Shown here in pieces: positions 1 to 64,000 of a stretch of DNA of 64,000 nt. The stretch comes from Prevotella sp. (GTDB lineage: Bacteria; Bacteroidota; Bacteroidia; Bacteroidales; Bacteroidaceae). The notes beneath the pieces are model-generated. The model was not told where the DNA came from and did not search any database. It saw nothing but the letters and a program-made list of their open reading frames with translations. The stretch lies in NCBI GenBank assembly GCA_017428055.1, contig JAFRRN010000078.1, forward strand, positions 45,261-109,260, given 5' to 3'. Each line of letters begins with the position of its first letter. The stretch's first letter is position 1. Both the position numbers and the translations under genes were made by a program.

Positions 1-355
1 TCTTTCCTACACGAAGGATAAATTGCTTTCGCCCTGTAAGAGACCACCAAGTAAGTTTCGCGTTTGACTTACTACCCATCACCACTAATTTCTCTGTAGG
101 TTTCTTAGGGTTGACACCTTTGATGATTATAGGGACATTACATGTCTTATGCATAACCCTAAAGGTTATAGGCTCAACGGCTTTTACAAGCACAGGCTTC
201 CCACATATAGGACACGTAACAACGTATTCCTTTTCTACAATTGCTTGCTCTTTCACAGCATATACTCCCTTTTTGGAGGTCTGAATGACCTTACCAAGTT
301 CAGGTATAGATGCAAGTTTCTTTTCCTCAATAGGAATATTCATTTTTGATTCCAT
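1..355 (-). CDS. Zinc-ribbon plus FHA-domain protein, C-terminus off the window
   Basis: An open frame starts at an ATG at 355 and runs leftward off the window, so only about 118 residues are visible. The N-terminal part holds CPICGK followed later by HKTC, a plausible four-ligand zinc ribbon. The last visible residues, LTGRKQFILRVGK, look like the first strand of an FHA (phospho-threonine-binding) domain. The order zinc ribbon then FHA is the reverse of the FHA protein at 2218-2916. The start lies 24 bases after the repaired stop of the acidic membrane protein upstream, so the two are probably cotranscribed. FHA domains usually read out Ser/Thr kinase activity, but no kinase is visible here; one could lie beyond the left edge. 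The zinc ribbon is seen directly. The FHA call rests on a short edge fragment and is moderate. Confidence 0.6.
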   Translation of the reverse strand, partial: MESKMNIPIEEKKLASIPELGKVIQTSKKGVYAVKEQAIVEKEYVVTCPICGKPVLVKAVEPITFRVMHKTCNVPIIIKGVNPKKPTEKLVVMGSKSNAKLTWWSLTGRKQFILRVGK

Positions 356-379
356 ATATGTTGTTTATAATGATGATAA

Positions 380-1368
380 TTACGCATCCAGTATGTCATC
401 TTGAATCAAGTCGCTGTCATCCTCATCTTCATCTTCAATATCATCTTCAGTGTCATCATCTATAAGCCGTTCATCCTCCCCACTTTCATCTTCCAACAAC
501 TGGGCAAGCAATTCCTCATCTGAAATTTCCTCGTCAACAGGGGGGGGGTGGGAATTAACACACTATCTTCCTTTATTTCCTCATAAGTGGGTTTGTGAGT
601 ATCAATAATGTCTTTTGTTGGGTCATCGCCCTGGGGTTCATCTTCATGGCGAACCAGATAACCACCCGTCTTTTCTACCATTGCTTCCAAGTCACTTGCC
701 ATCAAATTGCCCTCAGCTTCTCCCACATAATTCCCTTCCATATCATAAACGTTGGTAAAAAAACCATCACCATCATCATCTGATAATAGGAACTGAGCCC
801 CATCAGGGGTATGAATAGCAGCAACAAGCGTCTCAGACCCATCTGCCCTATAAAGTGTGCCAATTTCATCCACGGAAATTATCGTAGGAATATCAAGATC
901 ATTGGGATCAACGGTTTGCTCCTCAATAATCTGTTGGGCAATTAAATTGGGATCTACCTCATTTGGGTTATCTACTTTTGACTCTGGAGTGTCGGTTGGA
1001 TGCTGTGTTTGGGTGTTATCAGCCTGATGAGTTTGAACTGTTGAGTCAGTTGGCTGAGGCTCAGTGATGTTCTCAACTCCTTGTGATTGTGTCTCTTGCA
1101 CAGTCTGCTGGGTGTCCGTCTCATCAATCTGCTGATTCTCTTGAGATTCAGGCTTCTCCTCCAACTTATCTTCTGTTTGGGGGTCATCATTCTCATCTTT
1201 GGGTTTGTCTTGATGTCCATGATGTGAACCAACATAGTATCCTGCACCACTATTGGCTGCTCCAAATGCGACAATCCCCGCAGCTGTCAAGATGGTGCGG
1301 GTATTGTTTCTTCCACCTTTCACATTGTTGCCATTGGCATTTCCAATCTTAAATTTCTTGGTTTTCAT
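380..1368 (-). CDS. Single-pass acidic exported protein, frame broken at a 9-C tract
   Basis: The start at 1368 gives a basic N-terminus, one membrane segment at about residues 24-46 (ILTAAGIVAFGAANSGAGYY), a long Glu/Gln/Thr-rich low-complexity stretch to about residue 150, then a folded-looking part with paired beta-like strands around LYRADGS and AIHTPDGAQFLL and an Asp-rich DDDGDG turn. As read, the frame leaves register at a run of nine C on the coding strand (540-548) and stops at 460 after an implausible tail. One extra C restores a frame rich in Asp and Glu (EEISDEELLAQLLEDESGED and onward) that stops at 380, just before the FHA gene. The acidic tail clearly continues the protein's composition, so I annotate through it. 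The break is either a sequencing slip or a phase-variable tract. The function is unknown. A TAAATTTG element upstream suggests its own promoter. Confidence 0.6.
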
Positions 1369-1395
1369 AATTCAAATAATTAATGTTTGACGTTG

Positions 1396-1403
1396 CAAAT
1401 TTA
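1396..1403 (-). promoter_or_regulatory. Bacteroidota -7 element TAAATTTG
   Basis: On the minus strand TAAATTTG lies 27 bases before the ATG at 1368 and fits the TAnnTTTG consensus. No clear TTTG box is found at the usual spacing. It would make the acidic protein and the following FHA gene a separate unit from the caspase gene. Confidence 0.4.
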
Positions 1404-1496
1404 CGCTATATTTTGATACCATCAGCATCCATTTAAGCATACTGGACAAAGGCATAGGGGTTCTTTTACCAATCATGGGGGTTCCATGACGAAGCC

Positions 1497-2216
1497 TTAC
1501 CATCTTGTTATCACGGTATCATGAGAGGAACTTGGACCTATCAATTGTGGATGCTGTTTCACGCTATAATTTTTTGTACGTGCCGTTACGTCATTATAGA
1601 CATAGCGGAAGAGTTCCATGAGTGTTACCTGGCGGTCGTTATTCTTGTCAGCCTTTCCTCGAAGCCCTTTCAACAAGGCTTGCGTATATAACCCATGACC
1701 TATCCAGTTATTTTCAGCAGAATATTCGTCTGCTCGTGATGACATCATAAAGGTAATGCCCTTATGAACGTCAGCCCAGTAATACTCCATAGGATTTACG
1801 CTGCCAGACTTACATGCGTCAATGAAACAAAAAATTTCCTTTGTTTTTGCATTAGATAGTATTTTCATCAGGTCTTCATAGTAAAAACCCTGAAAGCCAT
1901 ATGTTATCATCCGACCTGTATCACCATGACCAGAAAAGAAGAAGATAATCTTATCTTCAGGCTTGGCGAGTTGGATAATAGCATTTAGCTTCTTTTCAAT
2001 GTTGGAAATTGTCGCATAGCTACTTGTTAGGGTTGCAACTATCATTTCTTGTTTGTCAAGGACCTTCTTTAATTGTTTGACATCCTTAGTCGTGTTCTGA
2101 AGATTCCAATCTTGAAAACCATAATTAGATACACCTGTCAAAAGAGCATACGTTTTTTGTGCGTTGATTCCCATGGAAATCAATGCCACAGCGAGTAAAA
2201 AAGATATACGTTTCAT
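1497..2216 (-). CDS. Caspase-like (C14) protease with signal peptide and EF-hand loop
   Basis: A 239-residue protein if the start is the ATG at 2216, which directly gives a signal peptide (MKRISFLLAVALISMGINAQ); an upstream in-frame ATG would add ten polar residues and is rejected. The caspase/metacaspase fold is shown by the KTYALLTGVSNYG strand, the catalytic His in SGHGD (about His97) and the catalytic Cys in DACKSG (about Cys135). Near residues 190-201 a twelve-residue loop, DKNNDRQVTLME, fits an EF-hand at positions 1, 3, 5, 7, 9 and 12, which would suit calcium activation as in metacaspases. It begins right after the membrane FHA gene (stop at 2218), so translation is probably coupled. 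The predicted location is periplasm or outer face. The substrate is unknown; the neighbouring acidic exported protein is one candidate. The family assignment is firm and the role is inferred. Confidence 0.88.
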   Translation of the reverse strand: MKRISFLLAVALISMGINAQKTYALLTGVSNYGFQDWNLQNTTKDVKQLKKVLDKQEMIVATLTSSYATISNIEKKLNAIIQLAKPEDKIIFFFSGHGDTGRMITYGFQGFYYEDLMKILSNAKTKEIFCFIDACKSGSVNPMEYYWADVHKGITFMMSSRADEYSAENNWIGHGLYTQALLKGLRGKADKNNDRQVTLMELFRYVYNDVTARTKNYSVKQHPQLIGPSSSHDTVITRW

Positions 2217-2217
2217 A

Positions 2218-2916
2218 TTAGTTATGTTGAATGTTACATGTTCCACATCTCATTAATTCTATTTCAGGGTCTGTAAGTATATGGTTGCATTCTGGGTTAG
2301 GACATTGAGAAAAACACTTTTTCTTGGCTTTAACCAGTTTTTCCATCTCTTTCTTTTTTTCTTGAGGGTTATATAAAAATCTCATCATTCTCGTCACAAT
2401 ATTCATCAGCATCCCCCCCCCAATACCAGCCCCGAGGCTTATGCCATTGCCCACTTCAAATTGTTTGCCTATACAATAGATTGCCACAGCTATCAGTATT
2501 GGTAGAGCTATCTCAAGAAAAAAAGATTTCAATTTGATTCTTCTTTCTCTCTTTTTCTCATAGGAAGATAATTCTTCCATCTTGTTGTGAATAAAATCAA
2601 AATCCTCATCAAAGTTTCCAAATTCTTTCACTTGTTTAGCATAAAAGCAACATCCCGAGGTATCGCCCGCCCCCAATATAACGAATGTCATGGGGGTAAT
2701 CCGACACTTGCCAGGCTGTTTTTTGTTTCCAATCAGCCTTAGCCTACCATCATCTTCACGAATAGATGTTCCGTTTGTAGACCAGCGGTCTTCTATCCAC
2801 CAAATACCATAATCGTCAATGGTAATAACAGCATGTTTTCCACTCACAGCAACTTGTGTTTGCTTTAAATGAAATGGTTGATTTCCTTCTGTTCTACCCA
2901 ATATGATTGTTTCCAT
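2218..2916 (-). CDS. FHA-domain membrane protein with C-terminal zinc ribbon
   Basis: A 232-residue protein. Residues 1-95 carry FHA hallmarks: ILGR near the N-terminus, SGKHAVI and WSTNGTSI. A charged coiled segment (about 110-130) leads to two hydrophobic segments (about 132-150 and 158-180), and the C-terminus has CPNPEC and CGTC, a four-cysteine zinc ribbon. It is therefore a membrane-bound, cytosol-facing phosphopeptide reader. Its start lies inside the 3' end of the LytTR gene (23-base overlap), and its stop is next to the caspase start. This packing says the three are one operon. The ligand is probably a phosphothreonine on a cluster partner, but no kinase is visible. Confidence in the domains is high. 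Confidence 0.85.
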   Translation of the reverse strand: METIILGRTEGNQPFHLKQTQVAVSGKHAVITIDDYGIWWIEDRWSTNGTSIREDDGRLRLIGNKKQPGKCRITPMTFVILGAGDTSGCCFYAKQVKEFGNFDEDFDFIHNKMEELSSYEKKRERRIKLKSFFLEIALPILIAVAIYCIGKQFEVGNGISLGAGIGGGMLMNIVTRMMRFLYNPQEKKKEMEKLVKAKKKCFSQCPNPECNHILTDPEIELMRCGTCNIQHN

Positions 2917-3286
2917 CTTCTTTCTTTTCCTTTATTTTAATACTCTTAGAAATAGCATTCTTATAAGATTTCAAAATGTTTTTAGGAATTGTCACTCTTA
3001 TCTCATTTTTGTCATTGTCTGAAAGAACAAGAACTTGTTTCAAAACATCAACTTTCGTCAGATAAGAATGGTTTATGATAAAACTACGTCCAAGTCTAAT
3101 GAAACGATTCTTGTCATTATAGGATTTTAATGTCACTTCAAGTTTAGATATTCCAGTCGTAAGGGTAACTTCTTTCTTCGTGATATAGACAACACGCGAA
3201 TAGTTGCCATTAGCCTGTACGACAGCTATCATATCCGTCTCAATACAATTCAATTCATCCCGTGTATTAAAATACAATTTTGCCAT
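2894..3286 (-). CDS. LytTR-family DNA-binding regulator, no receiver domain
   Basis: A 130-residue protein that is essentially one LytTR domain. The visible parts are a strand with IAVVQANGNYSRVVY, a central basic strand pair around LEVTLKSYNDKNRFIRLGRS, and NHSYLTKVD, the usual LytTR SFIVN..YI equivalent. A lysine-rich tail follows. There is no REC domain, so it is not a classical response regulator. It is the first gene of the FHA-caspase cluster and overlaps the next gene by 23 bases. It probably controls the cluster itself. The promoter region is AT-rich with a partial -7 match (TATATTTA). The whole cluster is more AT-rich than the genes to its right, which suggests transfer. Confidence 0.85.
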   Translation of the reverse strand: MAKLYFNTRDELNCIETDMIAVVQANGNYSRVVYITKKEVTLTTGISKLEVTLKSYNDKNRFIRLGRSFIINHSYLTKVDVLKQVLVLSDNDKNEIRVTIPKNILKSYKNAISKSIKIKEKKEDGNNHIG

Positions 3287-3430
3287 ATATACTTATAAAT
3301 ATAGTTTCTTAAAGAAATACAAAATGCTTTAATCTACCATTTCGCCCTTCTTTCAAATGAAATTATAACACTATTATTCTTGGAATCTCCAACAAGAAAA
3401 TATTGGGTTTGATGGTTAAGGCTACAAAAC

Positions 3431-3470
3431 ATAAAAAGCGTGAGACCCGTACTCGCTACTTATCTCACAC
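3431..3470 (-). terminator. Intrinsic terminator at the 3' end of the structured RNA
   Basis: On the minus strand GUGUGAGA pairs with UCUCACGC (8 bp, one U-G) and is followed by CUUUUUAU. The U-G pair would be a mismatch on the plus strand, so it works for minus-strand transcription. Part of the stem can instead pair with 3501-3510. Confidence 0.6.
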
Positions 3471-3835
3471 TCCTGGCCTTCGAACTTGCCACCTCGTTTA
3501 GATAAGTAACTTCGAAGCCCACGCCGAATATGTATATATAACCCTCTCACAGGAAAAACCCATAAATAAATTTGGGTTTCCAACGAAAGGGATGCGTATA
3601 AACACATCCCGAGGGCATCTACCATTGCAACATCTGCTACGAGGTTTCCAAGTGTTCGAAGTTTGGAGTATAGCGATGAAGCGTTGAGTAAACGCCTTTC
3701 TACATCATGTAGTGATTTCTGCCTTTTCCCACCCATAACCCGCTTTGCTTTGGCAAAATGCCTCACTCGGCTCGGCGTAGGTTGTCTTTAACTGTGTGCT
3801 ATGACGGACAAGTCCATCTTTACACATCACTCAAG
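3431..3835 (-). ncRNA. Structured RNA, about 400 nt; possible orphan HEARO/omega RNA
   Basis: The region has no credible protein; a 114-codon frame here has an unlikely composition. It has many helices on the minus strand. Long-range ones are 3772-3781 with 3518-3527 (10 bp), 3654-3661 with 3478-3485 (8 bp, CUUCGAAC/GUUCGAAG), 3501-3510 with 3455-3464 (10 bp) and 3639-3644 with 3492-3497 (6 bp). Local hairpins include 3589-3610 and 3556-3579. Four helices contain a G-U pair that would become A-C on the plus strand, fixing the direction. It ends in a U-tract terminator. Two blocks, AUGGGUGGGAAAAGGCAG and CGAAGGCCAGGAGUGUGAG, resemble, from memory, conserved stretches of IscB-associated omega RNAs. 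No IscB gene is in the window, so it would be a stand-alone copy. I found no match to RNase P RNA, tmRNA or 6S RNA. The 5' end is approximate. Confidence 0.55.
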
Positions 3836-4124
3836 ACACAGAAATCGGCTATAAAATTACAAAAAAAAGACATCCTACAAACATATTTCATAGTTTTTTT
3901 CAACAAAACGATATGACAAACTGGTTTTTTAACTAGTTTTCCTGTTATTATCCTAATTCATTGCTATGACAATATGATACTGACATCTATAACCTAATAA
4001 AAAAAACATTTGGCGCAATCGGTAAAAAAGTTATTCTGCAAATCACACTTGAAATACCTTGTTTTCAAATTGTCGCAGAATAACCTTGGAAGTTTGATTT
4101 GTGTAGATTTATGTTCCTAATGAT
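3836..4124. other. AT-rich spacer without a gene
   Basis: No credible frame on either strand. A run of A (3861-3868) lies just upstream of the structured RNA and is T-rich on its strand, a possible promoter region, but no clear TAnnTTTG match is visible. Two similar phrases, caaattgtcgcagaat and aaaaagttattctgcaaatc, form an imperfect inverted pair near 4026-4080. Confidence 0.4.
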
Positions 4125-5351
4125 TCATGGACTCACTTCACGAATCCACTCTGCGATGTCGTGAAGCACCTCCTCCGAGATGGTTTGCTCTATCTCGCCA
4201 TATTCATCCACCGCTCCCGTCTTGCATGGTTGGAAGAGATGGTTCAATTCGGGATATTCCTTGATCTTGCTTTTCTTATTCGGTGGCAGGAGGGAGCGTA
4301 TCGTTGAGAGGTTGCTTTCCGTCAACACCTGAGAGTCCTTGCCGCCATTGAGTACCAAGGAGGGACAAGTGACGTGGGCGATGTCATCGGCAGGGTCGTA
4401 GTCAATGAAATAGTCGTACCAAGGATTAGTCTTTTGCATCATCATCAGCAGCCGCATCTGCTTCACGGTCATGGTGGCAGGCTTCCCTTGTTGGCGAAGG
4501 ATGAAGTTGGTCTGTTCCGTCACTATGCTATCGCCACGGATGCCTGTCCCTGCCAGGGTTATGATGAAATCGGGCTTTTTCTCCTTGGCAAGCATGAAGG
4601 CGATAGTGCCTCCCTCGCTATGGCCCAACACCCCTACCCTACTGAATTTGCGCATCCCCCTCAGGAAGGCTATCCCTGCGGCGGCATCATCCTTGAAGTT
4701 GACGGTGGTGGCACGTTGCACGTCGCCCTTCGAGCCCCCCATCCCCCTGTCGTCATAGCGCAATGTGGCGATGCCCTGCCGTGCCAAGTAGTCGGCGATG
4801 ACGGCAAAGGGCTTATGGTCGAACAATTCCTCGTCGCGGTTTTGCAACCCACTACCCGATACCATCAGCACGACGGGAACCTTTTTCTTGCCCTCATAAC
4901 CCACTGGCCATGTCAGCGTACCTGCCAGCGTCGCGGTATCTTTCTCGTTGACGAATGTCACTTCCTCCGTCTTATAAGGATAGGGCGGCTTGGGTGTCTG
5001 AGGACGTTGGCGTACCATCTCGCCCCGTTCCATCACCAAGGGCAAGCGGTAGCCCATCTGCGTGAACGTACCCGACAGCTTCCCATCTGCCACCCGTCCC
5101 TCGTAACTGCCGCCAATCGTGGGGAAACTCACATTCACCGAGTCGTCCGTAATAGTGTTCACCTGTGCCTCGATGCCCTTTGCCCCTTGGTTGGGTGAGT
5201 CCATCGTGCATTTATTCCCGTCCACATGCAACACCAAGGGTATCTTCCTGACACCCAAATCCAAGTCTCCATGCCAAGTGCCTTGCACTCCCTGCGCCCC
5301 TGCCATCATAGGTAAGAGGGTCGCTATCAATAAGAAAAAGCTCTTTTTCAT
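4125..5351 (-). CDS. Exported alpha/beta hydrolase with N-terminal beta domain
   Basis: Starting at the ATG at 5351 gives 408 residues with a clear signal peptide (MKKSFFLLIATLLPMMAGAQ); the upstream ATG only adds a polar extension. Residues about 20-120 form a beta-rich domain (GTWHGDLDLG, LSGTFTQMG) common in exported Bacteroidota hydrolases. The alpha/beta-hydrolase part follows with an oxyanion-region VSGSGLQNRDE, a YDDRGMGGS turn, the nucleophile elbow GHSEGG, a late Asp in LVLNGGKDSQV and a His in PELNHLF. This is the layout of acyl-peptidase-like or esterase-like hydrolases of the 'serine aminopeptidase S33' type. The substrate cannot be told from sequence. It stands alone, pointing away from the MORN lysozyme gene. 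The fold and catalytic triad are firm; the specific reaction is not. Confidence 0.85.
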   Translation of the reverse strand: MKKSFFLLIATLLPMMAGAQGVQGTWHGDLDLGVRKIPLVLHVDGNKCTMDSPNQGAKGIEAQVNTITDDSVNVSFPTIGGSYEGRVADGKLSGTFTQMGYRLPLVMERGEMVRQRPQTPKPPYPYKTEEVTFVNEKDTATLAGTLTWPVGYEGKKKVPVVLMVSGSGLQNRDEELFDHKPFAVIADYLARQGIATLRYDDRGMGGSKGDVQRATTVNFKDDAAAGIAFLRGMRKFSRVGVLGHSEGGTIAFMLAKEKKPDFIITLAGTGIRGDSIVTEQTNFILRQQGKPATMTVKQMRLLMMMQKTNPWYDYFIDYDPADDIAHVTCPSLVLNGGKDSQVLTESNLSTIRSLLPPNKKSKIKEYPELNHLFQPCKTGAVDEYGEIEQTISEEVLHDIAEWIREVSP

Positions 5352-5471
5352 ACGAATCAAATTGAATAGCAAAAGTATCTAATTGTTTTAGATGTATCAT
5401 CATTTGCAGCATATTATTAACATAAATTAAACGCCCATATACCCCCATCTCCCATGAAGAAATATACTGAC

Positions 5472-5510
5472 ATGCCAAATATGGCATGATTTTGGCAAGA
5501 AAATTGGCAT
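5472..5510. promoter_or_regulatory. TGGCA-box cluster overlapping a start codon
   Basis: ATGCCAAATATGGCAT (5472-5487) is a perfect inverted repeat, followed by TTTTGGCA and ATTGGCAT, giving three TGGCA boxes ending at the start codon at 5509. Such spacing suggests an operator or a translational control site. The protein that would bind it is not known. Confidence 0.35.
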
Positions 5511-6654
5511 GAACATGAAGAATGCCATCATCATCTGTGCCACGCTTGCCTTTGTCACACTCACCGTCTACGACCTCATGCTGCTGTCAGGCCATATCCC
5601 CACCACCAAGAACATAGGAGAGGGGCGCACGTGGCACGGCCTCGTGCGCTGGGGCACGCCCATCGGCGAGGGCGAGGTGCATTGTGCCAACGGCAATATC
5701 TACAGAGGCAAATGGCAGGACGGCGGCATCCGCAAGGGTCATCTCACCACGTCGAAATACAAATACGACGGCAAATTCCAAGACTGGAAACTCCATGGTT
5801 TCGGCATTGCACGGTACAAGAACGGACATACCTACATCGGCCACTGGCGTGAGAACCACAAGGAGGGCCTCGGACGCTATGAGTACAACAACGCCGAGGG
5901 GCATGTCTCTTTCGGTGTATGGAAGGAAGGCATCCTCCCGATCGACACGACGCAGATGGCATACCATACCGCCGACAAGGTGTATGGCATCGACGCGTCG
6001 CGCTACCAGGGCATCATCAACTGGGAAAACCTGTTTTTCCAAGCCGACAAATGGGGCAAGGTGCCAAGCAAGGAGCCCAATCCCAATTTCCTCCTGCCCG
6101 TCTGCTTCGCCATCATGAAGGCAACCGAGGGAGCCAATTACCATGACCCCACCTATCTTTACAACAGCGAGAACGCCCGGAGGTGCGGCATCGCCGTCGG
6201 TGCCTACCACTTCCTGAGCAGCAAGAGCGCCGCCGAGGAACAGGCGCAGAACTTCATCGACCATGCCAAATTGACACGTGGCGACCTCCCACCCGTGCTC
6301 GACATCGAGGTACACGACAGCATCATGCGGCGCGAGGGCGACCGCGTCTGCCAGTTGGCACTCGACTGGTTGGGCATCATCGAGCGGCATTACCATGTCC
6401 GACCCATCATCTACACCTACCACAACTTCCGCAACCGCTACATAGACGCGCGGTTCGCCCGCTACGACACGTGGATAGCCCACTATGCCATCCCCCAACC
6501 CAAGGTGGAAGAGTGGCGGTTGTGGCAGTTTACCATCGCCCCGCACATCGGCGGACATGACAGCCACATCGACCTCGATATGTTCAACGGCAACTATCGG
6601 CAGTTCAAACACTATGTCAATACCAACGGCATCAAGGAAGCCGGCGGCAGGTGA
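5509..6654 (+). CDS. MORN-repeat GH25 lysozyme, membrane-anchored
   Basis: A 381-residue protein. Residues 5-27 are a membrane anchor or signal. Residues about 50-145 contain MORN-type repeats (GEGEVHCANGNIYRGKW, YDGKFQDWKLHGFG, YIGHWRENHKEGLGRY). The remainder is a GH25 muramidase: YGIDASRYQG gives the first catalytic Asp (162), PPVLDIE gives the Asp/Glu pair (265 and 267), and WLWQ-type strand residues and HIDLDMF complete the barrel. It cleaves the MurNAc-GlcNAc bond of peptidoglycan. The MORN part may position the enzyme at the membrane. ATGs at 5509 and 5515 are both possible; the first is used. It is transcribed away from the hydrolase gene, with TGGCA boxes at its start. The family call is firm. 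The fusion order is the notable part. Confidence 0.92.
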   Translation: MNMKNAIIICATLAFVTLTVYDLMLLSGHIPTTKNIGEGRTWHGLVRWGTPIGEGEVHCANGNIYRGKWQDGGIRKGHLTTSKYKYDGKFQDWKLHGFGIARYKNGHTYIGHWRENHKEGLGRYEYNNAEGHVSFGVWKEGILPIDTTQMAYHTADKVYGIDASRYQGIINWENLFFQADKWGKVPSKEPNPNFLLPVCFAIMKATEGANYHDPTYLYNSENARRCGIAVGAYHFLSSKSAAEEQAQNFIDHAKLTRGDLPPVLDIEVHDSIMRREGDRVCQLALDWLGIIERHYHVRPIIYTYHNFRNRYIDARFARYDTWIAHYAIPQPKVEEWRLWQFTIAPHIGGHDSHIDLDMFNGNYRQFKHYVNTNGIKEAGGR

Positions 6655-7128
6655 CCCTTCCCATTTTGTCAAATATTATTCACGAACAGGGCGCAAATGC
6701 AGCCCTGTTTTCCCAACAAATCGTCCGTCGGTCGAAAATACGCCCGTTTTTCGCCCTTTTGCAAGTCGTTGACTGTCAACGAAATAGCAAACGAAGGCAT
6801 TTCCCACTCGCCACAAATGCCCCATTTTAACACTTTTTCTGATACCTTCGCGCCCTGTAAATGCCCCATTTGCGAGCGACGGATGCGGCATCCGCGACCG
6901 ATAAATGCCACACAAAAAATGTTAAAGGCATAAATCCACCCCAAACAAGGCATGGACATCTCCCTCATTAACATGCCTTAACTACTCTTTCGAGCATTTT
7001 TCCCGACGGCGTTTTGTCAAGATATTTCACCATCAAAAACGACGCTTCCACGTGGGAAACAAAAGGGAAACTATGGCCAAAGTGCAAGGTTTTTATTTTG
7101 AATATGTCTGTTATTCAGTTTTTTTTCC
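6655..7128. other. Intergenic region with no convincing gene
   Basis: About 470 bases. Short frames on both strands lack protein-like composition. The phrase aaatgccccattt occurs twice (about 6816 and 6858), and small hairpins are formed by gggcgcaaatgcagccc and ggatgcggcatcc. The first hairpin could help end the lysozyme transcript. Confidence 0.4.
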
Positions 7129-7136
7129 TAATTTTG
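7129..7136 (+). promoter_or_regulatory. -7 element TAATTTTG for the Rid-RluA unit
   Basis: TAATTTTG fits TAnnTTTG and lies 18 bases before the ATG at 7155. A TTTG at 7097-7100 is 28 bases upstream, farther than usual, so the -33 box is uncertain. Confidence 0.55.
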
Positions 7137-7154
7137 CAGCAAATTAAAAACGAC

Positions 7155-8294
7155 ATGTACACAACCATAGAGAAAGATAACTTTATAGCGAAGATTTTTC
7201 GTTTTGACAATAGGACGGAGGTAAAGGAGTTTCACGTCATCATCAGCCTCACCAATCCACTGATGAATTACCATGAACAGTTGGAAACCATTCACCAAAC
7301 CCTTGCAACGCTGAGAGCCGAAGAAATGGAGAATGCCCGCCCGGTGTTCAAGAGGTATTTCCTGAGCGATGCGTCCAACCAAAGCGACGAGTTGATGAAC
7401 TATGAACTGGAAAGCCCTGACTGCGCCCTCTCAATCATCCAACAAGCCCCCTTGAACGGGACAAAGATCGCCCTCTGGGCTTACCTGATGACCAACGTGC
7501 AGACCAAGGCGTTGCCCACCGGCCTTTACGAGGCAGCCCATGGCAGCTTCAGGCACCTTTGGTTGGGCAGTGCCAACAACCTGGCGAAGGACTCGGAGCG
7601 TCAGACGCGCCTTCTGCTCAACGACTACGTGATGCAACTGATCCGCGAGGGGTGCAATTTGGCAGACAATTGCATCCGCACGTGGTTCTTTGTCAACGAC
7701 GTTGACTTGAATTACCAAGGGGTGGTGAAGGCACGCAACGAGGTGTTCATCACGCAGAACCTGACAGACCAAACCCATTTCATCGCCAGTACGGGCATTG
7801 GAGGGCGGCAAGCCGATGCGCGGGTGTTGTCGCAGATGGACGCGTATGCCATTGACGGCATCAGCAAGGAGCAGATCCATTACCTCTATGCCGCGTCCCA
7901 CCTCAACCGGACAAGCGACTACGGCGTGAGTTTCGAGCGTGGCACCTACATTGACTATGGCGACCGCAGGCACGTGTTTATCTCCGGGACGGCGAGCATC
8001 AACAACAAGGGCGAGATCATGCACCGTGGCGACGTGGTCGCCCAATGCCATCGGATGTGGGAAAACGTCGAGACGTTGTTGGCGGAAGCGGGATGCAATT
8101 ACGACGATGCCGCGCTGATGATCGTCTACCTACGCGACATGGCAGACTATGAAGTGGTGTATAGGCTGTATGAGGAGCGGTTTCCCTCCAAGCCATGGGT
8201 CATCGTCCAAGCCAAGGTGTGCCGTCCGGGATGGCTCATCGAGATGGAAACCATAGCCATCAAGCCACAGAGAAAACCTTTCCCAACATTCTGA
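7155..8294 (+). CDS. Rid-family (YjgF/YER057c/UK114-like) protein, long form
   Basis: A 379-residue protein counted from the ATG at 7155; this start is chosen because a TAATTTTG promoter lies just upstream and inside any longer frame. The last 130 or so residues carry the Rid fold: FISGTASINNKGEIMHRGD, a helix with WENVETLLAEAGC, LMIVYLRDMADY and PWVIVQAKVCRPGWLIEME, where the conserved arginine (CRPGW) would bind the substrate carboxylate. The N-terminal 230 residues resemble the longer two-lobed Rid relatives that include chorismatase-like proteins. Short Rid proteins hydrolyse reactive enamines and imines. The long Bacteroidota form has no established reaction that I can name with confidence. 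The next gene starts 10 bases on, so they probably form an operon. Confidence 0.75.
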   Translation: MYTTIEKDNFIAKIFRFDNRTEVKEFHVIISLTNPLMNYHEQLETIHQTLATLRAEEMENARPVFKRYFLSDASNQSDELMNYELESPDCALSIIQQAPLNGTKIALWAYLMTNVQTKALPTGLYEAAHGSFRHLWLGSANNLAKDSERQTRLLLNDYVMQLIREGCNLADNCIRTWFFVNDVDLNYQGVVKARNEVFITQNLTDQTHFIASTGIGGRQADARVLSQMDAYAIDGISKEQIHYLYAASHLNRTSDYGVSFERGTYIDYGDRRHVFISGTASINNKGEIMHRGDVVAQCHRMWENVETLLAEAGCNYDDAALMIVYLRDMADYEVVYRLYEERFPSKPWVIVQAKVCRPGWLIEMETIAIKPQRKPFPTF

Positions 8295-8304
8295 ACCGGG
8301 CATT

Positions 8305-8985
8305 ATGCAAGTGGTCTACGAGGACAACCATATCATCATCGTCCATAAGGAGTGTGGCGAGATCGTCCAAGGCGACAAGACAGGCGACACGCCTCTCACT
8401 GAAAAGGTCAAGGCCTATATCAAGGAGCAGTACGCCAAGCCGGGGCAAGTGTTCCTCGGCGTGGTGCATCGTTTAGACCGTCCCGTGTCTGGCTTGGTGG
8501 TTTTCGCCAAGACATCCAAGGCCTTGGAGCGCATGAACAGGAAGTTTGCCAACGGCGAGGTGCAAAAGACCTATTGGGCCATCACCCGTCAATGCCCCGA
8601 ACAGATGGAGGGGACGTTAGAACATTGGCTTTTACGCAACGAGAAGCAGAACAAGAGTTATGCCTACGATAAGGAGAAGCCACATTCCAAGCTCGCGAGA
8701 CTTCATTACAAGGTCATCGCAAGGTCTGCCAATTACACCTTGATAGAAGTGGTGCTGCTGACGGGACGCCATCACCAGATCCGTTGCCAGTTGGCGAAGA
8801 TAGGATGCCCCATCAAGGGAGACCTGAAATATGGTGCCAGCCGGAGCAATCCCGACGGCAGCATTTCCCTTTTAGCCCACAAAGTGGCTTTCGCCCATCC
8901 TGTCTCCCTCCAAGAGATTTCCGCTGTCTCGCCCATCCCCGAGGACCGGTTGTGGCAAGACATCACGGCAAGTGTGCGAGAATAA
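8305..8985 (+). CDS. RluA-family RNA pseudouridine synthase
   Basis: A 226-residue protein matching the catalytic domain of the RluA family without an S4 domain. The key motif HRLDRPVSG (about residues 55-63) contains the catalytic Asp58; later motifs are KTYWAI, LIEVVLLTGRHHQIR (the conserved Arg-His-Gln-Ile-Arg) and GDLKYGA. It isomerises uridine in rRNA or tRNA; the exact site cannot be assigned. It starts 10 bases after the Rid gene and is followed 35 bases later by the TamB-like gene, so all may share a transcript. The assignment to family is firm. Confidence 0.93.
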   Translation: MQVVYEDNHIIIVHKECGEIVQGDKTGDTPLTEKVKAYIKEQYAKPGQVFLGVVHRLDRPVSGLVVFAKTSKALERMNRKFANGEVQKTYWAITRQCPEQMEGTLEHWLLRNEKQNKSYAYDKEKPHSKLARLHYKVIARSANYTLIEVVLLTGRHHQIRCQLAKIGCPIKGDLKYGASRSNPDGSISLLAHKVAFAHPVSLQEISAVSPIPEDRLWQDITASVRE

Positions 8986-9020
8986 CCTAAAGCCATTCAC
9001 CCAATGATGATGCGCATAAG

Positions 9021-12000
9021 ATGAAGAAGTTGTTGAAATGGGGAGGCATAGCGACATCGATCCCCGTCGCCATCGCCAGTCTCTGTGCCGCATTGTTGTA
9101 TTTCCCGCCTTTCCAGGACTGGGCGGCCAAGAAGGCGGCGGCATACGCTTCGGAGAAGACGGGAATGGAGGTTTCCGTGGATAAAGTGCGCCTCGAGTTC
9201 CCGTTAAGGTTAGGCATGGAGGGGGTGAAGGTCATCAAGCAGAACGACTCCCTACCCCAGCAGAAGGACACTGTCGCCGATTTCAAGAAAGTTGTGGCAG
9301 ACGTAAAAATGGGTCCTTTGTTTAAGAAGAAGGTGGAAATCGACCAGTTGGAATTCCAAGACGCCAAAATCAACACCACCGACTTCATCGACAACACGCG
9401 CGTGAAGGGGCGCATAGGCAAGCTTTCCGTCAAGAGCCACGGCATCGACCTCAAGGAAAAGACCATCCGCATAGACGATGCCCAAATCGCGGATGCCAAT
9501 ATTGACGTGGCTTTAAGCGACACCGTCCCCGAAGACACGACCCAAACGGACATCCCCTGGAAAATCAATGTTGACAACCTTGGCATCAGCAAGTCTGACG
9601 TACACGTGACCCTGCCCGGTGACTCACTTGACATACAGGCTCATATTGGGCAGGCGAGAGCCAAGGACGGCGACATCGACCTCGGCGCGAAGAAATACAA
9701 GGTTGGAAAGCTTGACCTCAAAGACGGGCAAGTAAAATACGACAACAAGAACAAGACCCATGCCCGGAGCGGCTTTGACAGTAACCATATCGAGGCTCGC
9801 GATGTCAACGCCAGCATGGAAGGCATCTCTTTCGAGACACCCACCAAGTTGTCGGCAAAGTTGAAAAGCTCCTCCATGAAAGAGAAGAGCGGCATCGACT
9901 TGAGGAATGTATCGGGCAACCTGGCAATGGACGACAAGACCCTGCACATCAAGGATGGCAGCATCAAGACACCGGACTCCAGCATCCGGGCCGACTTCGA
10001 CATGGACTTGAACACCTTTGACATCAAGGATGCGGGAAAGCTCAATGCCAACATCCATGCCTCCATCGGCAAGCAAGACCTCATGAAATACATGGGCGAC
10101 ACGCCATCGGGATTCCGAAAGAAATGGCCCAATTATCCCCTGTCCATAGACGGCGTGGTGAAAGGCAACATGGACCGCCTCGACTTTAAGGGGTTGCAGA
10201 TGAAACTCCCCACGGCCTTCAACCTGAAAGCCTCCGGCCATGCCGAACATCTTGACGACTTAGACAAGCTGAAAGCCGATGTCACGTTTGACGGGAAGGC
10301 GCATGATGTGGGATTCGTCAAGGAACTATTGCCAAATGACGTGAAGAAAGACATCAATATCCCCAAGAACATCGCGTTAAATGGCAACGTGAAAGCCCAA
10401 GGCAACAGGTACAGCGGCCAAGTCGCCCTACAAGAAGGCGGCGGGAAGGTCAAGGCGAAGTTTGACTACGACCAAGCCAAGGAGGCATACCAGGTTGAGG
10501 CTGACGCCACCAACCTACCTCTCCAGCATTTTGCGCCCAACTACGGGTTGAGTCCCTTCACGGGGCATGTCGCCCTCCAAGGCCACGGCACGGACTTCAC
10601 CTCTCCCAAGACACAATTAAGGGCCAAGGCGAATATCCAGAAATTCCAGTACGGCGGCTATGACCTGAACAACATCTCTGCCGATGCCACCATGCAGAAT
10701 GGCAGGACCAAGGCGAACATCCATAGCACCAACCCGCTACTGAACGGCGACATCGACCTGGATGCGATGGTGTCGAAAGACCATCTTCGCGGCACGCTCA
10801 CCGGCGACATCGGCAAGATGGACTTGCAGAAGTTAGGTCTCGCGGGGCATCCCTTCGCCGCAAGCGGCTGCGCCCATCTCGATTTCGACTCCGACATGAA
10901 ACGTTGCCACCGCCTCCGTGGGCTTGTCAGTGACTTGACCATACGCGATGAACAGAAATATTACCGGCCCGACGACATGGTCATCGATATGTTCTCATGT
11001 CCCGACACGACCCATGCCGTCATCGACTGCGCCGACTTCCATGTAGATATGGACGCCAGCCATTACTATGAAGACCTGCTCAAGGCAGGGACAAATGTCT
11101 ATGACGAGGTGATGAGGCAGTATAAGGACAAGAAGATAGACCAACTGCGGATTCGCGAACAGCTGCCCAATGCCCGCGTCAACCTATCAAGTGGCAAGGA
11201 CAACTTTGTCATAGAATTGCTCAATAAATATGGATATGGCATCAAAGACCTCGACTGCCATCTGACATCCTCGCCCATCTTGGGGCTGAATGGCATGTTG
11301 CATGTGGACTCGCTCATAGCAGACAGCATCCTCATCGACACCATCCATTTCGCCATCCAGTCTGATTCGATGAACACGTATTATACGGCACAGGTGAGAA
11401 ACAATGAACGAAACCCGCAATATGTGTTCAACGCCCTGGCAAAAGGAGGGCTGAGCGAGAAAGGAACCTATCTCACCACCTCCGTCTTCGACTCAAAAGA
11501 AAAATTAGGAATACGGCTCGGCGTGTCGGCAGAGATGGCAGACAGCGGCATCGTCTTCCGTTCATACGGCAAGGATGCCGTCCTCGGCTATAAGACTTTC
11601 AGCATCAACGATGACAACTATGTCTATGTTGGCAACAACCTCCGCCTGTCTGCCGATGTGGCATTGAGGTCGGATGACGGGACGGGACTCCAAGTCTATA
11701 CCAATGATGACAACGAGGAAGCCTTGCAAGACATCACGGTCAGTGTCAACAAGATTGACTTGGAGCGCATCCTCTCCGTATTGCCATACACGCCCGACAT
11801 CGCCGGTATGCTAAGTGGAGACTTCCACCTTATCAAGGATGAAAAGGAAACGTCTGTGTCGTCAAGCCTCGCCATCAGGAAACTGGAATACGAACACAGT
11901 GCGATGGGCGACCTCGCCACGGAATTTGTCTATATGCCCAAGGCTGACGGCAGCCACTATGTTGACGGCATCCTCTCACAGAACGACATCGAAGTGGCAA

Positions 12001-13697
12001 CTGTCAAGGGAACATACAACTCACAAGGCGAAGGATTCCTTGACGCAGACCTCAACCTCATCCGACTGCCGCTGTCATTGGTCAATGGCTTCATCCCGGA
12101 CCACCTGATCGGTTTTGAGGGGTACGGGGAAGGGACGCTCGCCATCAAAGGCTCATTGTCCAAGCCCAATGTCAACGGCGAGGTGTACTTAGACTCCGCC
12201 TACATGAAAAGCGTCCCATACGGGGTGCGGCTCAGGTTTGACAACGACCCCGTCACCATCACCGACAGCAAGCTGCTCTTCGAGAACTTCAACATGTATA
12301 GCAGCAACGACACCAAGGGCAATAACCCTTTGATGGCATCGGGCTACCTCGACTTCTCCAACCTCGACCGCATGAATATGAACGTGAGGATGCGGGCAGA
12401 GAATTTCCAAATCATCGACTCCAAGGAGAACAGCCGGTCGGAGGCGTTCGGAAAAGCTTTCGTGAACTTCATGGGCATGATGCGTGGCGACCTCGACAAC
12501 CTAAACATGCGCGGACGGCTTGACGTGTTAGGGTCTACCGACATGACCTATATCCTCCGCGACTCCCCTCTCACCACCGACAACCAACTGGACGACCTGG
12601 TGAAGTTTACCGACTTCGCCGACACCACCCAGCAAGTGGTTTCCCGCCCGCCGTTGACGGGATTCAACATGGACTTGACGCTCAACATCGACGAGAGCGC
12701 ACATATCCTCTGCGCATTGAATGCCGACAAGTCTAACTATGTAGACCTCATCGGGGGCGGCGAACTCAGGATGAGATACACTCCCGCTGACAACATCAAG
12801 CTGACCGGACGATACACCCTGAGCAACGGCGAGATGAAATACTCCCTGCCAGTCATCCCCCTGAAGACTTTTACCATCCAGGATGGCAGCTATATCGAGT
12901 TTAATGGCAATGCCATGAACCCACGGCTCAACATCACGGCTACGGAGACCACCAAGGCCGCCGTCTCTTCCGAAGGCGAACAGAGCAGGATGGTAGAGTT
13001 TGACTGTGGCGTGGTCATCACGAAGACCCTGCAAGACATGGGGCTGGAATTTGTCATCGATGCGCCACAGGACATGACCATCAGCAACCAACTCAACACC
13101 ATGAGCAAAGAGGAACGCGGAAAGCTTGCCGTCACGTTGTTGACAACAGGCATGTACCTTGCCGACGGCAACACCAGTGCCTTCTCCATGAACAGTGCCT
13201 TGAGCGCGTTCTTGCAAAACCAAATCAACGGCATTGCGGGGAATGCCCTGCGGACCCTCGACCTGAGTTTCGGCATGGACAACTCCACCGATGCCTACGG
13301 CAATGTGCATACAGACTACTCGTTCAAGTTTGCCAAGAGGCTTTGGAACAATCGCCTACGCATCATCGTCGGTGGGAAGTTGTCGTCGGGCTCGGACGTG
13401 GAGAACCAGAACGAGTCGTTCTTCAACAACGTGCAGTTTGAATACCGTCTGAACCAGAACTCCTCCCAGTTCCTCAAACTATTCTACGAGCGCGACTCAT
13501 ACGACTGGTTAGAGGGCAATGTCAGCGAGTATGGCGGTGGTTTCATCTGGCGGAGGAAGCTGCAACACTTCTTGGACATATTCCGCTGGAAGGACAGGAA
13601 AGACAACTTACCCCTACCAACTTATCGCAGGGATTCGGTCAAAGTGGAAAGGACCCACAATAATGAAACAGAAAGAAACGACAGCACATCGCAATAG
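9021..13697 (+). CDS. tamB: TamB-like translocation and assembly module protein
   Basis: A 1558-residue protein with one N-terminal membrane segment (about residues 9-30). A very long beta-rich body of AsmA/TamB-type repeats follows, with recurring motifs such as LDVLGSTDMTYILRD and the strand-rich Asn/Asp segments. The C-terminal DUF490/TamB domain is marked by a final basic NRLRIIVGGKLSSGSD strand and a stretch rich in aromatic barrel-like residues. Such proteins bridge inner and outer membrane as hydrophobic-groove conduits, proposed to carry phospholipid or help barrel assembly. The gene that follows, one base after the stop, encodes the BamA/TamA-like partner, the usual pairing. The C-terminal tail is charged and of low complexity. 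The family is firm. The symbol follows common Bacteroidota usage, not proven orthology to the E. coli gene. Confidence 0.88.
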   Translation: MKKLLKWGGIATSIPVAIASLCAALLYFPPFQDWAAKKAAAYASEKTGMEVSVDKVRLEFPLRLGMEGVKVIKQNDSLPQQKDTVADFKKVVADVKMGPLFKKKVEIDQLEFQDAKINTTDFIDNTRVKGRIGKLSVKSHGIDLKEKTIRIDDAQIADANIDVALSDTVPEDTTQTDIPWKINVDNLGISKSDVHVTLPGDSLDIQAHIGQARAKDGDIDLGAKKYKVGKLDLKDGQVKYDNKNKTHARSGFDSNHIEARDVNASMEGISFETPTKLSAKLKSSSMKEKSGIDLRNVSGNLAMDDKTLHIKDGSIKTPDSSIRADFDMDLNTFDIKDAGKLNANIHASIGKQDLMKYMGDTPSGFRKKWPNYPLSIDGVVKGNMDRLDFKGLQMKLPTAFNLKASGHAEHLDDLDKLKADVTFDGKAHDVGFVKELLPNDVKKDINIPKNIALNGNVKAQGNRYSGQVALQEGGGKVKAKFDYDQAKEAYQVEADATNLPLQHFAPNYGLSPFTGHVALQGHGTDFTSPKTQLRAKANIQKFQYGGYDLNNISADATMQNGRTKANIHSTNPLLNGDIDLDAMVSKDHLRGTLTGDIGKMDLQKLGLAGHPFAASGCAHLDFDSDMKRCHRLRGLVSDLTIRDEQKYYRPDDMVIDMFSCPDTTHAVIDCADFHVDMDASHYYEDLLKAGTNVYDEVMRQYKDKKIDQLRIREQLPNARVNLSSGKDNFVIELLNKYGYGIKDLDCHLTSSPILGLNGMLHVDSLIADSILIDTIHFAIQSDSMNTYYTAQVRNNERNPQYVFNALAKGGLSEKGTYLTTSVFDSKEKLGIRLGVSAEMADSGIVFRSYGKDAVLGYKTFSINDDNYVYVGNNLRLSADVALRSDDGTGLQVYTNDDNEEALQDITVSVNKIDLERILSVLPYTPDIAGMLSGDFHLIKDEKETSVSSSLAIRKLEYEHSAMGDLATEFVYMPKADGSHYVDGILSQNDIEVATVKGTYNSQGEGFLDADLNLIRLPLSLVNGFIPDHLIGFEGYGEGTLAIKGSLSKPNVNGEVYLDSAYMKSVPYGVRLRFDNDPVTITDSKLLFENFNMYSSNDTKGNNPLMASGYLDFSNLDRMNMNVRMRAENFQIIDSKENSRSEAFGKAFVNFMGMMRGDLDNLNMRGRLDVLGSTDMTYILRDSPLTTDNQLDDLVKFTDFADTTQQVVSRPPLTGFNMDLTLNIDESAHILCALNADKSNYVDLIGGGELRMRYTPADNIKLTGRYTLSNGEMKYSLPVIPLKTFTIQDGSYIEFNGNAMNPRLNITATETTKAAVSSEGEQSRMVEFDCGVVITKTLQDMGLEFVIDAPQDMTISNQLNTMSKEERGKLAVTLLTTGMYLADGNTSAFSMNSALSAFLQNQINGIAGNALRTLDLSFGMDNSTDAYGNVHTDYSFKFAKRLWNNRLRIIVGGKLSSGSDVENQNESFFNNVQFEYRLNQNSSQFLKLFYERDSYDWLEGNVSEYGGGFIWRRKLQHFLDIFRWKDRKDNLPLPTYRRDSVKVERTHNNETERNDSTSQ

Positions 13698-13698
13698 C

Positions 13699-16008
13699 AT
13701 GAAATATACATCTATACATACACATATAAGCGGTTGGGTGTTGGCCTGCATCACCTTGTTGTTTTGCGCTTGCTCAAGCACCAAGAACATCCCTGAAGAC
13801 GACCAACTATATACAGGCCTCACCAAAATCAAGTATGTAGACTATGAGAAGAATGACCATTTCATAGAGACGCAAGAGGAAATAGAGGCGGCACTGGCTT
13901 GCGCCCCTAACGGGGCTTTGTTTGGCAGCAGCTATTATCGCACGCCTTTCCAATTCCGCTTGTGGATATGGAATGCCTTTGCCAACTCCGAGTCGAAGAC
14001 CGGGCAATGGTTTCAGAAGAACTTCGGCAAGGAGCCTGTCCTCATGAGTTGGGTCAACCCAGAGCTTCGAGCCTCCGTGGCACAGTCTGTGTTGAAGAAC
14101 CATGGGTACTTCCACGGGCAGGTGGCATCGAAGTCTATCACGCAGAAGAATCCCAAGAAGGCGAAAATAGAATACGAGGTAGACCTGGGACACCTCTTCA
14201 CCCTCGACAGCATTGCATACCTGAACTTCCCATACCGGGCAGACAGCATCATCGCGGCGGAAAGGCAGAACGCCCTCATCCATACCGGGTCGCCCTTCGA
14301 CGTGTCAACCCTTAACGGTGAACGTACCCGGCTGAGCAACCTACTCCGTAATAACGGTTACTATTATTACCAACCCACCTACTCGCATTACCTGGCAGAC
14401 ACAGTGGTACGCCCCGGATATGTAGAGCTGAAATTGCAACAGGTGGAAAACATCCCCGAGAAAGCGCAACGCCAATGGTACATCGGGAAGATACAACTCG
14501 AACTTCGCAAGAGCATCATGGAAAGGTTGCAGGACACCATCCGCCACAGGACTTTCACCTCCGTATTCAACGGCAAGCACCCTCCCATGAGAAACCGCGT
14601 CGTGCTTCGCGACCTAAAACTGCGCCCACGACAACTCTATAGTTACGACAAGCACCAGCAGTCGCTCAACAAAATCACGAGCAACGGCATATTTAGCATG
14701 GTGGATTTCCGTTTCACCCCCCGAGACACCACGTCGGCGTGTGACACCCTTGACCTGGTCATCAATTGCGTGTTTGACAAGCCATACGATTTCTATGTGG
14801 AGTCAAACCTCACGGGAAAGACGAGTGGATGGATAGGCCCGGGCTTGGTGGTGGGTCTCACCAAGCGAAATGCCTTCCGTGGCGGCGAGATTCTCGATGT
14901 CAATGCCCATGGCAGTTACGAATGGCAGACGGGGCACCGCGCCCAAGGCACCAGCGACAGGATTCATACCTACGAATATGGTATGGATGCCTCCCTTGAG
15001 TTGCCACGCTTGTTGATTCCCTTCATCAAGCGAAGAAGATATTTCACCACACCCTCCACCGTGCTGAAAGGGGCAACGAATGTCATCAACCGTGCGAGTT
15101 TCTTTAAGCGGCATGTTGTCTCGGGCGAGCTGACATACCACTTCCAGACATCAGAGACATCCCTGCACCAGTTCAGCCCCTTGCACCTGCAATACAACTA
15201 CATGACAAGCCACACCGCCGAATTTGACGAGATCATGGAGCGAAGCCCCTATCTCAAGGTGTCGATGAAAGACCAGTTCATCCCCAAGATGAGCTACACC
15301 TATTTATATAATAGCCCTAAGAGCTACCTACACCCCATATTCTGGCAAACCACCGTGAGCGAGGCCGCCAACTTCCTCTCCCTTGGCTACATGGCTTTCG
15401 GCGAGGGTTGGAAGGAGAAAGACAAGACGATGTTTAAGAACCCATACGCCCAGTTCTTCAAGATAGAGACCGAATTCCGCAAGACGTGGAACCTGTCATC
15501 GCACAACCAACTCGTCTTCCACGCCGACGCTGGCGTCATCTGGTCGTATGGCAACTCATCGGCAGCCCCTTACACCGAGCAGTTCTATGTGGGTGGTGCC
15601 AATAGCATCCGTGCCTTCACCGTGCGCAGCATCGGGCCAGGTGCCTATCTGCCAACGACCCGCACCTCGTCTTATCTCGACCAGACGGGCGACATCAAAC
15701 TCTTGATGAACCTTGAATACCGTCCGCGGCTCTTCGGGAACCTCTATGGCGCGTTGTTCCTCGACGCAGGAAACGTCTGGGCCATCCATGACGATGAAAA
15801 CCGACCCGACTCCAAGTTTAATGCCAAGAACATCCTGAAGGAAATGGCATTGGGAACAGGCATCGGTTTCCGATACGACCTCGACTTTTTCGTGATACGA
15901 GTGGACTGGGGCATCGGCTTGCACCTACCCTACAAGACGGGATTCTACAACCTATCCTCTTTCAAGGATAGCCAAAGCATACACCTCGCTATCGGCTACC
16001 CATTCTAA
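13699..16008 (+). CDS. BamA/TamA-family outer-membrane barrel lipoprotein
   Basis: A 769-residue protein starting at the ATG at 13699, one base after the TamB-like stop. This start gives a lipoprotein-type signal ending CACSSTKN, whereas an upstream in-frame ATG (13663) adds a hydrophilic stretch. Residues about 30-330 carry POTRA-like segments (LTKIKYVDYE, KAKIEYEVDLGHLFTLDSI, VELKLQQVEN). The C-terminal half is an Omp85 barrel with the usual ending strand pattern (FVIRVDWGIGLHLPY, SIHLAIGYPF, ending in Phe) and the VGGANSIRAF element that matches the conserved (V/I)RG(F/Y) region with Arg-Ala-Phe. It should act with the TamB-like protein at the outer membrane. A strong hairpin terminator follows the stop. 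Confidence 0.9.
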   Translation: MKYTSIHTHISGWVLACITLLFCACSSTKNIPEDDQLYTGLTKIKYVDYEKNDHFIETQEEIEAALACAPNGALFGSSYYRTPFQFRLWIWNAFANSESKTGQWFQKNFGKEPVLMSWVNPELRASVAQSVLKNHGYFHGQVASKSITQKNPKKAKIEYEVDLGHLFTLDSIAYLNFPYRADSIIAAERQNALIHTGSPFDVSTLNGERTRLSNLLRNNGYYYYQPTYSHYLADTVVRPGYVELKLQQVENIPEKAQRQWYIGKIQLELRKSIMERLQDTIRHRTFTSVFNGKHPPMRNRVVLRDLKLRPRQLYSYDKHQQSLNKITSNGIFSMVDFRFTPRDTTSACDTLDLVINCVFDKPYDFYVESNLTGKTSGWIGPGLVVGLTKRNAFRGGEILDVNAHGSYEWQTGHRAQGTSDRIHTYEYGMDASLELPRLLIPFIKRRRYFTTPSTVLKGATNVINRASFFKRHVVSGELTYHFQTSETSLHQFSPLHLQYNYMTSHTAEFDEIMERSPYLKVSMKDQFIPKMSYTYLYNSPKSYLHPIFWQTTVSEAANFLSLGYMAFGEGWKEKDKTMFKNPYAQFFKIETEFRKTWNLSSHNQLVFHADAGVIWSYGNSSAAPYTEQFYVGGANSIRAFTVRSIGPGAYLPTTRTSSYLDQTGDIKLLMNLEYRPRLFGNLYGALFLDAGNVWAIHDDENRPDSKFNAKNILKEMALGTGIGFRYDLDFFVIRVDWGIGLHLPYKTGFYNLSSFKDSQSIHLAIGYPF

Positions 16009-16035
16009 CGACATAGCGTTTCACCTACATACAAA

Positions 16036-16071
16036 AAGGTCTCTAAGGAACTGGCTATCCTTAGAGACCTT
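16036..16071. terminator. Bidirectional hairpin terminator
   Basis: A perfect 14-bp stem AAGGTCTCTAAGGA / TCCTTAGAGACCTT with an 8-base loop, flanked by A-rich and T-rich ends. It separates two convergent genes ending at 16008 and 16095. Confidence 0.85.
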
Positions 16072-16094
16072 ATAGCTCGTTGATACGTTAAGCC

Positions 16095-17459
16095 TTATGA
16101 TGCTTGAGGAACGTCCTTGAGGTTCCTTGCAATCTCCTCATCCGAGACTTGATAGTTGTTCAAATCGCCATTGATATACTGGTCGTATGCCGTCATGTCT
16201 ATCAATCCGTGGCCGCTGAGGTTGAAGAGGATGACCTTCTCCTCGCCCGTCTCCTTGCACTTCTTCGCCTCGCGGATGGCGGCGGCGATGGCATGGCTGC
16301 TCTCGGGAGCGGGGATGATGCCCTCGGTACGGGCAAACAAGATACCGGCCTCAAAGGTTTCCAACTGCGGGATGTCAACGCCATGCATCATGTTGTCCTT
16401 GATGAGTTGGCTCACGATCATGCCCGCGCCGTGGTAGCGCAAGCCGCCAGCATGGATATTGGCGGGCTTGAAGTTATGGCCAATGGTATACATGGGCAGC
16501 AAGGGGGTGTAGCCAGCCTCATCACCGAAGTCGTATTCAAACTTGCCACGTGTCAGCTTGGGGCAGCTCTCTGGCTCTGCGGCAATAAACTCGGTGTTCT
16601 TGCCGTCGAGGATGTTGTGGCGCATGAAAGGAAAGGCGATGCCACCGAAGTTGCTTCCTCCGCCAAAACAGCCAATCACGATGTCAGGATATTCGCCCGC
16701 CAATGCCATCTGTTTCTCCGCCTCCAAGCCGATGATGGTCTGGTGCAAGCCCACGTGGTTGAGCACCGAGCCTAATGTATATTTGCAGTTAGGCGTGGTG
16801 GTGGCCAACTCCACGGCTTCCGAAATGGCCGTTCCCAACGACCCCATGTGCGTGGGGTCGCGTGTTATGATGTCCTTGCCCGCACGTGTAGACATGGAGG
16901 GCGAACCAGTCACGGCGGCGCCGAATGTACGCATGATGCTGGAGCGATAGGGCTTTTGCTGCATGGAAATCTTCACTTGGTAGACGGCGGCATCAAGCCC
17001 AAACACGCTGGCGGCATAACTCAATGCCGCGCCCCATTGGCCAGCGCCCGTCTCGGTGGTGACATTCGTCGTACCCTCCTGCTTGGCATAATAGCACTGG
17101 GGCAAGGCGGAGTTAATCTTGTGTGACCCTAATGGGTTGGTACTCTCGTTCTTAAAATAAATATGCGCTGGTGTGCCAATAGCCTCTTCCAAGGCGTAGG
17201 CGCGAACCAACGACGTGGCACGGTAATATTTGTATTTATCGAGAACCTCCTCGGGGATGTCTATCCACGCATGTTCGGTGTCAAGTTCTTGCTTGCAACA
17301 TTCCGCAGGGAAGATGTGCGCCAAGTCTTCCCACCCTAACGGTTGCCGCGTAGCGGGATGGATAGGGGGCAGGGGCTTGTTGGGCATGTCTGCCTGGATG
17401 TTGTACCACTGTGTAGGGATTTCACTCTCTTGCAGGATGAATTTCTTTTGTTTGCTCAT
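16095..17459 (-). CDS. Tryptophan synthase beta-like enzyme (TrpB2 type)
   Basis: A 454-residue PLP enzyme from the ATG at 17459; the longer TTG start is less likely. NPLGSHKINSA contains the PLP lysine (about Lys114), CFGGGSNFGG binds the phosphate, and HAGGLRYHGAG and the ETGAGQWGAAL block are typical. Its length and the N-terminal extension (PTQWYNIQADMPNKPLPP) match the TrpB2 subgroup, which differs from the TrpA-partnered TrpB1. TrpB2 proteins make tryptophan from indole and serine or salvage indole and are often found away from trp operons. No trp genes are near here, in line with that. A TATTTTTG promoter element lies upstream. The family is firm. Confidence 0.9.
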   Translation of the reverse strand: MSKQKKFILQESEIPTQWYNIQADMPNKPLPPIHPATRQPLGWEDLAHIFPAECCKQELDTEHAWIDIPEEVLDKYKYYRATSLVRAYALEEAIGTPAHIYFKNESTNPLGSHKINSALPQCYYAKQEGTTNVTTETGAGQWGAALSYAASVFGLDAAVYQVKISMQQKPYRSSIMRTFGAAVTGSPSMSTRAGKDIITRDPTHMGSLGTAISEAVELATTTPNCKYTLGSVLNHVGLHQTIIGLEAEKQMALAGEYPDIVIGCFGGGSNFGGIAFPFMRHNILDGKNTEFIAAEPESCPKLTRGKFEYDFGDEAGYTPLLPMYTIGHNFKPANIHAGGLRYHGAGMIVSQLIKDNMMHGVDIPQLETFEAGILFARTEGIIPAPESSHAIAAAIREAKKCKETGEEKVILFNLSGHGLIDMTAYDQYINGDLNNYQVSDEEIARNLKDVPQAS

Positions 17460-17500
17460 GATGTTCAATGATAATGTTAAGTTAGATTACAACTTGATTG

Positions 17501-17508
17501 CAAAAATA
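17501..17508 (-). promoter_or_regulatory. -7 element TATTTTTG for the TrpB-like gene
   Basis: On the minus strand TATTTTTG matches TAnnTTTG and lies 41 bases before the start at 17459. Confidence 0.5.
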
Positions 17509-17559
17509 CGGTTTTATTCCCATATTGACGCAAAAACAGAGGAAAAACTTTCAAAAAAC

Positions 17560-18978
17560 TCATTTTTGCCTCGAAAAGCTCAATCCAAGGAAAGTGAGTA
17601 AGCCATTCAACATCAATAATTCATAGCCAAAATGATAACCCATAGTCGCCCCCACCAACTTGTCTAAACCTAAGCACAACAAAGGCGATGCCACGGCAAT
17701 GAATGGCACGATGCGGTCGTTTACCTTACGGCGTGTCAACAGGCCGAAGGCAAACAGTCCTAACAGCGGTCCATACGTGTAGGAGCAGATGACATAGATG
17801 GCATCGATGACGCTCGGGGAGTTGACCAGCCGAAACAAGAGGATAAACACCACAAACGCGCAAGCCATGCCCACATGCGCTTGTCGCCGCAACCGCTCGT
17901 CATGGGGTCGTTGGCGGATGTCCACACAATAGCTTGTAGTCATGGAAGTCAATGCCGAGTCGGCACTGGAGAAAGACGCTGCCACGATGCCCAAGGTGAA
18001 CAAGACCAACACGGCACTGCCCAACTTCCCCGTGGCGGCGAACATCGGCAGCAGCTCATCGCCCGCTTGTGGCAGGGGAATGCCCTGCCGCTCTGCCAGC
18101 AAGGAGAGCATGACACCCAATGTCAGGAACAACAAGTTGGCAGGGACAAACGCCACGCCATACGTACACATGTCTTTCTGCGCCTCGCGCAACGTCTTGC
18201 ATGTCAAGTTCTTCTGCATCATGTCTTGGTCAAGGCCTGTCATGACGATGACTATAAAGATGCCGCTGATAAACTGTTTCCAGAAATATTGCTTGTCTAC
18301 CCAATCGTCAAAAACGAATATACGACTGCGCCCATCGGCAGCAACAGCCTGGAACGCCTCGCCAAGTCCCATGCCGAGGGCTTGGGCAGTATGGTAGATG
18401 ATCAAGAGAAGTGCCGTGAACATGCAAACCGTCTGCAACGAGTCAGTCCATACCAACGTCTTGATGCCGCCCCGATGGGTATAGAGCCATATCAATGCTA
18501 CCATGCACACGACGGTAACGGGGAACGGGATGCCCATGCCATCCAACACGAAACGCTGCAAGATGATGCACACCACATAGAAGCGCACGGCAGCACCCGT
18601 CATCTTGGAAAGGAGGAAGAACGATGCTCCCGTCTTGTAGCTCCTCTCCCCCAGCCTCTTCTGCAAGAACGTGTAGATAGTTGTGAGGTTATACTTATAA
18701 TAGACGGGCAACAAGAGGAATGCCACCGCCATATATCCGAGGATAAAACCCAAGCAAGTCTGCATGTAAGCCATGCCGCTGACATTCACCATTCCAGGCA
18801 CCGAGACGAAAGTCACGCCAGAGATGGATGCCCCCACCATGCCAAACGCCACCATGTACCAAGGCGACCGCCTGTTGGCACGGTAAAAGGTCTCATTGTC
18901 AGAGCCGCGTGATGTTACCCTGCTGAATAAGAGCAAGATGCCGAAATAGACGATTATCGTAATGAGGATCATGGGCAT
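17560..18978 (-). CDS. Sodium:solute symporter (SSS family)
   Basis: A 472-residue protein made largely of hydrophobic segments, about thirteen as expected for the family. It starts MPMILITIIVYFGILLLF. Landmarks are the substrate/sodium site region GMVGASISGVTFVSVPG, the GGIKTLVWTDSLQT block (typical WTD..Q motif) and the late ASFSSADSALTSMTTS segment, where the Ser pair contributes to sodium binding. The substrate is not evident. It may be a sialic acid, sugar acid or amino acid type; the divergent alginate-lyase-like gene makes a uronate possible but unproven. The gene is divergent from that lyase and the two share a 150-base promoter region. Confidence 0.92.
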   Translation of the reverse strand: MPMILITIIVYFGILLLFSRVTSRGSDNETFYRANRRSPWYMVAFGMVGASISGVTFVSVPGMVNVSGMAYMQTCLGFILGYMAVAFLLLPVYYKYNLTTIYTFLQKRLGERSYKTGASFFLLSKMTGAAVRFYVVCIILQRFVLDGMGIPFPVTVVCMVALIWLYTHRGGIKTLVWTDSLQTVCMFTALLLIIYHTAQALGMGLGEAFQAVAADGRSRIFVFDDWVDKQYFWKQFISGIFIVIVMTGLDQDMMQKNLTCKTLREAQKDMCTYGVAFVPANLLFLTLGVMLSLLAERQGIPLPQAGDELLPMFAATGKLGSAVLVLFTLGIVAASFSSADSALTSMTTSYCVDIRQRPHDERLRRQAHVGMACAFVVFILLFRLVNSPSVIDAIYVICSYTYGPLLGLFAFGLLTRRKVNDRIVPFIAVASPLLCLGLDKLVGATMGYHFGYELLMLNGLLTFLGLSFSRQK

Positions 18979-19031
18979 GGCACAGTGTCATTCATATTCA
19001 TCTTTGTCACTTTGAATCATTCATTAGGCTG

Positions 19032-19039
19032 CAAAAGTA
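19032..19039 (-). promoter_or_regulatory. -7 element TACTTTTG for the symporter gene
   Basis: TACTTTTG on the minus strand, 53 bases before the symporter ATG, within the divergent region shared with the lyase gene. Confidence 0.5.
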
Positions 19040-19093
19040 CACAAAAACTCTTATTTATACGAACAAAGGGATGGTATTCTCGATATTTTTCTT

Positions 19094-19101
19094 TACATTT
19101 G
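19094..19101 (+). promoter_or_regulatory. -7 element TACATTTG for the lyase gene
   Basis: TACATTTG lies 27 bases before the ATG at 19129 and fits TAnnTTTG. Confidence 0.55.
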
Positions 19102-19128
19102 CAACATCAAACATTATCTATCAACCTC

Positions 19129-22100
19129 ATGAAACATTACGCTACGACATGGCTTTTGGCATGGGCGATGGCTTGGATTGCCCCCCCAACATTAAAAGCA
19201 CAAGAAAACGACTTATTGCTGCATTATGACTTCACCACGGTATCCGGCACGAATGTCGGCGACCGCTCGCCATCGGGCATCACCGCCAAGCTGGTGAACA
19301 ATGCCAAGGTGGAGCAGATGGGGAAATTCCATGTCTTGAACCTCGGCACGTCCAATGGCTACCTCGATATGACAGCCAAGGCTGGCACTGTGTTTAAGGC
19401 AGTTGACGATTATGCCATCTCGACATATTACCTTGTTGACAAGAATGCATCTCTCAACGGCAACGGCTATTTCTTATGGGCATTCTCCACACAAGCGGCG
19501 TGTGGCAGCGGCGACGGCAAGTATTCCGCCTACCGGCTCAATGCGCAACGCTATGCCACCTCCACGGGTGGATATTCCAACGAGAGTGGCATACAGATAG
19601 GCTCGGCATCTGCCAAAGGACAATGGATCCATGTCGCGTACACGGAGAAGGAGGGCGTGGGAACCCTCTATATCAATGGCGAAGCCATCGGCACCCTCAC
19701 ATCCATGCCCCGCAACAAAACGAATTACGGCACAGCCTCAGTACCATATTGCTGGCTGGGCCGTGCGCCCTTCAGCGGCGACAATTATCTGCAACAGACA
19801 TTGGTTGCCGACTTCCGCCTTTATGGTAGGTCGCTCAGCGAGGACGAGGTGAGAATCTTGGCTGCCGGATGCGAGCAGTTGGAATATGAATACTATCATG
19901 GCAATCCCGGCGATGCCACCGCCCTGAATGCCGCCATCAAGGAGGCACAGGAGGCACTGGCACAGGCTGACGTTTATCTGTCTGGTGCCGTTGCCGACTT
20001 AGAGGACATGGTATTGCAAGCGCAGGGCATGGTGTCGAATGGCAATTATAGCCAAGTGGCGTATGATGAGATGTTGACCCAACTGAAAAATGCCATCACC
20101 ACCATGAGAGCCACGGCGGGCTTGTCGTTTGATTACACCCAGGCGACTGACGCTTACGACACCGAGCGGGGCTTCATACACCCCGGTGGCTTGCATACAC
20201 AGGCCGACTTCGACCGCATCAAACGGCAATTGGCAGAGGGGAACCCAAAAGTGACCACCGCCTACAACATCCTGAAAAACGCGGAATATGCACAGCCGTC
20301 CATCGCGACATGGCCCGTGGAGACCATCGTCCGTGGCGGAACGGGGCAGAACTACATCAACGCCGCCCGCGGCGCCACGATGGCATACCAAAATGCACTG
20401 CGCTGGAAAATCGAGGGCAACAGGGATTGCGCCGCCGGTGCCGTGCGCATCCTCATGCAATGGGCCAACACCTGCAAGCTGGTGAGCGGCGACAGCAACT
20501 GGGCTTTGGCGGCAGGACTCTATGGCTATCAGTTTGCGCAGGCCGCCGAGTTGGTACGCGACTACGAGGGATGGTCGAAATCGCAATTCGAGAAGTTCAA
20601 GCAATGGATGCTCACCGTATGGTACCCCGGCAATATCCACTTCCTCCGCGCCCGTAACGGAACATGGGAGAACTACGTGGGTAACCAAGGGGGCATCCGC
20701 CCTGGCCACTATTGGAGCAACTGGCCACTATGCAACGTGCTGGCAGTATTGAGCATCGGCATCCTGTGCGACGATGTCTTTATCTACAACCAAGGACTCT
20801 CTTTCATGAAATACGACCAAGTGGGAACATTCAAGAACCCACGCACCGCCAACCCCATATTGAACGACGGATGCACGGAGTTCATCGGGAACTTCGTCGT
20901 CACCACACAGAAGTCAAACCTCGAAACGGGAGCATACGGCGAACTGGGGCAGATGAACGAGAGCGGAAGGGACGGCGGACACTCCTCAATGGCACTCGGC
21001 TTGGCGGTAGACATCTGCAAGACGGCATGGAACCAGGGCGACGACCTCTTCTCATACATGAACAACCGGATGGCGGCGGGCATAGAGTTCCAAGCGGCAT
21101 GTACGCAAAACGTGCAAGGGTTGCCATGGACAAACTATAAATATGTGGACTGCCGGACGGCCTGGCACAACGGCTGGCTGATGGAAGGACCGGCAGAACC
21201 TGCCGAGGTGCGCCCCTATTGGGCAACGGTGATTGGCCACTACGAGGGCGTGAAAGGCGTGAGGATGCCGTTCTCAGAGAAAGCATACGAACAGATGGGC
21301 ATCGACGCGGGAGGCATGGGCAGCGCGAGTGGCGGTTATGACCATTTGGGGTATTCGGTCCTGACCAACACCTACGACGAGCAATTGGCTTCCGCAGACA
21401 AAGTACCCACGTTCCTCTCACCACGGATGGAATACGATGGGAAAGTGATTGAACACAACGAACTAGGCGGATTGACCAACACATACGTCGTGACAAAGAC
21501 CAATGCCCTGCCCACAGGCAAGACCGTTAGGCTGATGCCACAACTACCCAAGGGCGCAGAGGACACGGGGCTATGGCAATGGAACACGGGAGAGACCACC
21601 AAGGACATCACCATCTCCACGGACAAGAGCTTCATCTACCGCGTCACCTACACCAACCAACATGGCATTGAGAGCCAACTGGCGTTCTCCATCGCCGTGG
21701 CGGGAGACTGCGCACCAACGCCCTCCGTCAACACGACCATCTCTTACAATGGCTCGACCTATACGAATGTAGACAGCATCACGGTGTTCTATGGCGAGAC
21801 CGTCACGCTCGGCATATCAGGAGTGGGGGGCTACGAGACATACCTTTGGGACAATGGCAAGACGACATCGAGCATCACGACATCGCCCATCGTGCGTGGG
21901 CGAGACTTCACCGTGGCATACATCGGCCAAGGCGGGGCAAGGACGCTGCGCACATTCCATGTAGGCGTGAAATACACCCGCCCTGACTTCTCCGTCAACG
22001 GCATCACCTATAAGGACAGCGTAAAGGTATTGGCAGAGCCGGGCGACAAGGTGGTGATTGGCCCATACGTGCCAGAGACGCTCCCCGGCGTGTCATACCA

Positions 22101-22788
22101 ATGGAGCGACGGCTGCCAAGGGCGTACCATCACCATCGATGACGCCAAGGAGTCGGGCACGTACACTTTGGACATGACGGTGAATGGGCAAGCGATGCAA
22201 TATGTCTATATGGTGTTTGTGAAAGACACGACCGAGGCATTGTTGCCAACGGGCAATTACATCATCCGCCATGTCTACACCGACACGTATATGACCAACA
22301 TGGGATTGAAGAAACTCATCGGCTTCACGCCATTGGAAGGAGAGGCGGGAAGTGATGTGCAACAATGGTTTGTCAACGACCCCGCCGAGAATGGACAATA
22401 CGACATTCGCTCACTAACGGACAGCTCGTATGTGAGCCTTGCCTACGTCACCTATGCTACCAACACCCGCGCACCCATGCGCCTCGCCCATGCGGCAGGC
22501 TCCAACTACTACTCCATCTACACCCGCTCCGGGCGATACCTGCTCGTAGATGACGACCTGACGGTCAGTTATGCCGACAACAAGGGACTCACCGACTATC
22601 CCTTTGAGTTCATTCCCATGAAAGACGTGCCACAGGGCATCATCCCACCCCATGCCGACGGTGTAAGCGCGAAGACCGAATGGTTCACCCCATCGGGCAT
22701 CAAGACGACAAACGGACAGGCGGGATTGGTCATCGAACGGAAGACATATCCCGACGGGAGAATAACCATCAGCAAAATACGGAGATGA
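19129..22788 (+). CDS. Multidomain alginate-lyase-family polysaccharide enzyme
   Basis: A 1219-residue exported protein from the ATG at 19129, which gives a signal peptide (MKHYATTWLLAWAMAWIAPP) and follows a TACATTTG element. Residues about 30-240 are a LamG/concanavalin-like domain (DLLLHYDFTTVSGTNVGDRS, VADFRLYGRSLSEDEVR). A helical segment follows (about 250-330). The alginate-lyase-like toroid runs about 340-740, with GLHTQADFDRIKRQLAEGNP, a central NESGRDGGHSSM catalytic-type loop with conserved Asn and His, and a Tyr-rich WTNYKYVD segment. Two or three Ig/PKD-like beta repeats follow, and the C-terminal PSGIKTTNGQ..GRITISKIRR resembles a Bacteroidota secretion tail. Uronate-containing glycans are the likely target; alginate itself is unproven. 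The stop overlaps the next start by four bases. Confidence 0.85.
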   Translation: MKHYATTWLLAWAMAWIAPPTLKAQENDLLLHYDFTTVSGTNVGDRSPSGITAKLVNNAKVEQMGKFHVLNLGTSNGYLDMTAKAGTVFKAVDDYAISTYYLVDKNASLNGNGYFLWAFSTQAACGSGDGKYSAYRLNAQRYATSTGGYSNESGIQIGSASAKGQWIHVAYTEKEGVGTLYINGEAIGTLTSMPRNKTNYGTASVPYCWLGRAPFSGDNYLQQTLVADFRLYGRSLSEDEVRILAAGCEQLEYEYYHGNPGDATALNAAIKEAQEALAQADVYLSGAVADLEDMVLQAQGMVSNGNYSQVAYDEMLTQLKNAITTMRATAGLSFDYTQATDAYDTERGFIHPGGLHTQADFDRIKRQLAEGNPKVTTAYNILKNAEYAQPSIATWPVETIVRGGTGQNYINAARGATMAYQNALRWKIEGNRDCAAGAVRILMQWANTCKLVSGDSNWALAAGLYGYQFAQAAELVRDYEGWSKSQFEKFKQWMLTVWYPGNIHFLRARNGTWENYVGNQGGIRPGHYWSNWPLCNVLAVLSIGILCDDVFIYNQGLSFMKYDQVGTFKNPRTANPILNDGCTEFIGNFVVTTQKSNLETGAYGELGQMNESGRDGGHSSMALGLAVDICKTAWNQGDDLFSYMNNRMAAGIEFQAACTQNVQGLPWTNYKYVDCRTAWHNGWLMEGPAEPAEVRPYWATVIGHYEGVKGVRMPFSEKAYEQMGIDAGGMGSASGGYDHLGYSVLTNTYDEQLASADKVPTFLSPRMEYDGKVIEHNELGGLTNTYVVTKTNALPTGKTVRLMPQLPKGAEDTGLWQWNTGETTKDITISTDKSFIYRVTYTNQHGIESQLAFSIAVAGDCAPTPSVNTTISYNGSTYTNVDSITVFYGETVTLGISGVGGYETYLWDNGKTTSSITTSPIVRGRDFTVAYIGQGGARTLRTFHVGVKYTRPDFSVNGITYKDSVKVLAEPGDKVVIGPYVPETLPGVSYQWSDGCQGRTITIDDAKESGTYTLDMTVNGQAMQYVYMVFVKDTTEALLPTGNYIIRHVYTDTYMTNMGLKKLIGFTPLEGEAGSDVQQWFVNDPAENGQYDIRSLTDSSYVSLAYVTYATNTRAPMRLAHAAGSNYYSIYTRSGRYLLVDDDLTVSYADNKGLTDYPFEFIPMKDVPQGIIPPHADGVSAKTEWFTPSGIKTTNGQAGLVIERKTYPDGRITISKIRR

Positions 22789-23627
22789 AAAAGCATTTAT
22801 TGACAACGCTCCTCATGGCTCTTGCCATGACGACCTACGCCCAACAACTATACGTGGGCACATATAATATAAGGTATAAGAACAACGACGACTCTATCCA
22901 CGGCAACGCCTGGACGAAACGATGCCAAGTGATGTGCGACCAAATCAACTTCGAGTCGCCCGACATCCTTGGCACACAAGAAGTGTTGGTGGGGCAGCTA
23001 CACGACATGCTCGCCCGCCTCGACGGCTATGCCTACATCGGCGTGGGGCGCGACGACGGCAAGGAGGCGGGCGAATATGCCGCCATCTTCTACAAGAAAG
23101 ACCGCATCAAGCTCTTGGACAGCGGCCATTTCTGGCTCAACGAGACGCCCGACACCCCCGCTTTGGGATGGGATGCCGCCTGCATCCGCATCTGCACATG
23201 GGGAAAGTTCAAGGACTTGCGAACCAAAAGGAAGTTCTATTTCTTCAACCTCCATACAGACCACGTGGGCAAGGTGGCACGGAAGGAGGCGGCAAGGCTC
23301 GTCATCGCCCGCATCAAGGACTTCGCCAAGGACGACCCCGTGGTGCTGACGGGCGACTTCAACGTAGACCAGACAGACGAGACATACACCATCTTCACTC
23401 AGTCGGGCATCCTCAAAGACGCATACAACCATGCCCGCATCCGATTCGCGGAAAACGGCACGTTCAACAGTTTCAAGACGGAGCGCGTCACCAACAGCCG
23501 CATCGACCACGTGTTCGTCTCACCCTCATTCAAGGTTGAGGCTTACGGCATACGCACCGACAGCTATTGGGATAACGGCAGAAGAAACCCCTCCGACCAT
23601 TATCCCGTGTTCGTCAAGTTGAAATGA
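22785..23627 (+). CDS. Exported endonuclease/exonuclease/phosphatase family protein
   Basis: A 280-residue protein whose ATG overlaps the lyase stop (ATGA), so translation is coupled. It has a signal peptide ending AQQ, then the EEP fold: VGTYNIRYKN (metal-site Asn), LGTQEVL (metal-binding Glu), LTGDFNVDQTDE (Asp/Asn pair), and the final SRIDHVFVS and SDHYPV motifs with the catalytic His. Exported Bacteroidota members act as phosphodiesterases or nucleases on unknown substrates. Its coupling with a polysaccharide lyase hints at removal of a phosphate group from the same glycan, which is inference. The family is firm. Confidence 0.9.
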   Translation: MKKHLLTTLLMALAMTTYAQQLYVGTYNIRYKNNDDSIHGNAWTKRCQVMCDQINFESPDILGTQEVLVGQLHDMLARLDGYAYIGVGRDDGKEAGEYAAIFYKKDRIKLLDSGHFWLNETPDTPALGWDAACIRICTWGKFKDLRTKRKFYFFNLHTDHVGKVARKEAARLVIARIKDFAKDDPVVLTGDFNVDQTDETYTIFTQSGILKDAYNHARIRFAENGTFNSFKTERVTNSRIDHVFVSPSFKVEAYGIRTDSYWDNGRRNPSDHYPVFVKLK

Positions 23628-23745
23628 ACTTTGTATATAGCTCTAAATAATTAACAATCTTTCATCTTTCGTTTTTAACCTTTTAGAGGCGGTGTTGGCA
23701 AAGGAAATGCGATAACATGAAAACGTCTATGACATCGTAGGATGA

Positions 23746-25755
23746 TCAATAATTCAGACATGGTCTGCCGTCGGGGCGGCAGATGTCGAACTTGAATCGG
23801 GCATTGATGGCAGGAACAGATATCTCGTAACGACTGCCGGGGAACATAGTTGGAAGAGCTATCGTTTGCATGTCGCCGTCCGCATCCTCATAGCGTAAGG
23901 TATAGCCACGAAGGGTGTATGCTGGGATGTCGTCCTTGACACGAATGCCGACTATGAGTGTGTGGTCGTCTTCTTTTGCCTCCCATACAGCTGCCAAAGA
24001 GTTTTTGTCGCGAACGGCTGTAGAGGGTTGTACCTTGTCGATTTCCACGGGACACATCAAGTCACGCAAAACGTCGTATGACGGTTTTGGCTGATGGCGA
24101 CAATCTGAGACGCCATGACGGCGGATGCGATATTTGCCCATCCCTTCCTCACCCATGTGCGTACGGTAGTCCTCAAGGCAGAAATAGATGTAACCCGTGA
24201 CGAAATCCTGCCGAGTCCATTCCTTGATATGATAAAGCATGTCATCAATGCGGCGACGGTCACCACCCACAAAGGCGGGTTCACAGAGACCATATTCAGT
24301 GATGAACAATGGCCTTTCGCCAAGGATAGGAGCAATCATCTCAAAGTAATAGGGTAATTCCTCCCGTATCTTCTTTCCACTACCATGCCATGTGCCAATA
24401 TACTCGTTCCAAGTTGGGATGTCAAGCAATAGCGAGGGGTCTTCGGATAAGTTTTGGTAGATACGGTTGCTGACGGTCTCCGCAAAGCGTGTCGGGTCTT
24501 GTTGATGGATGAAGTCACCCAATATCTTTACCGTCGCATTGTTGCCACTCACCACATTGCTCACGGCCCATGCGAAGATACAGGGATGGTTATAATGTGC
24601 TTCTATCATTTCTGACAATGTCTCTTTTGCCAATGCCAGTAATTCTGGGGTTAGCGACTTTTGCGGTTGCTGCCACCAAGACAGTTCTTCCTGTACCAAG
24701 ATGCCTAATGAGTCGAGAGCGTTAAGCATGTCCTCGCCCTGTACCCAATGGAAACGAGTGATGGTGGTGTTTAAGTCTTTCAGCATTTCTGCCGTAGCAT
24801 GGATATAGGTAGTAGGTTCAGCCATGCCATAATCGGGATGGCTACCTGGCATGGTCTCTATCCCGGGCAGCCTTACTGGTTCGCCATTGAGGACGAAGCG
24901 ATTGCCTTCGATGCGGAAACTGAGAAATCCTATCTTTCCCAAGCATACGTCGCTGAATTTCTCTCTGTCCATTACACCCACCTCAAAGTCGTATAGGGCA
25001 GGATGGTCAAAATGCCAAGGCATCACCTTGCCACAATCGATATCTGTCTCGAAAGTTCCCTGCTTGTTCGCCTCCAACACATATAGATCTTGTACAATGA
25101 CCTCTTTTGTCTCCTTGCAGCGAAGGGTCAGGGAGAATGTTGCCTTCTTTACCTTCGGCTCATTCAAACGGATGCTTACATGGGCTGTTCCCATGCTGTC
25201 CCGTTTTGAGAGGATTGGCGTGAAATGGGCATAGCGAATGCTTTTCTTTCCGCTTACATGCAAACTGACATGTCGGTAGATACCGCCATCATTCGCCCAG
25301 TCGAAAGCCCGTCGATAGGGGAAATTATAGTCAGAAAATCGATTGCAGACCTCAACGGTCAGGATATTATCCTTTCCAAACAAGGTATACCGTGTGATGT
25401 CAACAGTAAAAGGGGTATAACCTTTACCAATGTGACTACCCACCATACGGCCATTCATATAGACAATGGCATCATGATAGACAGCCTCAAACCGCACCCG
25501 CAATTGTTGGCCTTTCATCGTTTCTGGGACAAAGAGCCGTTTCTCGTACCATGCCTTGCCGGCATAGTCTTCCAATCCTTCCTCAATATTATAGGTATGA
25601 GGAACTTTCACCACCTTGGCATCAGTAGGCAATCCCGCCGAATAGTCTGCGCTATCGGCAACAAAACGCCATTCTCCGTCCAGGCTGATGTCACTCACTT
25701 GAGCATCCGCACCAATGAATGTCATCATAGAAATCATCAAGATAATCCCTCTCAT
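23746..25755 (-). CDS. GH2-family glycoside hydrolase with altered acid/base site
   Basis: A 669-residue exported protein (signal MRGIILMISMMTFIGADA). It has the GH2 order: sugar-binding jelly roll (SLDGEWRF, PHTYN, AWYEKRLFVP, YHDAIVYMNG), Ig-like domain, TIM barrel (about 285-580) and a C-terminal beta domain. The nucleophile Glu is present in FITEYG (about 487). The usual acid/base Glu, in a W..xNE motif, is replaced: here it reads AWAVSNVVSGN, with Val401 after Asn400, encoded GTG in place of GAG. RFHWVQGEDMLNALD and QEELSWW match GH2 elsewhere. It may be a weakened or binding-only paralogue, or use another acid. It sits 10 bases downstream of the double hydrolase in one operon. Family firm; activity doubtful. 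Confidence 0.88.
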   Translation of the reverse strand: MRGIILMISMMTFIGADAQVSDISLDGEWRFVADSADYSAGLPTDAKVVKVPHTYNIEEGLEDYAGKAWYEKRLFVPETMKGQQLRVRFEAVYHDAIVYMNGRMVGSHIGKGYTPFTVDITRYTLFGKDNILTVEVCNRFSDYNFPYRRAFDWANDGGIYRHVSLHVSGKKSIRYAHFTPILSKRDSMGTAHVSIRLNEPKVKKATFSLTLRCKETKEVIVQDLYVLEANKQGTFETDIDCGKVMPWHFDHPALYDFEVGVMDREKFSDVCLGKIGFLSFRIEGNRFVLNGEPVRLPGIETMPGSHPDYGMAEPTTYIHATAEMLKDLNTTITRFHWVQGEDMLNALDSLGILVQEELSWWQQPQKSLTPELLALAKETLSEMIEAHYNHPCIFAWAVSNVVSGNNATVKILGDFIHQQDPTRFAETVSNRIYQNLSEDPSLLLDIPTWNEYIGTWHGSGKKIREELPYYFEMIAPILGERPLFITEYGLCEPAFVGGDRRRIDDMLYHIKEWTRQDFVTGYIYFCLEDYRTHMGEEGMGKYRIRRHGVSDCRHQPKPSYDVLRDLMCPVEIDKVQPSTAVRDKNSLAAVWEAKEDDHTLIVGIRVKDDIPAYTLRGYTLRYEDADGDMQTIALPTMFPGSRYEISVPAINARFKFDICRPDGRPCLNY

Positions 25756-25765
25756 TTGATATTGC

Positions 25766-27394
25766 CTATTGATTACCAGTCAAGAATGATTTGATGAGTT
25801 CCATCGCTTCTGCACGTTCCTTGGGCTTGAAACCATGTCCGGCACCGGGGATGACATGCAGTCGGGCATCCTTATAAGTCTTCACGGCGCGGCGAGAGTC
25901 TTCCATCAGCACCACATGGTCGGCATCGCCTTGGACGATGAGTACGGGCTTCTGGAACTTTTTCATCGTGCGGAAGGCATCCAGCCCACGCAGTTCCTCA
26001 AAGAAACGGCGACCCATCGGCACGTTCCATAGGCGTGTGGTGTCGGGAATGTCCTCTATTTGGGGATAACGCTTGTTCCAGTTGTCTGGAATACAGAGGG
26101 CGGGATAGATAAGCACCAATTGGCTCACCTCCTTGTTCTTCTGCGCTGCCGTCAATGCCGATACCAGCCCCCCTTGGCTCTCACCGATGAGAACGATGCG
26201 ATTTGGGTCTACGTAAGGTTGGTTACGGAAATAATTGACGATGGCTCTCAGGTCGCTTTGCTCATCGAGGATAGACATGTTCATCGTGTTGGAGTCGCTG
26301 CGGCTGTTAACAGACCCACAAGGAAAGTCAAAGGCGTAGGTCATAAAGCCCAACTCTGCCAACGGACCGAAATAGTCCTGTGCAAAATGATGAGTGCCAT
26401 TGAAACCATGGCTCACGATGGCAATGGGCATTCTCCCCTCCGTTCCAATCGGGCGATTCAACACGCCGTAAATCTGTCGGTCGCCATTTTCAATCCACAG
26501 GCTGCGCGTATTATTGAAGTCGATGAAGTTCTTGGCTTTCACCGTCCAACCATCATACCCTTTGGGCGTATCGCCACAGAGGAACTGTGTGGCATTCTCT
26601 TTCTTATCCTTCAATTGCCAGTCGAGCCAGTCAATAACCATCCGCCCATAGTCGCCACCATACTTCTCGCCGTAAGTGCCACCATGCCCCGATGCGGGAT
26701 GGTCGGCAAGGCAAACGGGTACGTGGCTGATGCGGTCAAAGTCTTTTTGGGCATTCGTGTATGCCACATCACTCGGGCCGCCAACGACATACAAGATAGG
26801 CGCATGGAGCCGTGGCAAAGAGGCACGGCTGGCTCCCGCCATCTCCATGTCTCCCATGCCCGCGTTCAGGATGAGATAGGTCTTCAACCGTGGGTCGGCA
26901 GCATGGAAGAGAACCTGCGCCCCGCCACAGGAATGCCCGGCGGCGGCAATCTGCGTTGTGTCGATGATATGGTAGTAATCCGTACCTTTCGTGTCGTTCA
27001 ACTGTAGCATCAGTTCCAGTCCGTGCATCAACTCCGATGACTCCGTCTGACCTATTGGACGCTCGTTGAGGCTATCCCGCATCTCGCCAATAGCCACCAC
27101 AATGTAGCCATGCGAGGCCACTTCAGAGAGCATCCGCTCGTAACCCACGCTCGTATTTGAGCATCCTCCGTTACCAAACAGCAGCAGCGGCAGCGCCCCA
27201 CAACGGGCGTGAGCATGTAGCAAGTCCTTGGGGCGGTAAACAACAAAGTCGGCCATTGTCGCCTCTTTCACGGCAATGGCCTTGAACATGCCGGTGCCTC
27301 CCTCGTCGATGGTCTTCGTCTTGACGGGTTGGGCTACAGTCGTTACTAATCCGATAGATAGAAATGCCAGTGTCAGAATGTCTCGTTTTCTCAT
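25766..27394 (-). CDS. Fused double alpha/beta-hydrolase, exported
   Basis: A 542-residue protein with signal peptide and two full alpha/beta-hydrolase domains. The first (about 30-265) has an LLLFGNGGC oxyanion strand, the elbow GHSCGG (Ser155) and a late HPASGHGGT His region. The second (about 295-540) has AIVSHGFNGTHH, the elbow GESQGG (Ser406), VQGDADHVV (acid) and PGAGHGF (His520). Both seem complete, so this is a true two-domain enzyme and not a decayed one. The second resembles feruloyl-esterase-like or S9-type acyl hydrolases, the first polyhydroxybutyrate-depolymerase-like or acetyl-esterase-like ones. It is upstream of the GH2 gene with a 10-base gap, suggesting removal of ester groups from the GH2 substrate. 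The fold is firm; specificity is inferred. Confidence 0.85.
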   Translation of the reverse strand: MRKRDILTLAFLSIGLVTTVAQPVKTKTIDEGGTGMFKAIAVKEATMADFVVYRPKDLLHAHARCGALPLLLFGNGGCSNTSVGYERMLSEVASHGYIVVAIGEMRDSLNERPIGQTESSELMHGLELMLQLNDTKGTDYYHIIDTTQIAAAGHSCGGAQVLFHAADPRLKTYLILNAGMGDMEMAGASRASLPRLHAPILYVVGGPSDVAYTNAQKDFDRISHVPVCLADHPASGHGGTYGEKYGGDYGRMVIDWLDWQLKDKKENATQFLCGDTPKGYDGWTVKAKNFIDFNNTRSLWIENGDRQIYGVLNRPIGTEGRMPIAIVSHGFNGTHHFAQDYFGPLAELGFMTYAFDFPCGSVNSRSDSNTMNMSILDEQSDLRAIVNYFRNQPYVDPNRIVLIGESQGGLVSALTAAQKNKEVSQLVLIYPALCIPDNWNKRYPQIEDIPDTTRLWNVPMGRRFFEELRGLDAFRTMKKFQKPVLIVQGDADHVVLMEDSRRAVKTYKDARLHVIPGAGHGFKPKERAEAMELIKSFLTGNQ

Positions 27395-27423
27395 TGCTTT
27401 TGTTTATCGTTTGATTTCGATGG

Positions 27424-27431
27424 CAAAAGTA
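27424..27431 (-). promoter_or_regulatory. -7 element TACTTTTG for the hydrolase-GH2 operon
   Basis: On the minus strand TACTTTTG lies 29 bases before the ATG at 27394. Confidence 0.5.
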
Positions 27432-27542
27432 TGGAAAAAGAATGAAACCGCATTTCAATTGTGTATCTTTATATTGAACTTATGTATCATTTTTTCGATA
27501 ATAGGTGTTTCCCGCTCGTCAAGGTTGACAGTTACGGGAGTC

Positions 27543-27929
27543 TTATTGGCTGTCTCGCATTTTGTAGCTGCCGGGACGGCCGTCAACGGTGATGCGGAGG
27601 ATGCGCTTGCCTTTCTTCAGATAGTTGAAATGAGGATCTATGAGGCGGTCGCAGTTGTATTTACGCGATGCCTCTGTCTCGGCCAACCGTTGGGCTTCGT
27701 GAAGTTTCAGTTTATAGAGTTTCTGCTGACCCTCGGGTGTAGAGATGTCAATGGTGTAAGTGATGCGGTCGCCAACAGGAACCAAGTCGTAGCTATTGTA
27801 GCTGCGGCCTATTGCGTCAACACCCATACCCGTGTCATAGCCGCCAGCACCAGAGCGGGTACTGCTGCAAGAGCAGATTGTCAATATCGTTGTGGTGGCG
27901 AAAGCCATTAGAGATAATATCTTTTTCAT
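27543..27929 (-). CDS. Small exported lipoprotein of unknown function
   Basis: A 128-residue protein with a lipoprotein signal (LTICSCSSTRSG; the Cys before Ser is the likely anchor). The mature part begins Gly-rich with YDTGMGVDAIGRSYNSY, then VGDRITYTIDISTPEGQQKLYKLKL, a helix rich in Ala and Glu (EAQRLAETEASRKYNCD), and a basic C-terminal strand (KGKRILRITVDGRPGSYKM). I recognise no domain. It follows a second exported gene by 14 bases, so the two are likely cotranscribed. The final residues resemble those of other short exported Bacteroidota lipoproteins but are not diagnostic. Confidence 0.75.
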   Translation of the reverse strand: MKKILSLMAFATTTILTICSCSSTRSGAGGYDTGMGVDAIGRSYNSYDLVPVGDRITYTIDISTPEGQQKLYKLKLHEAQRLAETEASRKYNCDRLIDPHFNYLKKGKRILRITVDGRPGSYKMRDSQ

Positions 27930-27943
27930 AATCTGAATGTCCG

Positions 27944-28630
27944 TTAGAAGTTGTAACGCAAACCGAGTCCCAAAGTCCTTTCACCAACAGAATGGTCATG
28001 AATCATGTCAAGACCAGCAGAAAGAGAAGTTCCATTCGACAATTTGAAATCATATTGATAAATGGCAGATGATTCAAGAATTTGAGCCATTTTCTTCTGA
28101 TGATTCGCTGCTAAAAGAAAAGAGGTAGTCCAAACTGCACCTAATCCGACAAAACCAATTCCCAACAATGTTTCGTCATTACTATTGAAACCAAAGAAAC
28201 CTTTATCATCAGCAGCAATCAAAACGACTCCAAATGCTGCTAATGCAGAGCCACCAACCCATCCTATAGTTTTGAATGTTTTTGCTTTTCTTTCTGGATT
28301 TCCTTTAACTCTAAATGATTGATCCAATGCCAGTAAAGCGTTGTCGTTGAGCTTCTGTGTCCCATCATTCTGATTCCCCGGTTTATAAAGATTGTTGGCC
28401 TCTGAGAAAGTCACCTTTTTCCCGTCACTATAATTGACAGAAGAAACATCGGAACGGTCTATCTCAAAATTATTGCCATTCAGGTTTGACCATTTCTTAT
28501 ACACCACTCCCGAATCATTGACTTCCACCACCTTGCATTCAATATGCGAGCCGTCTTTCTTCACAATCACATCTTGTGCAATAACACTTGTTGAACACAA
28601 GAACAACAATAATACTAATAACTGTTTCAT
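27944..28630 (-). CDS. Exported protein of unknown function with a membrane segment
   Basis: A 228-residue protein with signal peptide (MKQLLVLLLFLCSTSVIAQ). Residues 20-80 resemble a short beta domain seen in exported Bacteroidota proteins (DVIVKKDGSHIECKVVEVN, VVYKKWSNLNG, SSVNYSDGKKVTF). Two hydrophobic segments follow (about 122-140, GWVGGSALAAFGVVLIA, and about 153-172). The C-terminus ends in alternating strands and Phe, hinting at membrane or barrel-edge contact. No enzyme motif is visible. It heads a two-gene unit with the small lipoprotein, and its upstream region holds two hairpins (28705-28799). Confidence 0.7.
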   Translation of the reverse strand: MKQLLVLLLFLCSTSVIAQDVIVKKDGSHIECKVVEVNDSGVVYKKWSNLNGNNFEIDRSDVSSVNYSDGKKVTFSEANNLYKPGNQNDGTQKLNDNALLALDQSFRVKGNPERKAKTFKTIGWVGGSALAAFGVVLIAADDKGFFGFNSNDETLLGIGFVGLGAVWTTSFLLAANHQKKMAQILESSAIYQYDFKLSNGTSLSAGLDMIHDHSVGERTLGLGLRYNF

Positions 28631-28704
28631 TTTACTTGCTTTTTATTACGTTAATACTATTCCCTCTGTTAGGAGAAGTTGCACCAAGCCTACAGATACA
28701 AGAA

Positions 28705-28799
28705 AAGTGCAGACCTCCATACTCTGACACAGGTCTGCAACAACCTCTTATACCTTATGGTGAAGTCTGCACTTAAAGTGCGACTCCAATAGGTATAAG
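28705..28799 (-). promoter_or_regulatory. Two nested hairpins in the leader of an exported-protein unit
   Basis: On the minus strand a long imperfect hairpin (28747-28799, outer arms CTTATACC/GGTATAAG, inner GCACTT/AAGTGC) is followed by a second, TGCAGACCT...AGGTCTGCA (about 28709-28733), and then TTTTCTTG. The second looks like an intrinsic terminator located upstream of the ATG at 28630, which would fit attenuation. No known riboswitch is recognised. Confidence 0.4.
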
Positions 28800-29052
28800 T
28801 TTTTGCCCTAAATTCTCATTATCGAGGTTGCAGTTCGTGTCAGAGATTGAGCAAATAAAATGTTTGTGTCCTTAATGAACACGATGCAAATATACATAAA
28901 AATCGGGATAAACAAGCCAATGGGGAGAAAAAACGAAAGAATTTTGCATGAATGCTCGCTGTTTGGGTGAAAAATGTCTGAATTAGCATCCCCCCAAGGG
29001 TTTGTTGAGGCGTGGGAAACGGCAATGATGACGGAGGCCACCAAATATGACA
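28800..29052. other. Intergenic stretch without a convincing gene
   Basis: No frame has a believable start and composition; an 86-codon minus-strand frame is rejected. The sequence is moderately AT-rich. Confidence 0.4.
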
Positions 29053-29095
29053 ACCCGCCATTTCGCAACCCTTGGGGATGGCGAAATGGCGGGGT
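29053..29095 (-). terminator. Inverted repeat after the PAP2 gene
   Basis: CCCGCCATTTCGC and GCGAAATGGCGGG form a perfect 13-bp stem with a 14-base loop, starting 22 bases after the PAP2 stop. The following minus-strand bases are only mildly T-rich, so it may be a terminator or a stable 3' end. Confidence 0.55.
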
Positions 29096-29116
29096 AGGTG
29101 TATGGACGTAAAAGGC

Positions 29117-29971
29117 TTACGGGTTGTAGACGCGCTTCTGGCCGTCTTGGATCAGCACGTCATGCGTATCTGACGTGGCGGGAGTGCCGTCGATGCGGTA
29201 GATGCGAGCCGACTGCTGGGGGGCGTTGACTGCACTGACTTTGACCGTTTGGCCCGTCTTCTCGGCATATTCCGCCTGTGCCTTTTTCATCTGGGCAATG
29301 AAGGCATCGCTGCCTTGCAGGGCGCAGAAGCCGATGCTGGCGGCGGTGCGGCTGGCATCGACATCGCTCTGCCAATGCGCCCCCACGATGACACGGCTGT
29401 TGCAATAGTCCCACCCGCGACTGAAAATCTTGGCTGCACGCTCCGGGGCTATCTGTGCGAGGAGCAGCGAGATGCCCCATCCACGCAGACTATGGCCCGA
29501 GGGATAGCTCCCCTCGCCACGTAGGTCATCCTCCTCATGCGATGGCATGGGGTCGTCAAAACGCTCGAAGGGTCGCTGGCGGTGATAGTAAGCCTTGGTC
29601 TCCTTGCGCATGGGGTCGGTGGTGGCGAGGCTCGTCTCCATCAGTTTCCATATCTCAGGAGTGCCAGTTTCGGTAATCTCCAGTCCGAAGGCATCCTTCC
29701 ATTGCGCATAGAGCTTGGTATGGTCGTCCCACTCGGCATCGGCAACGGCCAATGCCACGCGGTCTGCATCCTGCCGCTGCTGCTTGCCCCAGCCGTAACG
29801 CACCACATCGTTGGCAAATTCGGGGCTGTCGAAAGCGGGCGGTTCGGGCATGATGTCAATCAACTTGGGCAACTGGTCCAACTCGAAATACACTTGCACG
29901 GTCTCATCCTGTGCATTTACATTCACTACAGCCATCATGGCGGCTGCTACCATCAGAAGAATCTTTTTCAT
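29117..29971 (-). CDS. Exported PAP2-family acid phosphatase
   Basis: A 284-residue protein with signal peptide (MKKILLMVAAAMMAVVNVNA). The three PAP2 phosphatase motifs are visible: KAYYHRQRP (K..x6RP), SYPSGHS, and SRVIVGAHWQSD with the nucleophile His in the last. The layout matches class A non-specific acid phosphatases (PhoN/PhoC-like), which act in the periplasm on phosphate monoesters. After the domain, about 35 residues (IYRIDGTPA..GQKRVYNP) resemble the truncated sorting tail seen on many Bacteroidota exported enzymes. A TAATTTTG promoter element precedes it. The family is firm. Confidence 0.93.
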   Translation of the reverse strand: MKKILLMVAAAMMAVVNVNAQDETVQVYFELDQLPKLIDIMPEPPAFDSPEFANDVVRYGWGKQQRQDADRVALAVADAEWDDHTKLYAQWKDAFGLEITETGTPEIWKLMETSLATTDPMRKETKAYYHRQRPFERFDDPMPSHEEDDLRGEGSYPSGHSLRGWGISLLLAQIAPERAAKIFSRGWDYCNSRVIVGAHWQSDVDASRTAASIGFCALQGSDAFIAQMKKAQAEYAEKTGQTVKVSAVNAPQQSARIYRIDGTPATSDTHDVLIQDGQKRVYNP

Positions 29972-30055
29972 ACTCTTGTTTATTTACTATCTTTCATCAT
30001 AATTTATCCCCACAACAGGTCACCCCTATTCGGGATTCCCCATGATTATCGGCGG

Positions 30056-30063
30056 CAAAATTA
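30056..30063 (-). promoter_or_regulatory. -7 element TAATTTTG for the PAP2 gene
   Basis: TAATTTTG on the minus strand, 84 bases before the start at 29971, leaving a long leader. Confidence 0.45.
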
Positions 30064-30080
30064 CGGAAAATAATTGTCAT

Positions 30081-31289
30081 TTACTGCTTATTAGGTATGT
30101 TTTTATTCATCAACCTTTTTGTAGTCCGAAGTTCCTTCCGTAACAATTCCATCCGTTCCTTTAATTGCTCTTGCGTAGGTAGCATATCCTTGATACGGAT
30201 GTTGTTATAGGTAGCTACTCCTATTGGGGTGGTTATTCCTTTGAATGACCACTGCACATCAGCCTTATTCATGTTTGAACAGATAAGAAGTCCGATAGTA
30301 GGGTTGTCATCTGACTGTTTTAGCACTTCATCGACAGCATTCACATAGTAATTCAGTTTTCCAGCAAATTCGGGTTCAAAAGCTTTGGCCTTTAACTCAC
30401 AGACTATATAACAACGTAAGCGAATGTGGTAAAACAGCATGTCAATCTTCCTGGTTCTACCACCAACGAGTATCTCCCTTTGCTTTCCTAAGAATGCAAA
30501 ACCATTTCCAAGTTCAAGAAGCATGGCTGTGATGTTCTCATGCAATGCCGCCTCCAACTCACTCTCGTCGTATGTTTCATGGCTTACCGTAGCAAAACCA
30601 AAGTCATAGTTCTCTTTTACTACCTGTTGAGCCAGACCTGCCATTTGTGGGGTTAGATGTTGCGGAAAGTTATTGGGTGTTTTGCCTCGTTTATTGTAGA
30701 CATCATCCTTCATTACTCGCTCCAGTATGTTGCGGCTGACTCCCTCCTTAATAGTATAGCCTACGTAATACAGAGCTTCCTCAATAGTTTCTGAATGTTG
30801 AACGATACGGACATGATGTCCCCAAGGCACACAGGCAAACGCCAACGGAAATTCTGAAACAGGCTGTTTCAGTTTTACCGTCCCATCTCCATCTATCTGT
30901 TGAAGTTTATGTTCATACTCTTCTGTAGGCAGCATTTCTGAAACAAGTCGTTTCAGTTTTTCCATGTTCTCCGTATAGAACATGTACCACTGTTTCATAT
31001 ACCACAGGTTTCTGACAGAGAAGTTCGTGCTTTCAGGGAACTCCCTCTGCATGTCAAGACTTACCTGTTCCACGACACCAGCGCCCCAACGTTCTTCTGC
31101 TTTCTTCTGCACAAGGTCACATCCTAATTGCCAGTTGAATAGCAGTTTCTCGCCATTCACTTTGACAGCAGCCTTTATCTGGGCAGAGCGATAACGATGT
31201 TTCACCTCTGCTATCCATTCTGCATACTCTGAATCCAGAGTTACATCATGTGACTTTACAAAGCGTGGTTCAATATAATCTCCTTTCAT
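30081..31289 (-). CDS. YhcG-type PD-(D/E)xK nuclease-domain protein (DUF1016)
   Basis: A 402-residue protein from the ATG at 31289; an upstream GTG would add seven residues. The N-terminal half is the DUF1016 helical region (NFSVRNLWYMKQWYMFY, LPWGHHVRIV-like ACVPWGHHVRIVQ). The C-terminal half is the PD-(D/E)xK nuclease fold with GGRTRKIDMLFYH (Asp) and CYIVCELKAKAFEPE (Glu-x-Lys), then FAGKLNYYVNAVDE. Such proteins are often near restriction systems or integrases and are thought to act in DNA cleavage or recombination. Here it is alone between the PAP2 gene and metG. All key residues seem intact. A fairly Lys-rich C-terminal tail follows. Its AT-richer composition suggests an acquired gene. 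Confidence 0.85.
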   Translation of the reverse strand: MKGDYIEPRFVKSHDVTLDSEYAEWIAEVKHRYRSAQIKAAVKVNGEKLLFNWQLGCDLVQKKAEERWGAGVVEQVSLDMQREFPESTNFSVRNLWYMKQWYMFYTENMEKLKRLVSEMLPTEEYEHKLQQIDGDGTVKLKQPVSEFPLAFACVPWGHHVRIVQHSETIEEALYYVGYTIKEGVSRNILERVMKDDVYNKRGKTPNNFPQHLTPQMAGLAQQVVKENYDFGFATVSHETYDESELEAALHENITAMLLELGNGFAFLGKQREILVGGRTRKIDMLFYHIRLRCYIVCELKAKAFEPEFAGKLNYYVNAVDEVLKQSDDNPTIGLLICSNMNKADVQWSFKGITTPIGVATYNNIRIKDMLPTQEQLKERMELLRKELRTTKRLMNKNIPNKQ

Positions 31290-31426
31290 ATTTTGTTTTA
31301 TTGGGGGCACACTTCCTTGCTATGATGTAACGGTTCTCTTCGCGGTCGTAATAAAGGGATTGCTTCAATTCCTTTGGGCTTGACTATATGGTCTGGAGTT
31401 CACGAAAACACCTGATTTCAGGATTC

Positions 31427-33490
31427 TCAGCAGACCTGACTACCGGGCTTCACCTCTTTTAATATCGTGGTGACACTGAGGTTGCCGTCGAAGTTCTCGG
31501 CGGAGAGGATCATGCCTTGGCTCTCGATGCCCATGAGTTTGCGTGGTGCGAGGTTGGCGATGAAAAGGACATCCTTGCCAATGAGTTCCTCTGGCTCGTA
31601 GAATGCGGCGATGCCACTCACGATGGTGCGGTCTTCGCCCGAGCCGTCGTCGAGGGTGAACTTCAACAATTTCTTGGCCTTCTTCACCTTCTCGCAGTTC
31701 TTGATATGCCCCACGCGGATGTCGAGCCTCTCAAAGTCGCTGAAGTCGATGGTGTCCTTGATGGGCTTCGCTACGTATGCGGCGGCCTCGTTTGCCTTTT
31801 TCGTGTCCTCGAGCTTTTGCAATTGTGCCTCGATGACGCTATCTTCAATCTTCTCGAAGAGCAATTCCGGCTCTGCCAATTGATGACCAGCCTTCAACAA
31901 ATCCGTCTGTCCGAGTTGGTTCCAGTCGAACGATTCCATGTTGATTAGCCCACGTAGTTTCTTGGAAGAGAACGGGAGGAACGGCTCAAAGGCAATGGCG
32001 AGGTTGGCAACCAATTGCAAAGAGATATAGAGAATGGTCTCCACACGCTTGGGGTCGGTCTTCCAAACCTTCCACGGCTCGCACTCCGTGATATATCGGT
32101 TGCCGATGCGGGCAAGGTTCATGGCGGCAAACTGTGCTTCGCGGAACTTATATTGCTCCAATAACTGCTCCACTTCGTCCTTCACGCCCTTAAATTCCTC
32201 GATGGCTCGACGGTCAACATCCAATAGTTCGCCACACGCCGGCACGATGCCGTCCCAGTATTTCTTGGTGAGTTGCAACGCACGGTTGACGAAATTACCA
32301 TAAATCGCCACCAGTTCGTTGTTGTTGCGGTCTTGGAAATCACGCCAAGTGAAGTTGTTGTCTTTCGTCTCCGGGGCATTGGCGGTCAGCACATAGCGCA
32401 ACACATCCTGCTTGCCGGGCATCTCCACGAGGTACTCATGAAGCCACACAGCCCAGTTGCGCGACGTGGAAATCTTATCATTTTCCAAGTTCAGGAACTC
32501 ATTGGCGGGCACATTGTCGGGCATGATATAGTCGCCATGCGCCTTCATCATCACAGGGAAGATGATGCAATGGAACACGATATTGTCCTTGCCGATGAAA
32601 TGCACGAGTTTGGTGTCCTCGTCTTTCCACCATTTCTCCCAGCTGCCCCACCGCTCCGGCTCGCGGTCGCATAGCTCCTTGGTGTTGGAGATATAACCGA
32701 TGGGCGCGTCAAACCACACATACAACACCTTGCCATCGGCTCCCTCCACGGGTACGGGGATGCCCCAGTCGAGGTCGCGCGTCATGGCGCGAGGCTGCAA
32801 GTCCATGTCCAACCACGACTTGCATTGTCCATACACATTGCTTCGCCACTCCTTGTGTCCCTCCAAGATCCACTCCTTTAACCACTCCTGATATTCATTA
32901 AGGGGCAGATACCAGTTTTTGGTCTCTTTCAAGACAGGGGCGGAGCCGCTGATGGTGCTCTTGGGGTTAATCAATTCAGTAGGCGACAGGTCGCGACCGC
33001 ATTTCTCGCATTGGTCGCCATACGCACCCTCGTTGTGGCAATGCGGACATTCGCCCGTGATATAGCGGTCGGCGAGGAACTGGTGTGCCTCCTCATCGTA
33101 ATATTGTTGGGTGGTCTCCTCCACCAACTTGCCATCGTCATAGAGCTTGCGGAAGAAGTCGCTCGCCAACTTGTGATGCACCGCCGACGTGGTACGGCTG
33201 TAGATGTCGAATGAGATACCGAAGTCCTCAAACGACTTCTTAATCATCGCATGATAGCGGTCCACCACATCCTGTGGCGTGATGCCCTCCTTGCGGGCGC
33301 GGATGGTGATGGGCACGCCATGCTCATCGGAGCCTCCGATGAAAATCACTTCTTGTTTTTTCAGCCGCAGATAGCGGACATAGATGTCGGCAGGCACGTA
33401 GACCCCTGCCAAATGGCCAATATGCACACCGCCGTTGGCATACGGCAGGGCGGCGGTCACGGTTGTTCGCTTGTAGTCTTTCTGTTCCAT
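31427..33490 (-). CDS. metG: Methionyl-tRNA synthetase
   Basis: A 687-residue synthetase. Class I motifs are visible: the HIGH equivalent in [11 protein letters not shown] and the KMSKS equivalent in [10 protein letters not shown] zinc knuckle (CPHC..CEKC) lies in the connective peptide, as in the longer MetG form. The C-terminal 110 residues form a tRNA-binding OB domain ([23 protein letters not shown]), as in E. coli MetG. It charges initiator and elongator tRNA-Met in the cytoplasm. A TATCTTTG -7 element lies upstream. This is a housekeeping gene with normal length. Confidence 0.97.
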
Positions 33491-33522
33491 TGTTTATTTG
33501 TTTTCGTATTCTTTTTCGATTG

Positions 33523-33530
33523 CAAAGATA
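33523..33530 (-). promoter_or_regulatory. -7 element TATCTTTG for metG
   Basis: TATCTTTG on the minus strand, 32 bases before the metG ATG. Confidence 0.55.
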
Positions 33531-33630
33531 TGAAAAAAAATGAAGATACCCCTATATACACGGACGAAATGATGCTTTTATTGGGGGTAAAGGATAGGAA
33601 TAAAGGGAACAAAGGCATGGTTTGCCACTT

Positions 33631-33690
33631 TTTGCCTATAGCCAAAAGGCCTTGCGGCTATAGCCAAAAGGGTTTGCGGCTATAGGCAAA
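33631..33690. repeat. 22-bp-period repeat array, three units
   Basis: Units begin with CTATAG at 33636, 33658 and 33680, an exact 22-base step, with sequence like GGCTATAGCCAAAAGGCCTTGC. The whole is bounded by TTTGCCTATA and TATAGGCAAA, so it can also form a hairpin. Related arrays occur at 49535 and 63650. It lies between metG and nadB. Confidence 0.6.
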
Positions 33691-33744
33691 ATAAAGGGGC
33701 GGCAAAAGATTGTCGCCCCTAAATGGGTCAAGGAAGAAATGCCG

Positions 33745-35343
33745 TTATGCTTGTTTCACGGGGTCGTAGCCGTGAACGGGATAGTCGAGCGTGTAATGCA
33801 ACCCCCGGCACTCCTTGCGTTCCAGGGCAAAACGGGTGATGAGATAGGCGGTGTTGATGAGATTACGCAGCTCGCAGATGTCACGGCTTGCCTTCACGCG
33901 CTTGAAGAGGCTTTCCGTTTCCTCATACAACATGTCAAGACGATTCCACGCACGATGGAGACGAAGGTCGGAACGCACGATGCCCACATAGTTGGCCATG
34001 ATCTCACAGACCTCTTTCACGCTTTGCGTGATGAGCACCTTCTCCTCGTTGGTCATCGTACCCTCGTCGTTCCATTCGGGTACTTTCTCATTGAAGTCGT
34101 ACAGGTCGATATGTTCCAACGAGTGCTTGGCGGCGGCATCGGCATACACGACCGCCTCTATCAACGAGTTGCTGGCGAGGCGGTTGCCACCATGCAAGCC
34201 TGTACAGGAACATTCGCCGATGGCATAGAGCCTTTCGATGGACGAGCAGCCGTTGAGGTCTACCTTGATTCCTCCGCACATGTAATGGGCGGCGGGTCGC
34301 ACGGGGATGTATTCCTTGGTGATGTCTATGCCGATGGAAAGGCATTTCTGGTAGATGTTGGGGAAATGATGCTTCGTTTCCTCAGGGTCTTTATGTGTCA
34401 CATCGAGGCAAACATGATCGATGCCGTGAATCTTCATCTCCTTGTCGATGGCACGAGCCACGATGTCGCGGGGTGCGAGAGACAGCCGCTCATCGTACTT
34501 CTCCATGAAACTATCGCCGTTGGGAAGGCGCAGAATGCCGCCATAGCCACGCATCGCCTCGGTGATGAGATAGGCGGGATGGGTCTCGCCGGGATGGTAG
34601 AGAGCCGTGGGGTGGAACTGGACGAACTCCATATCCGCCACCGTTCCCTTGGCGCGATAGACCATCGCCTCGCCGTCGCCCGTGGCAATGACGGGGTTGG
34701 TGGTCGTTTGGTACACGGCTCCACACCCACCCGTACACATCACCGTGACGCGCGATAGATAGGTATCAACCTTTTCTGTCTCGGGATTGAGCACGTATGC
34801 GCCATAGCAATTGATGTAAGGGGTGCGCCGTGTCACCCTTGCGCCAAGATGGTGCTGGGTGATAATCTCCACGGCGAAGTGGTTTTCCTTGATGTCGATG
34901 TCGGGATTGCTGCGTACCGCCGCCATCAAGCCGCGCTGGATTTCCGCTCCCGTATCGTCGGCATGGTGGAGGATGCGGAACTCCGAATGGCCACCCTCGC
35001 GGTGCAAGTCGAATTCGCCTTGCTCGTTGCGGTCGAAGTTGACCCCCCAATTCACCAGCTCGGCAATCTGCGACGGCGCATTGCGCACCACCTGTTCCAC
35101 GGCAGCGCGGTCGCTGATGTAATCGCCCGCCACCATCGTGTCCTCGATGTGTTTCTCGAAGTTGTCTACTTTCATGTTGGTGACCGATGCCACGCCGCCT
35201 TGCGCAAAAGCCGTATTGGCCTCGTCTAACGTTGTCTTGCAGATAAGGCACACCTTTCCTTTCTTCGCCCTCGCCACTTTCAGTGCATAACTCATGCCAG
35301 CCACGCCGGCACCGATGATAAGAAAATCGTATTGATAAACCAT
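33745..35343 (-). CDS. nadB: L-aspartate oxidase
   Basis: A 532-residue FAD enzyme of de novo NAD synthesis, oxidising aspartate to iminoaspartate. The FAD-binding GxGxxG motif is IIGAGVAGMSYA. TAFAQGGVA, REGGHSEFRILHHAD, ATGDGEAMVYRA and MEFVQFHPTALYHPG are family blocks, and the late ECSCTGLHGGNRLASNS is the usual flavin-contact motif. The length is normal. The -7 element TATCTTTG lies 84 bases upstream of the start. The divergent ATPase gene shares the same spacer. NadA and NadC are not visible in the window. Confidence 0.97.
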   Translation of the reverse strand: MVYQYDFLIIGAGVAGMSYALKVARAKKGKVCLICKTTLDEANTAFAQGGVASVTNMKVDNFEKHIEDTMVAGDYISDRAAVEQVVRNAPSQIAELVNWGVNFDRNEQGEFDLHREGGHSEFRILHHADDTGAEIQRGLMAAVRSNPDIDIKENHFAVEIITQHHLGARVTRRTPYINCYGAYVLNPETEKVDTYLSRVTVMCTGGCGAVYQTTTNPVIATGDGEAMVYRAKGTVADMEFVQFHPTALYHPGETHPAYLITEAMRGYGGILRLPNGDSFMEKYDERLSLAPRDIVARAIDKEMKIHGIDHVCLDVTHKDPEETKHHFPNIYQKCLSIGIDITKEYIPVRPAAHYMCGGIKVDLNGCSSIERLYAIGECSCTGLHGGNRLASNSLIEAVVYADAAAKHSLEHIDLYDFNEKVPEWNDEGTMTNEEKVLITQSVKEVCEIMANYVGIVRSDLRLHRAWNRLDMLYEETESLFKRVKASRDICELRNLINTAYLITRFALERKECRGLHYTLDYPVHGYDPVKQA

Positions 35344-35426
35344 AGATTGATAAATTCGTTAAGATTTCAAACCGTTTCGCCCTTCCCTTGATTGGACTTA
35401 AACACTTCAATATCTGATTATTGCAG

Positions 35427-35434
35427 CAAAGATA
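35427..35434 (-). promoter_or_regulatory. -7 element TATCTTTG for nadB
   Basis: TATCTTTG on the minus strand, 84 bases before the nadB ATG; no TTTG box at the usual distance. Confidence 0.5.
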
Positions 35435-35474
35435 AGGATAATTTTTGGTTTTTGTCATTTTTTGATAATTATTT

Positions 35475-35505
35475 TTTGACAATCCTAATAGAAATGTTAT
35501 CTTTG
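35475..35505 (+). promoter_or_regulatory. Full -33/-7 promoter for the ATPase gene
   Basis: TTTG (35475-35478), exactly 19 bases, then TATCTTTG (35498-35505), the canonical Bacteroidota layout, 20 bases before the ATG at 35526. Confidence 0.75.
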
Positions 35506-35525
35506 CCAACAAATCACGGTTGATA

Positions 35526-36653
35526 ATGACAGACAATCCTTTTGTGACAAACGGCTATGCAGGACCAGCATATTTCTGTGACCGTATAGAAGAGACAAAG
35601 ATGCTGACACATCTCTTGACGAATGGCAACAACATTGCCCTGATGTCACCAAGGCGTGTGGGGAAAACAGATTTGATCAAACACTGTTTCTTCCAAGAGG
35701 CCATCAACTGCAACTATTACTCCTTTATCATTGACATCTATGCCACTGACTCTTTTCGCGACTTTGTCAATGTCTTTGGGAAGTCAATACTCAATGGACT
35801 GAAATCTAAAGGACGTAAAGCATGGGAAGGCTTCTTGAATGTGTTGCAGTCGGTGCGCTCCGATATTTCTTTCGACATCAATGGCAATCCCGTATGGGGC
35901 TTGGGCGTTGGTACACTAACCCCGCCACAGACGACCCTTGACGAGATATTCGCCTATTTGTGTTCTGCCGATAAGCATTGCCTGGTAGCCATCGATGAGT
36001 TCCAACAGATTCTTTACTACAATGACGACAAGAACGTGGAAGCAGCGTTGCGCACCTTCATCCAGCAATGCACCAACGCTAACTTCATCTTTGCCGGCTC
36101 ACAACGCCATTTGATGAGTGAGATGTTCCTTTCGCCTTCACGGCCATTTTATCAGTCGGTGGTACCCATGAGCCTCCATCCCATTCCCTTGGAACGATAT
36201 TGGGATTTTGCAGAACGACAGTTTGGCAAGAATGGTAACAGACAAATATCACGCGAAGTAGTGGAGGAAGTCTATCAGCGTTTCAACGGGGTAACAGCCA
36301 ATGTGCAACGCATCATGAACATGCTCTATATGCTCACACCGAAAGGGGAGACATGCACAACAGACATGATAGACCAAGCCATAGACATCTATTTGCAACT
36401 ATCATCAGAGTATTATGAGGCATTGCTCCGGCAAATGCCGGAAAAACAGCGAAATGTGTTTTTGGCTATTGCTGCCGAGGGAAAAGTGAGAAGCATCTCA
36501 AGCGGAAAGTTTGCCCACAAATACCACCTTCCCTCCCCAAGTTCAGCTGTCTCAGCAGTAAAAGGATTGTTGGAAAAAGATTTTATCAGCCAAGACAACG
36601 GAGAGTATTTTATTTATGACCACTTCTTCCAGCTGTGGTTGGAAAGGAAATAA
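35526..36653 (+). CDS. AAA-type ATPase of the archaeal-ATPase (ATPase_2) group
   Basis: A 375-residue protein; the ATG at 35526 is chosen over a TTG two codons upstream. Walker A is SPRRVGKTDL (Lys47-Thr48), Walker B is CLVAIDEFQQI (Asp157-Glu158) and a sensor-like GSQRHLMSEMF follows. The C-terminal 100 residues form a winged-helix region (LPSPSSAVSAVKGLLEKDFI), as in ATPases that bind DNA or partner proteins. Members are often encoded beside nucleases or mobile DNA, but their roles are poorly known. A full -33/-7 promoter precedes it. It is AT-richer than nadB and next to the RelE module, so the stretch 35.5-37.4 kb may be one acquired block. Confidence 0.85.
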   Translation: MTDNPFVTNGYAGPAYFCDRIEETKMLTHLLTNGNNIALMSPRRVGKTDLIKHCFFQEAINCNYYSFIIDIYATDSFRDFVNVFGKSILNGLKSKGRKAWEGFLNVLQSVRSDISFDINGNPVWGLGVGTLTPPQTTLDEIFAYLCSADKHCLVAIDEFQQILYYNDDKNVEAALRTFIQQCTNANFIFAGSQRHLMSEMFLSPSRPFYQSVVPMSLHPIPLERYWDFAERQFGKNGNRQISREVVEEVYQRFNGVTANVQRIMNMLYMLTPKGETCTTDMIDQAIDIYLQLSSEYYEALLRQMPEKQRNVFLAIAAEGKVRSISSGKFAHKYHLPSPSSAVSAVKGLLEKDFISQDNGEYFIYDHFFQLWLERK

Positions 36654-36748
36654 AAAGAAAGGATAAAAATTCAATATATCTTTGGTTTTCTATCCAGTTA
36701 AACGTTCCTAAGTCAATTATCTCTCCACCCTACGAAAAATTAGTTTGC

Positions 36749-37092
36749 TTATTTATGCTCTAACAAATGTATCAAACTTCGAAGGTATGCATCCGACACA
36801 TTACTGATTTCGTTTTTGTCATAGATGGTCATAAGCGTTATCACGACTTCATCGTCTGTTACTTTCTTAACGTTATAGGTGATGACACGCGCCCCACCGC
36901 TTTTGCCTTTTCCTTTTGAGGAGATGGTCATTCGGTATTTATAGGTGGGTGTCCAAGAGACTCTCCACCAAATGGATTTCGCTCAAGTTCATCAAGGAAT
37001 GTGTTGTAATCTTCCTTGAAAGAGTTATATTTCTTCTCCAACACCTTTGCCCGTCTTTTAAATTCAGCCAGGTATTTGATTGTAACCTTCAT
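36749..37092 (-). pseudogene. RelE/ParE-type toxin gene with a one-base frameshift
   Basis: The reading frame starting at the ATG at 37092 encodes MKVTIKYLAEFKRRAKVLEK and NPFGGESLG, then runs into a stop at about 36930 after GHPPINTE. Starting again in another frame, YKYRMTISSKGKGKSGGARV continues the RelE fold to the stop at 36749. The two halves match the N- and C-terminal parts of one RelE/ParE-like toxin, and one missing base near 36965 (between GG and ACACCC on the coding strand) joins them. The toxin is therefore broken as read. The antitoxin-like gene just upstream is intact, ending 11 bases before the toxin start. A sequencing slip is possible, though two other toxin or nuclease genes in the window are also broken. 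Confidence 0.8.
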
Positions 37093-37103
37093 GCTTATTT
37101 GCC

Positions 37104-37355
37104 TTAATTATCAAACAAGGAACGTGCATCGTCATAAACCTCATCGGCATGAAGTTCTTCGAATGCCCTTGTCAGAGAGTCCTTCACCATGGCTTCTTGT
37201 TTGTTTGTGGTGTTCTTCTCATCCTCTAAAAGTCGTTTGGTCAGAGCCTCACGTACTGCTTTGGTCTGGCTCTGGATAATTACCCAAAGTGCATCGACTG
37301 GTGATATGTCCATAGATGTCGTAGGATATGTTGTGTTACGTCTTGCCATAATCAT
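37104..37355 (-). CDS. Antitoxin-like protein upstream of the broken RelE gene
   Basis: An 83-residue protein (or 81 from the second ATG at 37349). The C-terminal part is acidic and helical (KQEAMVKDSLTRAFEELHAD, YDDARSLFDN), typical of a toxin-wrapping tail. The N-terminal part (ISPVDALWVIIQSQTKAVRE) is a helix-rich segment that may dimerise. It precedes the toxin with an 11-base gap, the usual antitoxin-first order. No classical DNA-binding motif is certain. I call it by context and composition; the family is not named. Confidence 0.7.
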   Translation of the reverse strand: MIMARRNTTYPTTSMDISPVDALWVIIQSQTKAVREALTKRLLEDEKNTTNKQEAMVKDSLTRAFEELHADEVYDDARSLFDN

Positions 37356-37433
37356 TATGATGAAATTCGGTGCTAATATACGAATAATTCTTGAAAACAG
37401 GAGAAAACAAGACAGAAATCTTCTTTTTTTCCG

Positions 37434-37441
37434 TAACTTTG
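37434..37441 (+). promoter_or_regulatory. -7 element TAACTTTG right before the DacB start
   Basis: TAACTTTG ends only 7 bases before the ATG at 37449, so transcription should begin at or very near the start codon, implying a leaderless or nearly leaderless message. Confidence 0.55.
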
Positions 37442-37448
37442 CAGCATT

Positions 37449-38636
37449 ATGGTCAGAAATATACTATTACATCGATTGTGTTGTACGCTGATAGCGTCGC
37501 TTTCCTTTCTTTTAGTAACGGCTCAAGGCTTGGACGATAACCAGTTATTGCGGCAACGGCTTGACGTGCTAATGCGCGACACGCTATTGGAAACCACGCA
37601 ATTGGGCATGATGGTTTGGGACTTGGATGCCGACTCCGCCATCTTCAAAAGAGGCGAGCGGCAACTGTTGCGCCCCGCCTCCACGGAGAAGGTGCTGACG
37701 GCAGTGACCGCCATCGACTGCCTTGGCGGCGACTTCCAGTTCAAGACGGAGCTGCGCTATGTAGGACTGGTGCAAGATAGGGTGCTTGAGGGCGACATCT
37801 ATTGCGTGGGGGGCTTTGACCCATGCTTCAACATGGAAGACATGCAAGCGTTTGTGGAGAGCGTCCGAGCGTTGGGCATTGACACAATTCGGGGGCATGT
37901 CTATGCCGACAAGAGCGCCAAGGACTTCAACCAATATGGCGAGGGATGGTGTTGGGATGACGACAACCCAGTGTTGACTCCCCTACTCTACAATCGCCGC
38001 GACATCTTCTTGGAGACTTTCATGGGAGAATTGAGCAAGCAAGGAATCGTGTTGCAGGTTTATTCTGGAAGGGGGCAACGCCCAGAGGGTGCCCTGTTGC
38101 TATGCCGTCGCGTCCATACGCTTGACGAAGTGTTGCTCACGATGATGAAAGAAAGCGACAATCTCTATGCCGAGTCGGTGTTCTACCAGTTGGGAAGGAA
38201 TGCGAATGGCAACCCCGCCACGGCTAAAAGCTCCGCCGAAAAGGTCAAGGACTTGATTAAGCGCATAGGTCTCGATGCCTCGCAATATAGTATCGCCGAC
38301 GGCTCCGGCCTCTCATTATATAATTATGTGTCGGCAGAATTGGAGGTGATGGTGCTGCGACACGCCGCCCGTAACGAGTGGATAGATATTCACCTACGCC
38401 CATCATTGCCTATCGCAGGCGAGGATGGCACGTTGAAACGGCGCATGGTAGGAACATCGGCCCAAGGCAACGTGAGAGCCAAGACGGGATCGCTGCGAGG
38501 AGTGAGTTCTTTAGCGGGTTATTGTACGGCGAAGAATGGGCATCGTCTCTGCTTCTCCATCATCAACCAAGGGGTGAGAAGCACGAAACACGGAAGGGAT
38601 TTCCAAGACAAGGTATGCGAAATCCTGACGAGATAG
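37449..38636 (+). CDS. dacB: D-alanyl-D-alanine carboxypeptidase, DacB/PBP4 (S13) type
   Basis: A 395-residue exported penicillin-binding protein. All three active-site motifs are intact: ASTEK (Ser78, Lys81), SDN in KESDNLY (Ser236) and KTG in AKTGSLRG (Lys345). The inserted domain between the first two motifs is the PBP4-type one (YCVGGFDP, HVYADKSAKDF, WCWDDDNP). It trims pentapeptides or cuts cross-links in peptidoglycan. The -7 element ends just before the start, so the transcript may be nearly leaderless. It is followed by a perfect 20-bp terminator hairpin shared with the porin gene. The family is firm. Confidence 0.93.
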   Translation: MVRNILLHRLCCTLIASLSFLLVTAQGLDDNQLLRQRLDVLMRDTLLETTQLGMMVWDLDADSAIFKRGERQLLRPASTEKVLTAVTAIDCLGGDFQFKTELRYVGLVQDRVLEGDIYCVGGFDPCFNMEDMQAFVESVRALGIDTIRGHVYADKSAKDFNQYGEGWCWDDDNPVLTPLLYNRRDIFLETFMGELSKQGIVLQVYSGRGQRPEGALLLCRRVHTLDEVLLTMMKESDNLYAESVFYQLGRNANGNPATAKSSAEKVKDLIKRIGLDASQYSIADGSGLSLYNYVSAELEVMVLRHAARNEWIDIHLRPSLPIAGEDGTLKRRMVGTSAQGNVRAKTGSLRGVSSLAGYCTAKNGHRLCFSIINQGVRSTKHGRDFQDKVCEILTR

Positions 38637-38645
38637 TGTAAAAAA

Positions 38646-38695
38646 CGAATTAGGGAATTAAAGAAAATCGCTCCATTCTTTAATTCCCTAATTCG
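38646..38695. terminator. Bidirectional terminator, perfect 20-bp stem
   Basis: CGAATTAGGGAATTAAAGAA pairs perfectly with 38676-38695 around a 10-base loop, between the converging dacB and porin-like genes. Confidence 0.9.
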
Positions 38696-38714
38696 GGTAT
38701 AAATGAAATATGGT

Positions 38715-39371
38715 TTAGAAGTTCACGCCGAAGTTAATCAGCAGGGCGTTGCTATGACCAGAATGCTTTTCACGAACAGGAGTTGGCAAAGTACTATTAA
38801 TACCATCTTTGCTTAAGTTGGTAATACCAAACTGATAAGCCAACTCTAAATAGAGATTGCTGTATTCAGCACCGCAACCGAACTTAATTCCCATGTTTGC
38901 ACGGTTAAGGGCTGTCCAATCCTTCTCCTCAAAAGTACCTGTATCAGCGTTGTCCCACTTGTATTTACCACTCAAAGCATACGAGAAAGTAGGACCTAAG
39001 AATGGCAATAAAGCGATGTCGTCAGTTGCCTTGATGCCATACTTCACAATGATGGGGATTTCCAATGTGTTGTAACTGACAGAAATCTTGCTCTTTTTGA
39101 CACCACGCTCAGTATAATACACACCACTCTCCAGGAACACGGGGGCGGTGTTAGAACAACGCAAACCGATGACACCACCCATGGTCAAGCCGACTTTTGA
39201 GCCGAGGGGTTTTATCTCAGGTATGTCACCACTGATTGATGAAATAGACATACCAAGACGAACACCATAATACAAGTTCTCCTCATCCAATGAGAAGCCG
39301 CCGCTGCTATACTGGGCGAATGTCGGAGCAGCTATCAAGATAGCCACGATTGTAGATAATACTTTCTTCAT
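38715..39371 (-). CDS. Outer-membrane beta-barrel porin-family protein
   Basis: A 218-residue exported protein (signal MKKVLSTIVAILIAAPTFAQ). Alternating strands fit an eight-stranded barrel of the OMP_b-brl_2 / PorT-like family: GVRLGMSISSISGD, KVGLTMGGVIGL, FLESGVYYTERG, YNTLEIPIIVKYGI, LELAYQFGI, and a final NALLINFGVNF ending in Phe. LEIPIIVKY is a common phrase of that family. The role is unknown, perhaps structural. It has a -33/-7 promoter upstream with 19-base spacing. Family firm, function open. Confidence 0.85.
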   Translation of the reverse strand: MKKVLSTIVAILIAAPTFAQYSSGGFSLDEENLYYGVRLGMSISSISGDIPEIKPLGSKVGLTMGGVIGLRCSNTAPVFLESGVYYTERGVKKSKISVSYNTLEIPIIVKYGIKATDDIALLPFLGPTFSYALSGKYKWDNADTGTFEEKDWTALNRANMGIKFGCGAEYSNLYLELAYQFGITNLSKDGINSTLPTPVREKHSGHSNALLINFGVNF

Positions 39372-39410
39372 AATACAAATATTTTTAAGAATTAATAATG
39401 TTTAATACTG

Positions 39411-39441
39411 CAAAGAAACACTTTTTTTCTGGATTTTCAAA
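39411..39441 (-). promoter_or_regulatory. -33/-7 promoter of the porin-like gene
   Basis: On the minus strand TTTG (39441-39438), 19 bases, then TTTCTTTG (39418-39411); the -7 differs from TAnnTTTG at one base. Confidence 0.6.
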
Positions 39442-39549
39442 GTTTTTATCATAAAAACTTGCTGTTTGTAAAACAATTTCGTTTTTCCACAGACAACACC
39501 ATCGTCTATAACAACTTTTACCTAACCAACGAAGTGGGAGGCAAAGAAT

Positions 39550-40533
39550 TTAGTCCATTGGGTATCTGACACCCCATTCCGCACGGAAGGCATCCATCAT
39601 TTTCATTACCTCCAACGTTTCTTGGTGTGAAATGTAAGGCGACTCAAGTAGTCCCTGCCCGATGGCATCACGACTGGCGAGCACTTGGTATTCATAGCCA
39701 GTGATTTGACCTTCAGGTGTAAAATACTCCTCCCGTAGGTGGTAATCCAAGTCATAGACGTGGATGCCTTCGGGAGAGTTGACGTTGTCGATTATCATAT
39801 AACCCTCCGTGCCAGTAATGATTCCTTGGCGATTGTCACGGCTAAGAGCACTGGACTGCAACTGTGCCACACGACCGTTGCGGTAGTAGAGAGTCATGTT
39901 GTTGTAGCTGTCCATACCCGTATCGGTAAGTAGGCAGGATGATGCTGTCCTCACAATGTCGCCACCGAAATACATTCGTGCGAAATGTAGGCAATACACT
40001 CCGACATCCAGCAGGGCACCACCGCATAAATCTGGGCGCAAGATGCGCTCCTTGTGCATCATCGGATAGCAGAGCGTTGCTGACAGTTGTATGGGTGTTC
40101 CGATAATTCCATCGTCGAGTAGTGACTTGACCTTCAGTGCCAACGGCATATAGCGCGGCCAGATGGCCTCGGTAATAAAGAGTCCCTTGCGGTGCGCCAG
40201 ATTAAAAAGTGCATCAGCTTGTCGGGCATTTGCGGTGAAAGCTTTCTCACATAGCACTGGTTTGCCCGCCTCCAAGGCGAGGCTGGCATGTTCGAAATGG
40301 TGTGAATGAGGCGTGGCGATATATACCAAGTCAACCTCTGGGTCGTCTACGAGTTCCTGATATGAACCGTAAGCACGAGTAAAGCCGTGGCTCTTGGCAA
40401 AGCAGGAGGCCTTTGCCAGGTCGCGCGAGGCTACGGCATAATTTTCTACATCCGTGAGCGAAGCCACGGTTTTCGCCATCTTGTCGGCAATCCAGCCAGC
40501 ACCGATGATTCCAATTTTAAATATCTTTTTCAT
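39550..40533 (-). CDS. Gfo/Idh/MocA-family oxidoreductase
   Basis: A 327-residue protein. The N-terminal Rossmann fold has GIIGAGWIADKMA (NAD(P) binding) and YIATPHSHHFEHA, and the EKAFTANARQADALFNLA block carries the conserved Glu-Lys pair of the family. The C-terminal alpha/beta domain has GGALLDVGVYCLHFARMYFG. It acts on sugar or polyol hydroxyls, probably in the cytoplasm as no signal peptide is seen. Its start overlaps the end of the tri-modular GH28-GH10 gene by four bases, so it belongs to that operon and probably oxidises a released sugar or uronate. Substrate inferred. Confidence 0.92.
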   Translation of the reverse strand: MKKIFKIGIIGAGWIADKMAKTVASLTDVENYAVASRDLAKASCFAKSHGFTRAYGSYQELVDDPEVDLVYIATPHSHHFEHASLALEAGKPVLCEKAFTANARQADALFNLAHRKGLFITEAIWPRYMPLALKVKSLLDDGIIGTPIQLSATLCYPMMHKERILRPDLCGGALLDVGVYCLHFARMYFGGDIVRTASSCLLTDTGMDSYNNMTLYYRNGRVAQLQSSALSRDNRQGIITGTEGYMIIDNVNSPEGIHVYDLDYHLREEYFTPEGQITGYEYQVLASRDAIGQGLLESPYISHQETLEVMKMMDAFRAEWGVRYPMD

Positions 40534-43500
40534 CTTTGTGGTATTTGAATAACAGCCTTATATGCGTTCTTTTTCTGTAGTTTGCGGTCAAACAGCAACG
40601 GATAGTTGGTTCTGTTCGGAACAGGGTAACCATTTTTCCATGAGACACCATCGTGCAGACCCCAGAAGGTTACGCGGTCAATTTTATCACGATGATTGTA
40701 TAATAGGTGGAACAACTCACCGTAACGGTTAGCCAGCTGCCTGTCAACATCAGCAGGTAAACCTTTAGCGTAGGGATTGAGCCAGCTGAAAAACTCTTCG
40801 CGCTGGAATACAGGGTCGCTCAGAGAACTGCCGCTCATTTGGCCTTCCTTGGAGAGTGGCAACACGTCAACATCGAGTTCGGTAAACATCACCTTCACGC
40901 CCAGATTGTAGAGCGAATCTATAGCATTTGCAATGAGTGTCGTGTCAGGATAGTTGAGTCCCCAGTGAGCTTGAATACCCACACCGTCGATACGGATTCC
41001 CTCTGCTTGGAGCATTTTCACTAATCGGACTACCCCTGCCAGTTTCGTCGGACGCCATAGATTATAGTCGTTGTAATAGAGCTCAGCATTGGGATCTCCT
41101 TTGTGGGCAGCACGAAAAGCCAGTTTAACCAGTTCGTCACAATCGCCACCAAGTGCCTTGCCCCATCCTTTGTTTGTCCGATAAGAGCCATCTTCATCAA
41201 GCAGCTCGTTGATGACATCCCACGCATAAATATTGCCAGCGTAGTGGTCGGTAACGGTCTCTATATATTGTTCTATGTTCTTGAGAATCCACTGACGGGG
41301 TTTGTTCTTACCATCCTCACGAAACCAGAACCAGTCAGGCGTTTGATTGTGCCAAACAAGTGTATGGCCAAGTGCAGGGATATGGTGTTCTGCGGCGAAT
41401 TGAACATAGCGGTCACCATGTTCAAAAGTCCAAACATTTGGTCTCGGATGCAGACGTTCAGGCTTGAGATCGCTCTCTGGCGAGATGGCATTAAACTGAC
41501 CGAGTAAAAGGGCGACGGACGACGGATCCTCCTCGTAGGCGATAGAACGGTTGATGGAACAACCCATGAGGAATGCGTCAGCGTAAGCATCCTTCAAGGA
41601 TAACACATTGAGGTCGGCAGGAGTCTCTTGGATTTCTATATCCTTGTATTGTATCCTAATCTCGTCACCACGATGTAACTGGAAAGCCAAATGTCCCTTC
41701 ATCCCAGAATGGCGACGTACATGGATAAAGTCATCTAAAAGCCCAGTGCCATCCCAGTCGGACACAAGGATGCCGTTCACTATGGAGCGGATGTGTGTAC
41801 CTTGGCAGTGCAACTCAACTTCGTTCCAACCGTCTTCCGCATATTTGAAGATATGCTGGGTTGGCTTATACTCTGAAGGCATCTTTGGTGTGGGTGTGAG
41901 CGGCTGCCACCAATGCTGCACTTCATAAGTTTCATCATAAATCATTCCTGTGCGCCAAGTCATAGGTGCTACGGGGTGAATATCCATCTGCGGACCGTTG
42001 AGCCATCCTCCTGCAAGCCCTGGGTCGAAAGTGCTGCGGAAGTTAATGCCGCTGTTGCCCTTTGATTCTCGATGAGCCTTGAACTTGAAACGAAGCGTAA
42101 AGTCAGAATACTCCTTATCAGAGACCAGCCATACATAATGGTGGTCTTTGCGTCCCATGGAGTTGCACAAGATGGTGCCGTCCTCCACTGTCCAGAAGAC
42201 TTTTTCACGATCAGAAGGCTTACACTCTACATGCCAGCCTGAAAGGTCATGGCCGTTGAACAGTGAAGTCCATGCGCTTTGTGCTTGCGAAATCTCTTCT
42301 TGCGGTATACCATTGATTCGACGAGAATCGCTGACAACGAAACTCTTTCCTTCCCGAGGAAGAACCTGTGTATTAGTGAATGTGACATCCTCGCAGTAAC
42401 GCAACGAAGCACCTTTCTTGGCAGAAATCCAGCAATTGTCAACATGAATATCTTTGACTGGCATTTCTGGCAGACCGATAAATCCCATGGCTCTCTCAGC
42501 ACCCCTACACACCAGGTTGCTAATATGGAAATCGCGAAATTGAGGTGTGGTCTCGTCCACTTGGAAGGTCTGCTCGGCTGCCCCTTTTTTGTCCATATAG
42601 TAAAGGCTGAAGGATATGGCATCGCCGACGATGTCTTTCATATACAAACCGTCAATCCAAATCTTTTCCACGACTCCTCCACGTCCACGCGCACTCTTGA
42701 AGCGGAGTCCCACGTCGGTGCCGATAAATCGGCAGTTGGTCATTCGTATATTGCGAACACCACCGCTCATCTCACTACCGATGGTAAAGCCGCCATGTCC
42801 GTGATAGACTACACAATCGTCTATCAAGATATTCTCACAAGGTATGCCACGGTCTCTTCCCGGTTTGTCCTTGCCCGACTTGATACAAATGGCATCGTCG
42901 CCACAATCGAATGAGGAGCCTACGAGCAATACATTTTGGCAACAGTCTAAATCTAACGCATCGCCATTGCAGGAGTACCAGGGATTTCGGATAGTCACAT
43001 TCTTGATAATCACATTCTTGCAAAGAAGCGGATGTACATTCCAGTTGGCAGAGTTCTCAAAAGTGCAGTCTTCCAACAACACATTCTCGCAGTCCCAGAG
43101 AAAAACCAAATCAGGGCGGTGATCCTCGCCACGCGACAGCTCTTCGGTGGGATACCATGTGTTGCCCTTCACCACACCACCCGAAGAGACGATTTTATTC
43201 CACTGGCCAGAGGTCATCTTGTCTTTCTTGACCATTCGCCAGTAATCTCCATTTCCATCAATCACACCCCCACCAGTGATGGAGATATTCCGTTTCCCTC
43301 GTGCATGAATGGGCGATTGGTGTCGACGGGTGTCCATTCCTCCATAGTCGCCATCCACCATCGGATAATGCTTCCTATCGGCCACCATCACTATCACGGC
43401 GTTCGACACAATGTGCAAGTCGATGTTGCTCTCCAGTTCGATGGGGCCCGTTAGCCACAATCCATTAGGAACGACCAGATGTCCCCCGCCACGTTTCGTC

Positions 43501-43742
43501 AGATGTTTAATGGCATCTACAAAGGCTTGTGTGTTAAGGGTCTGACCGTCTCCGATGCCTCCGAAGTCAGTCAACGACACACTATATTTCGGAATGACAG
43601 GATAGGACACGATGGGCATCTTGAAAGGGATTTCCTTATAGAGATAATCAAACTCGTAAACACTCTTCGCTGTTGAAGGGATGAGCGTGCATAATGATGC
43701 TACACATAAGAGGAGAAATTGGTTAATGGTTTTCTTTTTCAT
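40530..43742 (-). CDS. Tri-modular GH28 - DUF1080 - GH10 polysaccharide enzyme
   Basis: A 1070-residue exported protein (signal to about residue 26). Residues 50-470 are a GH28 polygalacturonase beta-helix with the catalytic set NGDALDLD (Asp261), GDDAI (Asp282-283), HGHGG (His316) and RFKS (Arg347, Lys349). Residues 490-705 are a DUF1080 lamin-like beta domain (LFNGHDLSGWHVECK, GPQMDIHP, WDGTGLLDDF). Residues 720-1068 are a GH10 endo-xylanase barrel with ALGHTLVWHNQTPDW, WDVINE (acid/base Glu846) and MFTELDVDV (nucleophile Glu955). Both catalytic centres look intact, so one chain should cut galacturonan and xylan. It is divergent from susC-susD and overlaps the oxidoreductase by four bases. 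Pectin-xylan contact points would be a natural target (inference). Confidence 0.93.
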   Translation of the reverse strand: MKKKTINQFLLLCVASLCTLIPSTAKSVYEFDYLYKEIPFKMPIVSYPVIPKYSVSLTDFGGIGDGQTLNTQAFVDAIKHLTKRGGGHLVVPNGLWLTGPIELESNIDLHIVSNAVIVMVADRKHYPMVDGDYGGMDTRRHQSPIHARGKRNISITGGGVIDGNGDYWRMVKKDKMTSGQWNKIVSSGGVVKGNTWYPTEELSRGEDHRPDLVFLWDCENVLLEDCTFENSANWNVHPLLCKNVIIKNVTIRNPWYSCNGDALDLDCCQNVLLVGSSFDCGDDAICIKSGKDKPGRDRGIPCENILIDDCVVYHGHGGFTIGSEMSGGVRNIRMTNCRFIGTDVGLRFKSARGRGGVVEKIWIDGLYMKDIVGDAISFSLYYMDKKGAAEQTFQVDETTPQFRDFHISNLVCRGAERAMGFIGLPEMPVKDIHVDNCWISAKKGASLRYCEDVTFTNTQVLPREGKSFVVSDSRRINGIPQEEISQAQSAWTSLFNGHDLSGWHVECKPSDREKVFWTVEDGTILCNSMGRKDHHYVWLVSDKEYSDFTLRFKFKAHRESKGNSGINFRSTFDPGLAGGWLNGPQMDIHPVAPMTWRTGMIYDETYEVQHWWQPLTPTPKMPSEYKPTQHIFKYAEDGWNEVELHCQGTHIRSIVNGILVSDWDGTGLLDDFIHVRRHSGMKGHLAFQLHRGDEIRIQYKDIEIQETPADLNVLSLKDAYADAFLMGCSINRSIAYEEDPSSVALLLGQFNAISPESDLKPERLHPRPNVWTFEHGDRYVQFAAEHHIPALGHTLVWHNQTPDWFWFREDGKNKPRQWILKNIEQYIETVTDHYAGNIYAWDVINELLDEDGSYRTNKGWGKALGGDCDELVKLAFRAAHKGDPNAELYYNDYNLWRPTKLAGVVRLVKMLQAEGIRIDGVGIQAHWGLNYPDTTLIANAIDSLYNLGVKVMFTELDVDVLPLSKEGQMSGSSLSDPVFQREEFFSWLNPYAKGLPADVDRQLANRYGELFHLLYNHRDKIDRVTFWGLHDGVSWKNGYPVPNRTNYPLLFDRKLQKKNAYKAVIQIPQR

Positions 43743-43789
43743 ATGTCTTAATAATTTCTTATTTGATAGTAGTTTTTAAGTTTGTGCTA

Positions 43790-43797
43790 CAAAAATA
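43790..43797 (-). promoter_or_regulatory. -7 element TATTTTTG for the GH28-GH10 operon
   Basis: On the minus strand TATTTTTG lies 47 bases before the ATG at 43742. Confidence 0.5.
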
Positions 43798-43954
43798 CTG
43801 AAATAAGCCATATTAACCAAATGATTTCAGAATTAAGTTATCAAAATGCTCGTCTCAACCAACTTTTTGGAAAACAGACATGCCAGATTGTTCCCGTTTC
43901 ATAATGAATTGTATTAAATCTACAAAAACGCTTGGTCATCACGGCAATTATTCG

Positions 43955-43962
43955 TACATTTG
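43955..43962 (+). promoter_or_regulatory. -7 element TACATTTG for susC
   Basis: TACATTTG lies 19 bases before the ATG at 43982; a TTGG at 43932-43935 sits near the -33 position. Confidence 0.55.
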
Positions 43963-43981
43963 TCAAAATATTGGATGATTT

Positions 43982-46723
43982 ATGATGACAAAAATGCAAA
44001 CGAATATTCGCCGCATCGTCCTTTTATGGAGCATAGTTGGACTATCGATGCCATCGCTATCACAAAAATTATTAGAAGACCAACCCAAAGACACCACCTA
44101 TTGGCAAATACCCGCAGGGTCAACGGACAAGGTGACAGCAGAGCGCATGAACAAAGGCCTCGTCACCAATCCCCTACAGGCGATGAACGGACAGGCGGCG
44201 GGCGTGAACATCACATCGAGCGGCACAGACCCGATGGCGATGCTGAGTTCGGTGCGCGTCAGAGGGACAACATCAATCATCGGCGGCAACGACCCCTTAG
44301 TGATTATCGACGGCGTGTCGTCCGACCTCGCTACGCTCTCCAACATCTACCCTGCCGACATCGAGAGCTTCACCATCCTGAAGAATGCCTCGGAGACCGT
44401 CCTCTATGGCTCCCGCGGCGCATCGGGCGTGATTGAGGTGAAGACCAAGCAGGGCCATGGCGGACAGTTCCATATCTCCTACGATGGCAATGTAGGCTTC
44501 GAGTCGGTATATAAGAATGTCAAGATGCTACGGCGTGAGGGGTACATCTCCACCGCCCGGCAGTTAGGGCTATCATACAACGACTGCGGCTATGACATCG
44601 ATTTTCCCCAAGCCATCACCCGCACGGGATTTGTGCAGAGCCACCATGTGGCGTTTAGCGGCGGCTCCGACCTGTCTAACTACCGTGCCTCGGTGGGATT
44701 CATCGACCACAACACCGTCGTCAAGACCAATGAATACGAGAACTTAGTGGCGAAGATAGACCTGACGCAAAAGGCCTTCGACGACATCTTGAAAGTTGAC
44801 CTCGGTGCGTTTGTCTCATCGCAGACCAACAGCAACATCTACGATGTGCAAAAACTCTTCTATTCCGCCGCCACGCAGAATCCCACCCTTCCTTTCGATG
44901 TCAACGCCGACGGCAAATGGCAAAAGAACTCCACGGCATCGCAAATCAATCCTCCCGATGCCCTCTTAAACCAAAAAGACGACGAGCGGAGCTATACCTT
45001 CAGCATCCATACGACCATGAAGATAGACATGGCGAAGATGACCAAGATGAAAGGATCGGCCTTCAACCTCCACCTCTTCGGGTCCTATACGTTCAACTCC
45101 ACGGAGAACGCGAAGTACACCCCAATGGCAGTTGCCGACAATGGCAAGGCCTATCGCGGGGAACAGAAGAGCGAGAAATGGTTGGTCAATGCCATGCTCA
45201 CCTATGGGAAGAGATGGGGCATCCACCATCTTGAGGCCAAGTTGCTGACCGAATACCAAAAAGACAAGAAGACCGCTTTCTGGACGGGGGTGAAAGGATT
45301 TACCACCGACAAGTTTGGCTATGACAACCTCGGCGCTGCCTCCACCCTCTCATGGGGTGACACGGGCAGCGACTACGACCAGCCGTGGCTCGCCTCATTG
45401 ATGGGAAGCGTGAGTTATGGCCTCGCAGATTACCTCAAGTTCACGTTCACCACCCGTGGCGACGCCTCGTCGATGATGAGGAAAGACAACCGCTGGGGAT
45501 TGTTTCCCTCGATTTCGGGGGAGTGGAACGCCTTGAAGACCTTTCACCACTTGGGAGACTACCGTATATCATCGTTTAAGTTGCGCATGGGCTACGGTGT
45601 TTCCGGCAACCTCGGAAGCATTAGCAGCTACAATTCATTGTTACTGCTCAAGCAAGTGGGAAGGGTGCTGGTCAACGGTTCGCCCACTGTGACGATGGGC
45701 ATGGTACGCAACCACAACGAAGACCTGGAATGGGAGTCGCGTGCGTCCTTCAACGTGGGTACAGACTTAGGCTTCCTCGACAACCGCATCGTGCTGACGG
45801 CAGAGTATTACTACTCCAAGACGCGCAACATGCTCTATCTCTACGATGTGCCAACACCGCCCTACGCCTTCGACAAGACGCTGGCAAACCTCGGCTCGAT
45901 GTCGAACAGCGGGTTTGAGCTTGGCATGGGACTCACCCTCATCCGCCAAAAGGACATGGACCTCAATGTCAATGTCAACCTCTCTTGGCAGAAGAACAAA
46001 CTCATCTCATTGAGCGGCGACTATAACGGCACACACATGACAGCATCCGACATCACCAGCATCGGAGGGCTCTATGGGGCAGGGTCGCATGGCGGCAACA
46101 ACAATGTGGTTTACCAAATCGTGGGGCAACCCCTCGGCGTGTTCTACCTGCCACATTGCACGGGACTCACGAAGAATGCCGACGGCAGCCTGTCGTATGA
46201 GATAGAAGACCTCGACCACAATGGGACGATTAACATCGAAGACGGCAGCGACCGATACATCGCCGGGCAGGCAACGCCGAAGACGACCCTTGGCTCCAAC
46301 ATCTCGTTCCGCTACAAGGCGTTTGACATCTCATTGCAGATGAACGGAGCCTTCGGCCACAAAATCTACAACGGCACCGCCCTCGCCTACATGAACATGA
46401 GCAGCTTCCCCGACTACAATGTCATGCGTGCCGCTCCCGACATGAATATCCAAGACCAGGAGGCAACCGACTATTGGTTGGAGAAGGGCGACTATCTCAA
46501 CTTCGACTATCTCACCGTGGGATGGAACGTACCCGTCAAGTCGAAATACATCAGTTCGCTACGCCTCTCCTGCTCCGTCAACAACTTGGCGACCATCACC
46601 TCTTACAGCGGCATCACGCCGATGATCAACAGTTACGTGGTAGATAGCACCCTTGGCATTGACGACAAACGCTCCTACCCCGCCTTCCGCACATTCAGCT
46701 TCGCCCTCAGTGTCGCATTCTAA
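43982..46723 (+). CDS. SusC/RagA-family TonB-linked outer-membrane transporter
   Basis: A 913-residue TonB-dependent receptor. The signal peptide ends about residue 27. The plug begins almost at once (NPLQAMNGQAAGVNI, SSVRVRGTTSI, PLVIIDGV), with ILKNASETVLYGSRGASGVI as the classical SusC signature. The C-terminus ends FSFALSVAF with a final Phe. Unlike typical members it has no N-terminal carboxypeptidase-regulatory-like domain and only about 30 residues before the plug, with no clear TonB box. The partner susD-like gene follows after 84 bases. It should import oligosaccharides released from the glycan cut by the divergent GH28-GH10 enzyme. Family firm, substrate inferred. Confidence 0.95.
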   Translation: MMTKMQTNIRRIVLLWSIVGLSMPSLSQKLLEDQPKDTTYWQIPAGSTDKVTAERMNKGLVTNPLQAMNGQAAGVNITSSGTDPMAMLSSVRVRGTTSIIGGNDPLVIIDGVSSDLATLSNIYPADIESFTILKNASETVLYGSRGASGVIEVKTKQGHGGQFHISYDGNVGFESVYKNVKMLRREGYISTARQLGLSYNDCGYDIDFPQAITRTGFVQSHHVAFSGGSDLSNYRASVGFIDHNTVVKTNEYENLVAKIDLTQKAFDDILKVDLGAFVSSQTNSNIYDVQKLFYSAATQNPTLPFDVNADGKWQKNSTASQINPPDALLNQKDDERSYTFSIHTTMKIDMAKMTKMKGSAFNLHLFGSYTFNSTENAKYTPMAVADNGKAYRGEQKSEKWLVNAMLTYGKRWGIHHLEAKLLTEYQKDKKTAFWTGVKGFTTDKFGYDNLGAASTLSWGDTGSDYDQPWLASLMGSVSYGLADYLKFTFTTRGDASSMMRKDNRWGLFPSISGEWNALKTFHHLGDYRISSFKLRMGYGVSGNLGSISSYNSLLLLKQVGRVLVNGSPTVTMGMVRNHNEDLEWESRASFNVGTDLGFLDNRIVLTAEYYYSKTRNMLYLYDVPTPPYAFDKTLANLGSMSNSGFELGMGLTLIRQKDMDLNVNVNLSWQKNKLISLSGDYNGTHMTASDITSIGGLYGAGSHGGNNNVVYQIVGQPLGVFYLPHCTGLTKNADGSLSYEIEDLDHNGTINIEDGSDRYIAGQATPKTTLGSNISFRYKAFDISLQMNGAFGHKIYNGTALAYMNMSSFPDYNVMRAAPDMNIQDQEATDYWLEKGDYLNFDYLTVGWNVPVKSKYISSLRLSCSVNNLATITSYSGITPMINSYVVDSTLGIDDKRSYPAFRTFSFALSVAF

Positions 46724-46807
46724 TCTATTCCCAAATGCCACGAGGAAAGAAACCATCCCGAATCAGAGAACCAAAATAATAACATCACAAGCCTAAAGAC
46801 AAGAAAT

Positions 46808-48427
46808 ATGCGCCAGCCTTTTTTTACCTTTTTCCTTCTCGCCTTCTTACTCTTACTCACCGCTTGCCACGACGAAGACCCCAAGAACTACTTGGAGGTG
46901 GACGAGGCGTATGCCGACGCCAACAGCCTATACATCAATGCCGTTGCCTCCTTATATAATTATATAGGGGGCGAAGCCGACTCGCAAGGATTGCAAGGCA
47001 CGGGACGGGGCGTGTACGACTACAACACGTTCACCACAGACGAGGCCATCGTGCCGACGCGCGGCGGTGACTGGTACGACGGCGGTTATTGGCAAAACCT
47101 GTACCTACACCAATGGACGGAAGACGACAGCGAGCTATACGAGACATGGAAATACCTCTACAAGGTGGTGACGCTCTGCAACCGCTCCCTGCAACGGCTC
47201 GACGAATATGCCAACCTGCTCACCACGCAGGAACTGACGAAGCACAAGGCTGAAGTACGAGCCATCCGGGCCATGTATTACTATTACCTGATGGACATGT
47301 TTGGCCGCATCCCAATCGTCACAGACAACAACACCCCCGCCAACGAGGTGAAACAGAGCAAGCGCAGCGAGGCGTTCCGGTTCATCGTCGACGAATTGCA
47401 GGAGGTAGCCATGTCGCTAACAGACAACCACAGCAACAAGAGGGGTGAATACTACGGACGAATCACACGCCCCGTGGCATTCTTCCTCCTCGCCAAATTG
47501 GCTCTCAACGCCCCCATCTATACCGACGACGACTGGACCGACGACATCATCCCCGACGGCAGGGACATCGACTTCCCCATCGGCGACGTACACATGAACG
47601 CCTACGAGGCAACCATCGCCTATTGCGAGATGCTGACGGCAAGCGGCTACAGGCTCGAAGAATTCTATGAGGACAACTTCACCGTAGCCAACGAGACATC
47701 GTGGGAAAACATCTTCACCATTCCCATGGACAAACTCCTGTTCACCACCAAGTTCGACAACATCGCACGGTCGTGCCACTACAACCACGGGGCAGCCATC
47801 GGGCTGGACGGGCTCAACGGACCCTCCGCCACCATCACCACGGTCAAGACGTTTGGATATGGAACCGACGACATCGACAAACGATACTACATCAATTTCT
47901 ATAGCGACACCATCGCCGTGGGGAAGAAAGTCATCACGCTCGACGACGGCACACCATTGGTCTACCACCCCCTCGAAATGGAGATCGACCTCTCCGGCTC
48001 GCCCTACGAGAAGACGGCGGGCGCAAGGATGGCTAAATACGAGATTGACAACAACACGGTGGAAGCCAACGACATCGTGCTCTTCCGCTTTGGCGACGCC
48101 ATCCTCATGAAGGCGGAAGCACTCATCCGCAACGGAGAAGACGGATTCGCCATCATCAACCTGATACGTGAACGCGCCGGCATGGACGGACTCCAAGGCA
48201 CAGGCTCACAAGAGGCCGACCTGTCAACCATCCTCGACGAGCGGCTGCGCGAGTTGGTATGGGAGGGGTGGCGGCGGCAAGACCTCATCCGCTTCGGACG
48301 CTTCCACCTGCCATACGACCTGCGCCCGCAGCTACCCAAGGAGCGAAACCGCTACACCATCGTGTTCCCCATACCACAAACGGCTCTCGACCTCAACCAT
48401 AACCTCACGCAAAACCCGGGGTATTGA
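46808..48427 (+). CDS. SusD/RagB-family glycan-binding lipoprotein
   Basis: A 539-residue outer-membrane lipoprotein with a lipobox at LLTAC (Cys20). SusD hallmarks are the N-terminal TPR-like helices (YINAVASLYNYIGGEAD, CNRSLQRLDEYANLLT), AEVRAIRAMYYYYLMDMFGRIPIV and a C-terminal LRELVWEGWRRQDLIRFGRF with the ending IVFPIPQTALDLNHNLTQNPGY, near diagnostic. It caps the SusC pore and binds glycan at the cell surface. It follows susC by 84 bases in one operon. A long hairpin (48504-48589) follows the stop. Confidence 0.96.
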   Translation: MRQPFFTFFLLAFLLLLTACHDEDPKNYLEVDEAYADANSLYINAVASLYNYIGGEADSQGLQGTGRGVYDYNTFTTDEAIVPTRGGDWYDGGYWQNLYLHQWTEDDSELYETWKYLYKVVTLCNRSLQRLDEYANLLTTQELTKHKAEVRAIRAMYYYYLMDMFGRIPIVTDNNTPANEVKQSKRSEAFRFIVDELQEVAMSLTDNHSNKRGEYYGRITRPVAFFLLAKLALNAPIYTDDDWTDDIIPDGRDIDFPIGDVHMNAYEATIAYCEMLTASGYRLEEFYEDNFTVANETSWENIFTIPMDKLLFTTKFDNIARSCHYNHGAAIGLDGLNGPSATITTVKTFGYGTDDIDKRYYINFYSDTIAVGKKVITLDDGTPLVYHPLEMEIDLSGSPYEKTAGARMAKYEIDNNTVEANDIVLFRFGDAILMKAEALIRNGEDGFAIINLIRERAGMDGLQGTGSQEADLSTILDERLRELVWEGWRRQDLIRFGRFHLPYDLRPQLPKERNRYTIVFPIPQTALDLNHNLTQNPGY

Positions 48428-48503
48428 GGTCTGGGTCACATAAATGACAACCCATAAGGCATCTATCAAGACCTTTCGCTTTTCAAGTATGATATATTTA
48501 ACC

Positions 48504-48589
48504 GCCCTCCTTGGCGCATGGCCCGCAGCGGGGCTTCATGCAGGCCTTGGGAGGCCTGCGCCCCACGCCGTCCATGCGCCAAGGAGGGC
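48504..48589. repeat. Long nested inverted repeat after susD
   Basis: An 18-bp perfect outer arm GCCCTCCTTGGCGCATGG (48504-48521) pairs with 48572-48589, and an inner 8-bp perfect arm GCAGGCCT pairs with AGGCCTGC (48540-48547 with 52-59); GGGGC and GCCCC add pairs between. It is much more GC-rich than its surroundings. It may end the susCD transcript or be an extragenic repeat. Confidence 0.6.
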
Positions 48590-48649
48590 GTTGGTTTCAC
48601 TTCTCACGTTCCGCGTCCCTTCACGTTGCGTCAAGGATGCACTTCAGTT

Positions 48650-49366
48650 CTAACGCACAGGGCGCACGGATCGCTCGCCGTAGCGGTTGTCGTACCAGTA
48701 GCGCCAGTACGCGCCGTCCGAATTGAAGTACAGGTAGTAGGCGCTGCCCTCGTCGTTAGGCGTAGACGACCAATAGATGCCGTAGTAGCCCACATCGTAG
48801 AGCTCGCCATTCCAACGGTAGCCCGCAGCGGGGAGGAAGATGCTGTTGCCATTCTTCTTGCTGGTGAACTTCCCATCCGCGACTCCTTGATAGGTGGTCC
48901 ACTCGTAGGTGCAGTTGTCAATCAACTCCTGGATTTCGTCTTCTGTGGGCATCCGCCAGTCGCCGCCCCACCTCATGCGGGCGACATCGTACTTCGTGCC
49001 GCCGATGTCAGTTCCCAAATCCATATACGAACCATTCACGTAGAACTGGTAATTATCCTCTGTGTATTCCTGCTTCTCCCCAAGCTCTCCCCAAGCGAAG
49101 TACTCGCCGTATTGCTCGGGCGAGGTCGCGCCGATGTTGAAGCTTGCCCACTTTGTGCCGCTGGGCAATCCAAGGTCTACCGCCTCGCCGCCTCCAACGT
49201 TGCCCGGGTCGCCTGGGTTGTCCTTGCCGAGGACTTTGTTCACCACCAGCGTGGCGTCGGTGATATTCACGCTGCCGTCGTTGTTCACGTCATAGTGATA
49301 CTTTTGCGCATTCGCGCCCATGACTCCAAGCCATAGGGTCGCGAAAAATAAAACGAATCTCTTCAT
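48650..49366 (-). CDS. Exported dockerin-like plus FISUMP-type domain protein
   Basis: A 238-residue protein with signal peptide (MKRFVLFFATLWLGVMGANA). Directly after it comes a dockerin-like calcium loop (YDVNNDGSVNITDATLVVN; D-x-N-x-D-x-x-x-x-x-x-D type). The rest is a FISUMP/DUF1566-like C-type-lectin-fold domain with VDLGLPSGTKWASFNIGA, WRMPTEDEIQEL and a final SVRPVR, a common signature in Prevotella and Fibrobacter exported proteins. Dockerin-like repeats in Bacteroidota often serve attachment or T9SS-like roles, not a cellulosome. The variable-looking Tyr/Trp/Asn-rich C-terminus (YLYFNSDGAYWRYWYDN) could bind ligand. The role is unknown; the domain match is good. Confidence 0.82.
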   Translation of the reverse strand: MKRFVLFFATLWLGVMGANAQKYHYDVNNDGSVNITDATLVVNKVLGKDNPGDPGNVGGGEAVDLGLPSGTKWASFNIGATSPEQYGEYFAWGELGEKQEYTEDNYQFYVNGSYMDLGTDIGGTKYDVARMRWGGDWRMPTEDEIQELIDNCTYEWTTYQGVADGKFTSKKNGNSIFLPAAGYRWNGELYDVGYYGIYWSSTPNDEGSAYYLYFNSDGAYWRYWYDNRYGERSVRPVR

Positions 49367-49534
49367 AAGCTGAATAATTTGTTAGGTTATTGTAATGATG
49401 TCGAAATTTACACATATTATAACAATTTGCAAAACTACCCCCCGTTTTAGTATTTATTAACCTTATCGCCTTTATATTAATGATTATTAATACCTACATC
49501 TGCAATAGGATATTGTTTACCCTGGAATCATTTT
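49367..49534. other. AT-rich spacer upstream of a repeat array
   Basis: No gene. The first part contains the likely promoter of the dockerin protein, and the rest is AT-rich. Confidence 0.35.
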
Positions 49535-49595
49535 GGCTATGGCCGCACACCCTTTCGGCTATGGGCGCAAGACCTTTCGGCTATAGCCGCAAGGT
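49535..49595. repeat. 22-bp-period repeat array, three units
   Basis: GGCTATGG at 49535, GGCTATGG at 49557 and GGCTATAG at 49579 are spaced exactly 22 bases, with CGCA-containing second halves. It is related to the metG-nadB array at 33631 and lies between the dockerin protein and the M6 protease genes. Confidence 0.6.
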
Positions 49596-49696
49596 GGCAA
49601 AGCATACATCCGCACCCGACGGAGACCATATATACGTCCGCGAAACCATGCCTCCACACCCACGAAACCACCCCTCCGTTCCCACTACATACCATG

Positions 49697-49798
49697 TCGC
49701 CTACGGCGAGAAAACCCACATAATCATTTTGAACCATTTTGAATCAAATTTTGAATGAATTTCTGCACGAAGTGCATGATAGGTGTCGCCTACGGCGA
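49697..49798. repeat. Hairpin repeat unit, GCAC-N3-GTGC and TCGCC-N3-GGCGA
   Basis: TCGCCTACGGCGA at 49697-49709 and 49786-49798, with GCACGAAGTGC at 49765-49775. The same stems, with different loops (TTT, CTT, GTA), recur in the array at 60765-61090. Flanks share AAATTTTGAAT and AAAATCA phrases. Confidence 0.6.
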
Positions 49799-49909
49799 GA
49801 AATTATACAAAATCATTTTCAAAATCATACAAAATCATTAGACCTATATGGTTGGAAGCTTTTTGTACAATTTTGAACAATATTGGATGAATAGTAATTA
49901 GAGTGTGGT

Positions 49910-52465
49910 CTAATGTTGGATGTATTTCTTCCCGTCTCTTATGTAGATGCCCTTTCGGAGATGGATTGCCTCGACCTTTCTTCCCGTCAGGTCGTAGGTA
50001 GTGCCTTGGTTCGTGGCGTGTGCTGCACTTGTAGACGGGAGGATGATGCCCGTTCCTTGCTGCTCGTGGTTAATGATGTTGAACACCACCTCTTTGACAT
50101 CGTTGGTTGGGAGAGAGTCATTCCCCGGTGCGACGAAGTAGGCGCGGTAAGCGCGGATGACGGCACGGTTTTCCTCCGCGGTGAAGTATTTGTTGTTGAC
50201 GAGGTACTTGGCTCCGGCTGGCACGTACCCCCTCCCCGTGGTTCCCACCATTTTCCATCCGTTGGCCGTCTCCACGAGTGGGTCATGCTCGCCGATGGCC
50301 TCGTTCACTTGTATGTAGTGGTTGAACGCAGTGGTCTCCGGGCTGCCGTCTTCGTCCATCTTGATGAGTATGGGCTCGTATGCGCGAATGCCATTCCGCG
50401 TGTCTTCGGTGATGTTCAGCACGTATTTGCCCTCGTCGTTCTCCGTCACGTCCGTCAGTCGGTACACCTCCGCACCCTCGCCCCAGCATGAGCGGACTTC
50501 CTGTACGTTCATGTTGAATGGCAGCCATAGCGTGTTGTAGATGGCGGGGGTGAATTGGCGGTTGATGGTTGCCGATGAATAGAGTCCCGTCTCTATCTGT
50601 TGTGGCAGGGGTGTGTCTTGGTCAAGCGTCAGCACGTTGTCTTGGTCGAGTGTCCGATAGATGAAAGTCATGCTCCCTTGGTCGTCGCCATTCTCCTCGA
50701 TAGCCCATAGCTCGTGGTCGGTGAGAGCCTGTGGCGTTGCGCCGCCTCCCCAGTAATAGGGCGCGGGGCTGTTCCCCTCCATCAGCGCGTCGTTGTCATC
50801 GAGGTTGAGGCACAACCCCTTCGCCGCATACCTGTTGTTGAGGTTGGTGGCTATCTCGCTGCCCGTCGTACCCCAGTTGCTTCCCAATAGTTGGGTGAGG
50901 CAGTCCACCCGGTAGGGGTAAGCATCCAAAGAGAGGAAGCCGGGGTCGCTTCCCCCTGCCTGGAATATGGTCATGCGCGGGTGGGTGTTGGTGGCATGTC
51001 GGCTCTTCAGCTTCTGCTCGTTGGTGCAGTTCAGGCAGTTGTTGCGCCATAGGGCTTGGTCGTAGTGGACGTAGGTGATGAGCAGTCCGTGCCAGGGCAG
51101 CGACGTGTCCCATCCTTGTTGTTGCCTGTTCTCTATCAAGTAGTATTCGCCCTCGATGCTTTGTGCGCTTCCAGGCATGTAGACGACGTAGGCGTTGCCG
51201 CCATTGTCGCCTCTCACGGGCTTGATGTCGGTGACTTTCTGCGGCTCGTCAAGCACGACGGGCTCCACCCATCCTGCGCACCATTTCTCAAAAGCCGTGA
51301 ACCCTGCCGGCTGGTAGCCCGCGCGGAGCTCTTCCCAGTCGTCGTGTCCGCCATTCCATGTGCCGTTATAGGTGCCTTCATCCATGAGGTCCCATTGCCC
51401 CATCCCATAGTTCTCGTAGGCGATGTCGTACATGTCGGGGTAGCCGATGCAATGTGAGAACTCGTGGCAAAATGTGCCGATGCCAGCGATCTGTGTGCCA
51501 TTGACGATGAAGTTGTCTGTCCCGCTCTCGTATTTCCCGTTGGTCGCCAACTCGTTGGAACAGGCATATTGGTTGATGGTGATTTGCTTGCCATCGATGG
51601 TGGTGGTAATGGCTTGGTAGGCGTATGCCAAGTAATACTCATGGGGCCATACGCAATCCTCGCTGCCGCCATCGGCTTCGCCTTGCCCGGCATAGAGGAC
51701 AAACACCTGGTCTACCACGTTGTCGCCATCCCAGTCGTATTGCGAGAAGTCGATACCATTGGCTATGGCGAGGCTGGCCGCCTCGTAAACCATCTCGCCG
51801 GGATGGGAGTCGTTGTCGCTGGCGTTGTTCGCCCCATAGTAATGGTGGCAATGGGAGAGGGTGTAGGGACCCGCCACGTCGAAGTCGAGTTCAAACTGTC
51901 CATGGCTCTGGTCGATGAAATAGTCTTTCACGCTGCCCGTGAAAGGCCCGCATTGTGGGTCATTGCCCAAGTCTCGTTGGTTGATGATTTTCTCGTATAG
52001 TTCTTTCGTGGTGGTGCAACCTAACAAGGCAGGGGTCTCCTCGCTGAACGATACCGCCTCTTCGTAGGTGGTTTCGCCGTTCTCCGTATAACTGCCCGCC
52101 GGAAATTGGACGAGGATGACGATGCCCTTTTTCTCTCCCTGGAACGTACTCTTGTCGGTGGGAATGCCGTTGAGGCGGCGGGGATGCGCGAAGGAGGGGC
52201 GATGGATAGCGGGTGTGAGGGCTTGCTCTTCTTTCACAAGGGAATAGGTGTTCCTCTCATTCTTGGCGTAGGTGTTCCCGTTGCGGTCAATGAGGACATG
52301 GCCATGTTCGTCGCCCCGCAACTCTGCATGTACCTTCGTGCCGTCGTCTATGGTGATGGTCTTCCATATCCCCCGTTTGGCGGGTACGGCATAGAGGGAT
52401 AGACATGCCGTCATGACTATCATGAACATCGTTAACCTAAATACCTCTCGTCTGATTCTTGCCAT
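49910..52465 (-). CDS. M6-family (immune-inhibitor-A-like) metalloprotease
   Basis: An 851-residue exported protein. The zinc site is HEFSHCIGYPD (His334, Glu335, His338, Asp344), the M6 form of HExxH. A pro-region of about 105 residues with a KGIVILVQFP strand precedes it, and calcium-type turns (DWDGDNVVDQV) follow the pattern of the family. MDEGTYNGTWNGGHDDW and FEKWCAGWVEP are typical. The last 35 residues (YDLTGRKVEAIHLRKGIYIR) resemble a Bacteroidota sorting tail. It should be cell-surface or secreted and cut proteins; the target is unknown. A TAACTTTG promoter element is upstream. Confidence 0.95.
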   Translation of the reverse strand: MARIRREVFRLTMFMIVMTACLSLYAVPAKRGIWKTITIDDGTKVHAELRGDEHGHVLIDRNGNTYAKNERNTYSLVKEEQALTPAIHRPSFAHPRRLNGIPTDKSTFQGEKKGIVILVQFPAGSYTENGETTYEEAVSFSEETPALLGCTTTKELYEKIINQRDLGNDPQCGPFTGSVKDYFIDQSHGQFELDFDVAGPYTLSHCHHYYGANNASDNDSHPGEMVYEAASLAIANGIDFSQYDWDGDNVVDQVFVLYAGQGEADGGSEDCVWPHEYYLAYAYQAITTTIDGKQITINQYACSNELATNGKYESGTDNFIVNGTQIAGIGTFCHEFSHCIGYPDMYDIAYENYGMGQWDLMDEGTYNGTWNGGHDDWEELRAGYQPAGFTAFEKWCAGWVEPVVLDEPQKVTDIKPVRGDNGGNAYVVYMPGSAQSIEGEYYLIENRQQQGWDTSLPWHGLLITYVHYDQALWRNNCLNCTNEQKLKSRHATNTHPRMTIFQAGGSDPGFLSLDAYPYRVDCLTQLLGSNWGTTGSEIATNLNNRYAAKGLCLNLDDNDALMEGNSPAPYYWGGGATPQALTDHELWAIEENGDDQGSMTFIYRTLDQDNVLTLDQDTPLPQQIETGLYSSATINRQFTPAIYNTLWLPFNMNVQEVRSCWGEGAEVYRLTDVTENDEGKYVLNITEDTRNGIRAYEPILIKMDEDGSPETTAFNHYIQVNEAIGEHDPLVETANGWKMVGTTGRGYVPAGAKYLVNNKYFTAEENRAVIRAYRAYFVAPGNDSLPTNDVKEVVFNIINHEQQGTGIILPSTSAAHATNQGTTYDLTGRKVEAIHLRKGIYIRDGKKYIQH

Positions 52466-52496
52466 CCTTTTCCGCCCTCATTCTTGATTCACGCGG

Positions 52497-52504
52497 CAAA
52501 GTTA
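52497..52504 (-). promoter_or_regulatory. -7 element TAACTTTG for the M6 protease
   Basis: On the minus strand TAACTTTG, 31 bases before the start at 52465. Confidence 0.5.
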
Positions 52505-52562
52505 CGAATATTTTTTTGAATAATGAATGATGGCAATCGATTATACTGGTGTTTAAGACAAG

Positions 52563-52598
52563 AAAAGCGACAAGCGAGTGACTTCGCTTGCCGCTTTT
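52563..52598 (-). terminator. Terminator after tRNA-Pro
   Basis: A 15-bp stem with one G-U pair on the minus strand (AAAAGCGGCAAGCGA / TCGCTTGTCGCTTTT), immediately following the tRNA's CCA, then CTTGTC. Confidence 0.8.
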
Positions 52599-52673
52599 GG
52601 TCGGGATGAGGCGACTCGAACGCCCGACCCCTACGTCCCGAACGTAGTGCGCTACCAACTGCGCTACATCCCG
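52598..52673 (-). tRNA. tRNA-Pro (CGG)
   Basis: Cloverleaf with acceptor CGGGATG/CATCCCG, D-arm GCGCAGTTGGTAGCGC, anticodon loop TTCGGGA (anticodon CGG) on a CTACG/CGTAG stem, T-arm GTTCGAGTC and an encoded CCA. It is transcribed divergently from tRNA-Phe. Confidence 0.95.
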
Positions 52674-52684
52674 ATTAGCGTGTG

Positions 52685-52692
52685 CAAAGGTA
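52685..52692 (-). promoter_or_regulatory. -7 element TACCTTTG for tRNA-Pro
   Basis: TACCTTTG on the minus strand, 11 bases before the mature 5' end, the same octamer that serves tRNA-Phe. Confidence 0.6.
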
Positions 52693-52732
52693 ATATAAAA
52701 TAATGGAAATGTCACATTTTTTCTCCAAAAAA

Positions 52733-52764
52733 TTTGTGGGAATGTAAAAAATGTATTACCTTTG
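52733..52764 (+). promoter_or_regulatory. -33/-7 promoter for tRNA-Phe
   Basis: TTTG (52733-52736), 20 bases, then TACCTTTG (52757-52764), 20 bases before the mature tRNA. Confidence 0.65.
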
Positions 52765-52784
52765 CAACCGCAAAACAGCGAAAT

Positions 52785-52857
52785 GGTGCCTTAGCTCAGT
52801 TGGTAGAGCATCGGACTGAAAATCCGTGTGTCCCCGGTTCGATTCCTGGAGGTACCA
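52785..52857 (+). tRNA. tRNA-Phe (GAA)
   Basis: Acceptor GGTGCCT/AGGTACC, anticodon loop CTGAAAA (anticodon GAA) on TCGGA/TCCGT, T-arm GGTTCGATTCC, discriminator A; CCA is not encoded. A hairpin terminator follows. Confidence 0.96.
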
Positions 52858-52870
52858 CTTTTTAAGAAGA

Positions 52871-52897
52871 AAGCTCCGAAAATTCGGAGCTTTTTTT
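52871..52897. terminator. Terminator between tRNA-Phe and murF
   Basis: AAGCTCCGAA / TTCGGAGCTT, 10-bp perfect stem, then seven T on the plus strand. It may serve both converging units. Confidence 0.85.
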
Positions 52898-52899
52898 GT

Positions 52900-54195
52900 C
52901 TATAAGATTTCAGGGAGTTGCCACAGATTCATGCTGTTGCTGCCCTTGATAAGGATATATTTCTTATTGATGCCTTCGTCAAGGATGGCTTTCTTCACCT
53001 CTTCCACGTCGTTGAACATGCGATAGCGGCATGGGACTTTGCCAAATTCCGTCCCCACGAGCCATACGTTTTCCCATCCGTACTCCTCCATGAGGTTGAC
53101 GATGCGCCGATGTTCCTCTTCGCTTGCCTCGCCCAGTTCCCTCATGTCGCCCAAGATGGCCATTTTGGGTGACACCTCCATGAGTTGGAAATTGTCAATT
53201 GCCGCTTTCATGCTCGATGGGTTGGCGTTGTAGGCATCTACGATGAGGTGGTTCTTGCCCGTTGCCTCCATCTGCGACCGGTTGTTGGTGGGGATGTAAT
53301 TGCTTAGGGCATGGTGTATCTGTTCGGGTGAAACGCCAAAATGCAAGCCGATGGTGATCGCCGCCAGCATGTTGTCGATGTTGTAAGAGCCGATGAGGTG
53401 TGTCTGTATCTCTTGGTAGACACCTTGGCCGTTGTGCCATTCAAACTTCAGGAAAGGCGCGCAGCTGACGATTCTCCCTTGCACCGAGCATTCCTCCCCC
53501 GTTCCATACTCGATGGCCCGGCAGACGTCTCGTCTTTGTGCCATCTGTAAGAGGTGTTCGTTGTCGCCATTGACAAACGCCAAAGCGTCGTGAGCCTTTA
53601 GGTAATCGTATAGTTCGCCTTTGGTTTGCATCACGCCCTCAAACGAGCCGAAGCCCTGTAGGTGTGCCTTACCTACGTTGGTGATAAGTCCACAGGTGGG
53701 TTCTGCCGTTTCCACCAGTGTCTTGATGTCGCCAGGGTGGCTTGCGCCCATCTCGACGACAGCTATCTCGTGTTGTTCATTGAGGCGGAAGAGCGTCTTT
53801 GGCACACCCACGTCGTTGTTGAAGTTGCCTTGGGTGTATAGGGTATTGTATCGCTCTGACAACACGGCGGCAACCAGTTCCTTGGTCGTTGTCTTGCCGT
53901 TGGTACCCGTGATGCCGATGACGGGGATGTCGAACTGCCGACGATGCTCTCGCGCCAAGTCCTTGAAAGCCTGCAACACGTCGTCCACCAAGATGAAACG
54001 CCCGTCTTGTTGGTATTCGGGATTGTCGATGACGGCGTATGCGCAACCTTTCCCGATGGCTGCCGATGCAAACTTGTTGCCATCAAACGACTGTCCTTTC
54101 AATGCGAAGAAGATGCTGCCTTCGGGGCAGTCGCGCGAGTCGGTGGTGATGATGGGATGTTGTTGGTAAATGTGGTATAGCTCTTGGATTTCCAT
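52900..54195 (-). CDS. murF: UDP-N-acetylmuramoyl-tripeptide:D-Ala-D-Ala ligase
   Basis: A 431-residue Mur ligase. The ATP loop is GITGTNGKTTTKE (about residues 94-106). N-terminal motifs TTDSRDCPEGSIFFALKG and the central HAEVVEMGASHPGDI-type sequence (AVVEMGASHPGDI) are MurF-like. LGDMRELGEASEEEH and DAYNANPSSMKAAID are signature blocks of MurF, not of MurE or MurD. It adds D-Ala-D-Ala to UDP-MurNAc-tripeptide. It follows a DUF486 gene with a 13-base gap. The length is normal. Confidence 0.97.
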   Translation of the reverse strand: MEIQELYHIYQQHPIITTDSRDCPEGSIFFALKGQSFDGNKFASAAIGKGCAYAVIDNPEYQQDGRFILVDDVLQAFKDLAREHRRQFDIPVIGITGTNGKTTTKELVAAVLSERYNTLYTQGNFNNDVGVPKTLFRLNEQHEIAVVEMGASHPGDIKTLVETAEPTCGLITNVGKAHLQGFGSFEGVMQTKGELYDYLKAHDALAFVNGDNEHLLQMAQRRDVCRAIEYGTGEECSVQGRIVSCAPFLKFEWHNGQGVYQEIQTHLIGSYNIDNMLAAITIGLHFGVSPEQIHHALSNYIPTNNRSQMEATGKNHLIVDAYNANPSSMKAAIDNFQLMEVSPKMAILGDMRELGEASEEEHRRIVNLMEEYGWENVWLVGTEFGKVPCRYRMFNDVEEVKKAILDEGINKKYILIKGSNSMNLWQLPEIL

Positions 54196-54208
54196 GGTAA
54201 ATAGTTTG

Positions 54209-54577
54209 TTATTTCATGAAGACAAAATAGACGGCGGCGATGAGGCAGAGGAATGCCGCGACATGATTCCAATGGATATGTTCGTGTTGGAACATCATGT
54301 TGGCGACGATGCCAAAGACCACCAATGAGATGCACTCTTGGATGACTTTCAATTGGACAAGGGAGAAGGGACCTCCATTGCCCGCATAGCCTATGCGGTT
54401 GGCAGGTACTTGGCAACAATATTCAAAGAAAGCGATTCCCCACGAGAATGCTATCACCCCTACCAATGGCCAATTGCTGCTCACCCCTGTTTGCTGTAAT
54501 CGAAGATGCCCATACCAAGCCAATGTCATGAACACGTTGCTCAAGATGAGCAATAAGACGGTATATACTCCACTCAT
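54209..54577 (-). CDS. DUF486 family inner-membrane protein
   Basis: A 122-residue protein counted from the ATG at 54577, the likely start as a TACTTTTG element lies upstream; an earlier ATG adds 14 residues. It has four hydrophobic helices (LLLILSNVFMTLAWYGHL, PLVGVIAFSWGIAFFEY, ISLVVFGIVANMM, AAFLCLIAAVYFVF), the DUF486 pattern that resembles half a drug/metabolite transporter. GYAGNGGPFSLVQLKVIQE is a conserved block. It is encoded right before murF; the functional link is unknown. Confidence 0.88.
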   Translation of the reverse strand: MSGVYTVLLLILSNVFMTLAWYGHLRLQQTGVSSNWPLVGVIAFSWGIAFFEYCCQVPANRIGYAGNGGPFSLVQLKVIQECISLVVFGIVANMMFQHEHIHWNHVAAFLCLIAAVYFVFMK

Positions 54578-54606
54578 AGTCTGACTATCTGTTTTTAAAA
54601 AACATG

Positions 54607-54614
54607 CAAAAGTA
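54607..54614 (-). promoter_or_regulatory. -7 element TACTTTTG for DUF486-murF
   Basis: TACTTTTG on the minus strand, 29 bases before the ATG at 54577. Confidence 0.5.
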
Positions 54615-54763
54615 CGCATATTCTATGAAAACACCAAAATGAAATCATTTCAAATAACGGCTTGTCTGTTTTTTTCATCATATTTACCCAAGGAAATTTC
54701 AAGGCTTGGGAAAATAAATAGTTGATTTTTCACGTTTTATTCTTGTATTCTTCATAAAAGTTG

Positions 54764-54771
54764 TATCTTTG
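54764..54771 (+). promoter_or_regulatory. -7 element TATCTTTG for the GH109-like gene
   Basis: TATCTTTG, 49 bases before the ATG at 54821, with a CTTG near the -33 position (18-base gap). Confidence 0.55.
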
Positions 54772-54820
54772 TGCAAAATCTATTCCATCAAGCCTTAACA
54801 CATTTTATTATAAATATAAC

Positions 54821-56404
54821 ATGAAAGCAAAAAAACTATTCACTACCCTTTTGGTAGCCGTGACCATGTTGATGCCGCAACTGTCATCGGCACAACAACC
54901 CAAGGCTGGCGCATTCGACTGGCCTTACAAGATTCAGAATGGAACAATCGTAACGAATGTACCCGACAGGGAGCCGGGGCAGCAGTCGGTGCTGGGGTTG
55001 GTAACGCCCAAGCTCGACGTGGTGCGCGTGGCTTTCGTGGGGCTTGGCATGAGAGGGCCTGGCGCCGTGGAGCGTTGGACGCATATCCCCGGCATACAGA
55101 TCATGGCTCTCTGCGACCATGAGAAGAACCGCGCGGAGGCCTGCCAGCAATACCTGCGCAACGCCAGCTTGCCCGCCGCCGACATCTACTCCGGCGAGGA
55201 GGGCTATCTTGAGGTGTGCAAGCGCAACGACATCGACGTGGTGTATATCGCCACCGACTGGGTACACCACTTCCTCGTCGCCAAGGCAGCCCTCGAAAGC
55301 GGCAAGCATGTAGCCATCGAGGTACCGTCGGCGATGAACATGAATGAGATATGGACGCTCATCAACCTTTCCGAGAAGAAACGGCTGCATTGCATGATCT
55401 TGGAGAATTGCTGCTACGACTTCTTCGAGCTCAACTCCCTCAACATGGCACAGCAAGGGTTGTTTGGCGAGGTAATCTATGTACAGGGAGCCTATCGCCA
55501 CGAGTTGAGCCCGTTCTGGAGTGCCTACTGGAAGACGGGCGAGGAAGACAAGCTGGGGTGGCGACTGGAATACAACAAGGACTTCCGCGGCGACGTCTAT
55601 GCTACACACGGCCTCGGCCCTATCGCGCAGGTGCTTGACATCCACCGTGGCGACCGTATGCGCACGCTTGTGGCAATGGACACCAAGTCGTTCAACGGCA
55701 AGAAATTAGTGGAAGACCGCACGGGAAAGCCTTGCCCTGAATTCCGCAATGGCGACCATACCACGACCCTTATCTCTACCGACAAGGGCAAAGTCATCGA
55801 AATCCACCACAACGTGATGACACCACAGCCCTACAACCGCATGTACCAACTCACGGGAACGACGGGCTTCGCCAACAAATACCCCGTTGAGGGCTATGCG
55901 CTCTCCGCCAAGGACATGAACGACGCGGGCGTGAAACCCAACCACGAGAACCTCTCTGCCCATAGCTATTTAGGAGCAGAGGACACCAAGGCATTGCTCG
56001 ACAAGTACACCAGCCCCATCGTGCGCAAGTATGGCGAGGAGGCGAAAGAGGTGGGAGGCCACGGCGGCATGGACTTCATGATGGATGCCCGCTTCGTCTA
56101 TTGCCTGCGCAACGGGCTGCCACTCGACATGGACGTGTATGACCTCGCTGAATGGTGCTGCCTGGCAGAGCTGGGAGCCGTCTCGATGGACAACGGCAAC
56201 CTCCCCGTGGAAGTCCCCGACTTCACACGCGGACATTGGAACGACGTGAAAGGCTACCGCCACGCCTTCGCCAGCCCCGAGGATGAGGCAGCCACCAACG
56301 CCTCCGCCAAGGCTTTCACCGAGCAACTGAAAGCCCAAGGCGCAAAGTATTGGGCAAAGATTGCCAAGAAAGAGGCCAAGGCAAAGGCGAAAGCCAAGAA
56401 ATAA
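54821..56404 (+). CDS. Exported GH109-like NAD-dependent enzyme (Gfo/Idh/MocA fold)
   Basis: A 527-residue protein from the ATG at 54821, which gives a signal peptide ending SSAQQ. A Rossmann motif VAFVGLGMRGPGA binds NAD. Conserved features of GH109 (alpha-N-acetylgalactosaminidase-like) are present: CDHEKNRA, VYIATDWVHHF, HVAIEVPSAMNMNE, GAYRHELSPFW and YATHGLGPIAQ. Such enzymes are exported, hold tightly bound NAD and cleave by oxidation-elimination-reduction. The C-terminus is an unusual Lys/Ala-rich tail (KKEAKAKAKAKK). It is a single-gene unit. The substrate may be mucin-type or another GalNAc glycan, by family only. Confidence 0.9.
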   Translation: MKAKKLFTTLLVAVTMLMPQLSSAQQPKAGAFDWPYKIQNGTIVTNVPDREPGQQSVLGLVTPKLDVVRVAFVGLGMRGPGAVERWTHIPGIQIMALCDHEKNRAEACQQYLRNASLPAADIYSGEEGYLEVCKRNDIDVVYIATDWVHHFLVAKAALESGKHVAIEVPSAMNMNEIWTLINLSEKKRLHCMILENCCYDFFELNSLNMAQQGLFGEVIYVQGAYRHELSPFWSAYWKTGEEDKLGWRLEYNKDFRGDVYATHGLGPIAQVLDIHRGDRMRTLVAMDTKSFNGKKLVEDRTGKPCPEFRNGDHTTTLISTDKGKVIEIHHNVMTPQPYNRMYQLTGTTGFANKYPVEGYALSAKDMNDAGVKPNHENLSAHSYLGAEDTKALLDKYTSPIVRKYGEEAKEVGGHGGMDFMMDARFVYCLRNGLPLDMDVYDLAEWCCLAELGAVSMDNGNLPVEVPDFTRGHWNDVKGYRHAFASPEDEAATNASAKAFTEQLKAQGAKYWAKIAKKEAKAKAKAKK

Positions 56405-56426
56405 CCTTGCAAATAAGCCAGAGTTC

Positions 56427-56476
56427 AAGGAGTTCAGACATTAGCCCCATCGGTTGGACTATTGTCTGAACTCCTT
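56427..56476. terminator. Hairpin terminator after the GH109-like gene
   Basis: AAGGAGTTCAGACA / TGTCTGAACTCCTT, 14-bp perfect stem with a 22-base loop, then GTATTAAC. It can serve either strand. Confidence 0.7.
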
Positions 56477-56570
56477 GTATTAACATACGTCATTGACCCA
56501 GACAACTTGATGTCCTGCCAACTCAAATCCAAGGTCGAGACCGCCGCATCGTTGAATAGCGATACGATAT

Positions 56571-57518
56571 TCATTTCAAGCCCCACGCCCGTTTGATGTT
56601 GTCAACGCCAAGCGTCTCCACGCTGTTCTCGATGTCGTCGGGTAGGTTGCAGAAGAAGTCGATGCCCGTGAGGTTCTCCAGTTCGCGGATGTTCACCACG
56701 AAGTCGCCCAATGTAATTTGCGAGGATTCCTTGTTGAACTTCGTCACCCAGAAGTCGTTTCCGGGCATGTTGTTGTGCTCCGCCCAAAAGCCCAATGCCT
56801 TGTAGCCTTGCGAGTTCTTGCAGAGGAGAGCCATGAAGAAATACTTAGGCACGACCAGCCCGCCCTCCACGTTGGGCTTGACATAAGCCAAGATCTGGTC
56901 GTCGCGGATGGTGCCGCCCTTACAGACATAGATGGTGTCATAGCCCGTGGTGGCCACCCATGAGCGCAACTGGTTCTCCATGCGCACCCAAATGCCGTCA
57001 TAGTTGTTGCCTCCGTTGAAGTTGTAGAACTGGGGTTGCATGTTGGAGTAATAGAACGTCTGCGCATTGGCGGTATAAGAATAGAGCCTGTCGGCGGAGG
57101 CGCAGATATGCCCACGGGTAAACCCCGAACCGCTATACATCGAGTTGGTGTCGCTGAAACGGGCATACGAGGGGATGTCGGGGTCTTCTGCCCAGGCATC
57201 GGAACGCTTCACCGTACTGCCCCCATACTTGTGCATCTGGTAGCACACCCAGCGATGGCTCTTCTTGTCGCAATCCCATTCCATGGAGTAATTCACGCCG
57301 TCGGGGTCGTATGTGTCACGGGTCTTGTGGACAATCACGAGGTTGTTGCCCTCTTGCGCTATGCGCGGGAATTCCAGGCGGGCCACTTCCTTCTGGGTCG
57401 TCACGACATTGGCGTTCCGGTTGACGATGCCCTCGCCACCACCCGTGTCCTCACTGTCTTTCCCACAGGAGACAAAAGCCAAGAGGCACAGGAACAAATA
57501 AAAACGTACTGGTTTCAT
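56571..57518 (-). CDS. DNA/RNA non-specific endonuclease lipoprotein
   Basis: A 315-residue protein from the ATG at 57518; an earlier ATG adds 17 residues inside a hairpin region. The lipobox is AFVSC (Cys18). The His-Me finger nuclease motif is FTRGHICASADR (His137), with NMQPQFYNFN providing the metal-binding Asn (Asn159). The C-terminal region GLVVPKYFFMAL, GFWAEHNNMP and TGIDFFCNLPDDIE fits the NUC1 family. It should be cell-surface exposed and degrade nucleic acid, for nutrient use or defence. Its ATG starts 10 bases after the terminator-like hairpin that follows rpmE, so it may depend on read-through or on a hidden promoter. Confidence 0.92.
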   Translation of the reverse strand: MKPVRFYLFLCLLAFVSCGKDSEDTGGGEGIVNRNANVVTTQKEVARLEFPRIAQEGNNLVIVHKTRDTYDPDGVNYSMEWDCDKKSHRWVCYQMHKYGGSTVKRSDAWAEDPDIPSYARFSDTNSMYSGSGFTRGHICASADRLYSYTANAQTFYYSNMQPQFYNFNGGNNYDGIWVRMENQLRSWVATTGYDTIYVCKGGTIRDDQILAYVKPNVEGGLVVPKYFFMALLCKNSQGYKALGFWAEHNNMPGNDFWVTKFNKESSQITLGDFVVNIRELENLTGIDFFCNLPDDIENSVETLGVDNIKRAWGLK

Positions 57519-57527
57519 AAGCAATAA

Positions 57528-57573
57528 AAAAGTGCGACCTCCCGTATATGCAACTACGGTTGAACGCACTTTT
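57528..57573 (-). terminator. rpmE terminator abutting the nuclease start
   Basis: Outer stem AAAAGTGCG / CGCACTTTT (9 bp) with inner CCGTA/TACGG, then TTTTTTATTG on the minus strand. Only 10 bases remain to the nuclease ATG at 57518, so it may act as an attenuator for that gene. Confidence 0.65.
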
Positions 57574-57593
57574 ATTATATCGTATGGACTATA

Positions 57594-57845
57594 TTACTTC
57601 TTAATCTTACCGTAACGGCTCATGAAGCGGTCAACGCGACCTGCCGTGTCAACAAGCGTACTCTTACCCGTATAGAAGGGGTGAGAGGTGCTAGAGATTT
57701 CTACTTTTACCAATGGGTAAGTCTCGCCTTCAAATTCCACCGTCTCGTTTGTTTTGCAAGTGGACTTCGTAAGGAACATATCGCCGTTGGACATATCCTT
57801 GAATATGACGGGGCGATAGTTGTCGGGGTGAATGCCTTTTTTCAT
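57594..57845 (-). CDS. rpmE: 50S ribosomal protein L31, type B
   Basis: An 83-residue protein with the L31 type B (zinc-free) pattern: [47 protein letters not shown] and the basic C-terminus [15 protein letters not shown]. The zinc-ligand cysteines of type A are absent apart from one isolated Cys. It binds near the 5S rRNA on the large subunit. A TAATTTTG promoter element precedes it. The housekeeping call is firm. Confidence 0.96.
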
Positions 57846-57895
57846 TTTAAGTGTTATTATTTGTTATATTTGTCGTTTCACACAATTACGGGCTG

Positions 57896-57903
57896 CAAAA
57901 TTA
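57896..57903 (-). promoter_or_regulatory. -7 element TAATTTTG for rpmE
   Basis: TAATTTTG on the minus strand, 50 bases before the rpmE start. Confidence 0.5.
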
Positions 57904-58052
57904 CGGATTTTTTTACACCCCACCAAATATTTTCAAAAGTTTTTGATTTTCAGTCCTTTCGTCAAGCGGATTTGACAAGCGGGATTATCTCTTTCCTCTA
58001 AAGAAAAATGAGAATTCTTTATTTAACATGCTTATAATTCCCGAATTTTATC

Positions 58053-58060
58053 TATATTTG
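58053..58060 (+). promoter_or_regulatory. -7 element TATATTTG for DUF4160-DUF2442
   Basis: TATATTTG, 29 bases before the ATG at 58090; no good TTTG at -33. Confidence 0.5.
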
Positions 58061-58089
58061 CACTCACAGAACAATAAACGGAAGGTATT

Positions 58090-58347
58090 ATGCCGGAGAT
58101 TAGCAAATTCTTTGGAATCATCATCAGCCTCTACTGGCGCGACCACAATCCGCCGCACATACACTTCACCTACGGCGAATACGAGTGTACCATCAGCGTG
58201 CTCGACCGTGTGGTGAGCGGCAAAGCCCCGTCGAAGGTCATCGCCAAGGTGAATGAGTGGATGGACTTGCACGAGGCTGAAATCCTCACCCTTTGGGAAA
58301 AAGCCCAGAAGGGAGAGAAACTGGGACGCATAGAGCCACTTAAATAA
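58090..58347 (+). CDS. DUF4160 protein, first of a two-gene module
   Basis: An 85-residue protein. The block YWRDHNPPHIHFTYGEYECTIS is typical of DUF4160 (the Asn-Pro-Pro-His-Ile-His pattern). KAPSKVIAKVNEWMDLHEAEILTLWEKA is its helical C-terminal part. DUF4160 with DUF2442 occurs widely as a pair and is suspected to form a toxin-antitoxin-like module; this is unproven. A TATATTTG element precedes it, and the partner starts 15 bases after its stop. Confidence 0.9.
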   Translation: MPEISKFFGIIISLYWRDHNPPHIHFTYGEYECTISVLDRVVSGKAPSKVIAKVNEWMDLHEAEILTLWEKAQKGEKLGRIEPLK

Positions 58348-58362
58348 AGAAAGGAGAACGAT

Positions 58363-58596
58363 ATGCTGAAAGTAACCGATGTAGATTATGTGAAGGACTA
58401 CGAGCTACTGCTCACCTTCAGCGACGGCACGCGCAAACTCTGCGACCTGCAGCCCTATCTGACGGGCGAGGTGTTCGGCGAGTTGCTTGACCGCGACAAG
58501 TTCATCCAGTACGGTCTGACGGGCTACACCATCGAGTGGGCCAACGGCGCCGACCTCGCTCCCGAGTTCCTGTATGACATAGGGCGGGCGGCGTAA
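58363..58596 (+). CDS. DUF2442 protein, second of the module
   Basis: A 77-residue protein with the DUF2442 pattern: LLLTFSDGTRKLCDLQPYL, then GEVFGELLDRDKF and YTIEWANGADLAPEFLYD. It is acidic, as would suit an antitoxin or partner of the DUF4160 protein encoded just before. Intact and of normal size. Function by association only. Confidence 0.9.
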   Translation: MLKVTDVDYVKDYELLLTFSDGTRKLCDLQPYLTGEVFGELLDRDKFIQYGLTGYTIEWANGADLAPEFLYDIGRAA

Positions 58597-58773
58597 GAGT
58601 CAGACACGAGAAACAAAGAGCGAGACCGAGGGCGAGGATGTCGGTATGGGTTCCCGCTCTGTATTACTGGCGAGTTTGCTTTCGGGCGCATTTCCGAATG
58701 CGACTACCAAGTGTGTCGGGATTTGCAATCCGACAAAATCATAGTTTCGCTGATGGGCATTTCAAAGTCGTAC

Positions 58774-59533
58774 TTACTGTCGTTGGAATTCGAAAATCCG
58801 ACTTAACAAGATGCTCATTTGTTCCCTTTTCAAATATAGCACTGTTTTTGGCTTGTTCTGCACCCCAATGAATGGCACTTGCGACAACACCAAAACAATT
58901 CCTGATGAACAGCGTTTTGCGTGCTGGTTTATGAGTACTCTTTCTACGCTTCCATTCGTTACAAGTAGTTCGTATGCCAATTGGAATTCCTCTATGGAAA
59001 TCTTACCAATGTTTCCCTTGGAGGTCATTCGTTTCAGACCTCCCCAATCTACACTGATAATCTTGTTTGTTAAGCCGTCATTTGTTATTGTTCGACCCGA
59101 CAGGGGCATTATATATCGCTCCCACATTTCATCAAAAGGAATCACGTTGTCAATATCCGTAGTGGGCAATTCCTTTTCATCTTTTGACTCCTCATATTGA
59201 CGTTCAATAATACCCGTAGAGTCAAGATGCAGGATTTCCACTCCCAACTGGTTGGCGACCTCAATAGCATCTGCCATGCAGGTGCCGTCTGTGGCTATAA
59301 CGGCTTTATTACACTGTCTATAAGCCATCGCGCCAAACAATTGCATAACCGTCACGCGGTTTACTTTTCCGTGCAGAATTACCATACATCTTGACCTGTA
59401 TTGCGATACGTTCTTCACCCTTTTGAGCGATTACATCTACTCCATAATCACCAGAATATGGGGTAGTTTCAACATCATATCCTTTTTCTCGGTAGTGTTG
59501 TGCAACAAATTGTTCAAATTCTCGTGGTGTCAT
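58774..59533 (-). pseudogene. Mrr-like restriction endonuclease, frameshifted
   Basis: The N-terminal frame from the ATG at 59533 shows the Mrr_cat fold: MTPREFEQFVAQHYREKGYD, then GDYGVDVIAQKGEERIAIQVK with the Asp and Gln-x-Lys of the PD-(D/E)xK site. It leaves register at AAAA (59365-59368) and soon stops. The frame that continues starts VNRVTVMQLFGAMAY, the next part of the family, and goes on to the stop at 58774. Removing one A makes a single 252-residue protein, so an extra base in the A run is the simplest account. The C-terminal part (VSKEE-like FDEMWERYIMPL, RVLINQHAKRCSSG) has no assigned domain. It is not functional as read, unless this is a sequencing slip. Confidence 0.8.
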
Positions 59534-59713
59534 ATACGTTTTCTTTTTGTTTCATTGATGCATTTGTTCTTTGGCTCAATTATGTCTTTCTTGTTTATTC
59601 TCTCCAATAAGTCAGAGCATACAACAAAGAAACCGACACAAACAATCAAGGAAAAATCGAGATAAAAAACCATCCTGTAAATTGATACCCAGAATGTACC
59701 TATGCAGATTCCT

Positions 59714-60133
59714 TCATGGATTATAACTGTTCTTCTTTAATAGTTCTTTGATTTTCTGGACATAAGCCTCGGCAAGCGGTGTCAGGTCGTCAACCAAGGC
59801 CTTGTCGCAATAGGCGAAAGCCTCGTAGTCGCTGCTGTGACGCTTCTCGAAAAGAATATTGAAAGTCTTGCCATGGTCAATGGCGATTACTCCCTTTGAA
59901 ATAAAATGCTGTCCAAGTATCGACTTTACGCCAGCGTGAGTAGTGGCGGTAATATGATGTTTCAACAACAAAGCCTACGTGGCATAAAAACAAGCATAAT
60001 ACAACCTATTGACAGCTGCATTGTAATGTCCTCTCTCGGCAAGGATACCTACCTTTTCCAACGTCTCGTCTGCCCGCTCTATACGGTAGTGAATCAGTCC
60101 GAGGCGGCTCTGTTCGTCAAGTGTCTCCTTCAT
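59714..60133 (-). pseudogene. HEPN-domain toxin gene with an in-frame TAG
   Basis: From the ATG at 60133 the frame reads MKETLDEQSRLGLIHYRIER, then NAAVNRLYYACFYAT, a TAG at 59977-59975, and in the same frame ALLLKHHITATTHAGVKSIL to the stop at 59714. No shift is needed: one codon separates two halves of a single HEPN domain. The surrounding RLYYACFYA.xALLL is a core HEPN motif, so the stop falls inside the helix. HEPN proteins of this type pair with an MNT nucleotidyltransferase and act as RNases. The MNT partner is encoded just upstream with a four-base overlap and is intact. It could be an amber mutation or a readthrough site; mutation is more likely. Confidence 0.85.
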
Positions 60134-60450
60134 ATCCTAATGCCCTCGTTCATTACGTTGATATAAAACGGCGTCTTGAACGGCATGTTCTCCCACTGCT
60201 TACGCAACATCACCGTTGGGCTAACCAGCACCCCCGTTTGCCACTCTATCTCGTTGAGCGGTCCGGTTACTTCCATTTCGCGTTTCAAGCTCATCTTGTC
60301 GCCATCAAGCAGAATCAGCACATCAATGTCGCTGTCGCTACGGGCATCACCACGAGCCTCCGACCCATAGAGTATGGCCGTCGCCGTAGGGGCAACTTTG
60401 TGAATAGCCTTGCTTATTTGGCTTACAACTTCCGTTCGTCTCATATTCAT
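60130..60450 (-). CDS. MNT minimal nucleotidyltransferase (antitoxin partner)
   Basis: A 106-residue protein. The nucleotidyltransferase motif YGSEARGDARSDSDIDVLIL has the GS..RG and the paired Asp of the metal site (Asp-x-Asp). The rest (EMEVTGPLNEIEWQTGV, FYINVMNEGIRI) is of the usual size. In HEPN-MNT pairs the MNT protein AMPylates and silences the HEPN RNase. It overlaps the broken HEPN gene by four bases. A TATATTTG element lies 17 bases upstream. Intact as read. Confidence 0.92.
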   Translation of the reverse strand: MNMRRTEVVSQISKAIHKVAPTATAILYGSEARGDARSDSDIDVLILLDGDKMSLKREMEVTGPLNEIEWQTGVLVSPTVMLRKQWENMPFKTPFYINVMNEGIRI

Positions 60451-60466
60451 AGTCCTTATACGATTG

Positions 60467-60474
60467 CAAATATA
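60467..60474 (-). promoter_or_regulatory. -7 element TATATTTG for MNT-HEPN
   Basis: TATATTTG on the minus strand, 17 bases before the ATG at 60450. Confidence 0.55.
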
Positions 60475-60550
60475 GTCAAAAATCTCCGCATTGCCACCGC
60501 TTTATATAATATTTTATGTGTTTTTTGCAGAAAAGGATTCAGGCGGAGAT

Positions 60551-60586
60551 AAAAACATCCCATGCCTTTGCTTGAAGGCACGGGAT
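60551..60586 (-). terminator. Terminator after the smalltalk protein gene
   Basis: Minus-strand ATCCCGTGCCTT / AAGGCATGGGAT (12 bp, one G-U) followed by GTTTTTATC. The G-U would be a mismatch on the plus strand, fixing the direction. Confidence 0.8.
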
Positions 60587-60614
60587 GGCCAGTCAGTCTT
60601 TCATTTTCATTCGC

Positions 60615-60710
60615 CTATGCCAGGCACGAGGTCACGCCCAGCGTGGTCGCAATCGCCGTCAAGATGGCGATAATCGTCTGGATGATGAATTTCCAAGTCT
60701 CCCGTTTCAT
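60615..60710 (-). CDS. Smalltalk protein, 31 residues
   Basis: MKRETWKFIIQTIIAILTAI is followed by ATTLGVTSCLA and a stop. It matches the short conserved 'smalltalk protein' of Bacteroidota, a one-helix membrane peptide ending in a TSC motif, usually encoded just downstream of an HU-like DNA-binding protein. The HU-like gene (61191-61640) is here, in the same direction, but about 480 bases of repeat array lie between. A terminator hairpin follows. The function is unknown. Confidence 0.88.
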   Translation of the reverse strand: MKRETWKFIIQTIIAILTAIATTLGVTSCLA

Positions 60711-60764
60711 GATTTTTATTTTTTAATTCGTAATTCGTAATGCTAAATCCGTAATGCCTTATAG

Positions 60765-61090
60765 GTCATTTTGAATCAATTTTGAATCAATTTTTGAAGA
60801 ATTTCCGCACGTAGTGCGCCCCTTACTTATCGCCTTTGGCGAGAAATTGAACATAATTATCACAAAATTTGAACAAAATATAGGACTACGCATAGACAAA
60901 ATTTTGATATAATTTTGACTCTAATTTTGGATAATTTCCGCACGTAGTGCGCCCCTTTATCTATCGCCCTTGGCGAGAAATTGAACAAAATGAATACAAA
61001 ATTTGTACAAAATATAGGGCTATGCATGGACTAAAATTTTGATATTATTTTGATTCCCATTTTGGATAATTTCCGCACGTAGTGCGCCCC
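60765..61090. repeat. Tandem hairpin-repeat array, about 134-bp unit
   Basis: GCACGTAGTGC recurs at 60807, 60940 and 61075 (steps of 133 and 135), each after AATTTCC. TCGCC-N3-GGCGA recurs at 60830 and 60964. The spacer between units shares ATTGAACA, ACAAAATTTG and AAAATATAGG. The same stems with other loops occur at 49697-49798. The array lies between the HU-like gene and the smalltalk gene. Confidence 0.75.
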
Positions 61091-61133
61091 CTTCCCCTTT
61101 CTCCATTTTTAATCTTTCATTTCATGGTGGGCT

Positions 61134-61181
61134 TGTAGGGGCGGAACAGCGTTTCCGCCCGTAATACGCCTACCCCTACAA
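61134..61181. repeat. GTAGGGGCGG-type inverted repeat, likely HU-gene terminator
   Basis: GGGCGGAA/TTCCGCCC (8 bp) and an alternative outer pair TTGTAGGGG/CCCCTACAA share bases. It sits just after the HU-like stop. Similar TGTAGGGGCGG..CCGCCC elements are dispersed in many bacterial genomes. Confidence 0.5.
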
Positions 61182-61190
61182 CCCTACGGC

Positions 61191-61640
61191 TCACTCGCCG
61201 CCACCTTCGCCTCCATCGCCGTCATCGTCGTCGGTGTCGGGCGAGGTGTAGTCGTCCTGCTCCCTCACCTGTGCGGCGAGCTTCAGTTGCTGGCGCGTGA
61301 ACACGCCCGTGGCGCGGCTCCGCATCTTCACGCTCACCACGTTCTTGGCGGCGGTGAACTCCTTCGCCGTGTCGGCAGCCGTGGTCTGCAAGCCCAGCGA
61401 GAAGATGGCGAGGTCAGGGATTTTCACCGCCTTGCCGTCGAGGGCCAACTCGCGGATGCAGCTCACCATGTCCTTCAAGATGCCCGTGATCAACCCCACG
61501 GAATAGGGACTGTGGTGGTCTGCCATGTGCTTGGCAAGCCCGTCGAGGTCCACCGTCTCGCCCACCGCCACGCGGGCGAACCACTTGCCCTCGGTCTTCG
61601 AGCCCTCGCGCGTGTCCTGGTAAAGTTTGTACTTCAACAT
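61191..61640 (-). CDS. HU-like DNA-binding protein, smalltalk partner
   Basis: A 149-residue protein from the ATG at 61640; longer frames are rejected, as MLKYKLYQDTRE is the usual N-terminus. The HU/IHF-like fold shows in WFARVAVGETVDLDGLAKHM, VGLITGILKDMVSCIRELAL, GKAVKIPDLAIFSLGLQT and KMRSRATGVFT. The C-terminus is an acidic Asp/Gly-rich tail (DTDDDDGDGGEGGGE), longer than in most relatives. It belongs to the Bacteroidota HU family linked with smalltalk proteins. A TAACTTTG promoter element with a CAAA box 20 bases upstream precedes it. Confidence 0.92.
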   Translation of the reverse strand: MLKYKLYQDTREGSKTEGKWFARVAVGETVDLDGLAKHMADHHSPYSVGLITGILKDMVSCIRELALDGKAVKIPDLAIFSLGLQTTAADTAKEFTAAKNVVSVKMRSRATGVFTRQQLKLAAQVREQDDYTSPDTDDDDGDGGEGGGE

Positions 61641-61765
61641 AATCGTGTTTGTGTTTAAGGGTGAATAAATAGTTGATAATAAGAAAGTTACGTATGTCCA
61701 TCCCTCGGCTTCCCACCTACGGCCTGCGCACTGCCATCGGCATCTCCCCTTCGGATTTCCAATTG

Positions 61766-61797
61766 CAAAGTTACACCCAATCCACCCAAACGCCAAA
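61766..61797 (-). promoter_or_regulatory. -33/-7 promoter of the HU-like gene
   Basis: Minus-strand TTTG (61797-61794), 20 bases, then TAACTTTG (61773-61766), with a leader of about 125 bases to the ATG. Confidence 0.6.
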
Positions 61798-61932
61798 AAT
61801 GGGGCTTCCACTTTCCGTGAAAATCTGTTAATGAATAGGTGTTCGTTTGTTAATAAACCTAAACGACATATTTACGATGGACAAACCATATATTTGCGCC
61901 CCGCAAACCTATCGTTTGTGGAAAGTATTTCG

Positions 61933-61940
61933 TATCTTTG
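61933..61940 (+). promoter_or_regulatory. -7 element TATCTTTG for the ORF6N pair
   Basis: TATCTTTG, 23 bases before the ATG at 61964. Confidence 0.6.
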
Positions 61941-61963
61941 CACCGTAATCTTAAACAAATACC

Positions 61964-62590
61964 ATGAACGACATCCAAGCAATCCAAAGCAAGATTTATG
62001 AGATTCGTGGTCAACGAGTGATGCTTGACTTCGACCTCGCGATAATGTATGGTGTGGAAACCAGGGTTTTGAACCAGTCGGTAAGGCGAAACATAGAACG
62101 CTTCCCCGAAGACTTCATGTTTCAGTTGACAAAGGGGGAACTTGAAATTTTGAAGTCACAAATTGTGACATCAAAACTCCCTAAAAATGAGGAAGATACT
62201 AATTGGACATCACAAATTGTGACATCCAATTTCGTGAAAATGGGTTTGAGGAAACAGCCATACGCTTTCACGGAACTTGGCGTGGCGATGCTCAGTAGTG
62301 TCTTGCGCTCGCCACTGGCCATACAAGTGAACATTGGCATCATGCGGGCATTCGTCTCGCTCCGCCACCTCGTCATGATTCCCGATGGCTCCGACCGCCT
62401 GACACGGATTGAGAAAGAAATCAAGGAAATCAAGGAGGAGGTGAACGACATCCTTGCCGACCAGAACGACATCAACGAGTCTACCCGCGCCCAGTTAGAT
62501 GCCATCAGCACGGCGTTGGCGGAGCTGCAAGCCGACAAGCCAAGGATGATTCCGAGGAGACGCATTGGGTTCGTGCAAGACGAGACTTAG
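61964..62590 (+). CDS. ORF6N-domain protein, first copy
   Basis: A 208-residue protein. MNDIQAIQSKIYEIRGQRVM then LDFDLAIMYGVETRVLNQSV and RFPEDFMFQLTKGE are ORF6N features; PYAFTELGVAMLSSVLRS is the second conserved block. A coiled-coil follows (about 145-180, IEKEIKEIKEEVNDIL) and a shared tail (STALAELQADKPRM). ORF6N proteins are phage- and mobile-element-associated DNA-binding proteins. The DNA TCACAAATTGTGA occurs twice inside this gene. The next gene is a diverged copy with near-identical ends. A TATCTTTG element precedes it. Confidence 0.9.
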   Translation: MNDIQAIQSKIYEIRGQRVMLDFDLAIMYGVETRVLNQSVRRNIERFPEDFMFQLTKGELEILKSQIVTSKLPKNEEDTNWTSQIVTSNFVKMGLRKQPYAFTELGVAMLSSVLRSPLAIQVNIGIMRAFVSLRHLVMIPDGSDRLTRIEKEIKEIKEEVNDILADQNDINESTRAQLDAISTALAELQADKPRMIPRRRIGFVQDET

Positions 62591-62663
62591 GCGACAAAAC
62601 ACATCGGATGGAATACGAAAGAAGACCAATGAACCTTTCCACTGTTATCTTATACCAATTATT

Positions 62664-63230
62664 ATGAACGACATTCAAGCAATCCAAAGCAAGATTTATG
62701 AGATTCGTGGTCAACGAGTGATGCTCGACTTCGACCTCGCAGAGTTGTACCAAGCGGAGACCCGTGTCTTGAACCAAGCAGTAAAGCGCAACATCAGCCG
62801 CTTCCCCGACGATTTCATGTTCCGACTGACAGAAACGGAATGGGGACTCATCTCATCACAATTTGTGATGACATCAAGGGCGAAACGCCCCAAGTCCGCA
62901 TCGCCTCTTGCGTTTACAGAACACGGGGCGTTAATGCTTTCAAGTGTTTTGCGAAGTGAAGTCGCAGTGGAGACAAGCATCAAGGTTACTCGCGCTTTCG
63001 TCGCCATGCGACAGGCACTATTTACATCCCCTTTGCCTATAAAACTGTTAGAACTGGAAAGTAATATCAACAACTTGCGCGACGAGGTGGACGACATCCT
63101 CCACGACCAGAACGACATCAACGAGTCTACCCGCGCCCAGTTAGATGCCATCAGCACGGCGTTGGCGGAGCTGCAAGCCAAGGAGCCGAGGATGAGGCCA
63201 CGGAGGAAAATCGGGTTCGTGCAGGATTGA
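62664..63230 (+). CDS. ORF6N-domain protein, second copy
   Basis: A 188-residue protein from the ATG at 62664; upstream in-frame codons are outside the conserved start. The first 77 bases match the first copy at 75 positions, and a 75-base segment near the end (63105-63179) is identical to 62459-62533. Between them the copies diverge, though both remain ORF6N-like (ISRFPDDFMFRLTETEWGLI, LAFTEHGALMLSSVLRSEVA). The coiled-coil is NINNLRDEVDDILHDQND. It contains TCACAATTTGTGA. No separate promoter is clear, so it is probably read from the first copy's transcript, 73 bases away. Confidence 0.9.
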   Translation: MNDIQAIQSKIYEIRGQRVMLDFDLAELYQAETRVLNQAVKRNISRFPDDFMFRLTETEWGLISSQFVMTSRAKRPKSASPLAFTEHGALMLSSVLRSEVAVETSIKVTRAFVAMRQALFTSPLPIKLLELESNINNLRDEVDDILHDQNDINESTRAQLDAISTALAELQAKEPRMRPRRKIGFVQD

Positions 63231-63467
63231 GCGTGACAAGAATCTTCAATGAAATCCCCGTGTATATGGTTTATTTTCCTAAATTCAACCATATTTAGGA
63301 AAAAAGTGACGCATGTAAATATCTCGTTTTTGAAACAATTTTGAAGTTTTTTGCTGCTAAAACCCGATAAAACGACACGAAAAACATGAAGAAAAACAAT
63401 AACTGTTTATGATGACGTAAACGTAAATAGTTGATAATCAACAAATTGCAATTACCGAGAAACAGAA

Positions 63468-63603
63468 AAACAGTTAAACAGTTTTTTTCGGGACTCCTGT
63501 TTTTCTGCTTATAGATAGTATTATAATATTATATATATATAATATTTATAATAAACTACTAATAGAGTTTGCGAGGTATTCGAAAAAAACTGTTTAACTG
63601 TTT
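63468..63603. repeat. Perfect 23-bp inverted repeat around an AT-rich core
   Basis: AAACAGTTAAACAGTTTTTTTCG type arm (63468-63490, 23 bases) and its exact complement at 63581-63603, 90 bases apart; the right arm is followed by one more AACTG repeat. The core contains TATAATATTATATATATATA-like sequence. Confidence 0.7.
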
Positions 63604-63649
63604 AACTGTTTTTTTCGCCTCTTTTCCAGTTGCCTATCCATACGGAAAA

Positions 63650-63721
63650 GGTTGACTCGCTCAGCCCAGAAGGTTGACCGCTTTCGCCAAAACGGTTGTC
63701 TCTATTCCTAAGCGTGTTGAC
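63650..63721. repeat. Degenerate 22-bp-step GGTTGAC repeat
   Basis: GGTTGAC at 63650 and 63672, GGTTGTC at 63694 and TGTTGAC at 63715 are spaced 22, 22 and 21 bases. The unit CGCTTTCGCCAAAACGGTTGTC resembles the 33631 repeat GGCTATAGCCAAAAGGGTTTGC. Confidence 0.5.
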
Positions 63722-64000
63722 TTTGTACGGAATAGGTAAATATTACATCTTATTTGAAATTCTAACAGGGAGGTTTCCCTGTTTCACGTAAACAATTTGT
63801 ATATATTTGGAATTTTAAAAGTTATTTTCCTAAAATCCGCAACTAATAGTTATGCGGACTTTTTTTGCAGTTCGGTTCTCCATTTGTCAATTCTCTTGCC
63901 ACTATAGACGAGATTATATGTGTCTATTTCCACACCTTCCCCTTACCCCGTCAAGCATTACAGGGGCTTTATGCTGTCGTTAACCCGCGAATTCGAATTA

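Follow-up and report, generated by a model that had tools for sequence, protein, structure and literature searches.

A large covarying RNA family of Bacteroidales, proposed as a cis-acting leader of long operons

On the minus strand of the window, the 64,000-nucleotide stretch of Prevotella sp. DNA analyzed here, a folded RNA lies ahead of three genes that run in the same direction and encode a LytTR DNA-binding protein, an FHA domain protein, and a caspase-like peptidase (Table 1). A preliminary description, made from the letters alone, had called the RNA an orphan and had placed a LytTR-FHA-caspase cluster downstream of it. The cluster was confirmed by matches of the three genes to PF04397, PF00498, and PF00656 and by their shared orientation with the RNA; "orphan" no longer applies to an RNA that has a promoter box ahead of it and this co-directional operon behind it. 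The same gene order recurs behind a second copy of the RNA on another contig of the same genome (L109), and in another species (L024) a LytTR-FHA pair follows a copy, the third gene there belonging to no known family. The limits that we drew from homologs differ slightly from the 3431..3835 given originally: the 5′ stem begins at 3846, and the RNA probably extends from about 3848, or about 3872 depending on which of two promoter boxes is the −7 element, to 3432.

Table 1 Positions of the RNA, its parts, and the genes behind it, in window coordinates
Feature	Position	Strand	Description
Promoter-like stretch	3852..3885	−	two TAnnTTTG-type boxes; consensus as given in PMC7366714
Structured RNA, putative leader	3432..3848	−	5′ end predicted; 3′ end at the U-tract
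5′ domain	3714..3846	−	closed by the 5′ stem, GATTTCTG (3846-3839) with CAGAAATC (3721-3714)
Core	3614..3696	−	P1 (3696-3688 with 3622-3614) encloses the P2 hairpin
P2 in the window	3678-3671 with 3639-3636 and 3634-3631	−	CAUCGCUA with UAGC and GAUG; by eye
Pseudoknot PK1	3478..3661	−	core loop CTTCGAAC (3661-3654) with GTTCGAAG (3485-3478)
Pseudoknot PK2	3491..3645	−	ACCTCG (3645-3640) with CGAGGT (3496-3491)
Hairpin	3589..3610	−	GGGATGTG..CGCATCCC, read from the sequence; present in only some copies
Variable stem	3533-3588	−	3′ of the hairpin GGGATGTG..CGCATCCC
3′ domain	3438..3532	−	conserved CATATTCGGCGTGGGC, P6 (3524-3518 with 3444-3438), P5 (3510-3500 with 3465-3455)
U-tract	3433..3437	−	directly 3′ of P6; terminator-like
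Element D	3377..3395	−	hairpin 3′ of the U-tract; predicted stem UUGGA/UCCAA, alternative CUUG/CAAG
First gene	2894..3286	−	LytTR DNA-binding protein, PF04397, E 1.2e-6
Second gene	2218..2916	−	FHA domain protein, PF00498, E 4.3e-6
Third gene	1497..2246	−	caspase-like peptidase, PF00656, E 2e-21

Between 3400 and 3870, the minus strand has a folding energy of −155.3 kcal/mol (z −5.2), better than that of each of 100 shuffles; the plus strand reaches −125.6 kcal/mol (z −3.7), again equaled by none of 100, so that energy alone prefers the minus strand by degree only. Together with covariation among homologs, this energy bore out the proposed structured minus-strand RNA (about 3848 to 3432), and its U-tract, terminator-like end was recovered as a GC-rich stem followed by TTTTT at 3444-3433 (−). 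When the whole window was compared with Rfam 15 at the gathering threshold, two tRNAs and nothing else were found; a scan of 3250-4150 at E up to 5 returned two chance-level names only. The RNA is thus a large folded family (about 400 letters in the window) with no match in Rfam 15. Two readings had been offered at the outset. That of a new large RNA family stood, backed by homologs, a covarying fold, and absence from Rfam 15, whereas that of a HEARO/omega or guide RNA fell, since the Rfam model RF02033 gave no match on 3250-4150 at E up to 5. In the window, the RNA is traversed by a frame of 114 aa that homologs do not keep. Over 330 nt, the longest stretch free of stops has a median length of 68 codons in the copies and 54 in base shuffles, and only 6.7% of the copies are open throughout; we therefore rejected a protein-coding explanation of the conservation.

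A blastn search with 471 bases matched 10 of 100 related genomes, the source genome included, three of them only through 25-28 bases at the promoter-proximal end; in the source genome it found a second place besides the window copy. We then built covariance models of the 3′ domain (R1, from 10 sequences) and the core (R2, from 12 sequences), which score 81 bits at 3433-3531 and 96.6 bits at 3588-3698 of the window, respectively. Within the genus, R1 matched 297 of 398 genomes at E ≤ 0.001, among them 126 of the 175 of good quality, in a search that scored 10 candidates per genome and whose per-genome counts consequently stop at 10. In the order, 40 of 247 genomes were matched, and in a draw from the phylum 2 of 395 (E ≤ 1e-6), namely the source genome and one other member of the order. 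The source genome holds nine R1 matches below 1e-8 and four weak ones, one of the latter being the reverse strand of a strong copy; some species carry nine or more copies per genome. R2 was matched in 79 of the 80 sources that hold an R1 match, and it was absent from 12/12 genomes without R1 and present in 4/4 with it, an agreement that indicates that the patchy distribution is real. An exact motif scan of named genomes yielded at least 119 stretches, 80 of which were used and 39 not; the carriers included Prevotella, Paraprevotella xylaniphila (with YIT 11841), Bacteroides acidifaciens (with DSM 15896), B. caecigallinarum, Phocaeicola oris, Muribaculaceae, and others. One match (L173) lies in a metagenome-assembled record titled Clostridium sp., possibly a misbinned Bacteroidales sequence. 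A phage or plasmid element was considered and set aside: phage and plasmid collections held no match to the window RNA, and viral contigs contained neither the conserved motif as an exact pattern nor a relative of the window LytTR protein.

Because RNAalifold recovered only part of P1 and P2 on a 61-sequence core, the helices were written by hand from visible complementarity, giving a structure of 58 pairs that was then counted on these 61 sequences of our own selection. Paired cells amount to 90.7%, compared with 83.2% in shuffles and 41-46% when one partner is slid, a comparison that favors the written over the slid versions since the helices were chosen on the alignment used for counting, and in which the shuffles ignore relatedness. 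The covariation score of the written structure is 0.345 (0.215 in shuffles), and double changes occur at 39 of the 58 pairs (22.6 in shuffles), so covariation among homologs supports the structure. The strongest helices are P6 and P5 in the 3′ domain (99.3% and 98.8% of cells paired) and P1 in the core (95.5%); P2 reaches 87.5%, helix P2a is weak at 67.4%, and the core junction GCAAYGG is conserved. Pseudoknot PK1 is paired in 99.1% of cells with double changes at 7/7 pairs, one of which occurs as C-G 37 times, G-C 17 times, A-U three times, and U-A three times. PK2, where the MAFFT alignment is uncertain, is paired in 75.0% of cells, and many double changes are seen at 6/6 of its pairs, with four to six pair types each. 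The two pseudoknots are long-range ties between the core hairpin and the 3′ domain. The interior of the 5′ domain differs in sequence among copies. Its closing 5′ stem was examined by a swap test on the 101 copies that have an exact promoter box and a recognized core; a copy's own partner beat the median swapped one in 73 of them (z −8.6). Since the 5′ end sits in this covarying stem with a downstream strand of the same RNA, it offers no free guide end.

Promoter-like sequence precedes the RNA. In the window, TAATTTTA at 3859-3852 (−) has one mismatch to TAnnTTTG, the Bacteroidetes −7 box, and aligns with the −7 boxes of the homologs, and an exact TAnnTTTG lies 26 nt upstream of it at 3885-3878 (−). 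We read the TTTG of the latter (3881-3878) as the −33 element; alternatively, the exact match could itself be the −7 box. Of 132 copies, 120 have an exact TAnnTTTG in the interval 280-480 nt upstream of the R1 match end, with 14.2 expected from base composition; of 136 copies, 3 have one 10-110 nt downstream of that end, with 6.4 expected. A promoter immediately ahead of the first gene is accordingly unsupported, the box being rarer there than expected. Box and U-tract are a median of 321 nt apart (range 278-462, 101 copies); the median 5′ UTR stated in PMC7366714 for B. thetaiotaomicron is 32 nt.

At the other end, at least five U in the 8 nt after the last helix were counted in 130/135 copies and in 18/135 at a control place, the former figure being slightly low because the T motif was placed two bases early in some copies of the second set (below), an offset that also touches the exact T, U1, and U2 strands of these copies. 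A recount with the stem end set more exactly gave 133/134, with 2/136 copies unrecognized. Many U-tracts include C, and some copies disrupt the local terminator hairpin.

In 57/68 and 49/59 copies of two sets, an ATG frame of 80 codons or more opens in the same direction 15-200 nt further on, and such a gene is missing in ten or eleven copies per set. For random positions drawn from the same loci, 50 and 54% of trials pass this loose test, and 21/66 and 14/59 pass it on the divergent side upstream. Since the test is often passed by chance, the informative part is the clustering of distances: 44 of the 57 and 34 of the 49 gene starts fall at 60-91 nt from the R1 match, the LytTR gene of the window starting at 147 nt. 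Runs of at least 3 kb follow the RNA in 43/64 copies and other operon heads of the same loci in 15/56 (p 1.1e-5), counted with crude ORF calls on the 64 copies that have a 5 kb flank and a gene at the expected place. Our survey of protein families covered 61 genes in first position and 84 in second or third, a few listed genes and those missed by the ORF filter being left out. Among the first 25 of 38 families, the first genes encode BspA-type repeats (11), NusG (5), LytTR (3), and, in ones and twos, DUF2971, AbiH, tubulin-like, SPFH, and other proteins; among the first 25 of 104 families, the following genes encode BspA-type (10), Big_2 (5), caspase (3), FHA (3), and TerD (2) proteins. These lists suggest no common pathway. 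The NusG-like genes directly behind the RNA were each checked individually (L022, L100, L101, L122, and L124). Because a single-contig genome (G045) with seven RNA matches has only one NusG match, no NusG paralog is needed, and NusG/UpxY was ruled out as an obligatory partner; in the source genome, neither of the two loci with NusG matches has a core match at E up to 10.

Beyond the U-tract lies element D. The strand directly before the U-tract, T, has three possible partners, namely the conserved 5′ strand of P6, a local strand, and hairpin D; in the window, D offers GAGATTC (3389-3383) to GGGTCTC of T (3448-3442) at −8.7 kcal/mol. We ran swap tests on two sets of copies. The first comprised 68, made up of 48 of 56 R1 matches (eight weak ones left out) and 20 from other R1 coordinates; the second comprised 67, the 80 motif-scan stretches minus 12 duplicates of the first set and one without a T motif. 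For D with T, a copy's own partner was better than the median swapped one in 59/68 copies of the first set (z −8.8) and better in 49/67 of the second (z −4.9). T with the local strand gave z −7.3 and −6.0, and T with the invariant 5′ strand of P6 gave z −3.8 and −1.8; all of these tests ignore relatedness, redundancy having been removed from the sets only where copies shared 200 nt of identical sequence. Polymerase makes D only once it is past the U-tract, so pairing of D with T comes too late to keep the same polymerase from terminating; D would mark the read-through transcript, and its pairing is also compatible with a role in translation or stability. D lies 90 nt from the start codon in the window and, by eye, closer in most copies inspected. 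One copy with a D-like hairpin (L102) has no good gene behind it and faces the end of an rpoC-like frame, perhaps as a relic.

The copies thus carry a promoter box ahead, a same-strand gene close behind, and no such box between. The statistics of the family, its fold, the box ahead, the U-tract, the lack of a box from U-tract to gene, the D-T pairing, and the long operons together suggest, with a probability that we put at roughly 0.6, that the RNA is a cis-acting Bacteroidales leader that terminates transcription by default and gates read-through into long operons. The gated operons are probably the BspA-like, the NusG/UpxY-led, and, in the window, the LytTR-FHA-caspase ones. Transcription would start at the TAnnTTTG-type promoter at the 5′ end, and the RNA would fold compactly into a 5′ domain, a core hairpin, and a 3′ domain joined by the two pseudoknots. 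P6 and the U-tract would form a terminator directly ahead of the operon, at which most transcripts would end by default. Under some condition the folded RNA would let polymerase pass into the long operon, and in the read-through transcript hairpin D could pair with the strand before the U-tract to form an alternative 3′ structure close to where the first gene begins. It is termination itself, regulated read-through, and its regulator that we infer here. Since the operons share no pathway, are long, and in some cases are led by NusG, we lean toward elongation control, antitermination-like and suited to long, costly operons, over a metabolite riboswitch.

A special case of this gated leader would be a processive antitermination RNA of the put/EAR type, which binds polymerase and lets it resist the terminators within the operon. 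The position directly after the promoter box, the long transcription units behind the RNA, the copies ahead of NusG-led operons, the want of a coherent ligand theme, and the dispensability of a NusG paralog in the single-contig genome would all suit it; against it, the epsC (EAR) and JUMPstart models of Rfam gave no match, and we entertain it only tentatively. A version of similarly tentative standing involves RNA alone: the pseudoknotted leader would act on polymerase and switch on the surface, NusG-led, and conflict operons, with D completing the active fold once the U-tract has been passed.

Control of translation by a riboswitch or protein-binding leader appears somewhat less likely still; here the fold and the D-T contact would govern how ribosomes gain access, and the U-tract would serve as a structural linker. 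This reading would account well for the place of D, between U-tract and start codon and pairing back into the RNA with covariation, and for the C in so many U-tracts. It accords poorly with a stem and U-tract kept in 130 of 135 copies, beyond what a linker needs, and with operons that, in the first 25 families of each survey, have no shared function indicating one ligand. The enclosure between promoter box and terminator-like end, and the strong conservation of stretches left unpaired, could also reflect a free trans-acting RNA, released as a stable noncoding transcript at the U-tract, with the downstream gene incidental. We consider this improbable: several copies per genome at a near-constant distance from co-directional genes of differing families form a cis pattern, and D, which covaries with the RNA, lies outside the terminated transcript.

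HEARO, the omega RNA of IscB (RF02033), is likewise a large bacterial structured RNA with a pseudoknot, and resemblance to it had been suggested in the preliminary description. No HEARO turned up when 12 loci with a homolog or a weak match were scanned against Rfam (E up to 1), and its model matched 0/1 source genome and 0/247 genomes of the order, which weighs little as the control genomes were also unmatched. The six genes adjoining the window copy belong to other families or to none, and no IscB/IsrB-type family appeared behind other copies in the part of the two surveys that covers the first 25 families (of 38 and 104). With only the suggested resemblance and the size of the RNA for it, and with no model match at permissive thresholds, no IscB-type neighbor, a 5′ end paired rather than free (z −8.6, 101 copies), and RRXRR protein in 0/40 related genomes (the control gave no match either) against it, we regard a HEARO/omega or other guide RNA that has lost its IscB-type nuclease as having a negligible chance of being correct.

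Among known systems, EAR (epsC motif, RF01735) and put RNAs are leaders of about 60-130 nt near the promoters of long surface or phage operons and are thought to change polymerase. The Bacteroidales RNA shares with them a leader position near the promoter of long operons; it differs in phylum and in size, with box and U-tract 321 nt apart at the median (101 copies), and the window RNA is unmatched by the EAR model, a motif listed as a Bacillales cis-regulatory candidate in PMC2864571. Riboswitch-type attenuators are also 5′ untranslated RNAs with a terminator-like end just before the gene, whereas the present RNA is larger than usual, serves no common pathway, and has element D beyond its terminator. 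UpxY antitermination is described for Bacteroidales operons in PMC12118408, and the LoaP determinant is a small hairpin according to PMC12691694. The leaders of UpxY (Bacteroides) and LoaP (Bacillus) likewise head long surface or secondary-metabolite operons, dfn having an early terminator, and NusG-like genes lie directly behind some copies of our RNA too; in contrast to the small hairpin given for LoaP, the Bacteroidales RNA is a large fold, and one genome that carries it has just a single NusG match. The smtA motif ("Soda Lake RNA") exceeds 350 nt in Thioalkalivibrio, and PMC11109978 describes its function as unknown and cis-regulation as unlikely; it is likewise a large RNA of unknown function and differs in its host. 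Among the papers that our literature searches listed, we recognized no earlier description of the Bacteroidales RNA, although supplementary candidate lists may hold an entry. Four genus words sought in the text of PMC8632094 were not found there, and the 3161 candidates reported in PMC8040213, a human-microbiome survey, could include parts of the RNA.

We rate the RNA as a new family of the leader type, unusual in size, fold, copy number, and an element beyond the terminator. If the gated-leader reading is right, a large and elaborate RNA family of host-associated bacteria, outside the RNA library, stands ahead of surface, NusG-led, and conflict operons and would give the long operons of Prevotella and related bacteria a shared point of control. 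How such operons turn on would become testable with one reporter, the LytTR-FHA-caspase cluster of the window would gain a regulatory setting, and the covariation-supported fold is of a size suited to structure determination.

Two further loci showed features of their own. In the single-contig genome, a core match of 116.8 bits (L013; G045:C1:2905504-2905616), the strongest of its R2 search, stands without a 3′ domain and is a truncated copy. At L012:100-241, we observed a long GCACAA-rich inverted repeat with below-threshold matches to microRNA families.
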